Origin: Candidatus Latescibacterota bacterium | Lineage (GTDB): Bacteria; Latescibacterota; UBA2968; UBA8231 | NCBI GenBank assembly: GCA_022825185.1 | Contig: JAJDYK010000072.1 | Location: 1 to 19,349 of the forward strand | Direction: 5' to 3' | DNA length: 19,349 nt | Shown: one piece after another, positions 1 through 19,349 of the stretch | How positions within the stretch are numbered: the stretch's first letter is position 1 | Layout of the letters: each line of letters starts with the position of its first letter | Notes under the pieces: model-generated | What the model was told of the DNA's origin: nothing | Databases searched by the model: none | What the model saw: only the letters and a program-made list of their open reading frames with translations | Program-made: the position numbers and the translations under genes

Positions 1-401
1 AGCCCCACACTGAACCCCCTGTAGAGCGATTTGTCCCAATCGGGCGCGGCCTTCTGGGCATAGACTGTGGCATAGACTTCGCCGGTTTCGTCGCTCGACT
101 CGATTCCCCGCGCCCAAAAGTGGATCAGGGCGACATCGCCCTTTTGCACTGCAAGGGCCGTGGGGTTGCCAATTTCGACGCTCCAAGGATCGCCCGCCTC
201 GTGCAGCACTTCGATGCGCAGGGCTTGGTCAAATGATGCGTGCTCAACTTCTACGACCTGACTGCGGGCGCGGTTGGCGGCATTGGGTACGCGGGCCGAG
301 TGGAGGAAGTCGCCTTGGGTCAAAGGGATGCCGCCAGCGGGGATCTGTGCTTGGGCGGCGTGGACGGCTAGCAGGATGGCAAAAGTGATGAATTTAAGCA
401 T
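1..401 (-). CDS. Secreted protein with carbohydrate-binding-like N-terminal domain (C-terminus off window)
   Basis: The leftward reading frame starts at ATG 401-399 and stays open to the window edge, giving 133 codons. The start is supported by AGGAG at 411-407, five bases upstream. The product begins with a typical signal peptide (MLKFITFAILLAVHAAQAQ), so it should be exported. The visible part then reads as a beta-rich domain with segments such as WSVEIGNPTA and GDVALIHFWARGIES. This pattern resembles the N-terminal carbohydrate-binding domain placed before the catalytic domain in some GH10 xylanase-like or polysaccharide-lyase-like proteins of environmental bacteria. The catalytic part would lie outside the window, so the enzyme class cannot be stated. 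It is divergent from the SGNH hydrolase gene, with 182 bp between the two starts. I am confident that it is a real secreted-protein gene and much less sure of the carbohydrate-active assignment. Confidence 0.75.
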   Translation of the reverse strand, partial: MLKFITFAILLAVHAAQAQIPAGGIPLTQGDFLHSARVPNAANRARSQVVEVEHASFDQALRIEVLHEAGDPWSVEIGNPTALAVQKGDVALIHFWARGIESSDETGEVYATVYAQKAAPDWDKSLYRGFSVG

Positions 402-425
402 GGGTACTCCTGGATAGGTTGTTAG

Positions 426-445
426 AAACGCACTAAGTGCGGTTT
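426..445. promoter_or_regulatory. Inverted repeat in divergent promoter region
   Basis: CGCACT (429-434) and AGTGCG (436-441) are perfect inverted repeats around the single base A435. The flanks AAA and TTT extend the symmetry with one unpaired G. The site lies between the divergent starts at 401 and 584, where an operator for both genes could sit. The symmetry is seen directly; binding by a repressor is inference, and no regulator gene is nearby. Confidence 0.3.
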
Positions 446-583
446 ATCGTCGATCAGATCGTCGGTTCGCCAGTTGCTCCGTCTTTACCCATGCCGCTAT
501 ATTGCTCCAGCCACCGTGCCACAGGAACCTCCGATAAGCTACCTGTAAGCTATACCAGTGGCCCTAACTCAGAAAGGACTCCT

Positions 584-1597
584 ATGCCAACTATTGCTGC
601 CAACGATCCCCGCCTGACGTGGAGCGGAACCCTCTCGCTCAAAGAGGGGCCGGGCTGGGTCAAGCCTTGGCGCGTTCCCCACGGGGATTTGGACCTGTAC
701 TCGCCCGGAGAGAGCGGCCTTGCCGGGCGGGCTGAGATGCCTTCGGGCGTGCGCGTGCGCGTGGCTACGGACGCCGAGGAATTAGTCGTCGGCTGTGAGC
801 CGCTCGCTGAGGACGGTCGCTTTGACCTGTGCATTGGTGGGCAGATTGTGGCCACCGCTTCGTACGCGGCTGGCGCGACTGAGGTGCGCTTCGAAGGCTT
901 GCCGGCGGGCGAGAAATCCGTGGAGATTTGGCTGTCGCCGGCCATGCCCGTCGCCGTGCGTCACATTGCATTGCCCGAGGGAGCACATTGCGAAAAAAGC
1001 GCGGACACTCGGCTGAAGTGGGTCGCGTATGGCAGTTCTATCACCCACTGCCGCACCGCGGGGTCGCCCGCCACCACTTGGCCTGGAGTGGTAGCTCGCG
1101 CCCGAGACTTCAACCTCACGTCGCTGGGCTTCGGCGGCCAGTGTCACGCCGATCCGTTCATCGCCCGGCTGATCCGCGACCGGCCCGCAGACTTTATCTC
1201 GGTCAAGATCGGCATCAACATCCACGGTGCCGCTAGCCTCGGCCCGCGAGCCTTCCGCCCGGCCGTCCTCGGCACCATTGCCACCATCCGCGACGGCCAT
1301 CCCAGCACCCCGTTTGCAGTTTGCTCGCCGATTTGGGGCCACGACCGCGAAACCACGCCCAATGCGGTCGGTCTGACTTTGGAGCAGATGCGCGTCGAGG
1401 TTGCGGAAGCTGTGGAGTCGTTCAAAAGGCGCGGCGATGAGAATATCTACTACATAGACGGCCTCAAGCTCTTTGACGAAAGCCTCGCCGAATACCTGCC
1501 GGACAACCTTCATCCAGACTCCACCGGCTACGTACTTATGGGCGAGAATTTTCTCAAAGAAGTGTTTGGGGTGCAGGGGGTGGAAGTGGGAAACTAG
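584..1597 (+). CDS. SGNH/GDSL-family hydrolase (probable carbohydrate esterase or acylhydrolase)
   Basis: This 337-residue protein carries the SGNH hydrolase blocks. YGSSITH at residues 149-155 has Ser152 in the nucleophile position of the GDSL-type block I. The glycines of GFGGQ (182-186) fit block II, and GIN at 210-212 supplies the block III asparagine. DNLHPDSTGY (307-316) supplies the catalytic Asp and His of block V. Residues 1-140 form a separate N-terminal, probably beta-sandwich, domain, as in two-domain SGNH esterases that remove acyl groups from sugars. I chose ATG 584 because AAGGA (574-578) lies five bases upstream and the earlier in-frame start at 437 adds a low-complexity, non-conserved stretch. 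No signal peptide is visible, so it is probably cytoplasmic. It lies upstream of a DUF6785-type membrane protein gene, which suggests it processes an imported substrate. The substrate is unknown. Confidence 0.88.
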   Translation: MPTIAANDPRLTWSGTLSLKEGPGWVKPWRVPHGDLDLYSPGESGLAGRAEMPSGVRVRVATDAEELVVGCEPLAEDGRFDLCIGGQIVATASYAAGATEVRFEGLPAGEKSVEIWLSPAMPVAVRHIALPEGAHCEKSADTRLKWVAYGSSITHCRTAGSPATTWPGVVARARDFNLTSLGFGGQCHADPFIARLIRDRPADFISVKIGINIHGAASLGPRAFRPAVLGTIATIRDGHPSTPFAVCSPIWGHDRETTPNAVGLTLEQMRVEVAEAVESFKRRGDENIYYIDGLKLFDESLAEYLPDNLHPDSTGYVLMGENFLKEVFGVQGVEVGN

Positions 1598-1683
1598 GAA
1601 ACGGTATCGCGCTTACCCCTCATGGGGATTCCCTCGGCGAGACGAAAAACCCCTCACCGACGTCAAGGGGAGCCCCATCACGC

Positions 1684-1703
1684 CTCTTGTTCGAGAGCAA
1701 GAG
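1684..1703 (+). promoter_or_regulatory. Hairpin abutting the start codon of the DUF6785-type gene
   Basis: CTCTTG (1684-1689) pairs perfectly with CAAGAG (1698-1703). The stem continues inward with a T-G and a T-A pair around a CGAG tetraloop. The 3' arm ends on the base before ATG 1704 and contains the only purine-rich, Shine-Dalgarno-like sequence. If it forms in the mRNA it would hide the ribosome-binding site. The pairing is seen directly; a control function is inferred. Confidence 0.4.
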
Positions 1704-3665
1704 ATGAACAACGCAGACCTAGGATTCAAGCCGCGGCTAAGTGCATTGGTGGTGGGGACGCTGGGATCGCTGATAATCGGCGGTGTAGTTCCCTATACCA
1801 ATATGGTTCTGCTGGGACCTCATATCGCCGCCTATTTCAATACGCCCGCCGCAATCATTCTGCTCTTTTTTTTCATCGCAGTAGTCAATGTCCTGCTGGG
1901 CTTCGTCTGTCGCGGCTGGATGCTGCGTCCCTCCGAGTTGGCGCTGGTCTATATCATGTGGACCGTGACCACCTCCATCCCGCTCTTTGGCCTGACGGCC
2001 TTTTTGCTTCCCCATATCGTCGCTCCCATCTACTACGCCACGCCCGAGAACAACTGGTCCGAGCTGCTGCTGCCGATCATCCCCGACTGGATGATCGTGC
2101 ATCACGAATTTACCCAGATCAAAAACTTCTTCGAAGGAGCACCTCAGGGAGCGGGCGTCCCTTGGGCGCTCTGGCTGCACCCCTTGATCTATTGGATTCC
2201 TTTCGTGCTAGCGCTCTACATGGCCATGATTTCCATTATGGCCATCTTGCGCAAGCAGTGGGTCGAAAATGAACGCCTGGTCTTTCCGCTGGCTCAGGTG
2301 GCACTCTTTATGGTCCGGGATGAGGCGGGCAACAACTCGCTGATCAAGCCCTTCTTGAAAAACCCGCTGATGTGGCTCGGCTTTGCCGTGCCGGCCATCG
2401 TGCAGAGTCTCAATGGTCTAAACTACTACTTCCCTTTTATTCCAAGTACCAATATCGCCAGTTGGGGCGGCTTCACCATTCCGCTCTTCCGAGACTCCGT
2501 CGGCATCAAAATAGCACTCAGCTTCCAGATGATCGGCTTCTCGTACTTTATCAACCGCGATATCGCTTTTGGCCTGTGGTTCTTCTATCTAATCAATACT
2601 GTACAGCAGGGCATCTTCAATGTGCTAGGCATAGACCAAGTCGATCCCGTGCTCGGCGCTTATAGCAACTATACGGGTTCCATCATCGTCCACCAGGGTT
2701 TCGGGGCGATCATCGTGCTGGTGCTCTTCGGCCTATGGATCGCCCGGGGCCACCTGAGCCAGGTCTGTCGCAAGGCCTTCCGTGGCGATCGCACCATCGA
2801 CGACTCTGCCGAGATCCTTTCCTACCGCACGGCCTGTTTCCTGCTTATAGGCAGTCTGAGCTTCATGGGGTTCTGGTTGTGGCAATCCGGTTTGCCGGCT
2901 TGGATCACGCCCGTCTATCTATTTTTTGCCTTCGTCCTCTTCATCGGCATTACCCGAGTGGTCGCCGAGGGCGGGCTGGCCTTTGTCTTTGCGCCGATGA
3001 TCGCCTCGGACTTTGTCGCCGCTGGCTTCGGCACCCGCGCCTTAGGATCCTCAGGCATCGTCGCCCTATCGTTCACCTATATCTGGGCCAGCGATATCCT
3101 AACCTTTGTGATGGCCGCCTGTGCCAATGGCCTCAAACTGGCAGAAGAGACCATTAAAAAGGGGCGGCGACTGGTCTTCTGGGCCATGCTAGCAGCCATC
3201 ATCGCCGCGCTGCTAAGCTCGATCTGGGCCATTCTCGAACTGGCCTATCGCTACGGCGGCATCAATACCCACTTCCACTTCTTCGGCCCCGATGCGATGT
3301 ACGCCTTTGAAAACGCCGCCGCTCGCATCAAGTCGCTCCAAGGTCCGCACTGGATGAACTGGGCCTATACGGCAATGGGCGGTCTTATCATGAGCCTGCT
3401 GACGCTGGCTCGCCAGCGCTTGCTATGGTGGCCTTTCCACCCACTCGGTTTCCCTATCAGTGCGGTTTTTGGAACGATGTTCTTCAGCGTTTTTCTGGCT
3501 TGGGCCATCAAAAGCATCGTGCTGAAGTACGGTGGTCCGAGGCTCTACTTAAAAACGCGGCCCTTCTTTCTGGGGCTAATACTGGGTCAGTTCGTCACCG
3601 TCGGCATCTGGTACGGAATCGACTATTTCAATGGGGCCACCGCGAATTTGATAATGCACTGGTGA
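1704..3665 (+). CDS. DUF6785/DUF6784-type multi-pass membrane protein, possible transporter
   Basis: The 653-residue product is strongly hydrophobic with roughly 14 or more predicted membrane segments. The first is near residues 13-33 (LSALVVGTLGSLIIGGVVPY) and the last near the C-terminus (FFLGLILGQFVTVGIWYGID). Length and layout match the DUF6785 plus DUF6784 proteins of Planctomycetes-like and related bacteria. Their HPLGFPISA-type segments recall oligopeptide-transporter (OPT) superfamily proteins, but that relationship is my inference. ATG 1704 is preferred because the protein begins with a short polar stretch and then the first membrane helix; the longer frame from 1473 overlaps the SGNH gene and looks non-coding. 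It lies 106 bp after the SGNH hydrolase gene and 83 bp before a secreted propeller gene on the same strand. A role in importing the product of extracellular degradation is plausible; the substrate is unknown. Confidence 0.85.
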   Translation: MNNADLGFKPRLSALVVGTLGSLIIGGVVPYTNMVLLGPHIAAYFNTPAAIILLFFFIAVVNVLLGFVCRGWMLRPSELALVYIMWTVTTSIPLFGLTAFLLPHIVAPIYYATPENNWSELLLPIIPDWMIVHHEFTQIKNFFEGAPQGAGVPWALWLHPLIYWIPFVLALYMAMISIMAILRKQWVENERLVFPLAQVALFMVRDEAGNNSLIKPFLKNPLMWLGFAVPAIVQSLNGLNYYFPFIPSTNIASWGGFTIPLFRDSVGIKIALSFQMIGFSYFINRDIAFGLWFFYLINTVQQGIFNVLGIDQVDPVLGAYSNYTGSIIVHQGFGAIIVLVLFGLWIARGHLSQVCRKAFRGDRTIDDSAEILSYRTACFLLIGSLSFMGFWLWQSGLPAWITPVYLFFAFVLFIGITRVVAEGGLAFVFAPMIASDFVAAGFGTRALGSSGIVALSFTYIWASDILTFVMAACANGLKLAEETIKKGRRLVFWAMLAAIIAALLSSIWAILELAYRYGGINTHFHFFGPDAMYAFENAAARIKSLQGPHWMNWAYTAMGGLIMSLLTLARQRLLWWPFHPLGFPISAVFGTMFFSVFLAWAIKSIVLKYGGPRLYLKTRPFFLGLILGQFVTVGIWYGIDYFNGATANLIMHW

Positions 3666-3748
3666 GGATAAACAGGCACTGTCGCCAGCATCCACCAATC
3701 ACCTGCGCCGAGTCTGAAAACCCACAGCCGCAAAGGAGCAAAAAAGAA

Positions 3749-4966
3749 ATGGAAAATGTCAAAAACGCTAGGATATTGGTGATAACCAACTTCTTGTTAC
3801 TGCTTGCCCAAGGAGTTTCTGCTGCCGAGTACAAAGTCCGGTTCATTTCTTTCGCTGACATAAAACCCAGCGGATCTAATCTGACGGTCTGTTGGGGTGG
3901 GCTAGGGATCGACCAGCAGCAGCGCGTCTATTTCGCCGTTAGCGATCAAAACGACGTTAATCCCGACGATACGGTCATCTTCAGGTACGACGCGAAGACC
4001 GAAGATCGTCAACTGCTGGGTACCCTACGGGGCATCAGCGCAGCAGCGGGAAACCTGGGGCCGGAAGAGAGCATCGGCAAAGTACACGTCGCGATCGTGG
4101 AGTACAAGGACAAAATGTACTTCTCCTCCCACGACTACCACGACATCAAACCCGACTACAGCGACATGTACCAACGTCGCGGAGGCCACTTCTACGCCTT
4201 CGATCTGAAGACGGAGACCTTTGAAGACCTGAGCGCAACGGACAATCACGGTGTCTCGGTGCCCTATCAAGGAATCATCGCCATGGACATTCTGCGGCAA
4301 CACGACAAGCTGGCCGGTTTCACTTTTCCCTATGGGGATGTCCTGATCTATGATCTAAAAAAACGCCGCACGACCTTCTACCCAGGCGTCCCGGAATATC
4401 GCCGGAAGAACGTGTCGCGCGAAATCTGGGCTACCAAGAAGGGCAAGGTGTATTTCTCCTACCATACGCCGGATTTCTGGCTATGGGAACTGGATGTTAA
4501 ATCGGGCGCGATGCAGCGGACCCAGCAGCGCAATATCCTGAGCAACGGCTTCCTCCACGGCATGGTGGCGACCCGGGATGGGAATACCGTGTATCTTCTC
4601 ACTAATAGAGGCGGCAACCTCTACTCCTTCGACGTCGAAGCAGAGCGCCTGAAAGAGCTTGGCTCCCTACTCCCGCCCGAGGAGATCGCACAGGGACAGG
4701 CGATCCAATTCGTCTTCGGTCTGATTCTGTCGCAGGACGAGAAAAAGCTGTACACCCTTCCTTGCCGATTCGCAGATGGTAATGTCCCCACACTATACGA
4801 ATATGATATAGAGACCGGGGATAAGACTCAGCTCGCCCGTTTCCCCTCCCTGACCGGCGGCACGGTGACCGGCACCAACGCGATAGACGACCGAGGGAGG
4901 TTGTACTTCGGATATCACACATATGATGAAGGGGAGAGTGCGCGGCTGATTCAAATATATCGTTAG
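3749..4966 (+). CDS. Secreted beta-propeller-like protein of unknown function
   Basis: The 405-residue product starts with a signal peptide (residues 1 to about 26, ending GVSAAEYK). The rest consists of repeated units in which a VYF/LYF strand is followed by a YxFD or YEYD strand. I can see about seven: near 57-93, 121-163, 184-212, 232-258, 278-306, 332-365 and 384-404. This pattern fits a seven-bladed beta-propeller exported to the periplasm or beyond. ATG 3749 is preceded by AAAGGAG at 3732-3738, ten bases upstream, and it starts exactly at the signal peptide, so the longer frame from 3425 is rejected. No catalytic motif is evident; it could be a ligand-binding protein, lyase or lactonase-like enzyme. 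Its place after the membrane protein gene suggests a shared substrate. Confidence 0.8.
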   Translation: MENVKNARILVITNFLLLLAQGVSAAEYKVRFISFADIKPSGSNLTVCWGGLGIDQQQRVYFAVSDQNDVNPDDTVIFRYDAKTEDRQLLGTLRGISAAAGNLGPEESIGKVHVAIVEYKDKMYFSSHDYHDIKPDYSDMYQRRGGHFYAFDLKTETFEDLSATDNHGVSVPYQGIIAMDILRQHDKLAGFTFPYGDVLIYDLKKRRTTFYPGVPEYRRKNVSREIWATKKGKVYFSYHTPDFWLWELDVKSGAMQRTQQRNILSNGFLHGMVATRDGNTVYLLTNRGGNLYSFDVEAERLKELGSLLPPEEIAQGQAIQFVFGLILSQDEKKLYTLPCRFADGNVPTLYEYDIETGDKTQLARFPSLTGGTVTGTNAIDDRGRLYFGYHTYDEGESARLIQIYR

Positions 4967-5037
4967 ATCTATCACTTTTTCTTACTTTTACCATTGAGGT
5001 AGCGGGACTTTCCTAGCGATCATATGGAGGACGGAGG

Positions 5038-5442
5038 ATGGGCGATACCTATAAAGTGCAAAATTGCTTCGGCCAACCGGCTGAAAATCACGGCCATCCC
5101 GGCGGTATCTCTCGGGTTATACTTGGCCCCGGAGTGCGTCGGAAGGAGCGACCGGCCGCTGTAAATACCGAGCGGCTAGTAATCCACACCAACGAATACG
5201 AGCCGGGTGGAGTCTCAGGTGACGGCCACGCTCACGCCGATCAGGAGCAGGCCTTTTACATCTTAGAAGGCGAGATCGAAGTTGAGGTGGGGAATGAGAC
5301 CTATCGACTGGGGCCGGGCGACTGCGTGCTCCTGCCGCGCAATGTCTTTCACAAGCACCGCAATGTTGGCGACAAGCCGCTGAAGTTTCTCTTTATCAGC
5401 GCGATGCTCGGCAATGGATCGCCGCCGGGAGGCAGGGGTTAA
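5038..5442 (+). CDS. Single-domain cupin (cupin_2) metalloprotein
   Basis: The 134-residue protein is a small cytoplasmic cupin. Motif 1 is GDGHAHADQEQAFYILEGE, giving metal ligands His64, His66 and Glu70. Motif 2 is PGDCVLLPRNVFHKH, with His105 (or His107) as the last ligand. GGAGG at 5026-5030 lies seven bases before ATG 5038, a strong ribosome-binding site; a second GGAGG directly touches the start codon. It follows the propeller gene by 71 bp on the same strand and may be the last gene of that set. Single-domain cupins of this type include sugar isomerases, dioxygenases and sensors, and the sequence does not allow a choice among them. The N-terminal 40 residues lie outside the barrel core. 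Confidence 0.85.
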   Translation: MGDTYKVQNCFGQPAENHGHPGGISRVILGPGVRRKERPAAVNTERLVIHTNEYEPGGVSGDGHAHADQEQAFYILEGEIEVEVGNETYRLGPGDCVLLPRNVFHKHRNVGDKPLKFLFISAMLGNGSPPGGRG

Positions 5443-5466
5443 TTTTTATCGCGTTGGGATAGACTA

Positions 5467-5506
5467 GGGGCCACGACCGCGAGACCACGCCTAATGCGGT
5501 CGGCTT
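5467..5506 (+). pseudogene. Relic of a second SGNH hydrolase gene
   Basis: Bases 5467-5503 match 1335-1371 inside the SGNH hydrolase gene at 35 of 37 positions. In the reading frame of that gene the fragment encodes GHDRETTPNAVGL, the same residues as the intact gene. Both mismatches (GAA/GAG, CCC/CCT), and the differing GGT/GGC and CTG/TTA codons at the edge, are synonymous. This is what is expected of a once-coding paralog rather than of a recent copy. No homology is visible outside the fragment, and its end overlaps the stop codon of the convergent serine hydrolase gene. Confidence 0.6.
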
Positions 5507-6767
5507 ACGGTCCGTAGTTGACCCGCCACTTGCTCAAATCCGGTCGATACGCCCGCTTTCGCTCCAACTCATACGCATAGATGACCCGGCCTAGTTCGGC
5601 CAAAAACGGCAGCCCTACCTCGTCGTACTCGTAGGCCCCGTCGTTAAAAATGCCGTTCTCGTTTACCAGCACCACGGCTGTTAGCAAAAACTCGACCCCG
5701 TGCTCGAAATCGACGATATAGGCGTTGTCTGTCACATACCCATAGGCCAATCCCACCTTGTTGAAAATCCGCACTGAGTCGGGCATGGGTGCCCTGTTGT
5801 CGCCGAATAAGAAAAACTTTACGTAGCTGTCGTAGTATTTTTCCGGGTCGTATTGGGGATGGGGACACTCGCGCGGCAACATGGACATGGCGCGGTAGAG
5901 GAAGCGGTAGTCGTCGGGCCGCAGGTCGAAGCGCCGCTCTGCGGGCAACTCCTCGGGGAAAAACACCGCCATGAGTAGGTCTTGCAACACTTCCACCGAC
6001 ATGTAGTTCGATCCGGCGAAATCCTTGGGCGCGACTACCAACTCCCCGTTTTGGATATGTCCCTCGCCCTTGGGAATCGGCGCGGGCGCGCGCCACGTAT
6101 GCGGATTGACTAGCATCGGCTGCTGGTAGAGGACTTGGTCACCTCGGTAGAACGCCAGCGGATTTGTATGCCGGTTTTCCTCGGGCGAGCGAGCGATGGC
6201 GAGCCGGTGCGTCAGGCGCACATCCCGGTAGCCCTTCTCCCACAGCCCTTCGTTCATCCGCTGCTGTCCCACGAACTCATAGAGCCGGTTGTACGCGTCG
6301 TTATCGCTGACGGCGAAGAGCTTGCGGATGTAGTGGGCGATGGTGGGCAGTCCATCGGGTGCGGTTGGATCTTCGCGCACTGCGGTCTGGCCGCTGTACG
6401 CGCTGTCAATGCGGACAGGTGTATGCCGGTCCACGCCCGCAATGCTTAGTTGATTGAGCTTCTCCAGCGCCAGCAAGGTACCCGCTAGCTTGATTGTGCT
6501 CGCCGGATAGAAATAATCCTCGGGATTGACGCGGTACTCGTGGCGGGTGAAATGCGGCCGGTTGTCGGCGTCGCGGTCGATTTGCGTGTAGAGAATCTGC
6601 ACCTCGTGCTTGGCGGTAGCCGCGAGTACGGGCGCGCAGATGGGATTGGGGCGCAACAAGGATTTGATCAAGGGGTCTCCGTCGCCGCGGACCGCAGCGG
6701 GATAGATGCAGGTTGCAAAAACCGCGATCGCTGCCGCGACGACTGGGCTTACTCCATGTTTAGGCAT
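5505..6767 (-). CDS. Secreted serine hydrolase of the class A beta-lactamase fold
   Basis: The 420-residue protein has an N-terminal hydrophobic signal sequence (about residues 7-27) and the ordered motifs of penicillin-recognising serine enzymes. These are STIK at 90-93 (nucleophile Ser90, general base Lys93), SDN at 154-156 and KVG at 337-339 in place of the usual KTG. The spacing resembles the beta-lactamase_2 family, but the protein is about 100 residues longer than true class A enzymes. I do not see a standard Omega-loop ExxLN, so antibiotic hydrolysis is not supported. A periplasmic peptidase, esterase or cell-wall enzyme is more likely. The start ATG 6767 has only a weak GGAA upstream. 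The gene lies 52 bp downstream of the YIP1-like gene on the same strand and may be co-transcribed with it. Confidence 0.85.
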   Translation of the reverse strand: MPKHGVSPVVAAAIAVFATCIYPAAVRGDGDPLIKSLLRPNPICAPVLAATAKHEVQILYTQIDRDADNRPHFTRHEYRVNPEDYFYPASTIKLAGTLLALEKLNQLSIAGVDRHTPVRIDSAYSGQTAVREDPTAPDGLPTIAHYIRKLFAVSDNDAYNRLYEFVGQQRMNEGLWEKGYRDVRLTHRLAIARSPEENRHTNPLAFYRGDQVLYQQPMLVNPHTWRAPAPIPKGEGHIQNGELVVAPKDFAGSNYMSVEVLQDLLMAVFFPEELPAERRFDLRPDDYRFLYRAMSMLPRECPHPQYDPEKYYDSYVKFFLFGDNRAPMPDSVRIFNKVGLAYGYVTDNAYIVDFEHGVEFLLTAVVLVNENGIFNDGAYEYDEVGLPFLAELGRVIYAYELERKRAYRPDLSKWRVNYGP

Positions 6768-6819
6768 GTGCGATTCCGTGTAAAAACGCCTAGGACCGGA
6801 GCAAGGCAGGGCGCGGCGT

Positions 6820-7533
6820 TTATTGCGGAGGTGGCTGAGGCACGCTTTGGCTGATGGTTTCGATGAAGACGCCGCCGAAGATCCAGATTAGCCACAAAAG
6901 CCCAAGTAAAAGGGTTGCTTTCCGCACGGGCGCGTCGGCCAGCGCACTCAAGCCGACGCCCATGATCCCAATCTGCCACAGGTCAAAGGGATTGAGGGCC
7001 GTGAGGATCCGGCCGCCAAACGTGGCTGCGGCTTCCTCGGACAAAAAGAGACCCAGCCCCAGATGCGCCCCAATGTCGCCGGTTGCCAGCACCAGCACCA
7101 CGCGCACCACCCACTCGACGGCCACCACCACCAACGCATACGCTTTTACGACCAGCATTTGCCGGTAGCTAACCTCGGCTTGGAAAGCGGAGCGCGCCAG
7201 CATCAAAAGCACGCCCCCGACCACGACTAGTGAGAAAAAAAGCCCCACCGGGACCACCATCCAGCCATGCGCTTGGAGCGCCTCTGCTTGCTGCCGCTCG
7301 GCCTCGTCCAAGCCCTCTAGCTGCTCTTGGACAGCCGGTGCTCCCACGTCGAGGGTCAGGTTATAGGAGCCAACCCCCACCGCGCAAACCAAGAGGACTG
7401 GCAGCAGCCAATCGTGGGCGCTCTCTTGGCCGCGCACCGCGGCAAAAGCTGTGCGCGGCGCGTAAAAAACGCGCTGTATCCGCGCGAAAAGGCTTAGGTC
7501 TTCGGCGGCAAACCCCGGTCCGGTTGCGCTCAT
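6820..7533 (-). CDS. YIP1-family-like integral membrane protein
   Basis: The 237-residue protein has a short polar N-terminus with a FYAPRTAFAAV element of the kind found at the start of bacterial YIP1-domain proteins. It has four to five membrane segments near 41-58, 91-113, 128-150, 180-197 and 205-225. The stretch DEAERQQAEA (76-85) between helices 1 and 2 is polar and probably a loop. I preferred ATG 7533, with GGAG at 7548-7545 eleven bases upstream, to an in-frame GTG at 7578 that would add a basic, unhelpful extension. Bacterial YIP1 proteins have no firmly known biochemical role. It precedes the serine hydrolase gene with a 52-bp gap, so a link to the cell envelope is plausible. Confidence 0.75.
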   Translation of the reverse strand: MSATGPGFAAEDLSLFARIQRVFYAPRTAFAAVRGQESAHDWLLPVLLVCAVGVGSYNLTLDVGAPAVQEQLEGLDEAERQQAEALQAHGWMVVPVGLFFSLVVVGGVLLMLARSAFQAEVSYRQMLVVKAYALVVVAVEWVVRVVLVLATGDIGAHLGLGLFLSEEAAATFGGRILTALNPFDLWQIGIMGVGLSALADAPVRKATLLLGLLWLIWIFGGVFIETISQSVPQPPPQ

Positions 7534-7699
7534 GGGCCGTTTATCTCCATTAGTGCGACGTGGATGGACAGGATACACGGGATGAAGGCCGTCTATCCCT
7601 TTGAATTCCTTTAATATAGAGGCCGCAGTGCCAATTCCAAATGAAGGATTGGAGGAGCAGGGGTGGGTTGGACGACCCAGCGGCTGGCGAATTAGTTGC

Positions 7700-7727
7700 T
7701 TGTGCTGCGGCTGAGATTCCCTATATT
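7700..7727 (+). promoter_or_regulatory. Weak candidate promoter for the cold-shock gene
   Basis: TTGTGC (7700-7705) and TATATT (7722-7727) are separated by 16 bases and point toward the cold-shock gene. The -10 match is fair and the -35 match is poor. If used, it would give a leader of about 185 bases, comparable to the long leaders known for cold-shock genes. Confidence 0.25.
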
Positions 7728-7767
7728 TACCCCATCGTTTGTCTCTGCAATAGTTGTAGGGGCGTTT

Positions 7768-7857
7768 ATGGACCGCGTTGGCAGTCGTTCGGATCCGCGT
7801 AAGATTCCTACCCCCGGGCCTGATGTAGTTTTCCTACCGAAAAGCCTGAAGCAGTAG
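7768..7857 (+). CDS. Possible 29-residue leader peptide upstream of the cold-shock gene
   Basis: ATG 7768 opens a short frame ending at TAG 7855-7857. It is preceded by a purine run (AGGGG, 7758-7762) at a workable distance. The peptide is basic and proline-rich ([17 protein letters not shown] at its start) and I do not recognise it. It runs through the TTCCTAC repeats and ends 61 bases before the cold-shock start codon. It may be chance; the evidence is only the start signal and position. Confidence 0.2.
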
Positions 7858-7865
7858 ATTCCTAC
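7803..7865 (+). repeat. Imperfect tandem repeat in cold-shock gene leader
   Basis: TTCCTAC occurs at 7805, 7831 and 7859, spaced 26 and 28 bases apart. Between copies there is a second conserved block, GCCTGATGTAG at 7818 and GCCTGAAGCAG at 7844. The result is a unit of about 27 bases repeated twice, plus a final half-unit ending 54 bases before the start codon. Confidence 0.55.
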
Positions 7866-7918
7866 TCAAAGTTATTCGCACGTTCTGCTCTAACCGCACA
7901 TTGCAAAGGATTTTACCC

Positions 7919-8128
7919 ATGGCAGATCGCGAGAAGGGAACCGTAAAGTGGTTCAACGACGCGAAGGGCTTCGGATTTATCGAGCGCGAGAACGGCGAAG
8001 ATGTCTTCGTCCACCACAGCGCGATCCGGGCCGAGGGTTTCCGCACCTTGTCCGACGGGCAGCAAGTGGAGTTTGAAGTCGTTCAGGGCAAGAAAGGCCC
8101 AGCGGCTGAGAGCGTCGTAGCGCTATAG
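7919..8128 (+). CDS. Cold-shock domain protein (CspA family)
   Basis: The 69-residue product is a complete single cold-shock domain of the usual length. The RNP1 motif KGFGFI lies at residues 16-21 and the RNP2-like DVFVHHSAI at 28-36, after the family-typical KGTVKWFN start (6-13). Such proteins bind single-stranded RNA and DNA and act as RNA chaperones in the cytoplasm. ATG 7919 is preferred to the upstream TTG 7901 because AAAGGA (7905-7910) stands eight bases before it and the protein then starts as usual. A strong intrinsic terminator follows 19 bases after the stop. The next gene also encodes an RNA-binding protein, so the two may work in related processes. Confidence 0.96.
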
Positions 8129-8147
8129 GCTTTGGCCTTATAAGTGC

Positions 8148-8188
8148 AAAAGGGGGTGATGTACACAGCATCACTCCCTTTTATTTTT
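8148..8188 (+). terminator. Intrinsic terminator after the cold-shock gene
   Basis: AAAAGGGGGTGATG (8148-8161) pairs with CATCACTCCCTTTT (8169-8182) over 14 bp with one G-U pair and a seven-base loop. It is followed by a T-rich tail (TATTTTT). The tail runs directly into the GGAG ribosome-binding site (8189-8192) of the next gene, so any read-through transcript would carry this hairpin next to that site. Confidence 0.85.
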
Positions 8189-8197
8189 GGAGTTTAG

Positions 8198-8464
8198 ATG
8201 AAGATTCGCGTTGATAATCTAGCTACTGAAGTCACCGAGGACGACCTCCGCACGCTGTTTGAGTTGTTCGGGGCCGTCGCCGCGGCTACCATTGATCCGC
8301 GCCGCCGCTGGGGCCAAATCGACATGCCCAGCAAGGCCGCGGCCCGCGAGGCCATCGACATGCTCAACGGGCAAAATCTCAAGGGACTTGACATGGTCGT
8401 CGAGGAAATGGCCGACCGGCCCACGCGCCCGCGCGGCAGGCCCCGCAGAGGCCGACGGCGCTAG
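8198..8464 (+). CDS. Small RRM-type RNA-binding protein
   Basis: The 88-residue protein is one RNA recognition motif followed by a basic tail. IRVDNL at 3-8 matches RNP2. RRWGQIDM at 36-43 sits where RNP1 (usually KGFGFVEM) belongs; the aromatic residues are largely replaced, which is common in divergent bacterial RRMs. The helix LRTLFELFG (17-25) is typical. Residues 75-88 are rich in Arg, Gly and Pro, as in the RNA-binding tails of cyanobacterial-type Rbp proteins. GGAG (8189-8192) lies five bases before ATG 8198. It probably binds RNA in the cytoplasm and may be produced by read-through of the cold-shock terminator. Only four bases separate its stop from the convergent ABC transporter gene. 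Confidence 0.85.
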   Translation: MKIRVDNLATEVTEDDLRTLFELFGAVAAATIDPRRRWGQIDMPSKAAAREAIDMLNGQNLKGLDMVVEEMADRPTRPRGRPRRGRRR

Positions 8465-8468
8465 CCCC

Positions 8469-10244
8469 TTACTCGTACCACTGAGCTTGTAGGCTAAACA
8501 AGCGACTGTACTCGCCGCCCTTGCGCATCAATGCCTCGTGCGTCCCTTGCTCGATGATCTGTCCGTTTTTGAGCACGAGAATTCGGTCGGCGGCGCGGGC
8601 CGCGCCCAGCCGGTGCGAGATCATCACTGAAGCCTTGCCTTTGGTCATCTCCCCAAAGCGCCGATAGACCTCGGCCTCGGCCTTGGGATCGAGTGCGGCC
8701 GTCGGCTCGTCCAGCACCACGAACTCAGCCGCCCGTGCCAGCGCCCGTGCCGTGGCCAGTTTCTGCCACTCACCCGTAGATAAGTCAGCCCCTCCTAGTT
8801 CCTTGCCCAGCAGGGCTTCGTACTGATCGGGCAACTCGGCGATAAACGACGCTGCGCCAGCTAGCTCGGCCGCCCGCTCGACAGAAATCGCTTGTCCCAA
8901 AGCCCCAAAGGCGATGTTGTCGCGCACGGGAAATTGAAAGCGCACAAAGTCTTGAAAAACCGCGGCAAAGAGCTTTCTGACCCGCTCTTGGGGATAGGCC
9001 AAAAGCGGCTTGTCCCCGAGCAAGACCCGTCCTCCTGTCGGCTGGTATAGCCCCATCATCAGCTTTACTAAGGTCGTCTTGCCAGCCCCGTTTTCGCCGA
9101 CTAGCGCGACGCGCTCGCCCGGCCGGATTTCTAGGTCGATGCCCGCGAGTACGAGGTCGCCGTCTGGATAGTGGAAGGATACCTGCTCAAAGCGCAGCGG
9201 CAGGTTTTTCAGGTCTTGGCCTGCGTCCGCAGCGCCTCGGGATGTTTGGGGTGCCGTCAGGTCGAGGAATTCGTAGAGATCTCCTAGATACAGGGACTCC
9301 TCGTGCAGGGTGTTCAAGGAGCGCATGATCCCGCCGAGCTGCCAAGAAAATTGCTGCACGGCCCGCGCCAACATGCCGTACTGGCCGATGGTGAGCTGCG
9401 CCCCGGCGACCAACCAGACGAGGATCGTCAGGCAGCCGATGTATCCCCAGCCGCCGATGCTGGAGGTCAGCCCGCCGAGCCAAGCCCGCTTGGCCTCCAG
9501 CCCGCGGCGCTCCGTGGCCAGCGCGACGGCTTTGTCGCGCCACGTATCGAGCAAGTGGTCGCGCAGCGTGAAGAGCCGCACCTCCATGGCTTGTTCGCGC
9601 TCGGTCAGTAATTCGCGGAAATAGGATGTCTCGCGGTATTGCGGCGTGCGCTCGCGATAGACGTAGTGCGTCTTTTTGCTGATCCACATCATCACCAACA
9701 CCCCTGGGACGGAGCCGATCAAGGTCAGCGGCCCCAAGGCCCAATGCCCGGTCAGCAGTACGCCTACGACCGCGACCATCCCCCCCAAGGTGCCGACCGT
9801 GTCTAGCGCCACGTTGAGCAGGCTGAGGAGCCGGCCGCTTAGGTCTTCGTTGGCCCGCTTGAGCGCGTCGTAGAACGCGGGGTGCTCGAAGTGGACTAAT
9901 TCGACTTTTTGCACCTTGTCCACGACTTGCCGCTGTAAGCGCACGCTGACTCGATCTTGGACATCTGTCTGCAAGACCGCCCGCACCATATCGAGCAGCA
10001 TGTGGGTGAAGAGCGTGGCGAAAAAGCCGCCGACCCAAGGCAGGGTTTGCAAAAAAGCCGCGCGGCCACCGCCCAGCCCGGCGGCGAGCTGATCGACGAT
10101 CCGCCCGGTGAGCCACAGCTCCACGGCCGGCAGCAGCGAGCCGATCAGCACGATGATGGCCAGCCCACCCGTTCCCCAGGGATGGACGCGGAGCACCTCC
10201 TTGAGGAGCGTGGGCAAGAGGCGTATCGCGCTCAGTCGCTTCAC
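8469..10244 (-). CDS. ABC exporter half-transporter, permease fused to ATPase (second gene of pair)
   Basis: The 591-residue protein has an N-terminal membrane domain (about 1-330, six helices expected) and a C-terminal nucleotide-binding domain. Walker A is GENGAGKT at 383-390, the Q-loop glutamine is Gln431, and the signature is LSTGE at 488-492. Walker B ends in Asp512 with catalytic Glu513, and the switch histidine is His544. I chose GTG 10244 because AGGAGG (10254-10249) lies four bases upstream and the codon overlaps the stop of the preceding gene in GTGA. This indicates translational coupling. The longer frame from 10553 would run far into the upstream gene. The two proteins share motifs and the C-terminal FSLQAQWY, so they are paralogs and probably form a heterodimeric exporter of a lipid, peptide or drug-like molecule. 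The signature is not the standard LSGGQ. Confidence 0.9.
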   Translation of the reverse strand: MKRLSAIRLLPTLLKEVLRVHPWGTGGLAIIVLIGSLLPAVELWLTGRIVDQLAAGLGGGRAAFLQTLPWVGGFFATLFTHMLLDMVRAVLQTDVQDRVSVRLQRQVVDKVQKVELVHFEHPAFYDALKRANEDLSGRLLSLLNVALDTVGTLGGMVAVVGVLLTGHWALGPLTLIGSVPGVLVMMWISKKTHYVYRERTPQYRETSYFRELLTEREQAMEVRLFTLRDHLLDTWRDKAVALATERRGLEAKRAWLGGLTSSIGGWGYIGCLTILVWLVAGAQLTIGQYGMLARAVQQFSWQLGGIMRSLNTLHEESLYLGDLYEFLDLTAPQTSRGAADAGQDLKNLPLRFEQVSFHYPDGDLVLAGIDLEIRPGERVALVGENGAGKTTLVKLMMGLYQPTGGRVLLGDKPLLAYPQERVRKLFAAVFQDFVRFQFPVRDNIAFGALGQAISVERAAELAGAASFIAELPDQYEALLGKELGGADLSTGEWQKLATARALARAAEFVVLDEPTAALDPKAEAEVYRRFGEMTKGKASVMISHRLGAARAADRILVLKNGQIIEQGTHEALMRKGGEYSRLFSLQAQWYE

Positions 10245-12049
10245 GACGCCTCCTGCTGGTACCACTGCGCCTGCAGGGAAAACATGCGCGCGTATTCTCC
10301 TCGGCGCTGCATCAGCTCGGCGTGTGTCCCCTCCTCCAACACCCGGCCTTGGCTCAGGACCAAGATCCGGTCGGCCACCCTCGCCGAGGCCATGCGGTGC
10401 GAGACGAAGACCGCGGATTTGCCCTCGCTCAGGGCCAAAAATTGGCGGAAGACCTCCAACTCGGCGCGCGGGTCGAGGGCCGCGGTCGGCTCGTCGAATA
10501 CGAGGACTTGGGCGTCGCGGAAGTACGCGCGCGACAAGGCCAACTTCTGCCACTGGCCGCGCGATAGATCCTGCCCGCCCTCAAAGTAGCGGCCCAGTGT
10601 GGTATTGTAGCGCTCGGCTAGGGACTCGATCAGCAGCGCACTGCCGCCCGCGGTTGCGGCCCGTTCCACTCGGGCCTGATTGGCGAGCGCCTCGGCTTGG
10701 CCATAGCCGATGTTTTCGCGCACGGTGCGCTGATATTGCACGAAGTCTTGGAAGACTGCGGCGCAGCGCTGGCGCAAGACCTGTGGGTCGATTTCGCGGC
10801 CATCCACTCCATTGTAGAGGACGCGACCCGCGCTCGGCTGATATAGCCCTAAGAGCAGCTTGATTAGGGTCGTCTTGCCGGCCCCGTTTTCGCCCACTAG
10901 CGCGAGTTTTTCCCCGGGCCGAAGCCGCAGATTGACCCCGCTGAGCACGAGTGGCCCGTCGCCATAGGTAAACCCCGCGTCCTCAATCGCGATTTCCAAT
11001 GGCGCGGCGGGCAGGGTTGTTTGGCCCTCCGGCTCGGGGGGCGACTCGACGAAGTCGCGCAAGTCGCGGATGTGGAGCGTTTGCTCAAAGACATCGCCCA
11101 TCTGGCGCAGCAGTTGGAAGAGCGTGCCTTGGAAGCGCGTGATGGCCTCGGCGAGGGCGAAAAAGCCCCCCAAGGTCAGGGTGCCATAGGTGGCTTGGTA
11201 GAGCAAGATGACCAGCGATAAGAGCGCCGAGGTGATGCCGCTCAGCCGCCCGCCGAACATGTAGCGCTGCTGGCGCAGGGTCAGCCGCAGGCGCTGCTGG
11301 CGGAGCGTTTGCGCCACCGCCTCCCAAGTGCGGACGAGGAGATCACCTAGCCCGTAGAGCCGGACTTCCTTGGCTGCGTCGCGGTCGGTCATCAGTTCGA
11401 CCAAGTACTCGGCGCGTCGCTGTTCGGGCGTCTGCTGGTAAAAGAGCGCGTAGATTTCGCGGCCCCGCCGAATTTGGGTGTAGAAAACCGGAGCCGTGCC
11501 CAAAAAGAGCACTAGCGGGATCGACCAGTGCCCGGTGGCAAACAGCGCGATTAGGGAGCACAGGACGACAAAACCTTCGAGCGCGACTGCGGCGTCGCGG
11601 AAGATGCCGTAGGCGCGGTAGTACGCAGCCTGCCGCGCCCGCTGCATGCGGTCGAAAAATTCTCGGCGCTCAAATGAGTCCAAGCCCACGCCGGCCGCTC
11701 GGTCGAGGACTTGCTCTTGTAGCTTCCAGCTAGTCTGTTCCCGTATGGCCGCGGCCGCGTGTTCCTGCACCGCATTCAGCACGGCTTCCAACATTTGCAA
11801 GCCCGCCAAGCCGGCTAGCAGCGGAACCACGGCGACGAACTGGTTCTCGCCTTGGCCGAAGGCGGCGTGGACGGCATCGACCAGCTCTTTGATCAGCAGG
11901 ATGCGCCCGGCCGGCAGCAGGGCCGCTAGGAATCGCCCGCTGACGTTTAGGAGCATGGCCGTGGGTGCGCCGCGCCACAGGATGCCGGCGAACCACATGA
12001 GGGCTTGGCGCACTTCGCGGGGATGAATGTTGGGGGCGTTTTGATTCAC
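10241..12049 (-). CDS. ABC exporter half-transporter, permease fused to ATPase (first gene of pair)
   Basis: The 602-residue protein combines an N-terminal membrane domain (about 1-335) with an ATPase domain. Walker A is GENGAGKT at 386-393, Q-loop Gln434, signature LSRGQ at 495-499, Walker B with Asp519 and catalytic Glu520, and switch His551. It therefore keeps the residues required for ATP hydrolysis, as does its partner, so neither site is obviously degenerate. GTG 12049 is the start: an in-frame stop lies seven codons upstream, no other start codon occurs between, and GGTGA stands seven bases before it. Its stop overlaps the start of the next gene by four bases. The substrate cannot be told from the sequence. 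It is divergent from the antiporter gene. Confidence 0.9.
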   Translation of the reverse strand: MNQNAPNIHPREVRQALMWFAGILWRGAPTAMLLNVSGRFLAALLPAGRILLIKELVDAVHAAFGQGENQFVAVVPLLAGLAGLQMLEAVLNAVQEHAAAAIREQTSWKLQEQVLDRAAGVGLDSFERREFFDRMQRARQAAYYRAYGIFRDAAVALEGFVVLCSLIALFATGHWSIPLVLFLGTAPVFYTQIRRGREIYALFYQQTPEQRRAEYLVELMTDRDAAKEVRLYGLGDLLVRTWEAVAQTLRQQRLRLTLRQQRYMFGGRLSGITSALLSLVILLYQATYGTLTLGGFFALAEAITRFQGTLFQLLRQMGDVFEQTLHIRDLRDFVESPPEPEGQTTLPAAPLEIAIEDAGFTYGDGPLVLSGVNLRLRPGEKLALVGENGAGKTTLIKLLLGLYQPSAGRVLYNGVDGREIDPQVLRQRCAAVFQDFVQYQRTVRENIGYGQAEALANQARVERAATAGGSALLIESLAERYNTTLGRYFEGGQDLSRGQWQKLALSRAYFRDAQVLVFDEPTAALDPRAELEVFRQFLALSEGKSAVFVSHRMASARVADRILVLSQGRVLEEGTHAELMQRRGEYARMFSLQAQWYQQEAS

Positions 12050-12125
12050 GTTTGAGTCACCGCTATTTCAATTAACGCACGAATGTGCACAATCACCACC
12101 CTTGGACGTTACGCATGAGCCTCTA

Positions 12126-12163
12126 GGTATGAGATGCTTCGACTCCGCTCCGCATCTCATACC
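12126..12163. repeat. Perfect 12-bp inverted repeat with 14-nt spacer, REP-like
   Basis: GGTATGAGATGC (12126-12137) and GCATCTCATACC (12152-12163) are perfect inverted copies around the spacer TTCGACTCCGCTCC. There is no T-run, so it is unlikely to be a terminator. It lies between the divergent starts at 12049 and 12229. The spacer resembles loop sequences of short dispersed palindromes in bacterial genomes, but no second copy is present in this window. Confidence 0.6.
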
Positions 12164-12173
12164 GCTTCTACTG

Positions 12174-12203
12174 TTGTGTACGTAGAACTTCTTGTATTAT
12201 AAA
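12174..12203 (+). promoter_or_regulatory. Candidate promoter of the antiporter gene
   Basis: TTGTGT (12174-12179) and TATAAA (12198-12203) are 18 bases apart. An overlapping TATTAT (12195-12200) is an alternative -10. Immediately downstream, ACGGA (12203-12207) and TCCGT (12211-12215) form a short inverted repeat at the expected transcript start. The leader to ATG 12229 would be about 20 bases. Confidence 0.35.
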
Positions 12204-12228
12204 CGGACAATCCGTAGAGACTTTACTT

Positions 12229-14784
12229 ATGCACAATGTAGCGCTCGATTTACTCATCTTGCTCGCCGGGATTTGGCTAGTGGCCGTGACCTTGCGGCCG
12301 CTGGGCCTGCCGACGGTGATGGGAGAACTGATCGTCGGGGTCTTGGTGGGGCCAGCGGTGTTCGGCTGGATTGAGCCGGACGAGGCCATTCAACTATTGG
12401 CCGAGATCGGCATCTTTTTTCTGATGTTCCACGCTGGGGTGGAGACCCAGCCCAACGAGTTTTTCGCCGCGCTCAAACGCTCGCTGGGAGTGGCGATTGC
12501 AGGGGCCGCAGTGCCCTTTGCCGTCAGCTTTGCCGTCGCCCAATTCTTTGGGTTGGATCTGGCCGCCTCCGTCTTCGTGGGGCTGATCATTGGAACGGCT
12601 ACCGCAGTCGTAATCACCCTAAAAAGCTTCAAGGACTTGGGGTTGACCGATACTCGCATTGCGCGGATCGTCGTCGCTAGTTGCATCATCAACGACCTTT
12701 TGACCTTGATCTTTTTTAGCTTAGTGATCGGCGCACTCTCCGGCGGCACCTTTGCCCCCATGGATCTAGCTGTCAATTTGGGCAAGGTGGTGGGGTTTTT
12801 CGCGGTCGCGCTGCTGTTGGGCACTTTTGTCTATCCCCGACTCACCCTGCCCTTCCGCGCCGAAGGTGGCAAGGGCTTCACCTTCGTGCTGCTGGCCGCC
12901 ATTGCCGCCGGCCTTTTTGCCGAGGCCATTGGGCTGCACATGATCTTGGGTGCCTACTTGGCGGGTCTTTTCTTTGAGGAGCGCGTCGCCCACCCCAACC
13001 TAGTCAAGGTGGTAAATGACCGCGCCTATGGCATTGCCTATTCGTTCTTAGGGCCGATCTTCTTCATCTCGCTGGGCTTTTCCATTTCGTTTGACATTAG
13101 CGCGGCGAGCGTGGCGTTTATCGCGCTCCTAGCCGTGACTGTCATCGCCGGGCAGGTGCTTAGTGCCGGTGGCATGGCGCTGCGCATTGGCATGCCTTGG
13201 CGAGAGGCGCTGACGGTGGGTGTGGGCATGTGCGGCCGTGCCGAGATGGCGTTTATCTTGGCTGCGCTGGCCTTGGCGCAAGGGGTGATCGGTCAGGAGA
13301 CCTTTACCATTTTGATCTTCACCGCGTTCCTGTTAAATCTCTTCACGCCGCTGGCGCTCAAGGGCTGCTCGGTCCTCCTGGAAGGCCGGGTGGCGCATGG
13401 AGGAGACACCCATCTCGGGGTGTTCCAGCTCGACAAGTTCAGTACCCCGCTCGTCGATGAAAACCCAGCCGAACACGCCCTGCCCGCCGTAGAGGACGCC
13501 GTGGTCATCTATGGGTACGGGCCAGAGGTCGAGACCCTAATAGAAGAGCTTGCGAGTCGGCACCTGCCAATGGTGGTAATCGAAGAGGACGAGGCGACGG
13601 CGCGGCAACTTCAGACAAGTGCTGATGTGCAGGTCGTACATGCGCACCTAGCGGCGGAAACGCTGGACCTGCGGCCGTTGACCAAGGCCAAGGCGCTGGT
13701 GGCCAACGGCTCTGACGACGACAACGCCCTGTTTGCGCTCAGTGCCCGCGAGGCCGGTTTTGCCGGTCCCATTGTGGCGATGATCGAGCATCCCCAGCGC
13801 CGCGGTCCCATGTTGCTGGCTGGCGCGACTGCGGCCTTTACTCCCAACCACGTTCTCGCTGCGGCGATCGCCGTCCGCGCCAGCGCGAGAATCGGGCCTC
13901 GGGTGGCGGGCGTGGAGTCGCTCGACTCGTTTCTCGAAGTGGCCGAGCTGCGCGTACACGACCAAAGCCCGCTCGCCAACCGCACCTTGGCCGAGACCGA
14001 GCTCTACACCCGGACCGGCGCCCACATCGTCGGGCAGTGGGCGGACGACGCGCTCGGCTCGCCGCCGGCCGCGGCGGAAAAGCTGGAGCCCGGAACAATT
14101 CTGGTGGCGGTTGGTGCGCCCGAGAGCATTCACAGATTAAACGACCTGTCGCGGCCGATTACCCAGCAAGGGCCGATTGTGGTGATTGGCTTTGCCGATG
14201 TCGGGCAGAAGCTGGTCGAGATTCTCCACGCCACGGGCGAGGATGTGCGGGTCGTCGATGAGGTCGAACGCGCCGGAGTCGATGTGGTCGGCGACGTGCT
14301 CGACGTGCGCGTCCTCGATCGCGCCGCCATTGCAGAGGCGCGGGTCGTCATCCTCGCCCTCGACAGCGACGGGGCCGCCCTGTTTGCCGCGGCGGTGGTG
14401 CGCGATCACGTCCCGGAGATTCCCCTGTTGGCCTGCGTGTCCCACGTTGAAAACGCCGACCGGGTGCAGCGGGCTGGCGCTGATTTTGCGCTCTCGGTCA
14501 GCCAGGTCGCCGGCCAGTTGCTGGTTCACCACGTCCTCGGGGAGACGGTTTCGCACAAGCCCCGGATCAAGATGGTCAAGCTGCGGCCCGGCCCCCTCGC
14601 CGGACGCCATCCCCTCGCAGCGCGCATCCGCGAGCGCACGGGCTGCTCGGTGGTGGCTGTCGAGCGGGCCGGCGACGTAATCATGGAAATCCCAGCCTCG
14701 TTGGTGCTCGAGCCCGAGGACGCGCTCTACATCTGCGGCACGCCCGCGGCCTTTGACCGCTACTACGAAGAATTTCCGACTTAG
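12229..14784 (+). CDS. CPA2-type cation/proton antiporter with two tandem RCK (TrkA) units
   Basis: The 851-residue protein has an N-terminal Na+/H+ exchanger-type membrane domain (about 1-390, 12 or so helices), which would exchange K+ or Na+ for H+ in the inner membrane. The ion-site pair is Asn155-Asp156 (SCIINDLL), and a conserved basic element GRAEMAF lies at 336-342. Two cytoplasmic RCK units follow. The first Rossmann fold starts at VVIYGYGPEV (425-434), with its C-terminal domain near 565-635. The second starts at IVVIGFADVG (650-659), with a RCK_C near 780-845. KefB/KefC-like proteins usually carry one RCK domain of nucleotide-binding type, so this doubled architecture is notable. 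The second fold has a degenerate glycine motif. The start ATG 12229 has only a weak GTAGAGA upstream, but the first helix begins at once. It overlaps the PhyH gene tail to tail by four bases. Confidence 0.9.
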   Translation: MHNVALDLLILLAGIWLVAVTLRPLGLPTVMGELIVGVLVGPAVFGWIEPDEAIQLLAEIGIFFLMFHAGVETQPNEFFAALKRSLGVAIAGAAVPFAVSFAVAQFFGLDLAASVFVGLIIGTATAVVITLKSFKDLGLTDTRIARIVVASCIINDLLTLIFFSLVIGALSGGTFAPMDLAVNLGKVVGFFAVALLLGTFVYPRLTLPFRAEGGKGFTFVLLAAIAAGLFAEAIGLHMILGAYLAGLFFEERVAHPNLVKVVNDRAYGIAYSFLGPIFFISLGFSISFDISAASVAFIALLAVTVIAGQVLSAGGMALRIGMPWREALTVGVGMCGRAEMAFILAALALAQGVIGQETFTILIFTAFLLNLFTPLALKGCSVLLEGRVAHGGDTHLGVFQLDKFSTPLVDENPAEHALPAVEDAVVIYGYGPEVETLIEELASRHLPMVVIEEDEATARQLQTSADVQVVHAHLAAETLDLRPLTKAKALVANGSDDDNALFALSAREAGFAGPIVAMIEHPQRRGPMLLAGATAAFTPNHVLAAAIAVRASARIGPRVAGVESLDSFLEVAELRVHDQSPLANRTLAETELYTRTGAHIVGQWADDALGSPPAAAEKLEPGTILVAVGAPESIHRLNDLSRPITQQGPIVVIGFADVGQKLVEILHATGEDVRVVDEVERAGVDVVGDVLDVRVLDRAAIAEARVVILALDSDGAALFAAAVVRDHVPEIPLLACVSHVENADRVQRAGADFALSVSQVAGQLLVHHVLGETVSHKPRIKMVKLRPGPLAGRHPLAARIRERTGCSVVAVERAGDVIMEIPASLVLEPEDALYICGTPAAFDRYYEEFPT

Positions 14785-15605
14785 CTGTTGGGTGGATAGG
14801 CCCGGAACAAGTCTCGCTGCGCTTCGGTGAAGCGAGCAAATGTCTCCGGGGTGATGTGCTGCTTTTCGTCCATAGTGGCGATGTTTTGCGACATCATCCA
14901 ATACGGTCCGTAGCCCACGTGCAGGGTTTTGCGCGTCTGCTCAGAGCGGTTGGTGAAGCCGCCGTGGCGCAAGTTTTCGGTGAAGAGAATCGCGTCGCCG
15001 GCTTTGACCTCTAGGCCGATCATGTCGGGGTCTTCGTCTGGGTCGTTGCTGTGGGGCGAGGGCAGGTTGGTCTTGTGCGTCCCCGGCACCACGCAAAAGG
15101 CCCCCTGTTCGTTGGTGCAGTCGTGGATGAAATAGACCATTCGCACCATCATGCAGTCGATGCCGTGGTCGGTGTAGCTGTAGCGGTACTTTTGGCTGGC
15201 TGAAGCGGTGCCGCCGTGGCAGCCGGTGGCGTTGCCCTGGTAGCGGATGCGGATCTCGGAGTTGTTGATCGTCGGCCGCTGTTTGACGATGCCGTGGATG
15301 TAGTTCATCGTCGGCTGGTGATCGAGCAAGATGTCAAAGGCCGGATTGGCGTTCCAGTAGTCTTCGATGATGAGGGTTTTGCCCTCGGCCCGCTCGCCGT
15401 TGGTGTGATAGCCGCGCTCGGGATTGGCGTGGTAGTTGGCTCCCCAGCCGCTTTGTTTGCGCGGCGGCTGGGTGACGTGCGCGAGCGCGTGTTCTTCCAG
15501 CTCATCAACGGCCTCGGCCAGCGCGGCCACTTGGGTCTCGTCTAGCAGGTTCTCAATGACGATGTAGCCCTGGCGGTCGAATTCAAAGGTTTCGATTTCG
15601 TTCAC
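14781..15605 (-). CDS. PhyH (phytanoyl-CoA dioxygenase) family protein with HxG in place of HxD
   Basis: The 274-residue protein has the PhyH fold markers GYIVIENLL near the N-terminus, FCVVPGTHKTN (170-180) and GDAILFTENLRHGG (203-216). Family members are Fe(II)/2-oxoglutarate oxygenases. The distal iron ligand would be His214, and Arg225 (or Arg220) fits the oxoglutarate-binding arginine. The proximal motif, normally HxD, reads His130-Gly131-Gly132, so the carboxylate ligand is absent; the nearest Asp is not in register. GTG 15605 is the start, with AGGAG (15616-15612) six bases upstream inside the stop region of the preceding amidohydrolase gene. The two genes are ten bases apart and clearly form an operon. 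The substrate is unknown, and hydroxylation should not be assumed. Confidence 0.85.
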   Translation of the reverse strand: MNEIETFEFDRQGYIVIENLLDETQVAALAEAVDELEEHALAHVTQPPRKQSGWGANYHANPERGYHTNGERAEGKTLIIEDYWNANPAFDILLDHQPTMNYIHGIVKQRPTINNSEIRIRYQGNATGCHGGTASASQKYRYSYTDHGIDCMMVRMVYFIHDCTNEQGAFCVVPGTHKTNLPSPHSNDPDEDPDMIGLEVKAGDAILFTENLRHGGFTNRSEQTRKTLHVGYGPYWMMSQNIATMDEKQHITPETFARFTEAQRDLFRAYPPNS

Positions 15606-15615
15606 GTGTTGCTCC

Positions 15616-16419
15616 TTATTTGTTGAACCATCGGGCCAAGTTGCCCCCTTTTACCAGCGCCCGCTCGGCCTCTCCGTAGTCTGATAGATGCGCATCGACA
15701 ATCGCCGGCGTGCCGCTGCCCCAGACCATACGCTTCGGCCCGAAGGCTTCGATCACGCGCTGCGTAAAGGGCTTGGCGCTTTCGTACAGCGGCGCGTCTT
15801 GGGCGAAGTGGCCGAGGCCGGAGAGCTTCATATAGACCTCGGCGTCAGTACGACTCAGATCAAGTATGTCGGCGTATTCGACGGCGCTGCCTAGATGCGG
15901 CTCGGCCAAGTGGTCGATCAGCGCCACGGTCTGAGGAATGTCGCGCAGAACTTGGGCGACTTGGGCACCGTAACTAGGCTCAATGTGCAATTCGACGACC
16001 AAGCCCAGTTCCACCGCCTTTTCCCACAGGGTGCGCACCCCTTTGTCATTGAAGCTGTGGAAATACAGGTCCCTGTCTCGGTACGCATGAAAGCGCGTGG
16101 CGATGATTTTGGGCTCGCGAGCGACTAGATCGGCTAACTTTTGGGGCGCGTCCGGGTCCTGGGGATAAAACAGCGATGTGCCCCGCAGCCTCTCTGGCTC
16201 GCGCTTTAGGCATTCGAGTATCAGCCGGTGGTCGTCCCCATACGGCTCGGGATGGACGACGACGGCCCGGTCGATTCCCTCGTCGTCTAGGCGCTGCAAA
16301 TAGGCCGCCAATGGGTCGGGGGGATGCACGGAAACATCCGGTTGGTAGGTTGCCTTGGGATGCAAGGGATAGCGCTGGGTATCGGGGCTGAAGATGTGGG
16401 CATTCCACTCGACGATCAT
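15616..16419 (-). CDS. Amidohydrolase-2 family TIM-barrel protein with altered metal-site residues
   Basis: The 267-residue protein matches amidohydrolase-2 enzymes (related to 2-pyrone-4,6-dicarboxylate lactonase) in length and in its order of elements. The N-terminal strand is NAHIF (6-10), the barrel strand LVVELHIEP lies at 140-148, ALIDHLAEPH at 166-175, and the C-terminal MVWGSGTPA at 231-239. Active members have DxHxH at the N-terminus and WGSDxP near the end. Here these read N-A-H-I-F (His8 kept, the second His replaced by Phe10) and W-G-S-G-T-P (Gly236 in place of the catalytic Asp). His145 and His170 are kept. The start ATG 16419 has GAGGAG (16433-16428) upstream. It is followed ten bases later by the PhyH gene. 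It is either a divergent enzyme that needs less metal coordination or a non-catalytic homolog. Confidence 0.85.
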   Translation of the reverse strand: MIVEWNAHIFSPDTQRYPLHPKATYQPDVSVHPPDPLAAYLQRLDDEGIDRAVVVHPEPYGDDHRLILECLKREPERLRGTSLFYPQDPDAPQKLADLVAREPKIIATRFHAYRDRDLYFHSFNDKGVRTLWEKAVELGLVVELHIEPSYGAQVAQVLRDIPQTVALIDHLAEPHLGSAVEYADILDLSRTDAEVYMKLSGLGHFAQDAPLYESAKPFTQRVIEAFGPKRMVWGSGTPAIVDAHLSDYGEAERALVKGGNLARWFNK

Positions 16420-16491
16420 CGGGCTGTCTCCTCGTGCAGAGCAAGGGTAGCACGCCGGTCTGCGACTGTCAAACGGCTCTGCCGCAGCACC

Positions 16492-16520
16492 TTGACAATA
16501 CAGTCTGAGAATTCTATTTT
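16492..16520 (+). promoter_or_regulatory. Promoter of the tRNA-Glu gene
   Basis: TTGACA (16492-16497) is a perfect -35 box. TATTTT (16515-16520) follows at exactly 17 bases as the -10 box. Transcription would begin near 16527, about 27 bases before the mature tRNA. Confidence 0.75.
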
Positions 16521-16553
16521 TTGAAGCTGTTAGGCTGAAAACAAACTTTAGTT

Positions 16554-16629
16554 GGCCCGTTCGTCTAGAGGCCTAGGACGCCGGCCTCTCACGCCGGTAA
16601 CACGGGTTCGAATCCCGTACGGGCTACCA
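16554..16629 (+). tRNA. tRNA-Glu, anticodon CUC
   Basis: The 76-base gene folds into a standard cloverleaf. The acceptor arms GGCCCGT (16554-16560) and ACGGGCT (16619-16625) pair with a G-U at the first position. The anticodon stem CCGGC/GCCGG encloses the loop CTCTCAC, giving anticodon CTC for glutamate GAG codons. The T arm is ACGGG TTCGAAT CCCGT. Discriminator A and CCA are encoded (16626-16629). It has its own promoter and terminator. Confidence 0.97.
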
Positions 16630-16635
16630 ATTATT

Positions 16636-16680
16636 AAACCCCAGGTTGCTATTGCTATAACGACTTGGGGTTTTCTTTTT
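16636..16680 (+). terminator. Intrinsic terminator of the tRNA-Glu gene
   Basis: AAACCCCAGGT (16636-16646) pairs with ACTTGGGGTTT (16663-16673), an 11-bp stem with one wobble pair. A T-rich tail (TTTCTTTTTT) overlaps and follows the 3' arm. It begins seven bases after the encoded CCA. Confidence 0.8.
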
Positions 16681-16722
16681 TGGGACTTGTGGACGCCGAT
16701 TGCGGCGGATGGAGAATAGCTC

Positions 16723-17133
16723 ATGCCGGAGACTTGGACTACTAGTGGTAAGCTGAGTAGTTTTGAGAACAACTTGGCCATTCGCCAAGCTGTGGATGAG
16801 GCAAAGAAGCGTCTGTTGGCCTTGGAAGAGAATTGGGATGGCGAAGAATCTCCCGCTTATCAAGAGCGAACTCTAGAGGCCGCTGCTGGTTTTCTCTATG
16901 CGCTAGTGGAGAAATCTGAGACGCTGGAAGCAGCGAAGGTACGGATCTTACCAGCCAGCGAAGGCAGCATAGACCTGCACTGGAAGACGGATCGGTTTGA
17001 GCTTTTGGTCAATTTCCGTCCTGACGGCGCGGTCTCCTACTACGGAGACGACTATTGCGAAAACTCCATCGAGGGCCAGACTCGTCCCAAGCCGGAGTTT
17101 ATCTCATGCTGGATGGAGCACGCTGGTGAATGA
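16723..17133 (+). CDS. Conserved protein of unknown function, first gene of a two-gene module
   Basis: The 136-residue protein has no signal peptide or membrane helix. Visible blocks are an N-terminal helix AVDEAKKRLLAL (23-34) running into ENWDGEES (36-43), then EGSIDLHWK (80-88) and SYYGDDY (105-111). I recall this combination of NWDGE, GSIDLHWK and YYGDD-like blocks from uncharacterised proteins scattered through cyanobacteria, planctomycetes and others; no function is known to me. GGAGA (16711-16715) lies seven bases before ATG 16723. Its last eight bases overlap the next gene on the same strand, so the two are translationally coupled. It starts 94 bases after the tRNA-Glu gene, a common site for inserted DNA, which would fit an accessory module. 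A toxin-antitoxin or defence role is possible but unsupported. Confidence 0.85.
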   Translation: MPETWTTSGKLSSFENNLAIRQAVDEAKKRLLALEENWDGEESPAYQERTLEAAAGFLYALVEKSETLEAAKVRILPASEGSIDLHWKTDRFELLVNFRPDGAVSYYGDDYCENSIEGQTRPKPEFISCWMEHAGE

Positions 17134-17530
17134 GTGGCCTGTAGAAGAAATACCGGACGCGGATGTGCTTTACTATCGCGTTCACAAGAGAAGATACTTG
17201 GAAACATCGAACGCCCTACCCGCAGATGCACCGCAAGACGAACTCCCTCCCAACTTGTTCAAGTTCATAAAGGGCGACCTGTCGGTTGATTGGTCAAAGT
17301 ACGCAACGCCCCAAGAAGCTAAGGGCCGAGCGAGAGTACCCGCTGACAATGGCATAGTTGGATTTCGAACTGGTCCTGTGCGCACCCAAGGCCACCAAGT
17401 AGTACATACTCCCGAGCAGAATAATCGCGCCCATAGCTCTGTGCGCGGCGAAGAACCCAAGGTGCGGGTTACCTTGAGTCGCATTGCCCAATGGACTGTA
17501 GGATTTGGGCTGGAGAGTATCGGCCTGTAG
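17126..17530 (+). CDS. Conserved protein of unknown function, second gene of the two-gene module
   Basis: The 134-residue protein starts at GTG 17126, inside the end of the preceding gene. GGAG (17115-17118) lies seven bases upstream, and the protein then begins NEWPVEEIPD, typical of this family as I recall it. The in-frame start at 16997 is rejected because its first 43 residues are a shadow of the upstream gene. Visible blocks are VLYYRVH (14-20), LSVDWSKYATP (52-62), and VVHTPEQNNRAHSSVRGEE (92-110). The last has His, Asn, Arg and His residues that could form an active or binding site. No signal peptide or membrane helix is visible. I do not recognise a biochemical function. The constant partner appears to be the product of the preceding gene. 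Confidence 0.8.
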   Translation: MNEWPVEEIPDADVLYYRVHKRRYLETSNALPADAPQDELPPNLFKFIKGDLSVDWSKYATPQEAKGRARVPADNGIVGFRTGPVRTQGHQVVHTPEQNNRAHSSVRGEEPKVRVTLSRIAQWTVGFGLESIGL

Positions 17531-17595
17531 ATAGCAGGGGTTCGTGCGCTTTTTTGCTGGTACTAGCCAAACGGGTGGTCCCCGTCAATGCTAGC

Positions 17596-17991
17596 TTAGC
17601 ATCCGCACTTGATCTCGGTCCCGGGCTGCGCCCCATTACCGGCCGTGGCGTAGCCGTCGCGTTTCCACCAGTCGAGCCCACCGATCAGTTCGCGCACTTG
17701 AAACCCCAAAGTCAGTAGTTTCAGCGCCGTCTTCGTCGAGGCGTTGCAGCCGATGCCGTCGCAGTAGCAGACATAGAGCTTTGATTTGTCGAGCGATTCA
17801 GTGGAATTGAAGCAGATTTCCCGGTGGGGCAGATTGAGTGCGCCCGGAATGTGCTCTTGGGAATACGCCTCTGCGGAACGGCCATCGACGACGGTGATGG
17901 GTTCGTTCTCGCCCAATGCTACGTAGAGATCCCATGAATCCATTTCATAAGCGAGCTTGCGTTGGTAGTGGTTTAGCTGATCGATGGACAT
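17596..17991 (-). CDS. Rhodanese-like sulfurtransferase
   Basis: The 131-residue protein is a single rhodanese domain. VVDGRSAEAYSQEHIPGALNLP (34-55) is the substrate-side signature. The active loop is CDGIGCNAST (77-86), with Cys77 as the expected persulfide-forming cysteine. ELIGGLDWWKRDGY (101-114) is the usual end of the domain. It probably moves sulfur in the cytoplasm. A second cysteine, Cys82, lies within the loop, and the tail ends KCGC (128-131), two more cysteines that could take part in sulfur relay or metal binding. AAGGA lies five to six bases before ATG 17991. It is convergent with the two-gene module and 62 bp downstream of the glycosidase-like gene on the same strand. Confidence 0.92.
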   Translation of the reverse strand: MSIDQLNHYQRKLAYEMDSWDLYVALGENEPITVVDGRSAEAYSQEHIPGALNLPHREICFNSTESLDKSKLYVCYCDGIGCNASTKTALKLLTLGFQVRELIGGLDWWKRDGYATAGNGAQPGTEIKCGC

Positions 17992-18053
17992 AGTTTTCCT
18001 TGTTTGTTGAAGTGTCAGCGTCTTGTAGAATTGTAAAAATTACGACCCAAAAG

Positions 18054-19349
18054 CTACGAACACCAATAGGCGTACAAGCGGGCGTTGTTCAGCGCGAAAC
18101 GCAGGCTTACCGGCTGTTCTCGCAATGCGCGCAAATCCCGGCCGTCGCGCCAGCGCACGGGCACGGCGACTCCGTCCTCGGAGATGGCGACGCAGTCTTG
18201 GGCAGTGTGGCCGGGAATGGGGTGCCCTTCCTCGTCGAGCAATTCGACGGTTAGATTTCCGTAATCCGCCTTGGCGTTGACCTGCAATTCGTCCCCGGCC
18301 AACGCAAAGGGCCGAGTCGTTATCTGCCCGCCGTCAAAACTGGCGTTGAGTGACGCGAAACCGTCGAGGCGCAGCATGGCCAAGCCAATGCCCATCGTCC
18401 CCGGGTCCTGATCCGCCGCAATCGGTGGGTCGAATTCGCGCGGGATCTTGGCGTGCCGCCGCGCCGTGCCTCGGTAGTAGATGTAGAGCTTGTCGCCCAC
18501 GGCAATGGGCGGCGCGCCGCTGAGCATGAGCTGGAACCGATCCCATTCGCCTACCGCGCCCAAGCCCACCAGTGGCTCCCCTGGCACGCGTTGCCAGCGC
18601 TCCCCATCGCGGCTGCACAAAAGCCGCAGGACTTGGGTTTGTTGGCGCGGGCGTTTGTCGAAGTGGGTTAGGATGCCCAAGTAGTGAGCGCCGTAGTTGA
18701 AGCCGGTGTTGTTGTAGAGAGCCTCTTCTTCGTTGAGCGGCGCTAAGAAAGGCCGCGGCGGCGACCAGCGGACGAAGTCCTCGCTCGTGCTCATCAGCCG
18801 CTCGGGTACGCCGCGCAAAAAAGCTACGTAGCGCCGGCGCTCGGTATCGACCATCAGGGACTGTGCATCTCCGACCGGCCCCAAGTCGCAGGTTCCAGGC
18901 CGCGGATGGTAGCGGAAAATCGGGTCCGGCGAATGCGACCAGTTGATTCCGTCCGGCGAAGTGGCGCTGTAAATGCCCGAGCGCGGGCCGTCCCAGTCGT
19001 AGCTCGACCAGCCGATGGCCTTGTAGCGGCGGGCGGGATCTGGGTCGAGGGGGTCCTTGAGCATGGTCTCCCAGTGATCCTGCCCTTCGTGGTGGGTCGC
19101 GGGGATGACGATGTTGTTGTCCTTGGAGCCGAGGGCCTCGTGGATTCCGAGGGAGGGGCGCTCCCAGTGGATTCCGTCCGGCGACAGCGCGAGGCACTGC
19201 ACGTGTTCGCACTCTGGCGCATAGTGGCCGGCCATGTACCACGCCTTGAAAATTTGTTCCTCTGCGTCGAAGATCACCGCTGCGGTCATGCCGCTGTGCT
19301 GTTCCCACGGCGCTTCCTGTTTGAGCACGGGATGCGTGCCGTACTTCTC
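18054..19349 (-). CDS. GH43/GH32-like glycoside hydrolase (N-terminus off window)
   Basis: The frame is open to the right edge; 431 codons are visible and the apparent start at 19328 is an internal GTG. The visible N-terminal part is a five-bladed-propeller-type catalytic region with repeated SPDGIHWERP, SPDGINWSHSP and SRDGERWQRVPG blades, and FKAWYMAGHY near the start. These are typical of GH43/GH32/GH68-like enzymes and related uncharacterised glycosidases. From about residue 325 a beta-sandwich domain follows (TTRPFALAGDELQVN through AISEDGVAVPVRW), as in the C-terminal modules of these enzymes. The catalytic aspartates cannot be assigned without the missing N-terminus. The visible end shows no anchor. 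It probably acts on a plant or algal oligosaccharide; the exact family is uncertain. Confidence 0.85.
   Translation of the reverse strand, partial: EKYGTHPVLKQEAPWEQHSGMTAAVIFDAEEQIFKAWYMAGHYAPECEHVQCLALSPDGIHWERPSLGIHEALGSKDNNIVIPATHHEGQDHWETMLKDPLDPDPARRYKAIGWSSYDWDGPRSGIYSATSPDGINWSHSPDPIFRYHPRPGTCDLGPVGDAQSLMVDTERRRYVAFLRGVPERLMSTSEDFVRWSPPRPFLAPLNEEEALYNNTGFNYGAHYLGILTHFDKRPRQQTQVLRLLCSRDGERWQRVPGEPLVGLGAVGEWDRFQLMLSGAPPIAVGDKLYIYYRGTARRHAKIPREFDPPIAADQDPGTMGIGLAMLRLDGFASLNASFDGGQITTRPFALAGDELQVNAKADYGNLTVELLDEEGHPIPGHTAQDCVAISEDGVAVPVRWRDGRDLRALREQPVSLRFALNNARLYAYWCS

Follow-up and report, generated by a model that had tools for sequence, protein, structure and literature searches.

The NAD site of canonical ADP-ribosyltransferases carries an R-S-E or an H-Y-E triad. 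Tpt1/KptA proteins have a two-lobe build, and DarG of the DarTG system is a macrodomain hydrolase. The tetrad of Tpt1/KptA is R-H-R-R (PMC6582358). TreTu-TriTu consists of the C-terminal toxin of Salmonella Rhs1 and its immunity protein (PDB 7ZHM); that TreTu ADP-ribosylates EF-Tu is taken from the title of a paper cited in PMC12487901. That report presents KreTA as a validated type II toxin-antitoxin system of Enterobacteriales prophages. In it, KreA perhaps has a TriTu-like fold and is predicted to cover the active cleft of KreT, which is RegB-like, blocks translation and is interpreted as an RNase (PMC12487901). PDC-M32 is a phage defence candidate in PADLOC and a hypothetical defence system of Sinorhizobium prophages, with no function test reported in the available part of the source (PMC12429752).

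Here we compare with these systems a pair of genes, P1 and P2, from a stretch of 19,349 nucleotides of a Candidatus Latescibacterota genome (contig JAJDYK010000072.1), hereafter the window. An initial annotation had singled out the pair as coupled, undescribed and of no known function.

Organization and translation of the gene pair

The initial annotation placed the P2 start at a GTG within the end of P1 and a ribosome-binding site for P2 inside P1. Both placements were borne out: the 3' end of P1 and the 5' end of P2 overlap by 8 bases, and a GGAG lies in P1 at a spacing counted by eye (Table 1). The sequence blocks quoted for P1 (NWDGE, GSIDLHWK and YYGDD) and for P2 (DWSKYATP and HTPEQNNRAHS) were all present. 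With P2 start codons chosen by judgement, and the window included, 14 of 17 loci had a P2 start that preceded the end of the P1 stop by 21 to 7 bases; in the other three it followed by 2 to 5 bases. The two proteins may, as had been proposed, be produced in a fixed ratio.

The P2 of the window and those of its three closest full copies gave a dN/dS of 0.12 (dN 0.094-0.103, dS 0.81-0.87). Given this ratio and the retention of the coupled frame in distant loci, P2 is a translated gene and no chance frame; the possibility that it goes untranslated failed against this purifying selection. Across P1 and P2, the unsaturated ratios were mostly 0.12 to 0.4, indicating purifying selection on both genes. 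Three P1 pairs of very close copies, with at most eight changes each, gave 0.46, 0.46 and 0.70.

Table 1. Features of the window and genes of the 220-aa family upstream of P1 in other loci
Feature	Position	Strand	Remarks
P1	16723-17133	+	ATG start, 136 aa; predicted antitoxin
P2	17126-17530	+	GTG start, 134 aa; predicted ADP-ribosyltransferase-fold toxin
GGAG, ribosome-binding-like site of P1	16711-16714	+	by eye; 8 nt ahead of ATG
GGAG, ribosome-binding-like site of P2	17115-17118	+	by eye; inside P1, 7 nt ahead of GTG
tRNA-Glu (anticodon CTC)	16554-16629	+	ARAGORN and Rfam; intact, flanks insertion
Terminator-like hairpin and T-run 3' of tRNA	16636-16681	+	arms 16636-16652 and 16657-16673
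Insert: gene pair, 42 bp before, 54 bp after	16681-17584	.	BLAST match ends
220-aa gene	L009:2455-3138		
220-aa gene	L010:5180-5899		
220-aa gene	L011:5176-5871		
220-aa gene	L018:2389-3045		
220-aa gene	L020:5045-5725		
220-aa gene	L023:481-1131		

Distribution and pairing of P1 and P2

A protein search returned 54 relatives of P1 and 23 of P2, or 71 of P2 with a profile, and neither protein reached a Pfam or NCBIfam family. P2 gave a sub-threshold match to DUF7844 (E 0.22) and a weak match to the phage family phrog_16955, whose function is unassigned (E 3e-4). Matches of P2 residues 39-84 or 39-88 to Salmonella plasmids (E 0.04-0.7) were discarded, the one inspected being unrelated by eye. 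The P1-profile scan of species genomes found 23 loci, nearly all metagenome-assembled and assigned to taxa from their record titles, in Latescibacterota (six), Acidobacteriota, Planctomycetota, Armatimonadota, Chloroflexota, Bacteroidota, a Methylacidiphilales bin and, among Asgard archaea, one Lokiarchaeote and one Sigynarchaeote; the corresponding virus scan found seven. Of the 23 genome loci, 15 had a full P2-like frame directly 3' of P1, as had one of the seven viral loci. P2 was partial in L008 and L012, divergent in L025 (by eye) and not recognised in five genome loci (L005, L015, L017, L021 and L022). The sole match of the P2-profile virus scan was the viral contig already found with P1.

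Homologs lying mostly apart would have spoken against a functional pair, but P1 was directly upstream of all 23 P2-family genes, one orphan fragment aside. P2 was patchy in its presence. Among 64 Latescibacterota genomes it occurred in 11 (E 1e-3) and P1 in 16, 13 of these P1 being strong (E 1e-10 or better). Each of the 11 P2 matches lay at most 44 bp from the end of a P1 match. Two of 297 Acidobacteriota genomes carried P2 (E 1e-5), in each case downstream of a P1-family gene, and so did ten of 392 Planctomycetota genomes, where a P1-family frame directly preceded or overlapped P2 every time. The P1 of L144 escaped the first profile and was visible with a widened one (E 1e-5, small set scanned); another two Planctomycetota P1 were weak with the first profile (E 1e-4) and clear with the widened one. 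The widened profile includes L130, which also matches the first profile (E 1e-7).

P1 stood without an intact P2 in three of the 13 Latescibacterota genomes with a strong P1, and it was open in all three. P2 is lost right 3' of P1 in G195, just its two ends remain in G199, and extra sequence and a stop interrupt it in G208. In two copies without P2, the P1 codons were under purifying selection. At the thresholds used, weak P1-family matches also stood without P2, five in Acidobacteriota and at seven places in Latescibacterota. We found no full P2 without P1 in these scans, and the orphan P2 was a short N-terminal fragment in G211 alone. By comparison across genomes, the pair thus consists of adjacent, co-oriented, coupled small genes of which the putative toxin gene was not found in full without the putative antitoxin gene, whereas the latter can persist alone, as in toxin-antitoxin systems.

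A short relic in G211 (L126, G211:C1:1959145-1959352) is 84% identical to window positions 17074-17281, the end of P1 and the start of P2; it is a decayed copy, apart from the intact pair of the same genome. In the window, an exact 10-base direct repeat (17136-17145 and 17522-17531), which may be due to chance, lies near both ends of P2. Recombination between the two repeats would remove the P2 core.

Mobility and the tRNA-Glu site

When the window was aligned with six Latescibacterota loci, the match covered the pair alone and the flanks were unmatched. The window and the 13 Latescibacterota copies retrieved occupy six sites or more: two common to five close relatives each, three single, and that of the window. 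The single-site copies had no flank matches at E 1e-10, except L096, which has a stretch of 200-270 bp in common with L090 and L091. A conserved housekeeping locus, which the initial annotation had named as evidence against its reading, was not what we found, as the sites differ and that of the window is empty in close relatives. On these alignments, the pair is best read as a mobile module.

The annotation had also proposed a comparison with close relatives lacking the pair, and the tRNA site proved empty in five relatives (G204, G210, G002, G208 and G209), which are not independent of each other. Window positions 15600-16680 and 17585-18000 matched these relatives at 90-95%, the flanking matches being 20-24 bp apart in them versus about 904 bp in the window, and their tRNA-Glu was identical at 76 of 76 bases. 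In four of the five the pair is present at another place, and in G208 it is interrupted there. Two other genomes, G203 and G211, have a different sequence 3' of the tRNA. The insert boundaries are the ends of BLAST matches and accurate to some bases; P1 and P2 are the only genes of note between them. A deletion from the five relatives could explain the difference as well, but the patchy presence of the pair and its occurrence at other sites make an insertion likelier.

The distance of 94 bases between the tRNA and P1, from which a classic tRNA insertion site had been proposed, is correct for the window and holds for the window only. No tRNA occurred within the 8-16 kb fetched around the 13 Latescibacterota copies (0/13), and one of 30 wider-scan loci had one, a tRNA-Lys about 0.7 kb away. 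The insert lies past the hairpin of an intact tRNA. Counterparts of this hairpin and T-run are present in the empty-site relatives, and the hairpin was absent from the output of a terminator pattern scan. The tRNA end was not repeated within 16500-17700, where no att-like repeats were found, and the ends of the insert have one 8-base T-rich word in common, nothing more. Integration at a tRNA att site was therefore rejected, given that the insert is 3' of the hairpin, the tRNA is intact and copies elsewhere mostly lack a tRNA. A tRNA-associated integrative element was likewise rejected, as there is no duplicated tRNA end and the insert genes are P1 and P2 only. A promoter match, TTGACA-17-TATTTT at 16492-16520, was weak, with shuffles averaging 0.7 such sites. 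Since the left end of the insert is just 42 bp from the P1 start, transcription may run through from the tRNA promoter.

Predicted folds of P2 and P1

Structure prediction, as proposed with the initial annotation, gave an ADP-ribosyltransferase fold for P2 and perhaps a TriTu-like one for P1. Together with the relative PDC-M32, these models narrow the earlier statement that no function is known. For P2 the fold is a confident prediction of the model (pLDDT 95.2). At the top of the 50 PDB matches listed for it stand tRNA 2'-phosphotransferases and ADP-ribosyltransferases. A RegB-type nuclease does not appear among these 50, which excludes nothing. In 70 P2 rows, S53 was kept in all, F45, R86, H94 and H103 in 69 each, H20 in 65 and R18 in 61, and the last strand had no invariant Glu. 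In the wider superfamily with PDC-M32B, a by-eye count gave S53 in 16 of 16, H103 in 15 and H20 in 13. The P1 of the window is acidic (pI 4.59), as is its family (median pI 4.75, range 4.27-9.26, 59 rows), and P2 is less acidic (median pI 6.51, 70 rows).

In the comparison with TreTu-TriTu, there was no sequence match in the PDB. TreTu forms the C-terminus of an Rhs protein, whereas P2 is free-standing and encoded after P1. P2, with 134 aa, aligns to the later part of Tpt1/KptA only, from residue 58-88 on, and unlike Tpt1/KptA it has a partner gene. With E. coli KptA the hhalign probability was 0.1, that is, no detectable sequence relation; we therefore did not assign P2 to the Tpt1/KptA group, of which it covers only the later part of the fold. 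In contrast to DarTG, no macrodomain protein was named among the P1 matches listed. KreTA is alike in consisting of two small genes and in that KreA, as P1, is perhaps TriTu-like. It differs in that KreT is RegB-like by report whereas P2 is modelled as an ADP-ribosyltransferase, a comparison by description only. The antitoxin resemblance suggests that P1-P2 may be akin to KreTA.

Relation to PDC-M32 and to upstream genes

PDC-M32, like the window pair, has two overlapping genes in the order A-B. P1 matched PADLOC PDC-M32A weakly, at profile positions 266-340 of 375 (E 6e-5), and P2 had no direct PADLOC match even at E 10; the Loki relative matched M32B (E 0.002). In profile comparisons, with M32 alignments of four sequences only, the hhalign match of P1 was to the M32A C-terminus (94.5%, E 8e-8) and that of P2 to M32B (92.5%, E 4.9e-7). 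Both matches were colinear, at an identity of about 12-16%. The N-terminal part of M32A (~245 residues) is missing from the window P1 (136 aa versus about 375), and the pair is thus a relative of PDC-M32 and not a member. True PDC-M32 pairs were found in a genome of the phylum Acidobacteriota (L042) and in Rhizobium, Rhodococcus and Limnohabitans plasmids. All eight of their proteins were confirmed by PADLOC models, and none of the eight had a Pfam family, save one sub-threshold match. Genes next to the L042 pair look by eye like type III restriction genes; around the Limnohabitans plasmid pair, RelE/ParE and VapBC genes are annotated.

Many loci of other phyla have a third gene whose end is near the P1 start. 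In eight of them (L009, L010, L011, L016, L018, L019, L020 and L023) it belonged to a 220-aa family with the motifs ARILTD.RP.F-like and ALD..D, whose profile was built from six of the eight. Three members tested had no NCBIfam match, and neither the window nor the Latescibacterota loci yielded a member (L093 has 131 bp before the P1 frame). TIGR04255 proteins were upstream of P1 at L013:4811-5542 (E 3e-26) and L014:1638-2381 (E 2e-43); we found no mention of TIGR04255 in the literature searched, mostly without subscription papers. One core therefore has three alternative upstream partners: the 220-aa family, TIGR04255 and the fused N-terminal part of M32A. We speculate that they act as sensors.

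Interpretation of the P1-P2 pair

We consider it probable that P1-P2 is a mobile, coupled, toxin-antitoxin-like module in which P2 is an ADP-ribosyltransferase-fold toxin and P1 the antitoxin. The first reading stands as regards a coupled pair not described before, which is best taken as mobile and toxin-antitoxin-like; its longer relative PDC-M32 is a catalogued defence candidate. The fold of P1, toxicity and its neutralisation, NAD use, the target and any phage defence are what we infer from these comparisons. P1, as an acidic antitoxin, would be made first from the common message, and with the P2 start inside P1 the toxin would be made only after the antitoxin. P1 would then attach to P2 over the active cleft, as predicted for KreA on KreT. 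P2 would be a small, probably NAD-dependent toxin that probably acts on the translation machinery, either on RNA, in the manner of the Tpt1/KptA group, or on a protein, for example EF-Tu, in the manner of TreTu.

The third genes before P1 elsewhere (the 220-aa family in eight loci, TIGR04255 in two), the extra N-terminal part that M32A has fused to its P1-like domain, and the listing of PDC-M32 by PADLOC as a candidate defence system would all suit an anti-phage or conflict system. P2 would then be an effector that acts upon sensed infection, often via the third gene, and P1 an activator, chaperone or sensor adaptor. We regard this as unlikely, since in the window a tRNA takes the place of the third gene, the Latescibacterota copies yielded no member of the 220-aa family, and a P1 that stays open without P2, under purifying selection in two copies, suits an antitoxin better. 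Somewhat less likely again, P2 may belong to the fold but be enzyme-dead or bind nucleic acid, or it may be an RNase toxin, as proposed for KreT, and the pair would still be a toxin-antitoxin. The lack of an invariant Glu agrees with this, and H20, H94 and H103 also suit a histidine-dependent RNase. Moreover, KreTA, with its perhaps TriTu-like antitoxin, is interpreted as an RNase pair blocking translation (PMC12487901). The PDB matches of the P2 model point the other way, with tRNA 2'-phosphotransferases and ADP-ribosyltransferases in the lead and no RegB-type nuclease among the 50 listed. That the pair is a metabolic or structural accessory with no conflict role is very improbable: the neighbour families, as judged from 25 of 88 listed, are mostly housekeeping, but the patchy presence, the different sites, the empty site in close relatives and the loss of P2 alone all argue against it.

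The toxin-antitoxin-like pair most likely belongs to a wide superfamily that PADLOC touches at one edge only. More tentatively, P1-P2 could be the core of a large unrecognised conflict system, an ADP-ribosyltransferase-fold effector and a TriTu-like antitoxin with exchangeable sensor modules, of which the window holds the minimal form. The core ranges over Latescibacterota, Acidobacteriota, Planctomycetota, Bacteroidota, Armatimonadota, an assembled Lokiarchaeote genome and a virus contig. If this is true, two protein families outside all Pfam and NCBIfam models gain a testable role, the uncharacterised PDC-M32 is linked to ADP-ribosyltransferase toxins and TriTu-like antidotes, one toxin-antitoxin core is common to bacteria, an Asgard archaeon and a virus, and the exchangeable upstream partners may decide the trigger.

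Neighbouring genes and P1 without P2

The neighbour scan took in 12 loci and 85 of their 86 frames, all but a short end fragment, and the frames matched 83 PADLOC and 88 Pfam families. Among the matches listed (25 of the 83 and 25 of the 88), no constant defence-island setting was seen. The defence matches among them were single members: a type I restriction subunit, cytosine methylase models and MzaA. A match to DndA/SspA probably reflects a class-V aminotransferase with a housekeeping role. The 25 Pfam families listed were mostly ordinary housekeeping ones.

P1-like genes without a recognised P2 occurred in phage or virus contigs, at L001:3980-4351 (uncultured phage LR756504.1, 636 kb), in L026-L030 and in L032; these are possibly antitoxins carried against a host toxin. 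In two P1-only Acidobacteria loci, a BrnT toxin gene (L017:3282-3581) and a GmrSD_N gene (L015:818-1978) adjoin P1. An orphan gene of the P1 superfamily lies in a Latescibacterota stretch (L043:6066-6479), with helicase, DNA methylase, pentapeptide-repeat protein, kinase and HTH-metallopeptidase genes as neighbours by eye.

Ordinary neighbour genes were mostly named by eye. In the window they include a cold-shock protein (7901-8128), an RNA-recognition-motif protein (8198-8464), two tandem ABC transporter genes (8469-12049) and a cation/proton antiporter (12229-14784).
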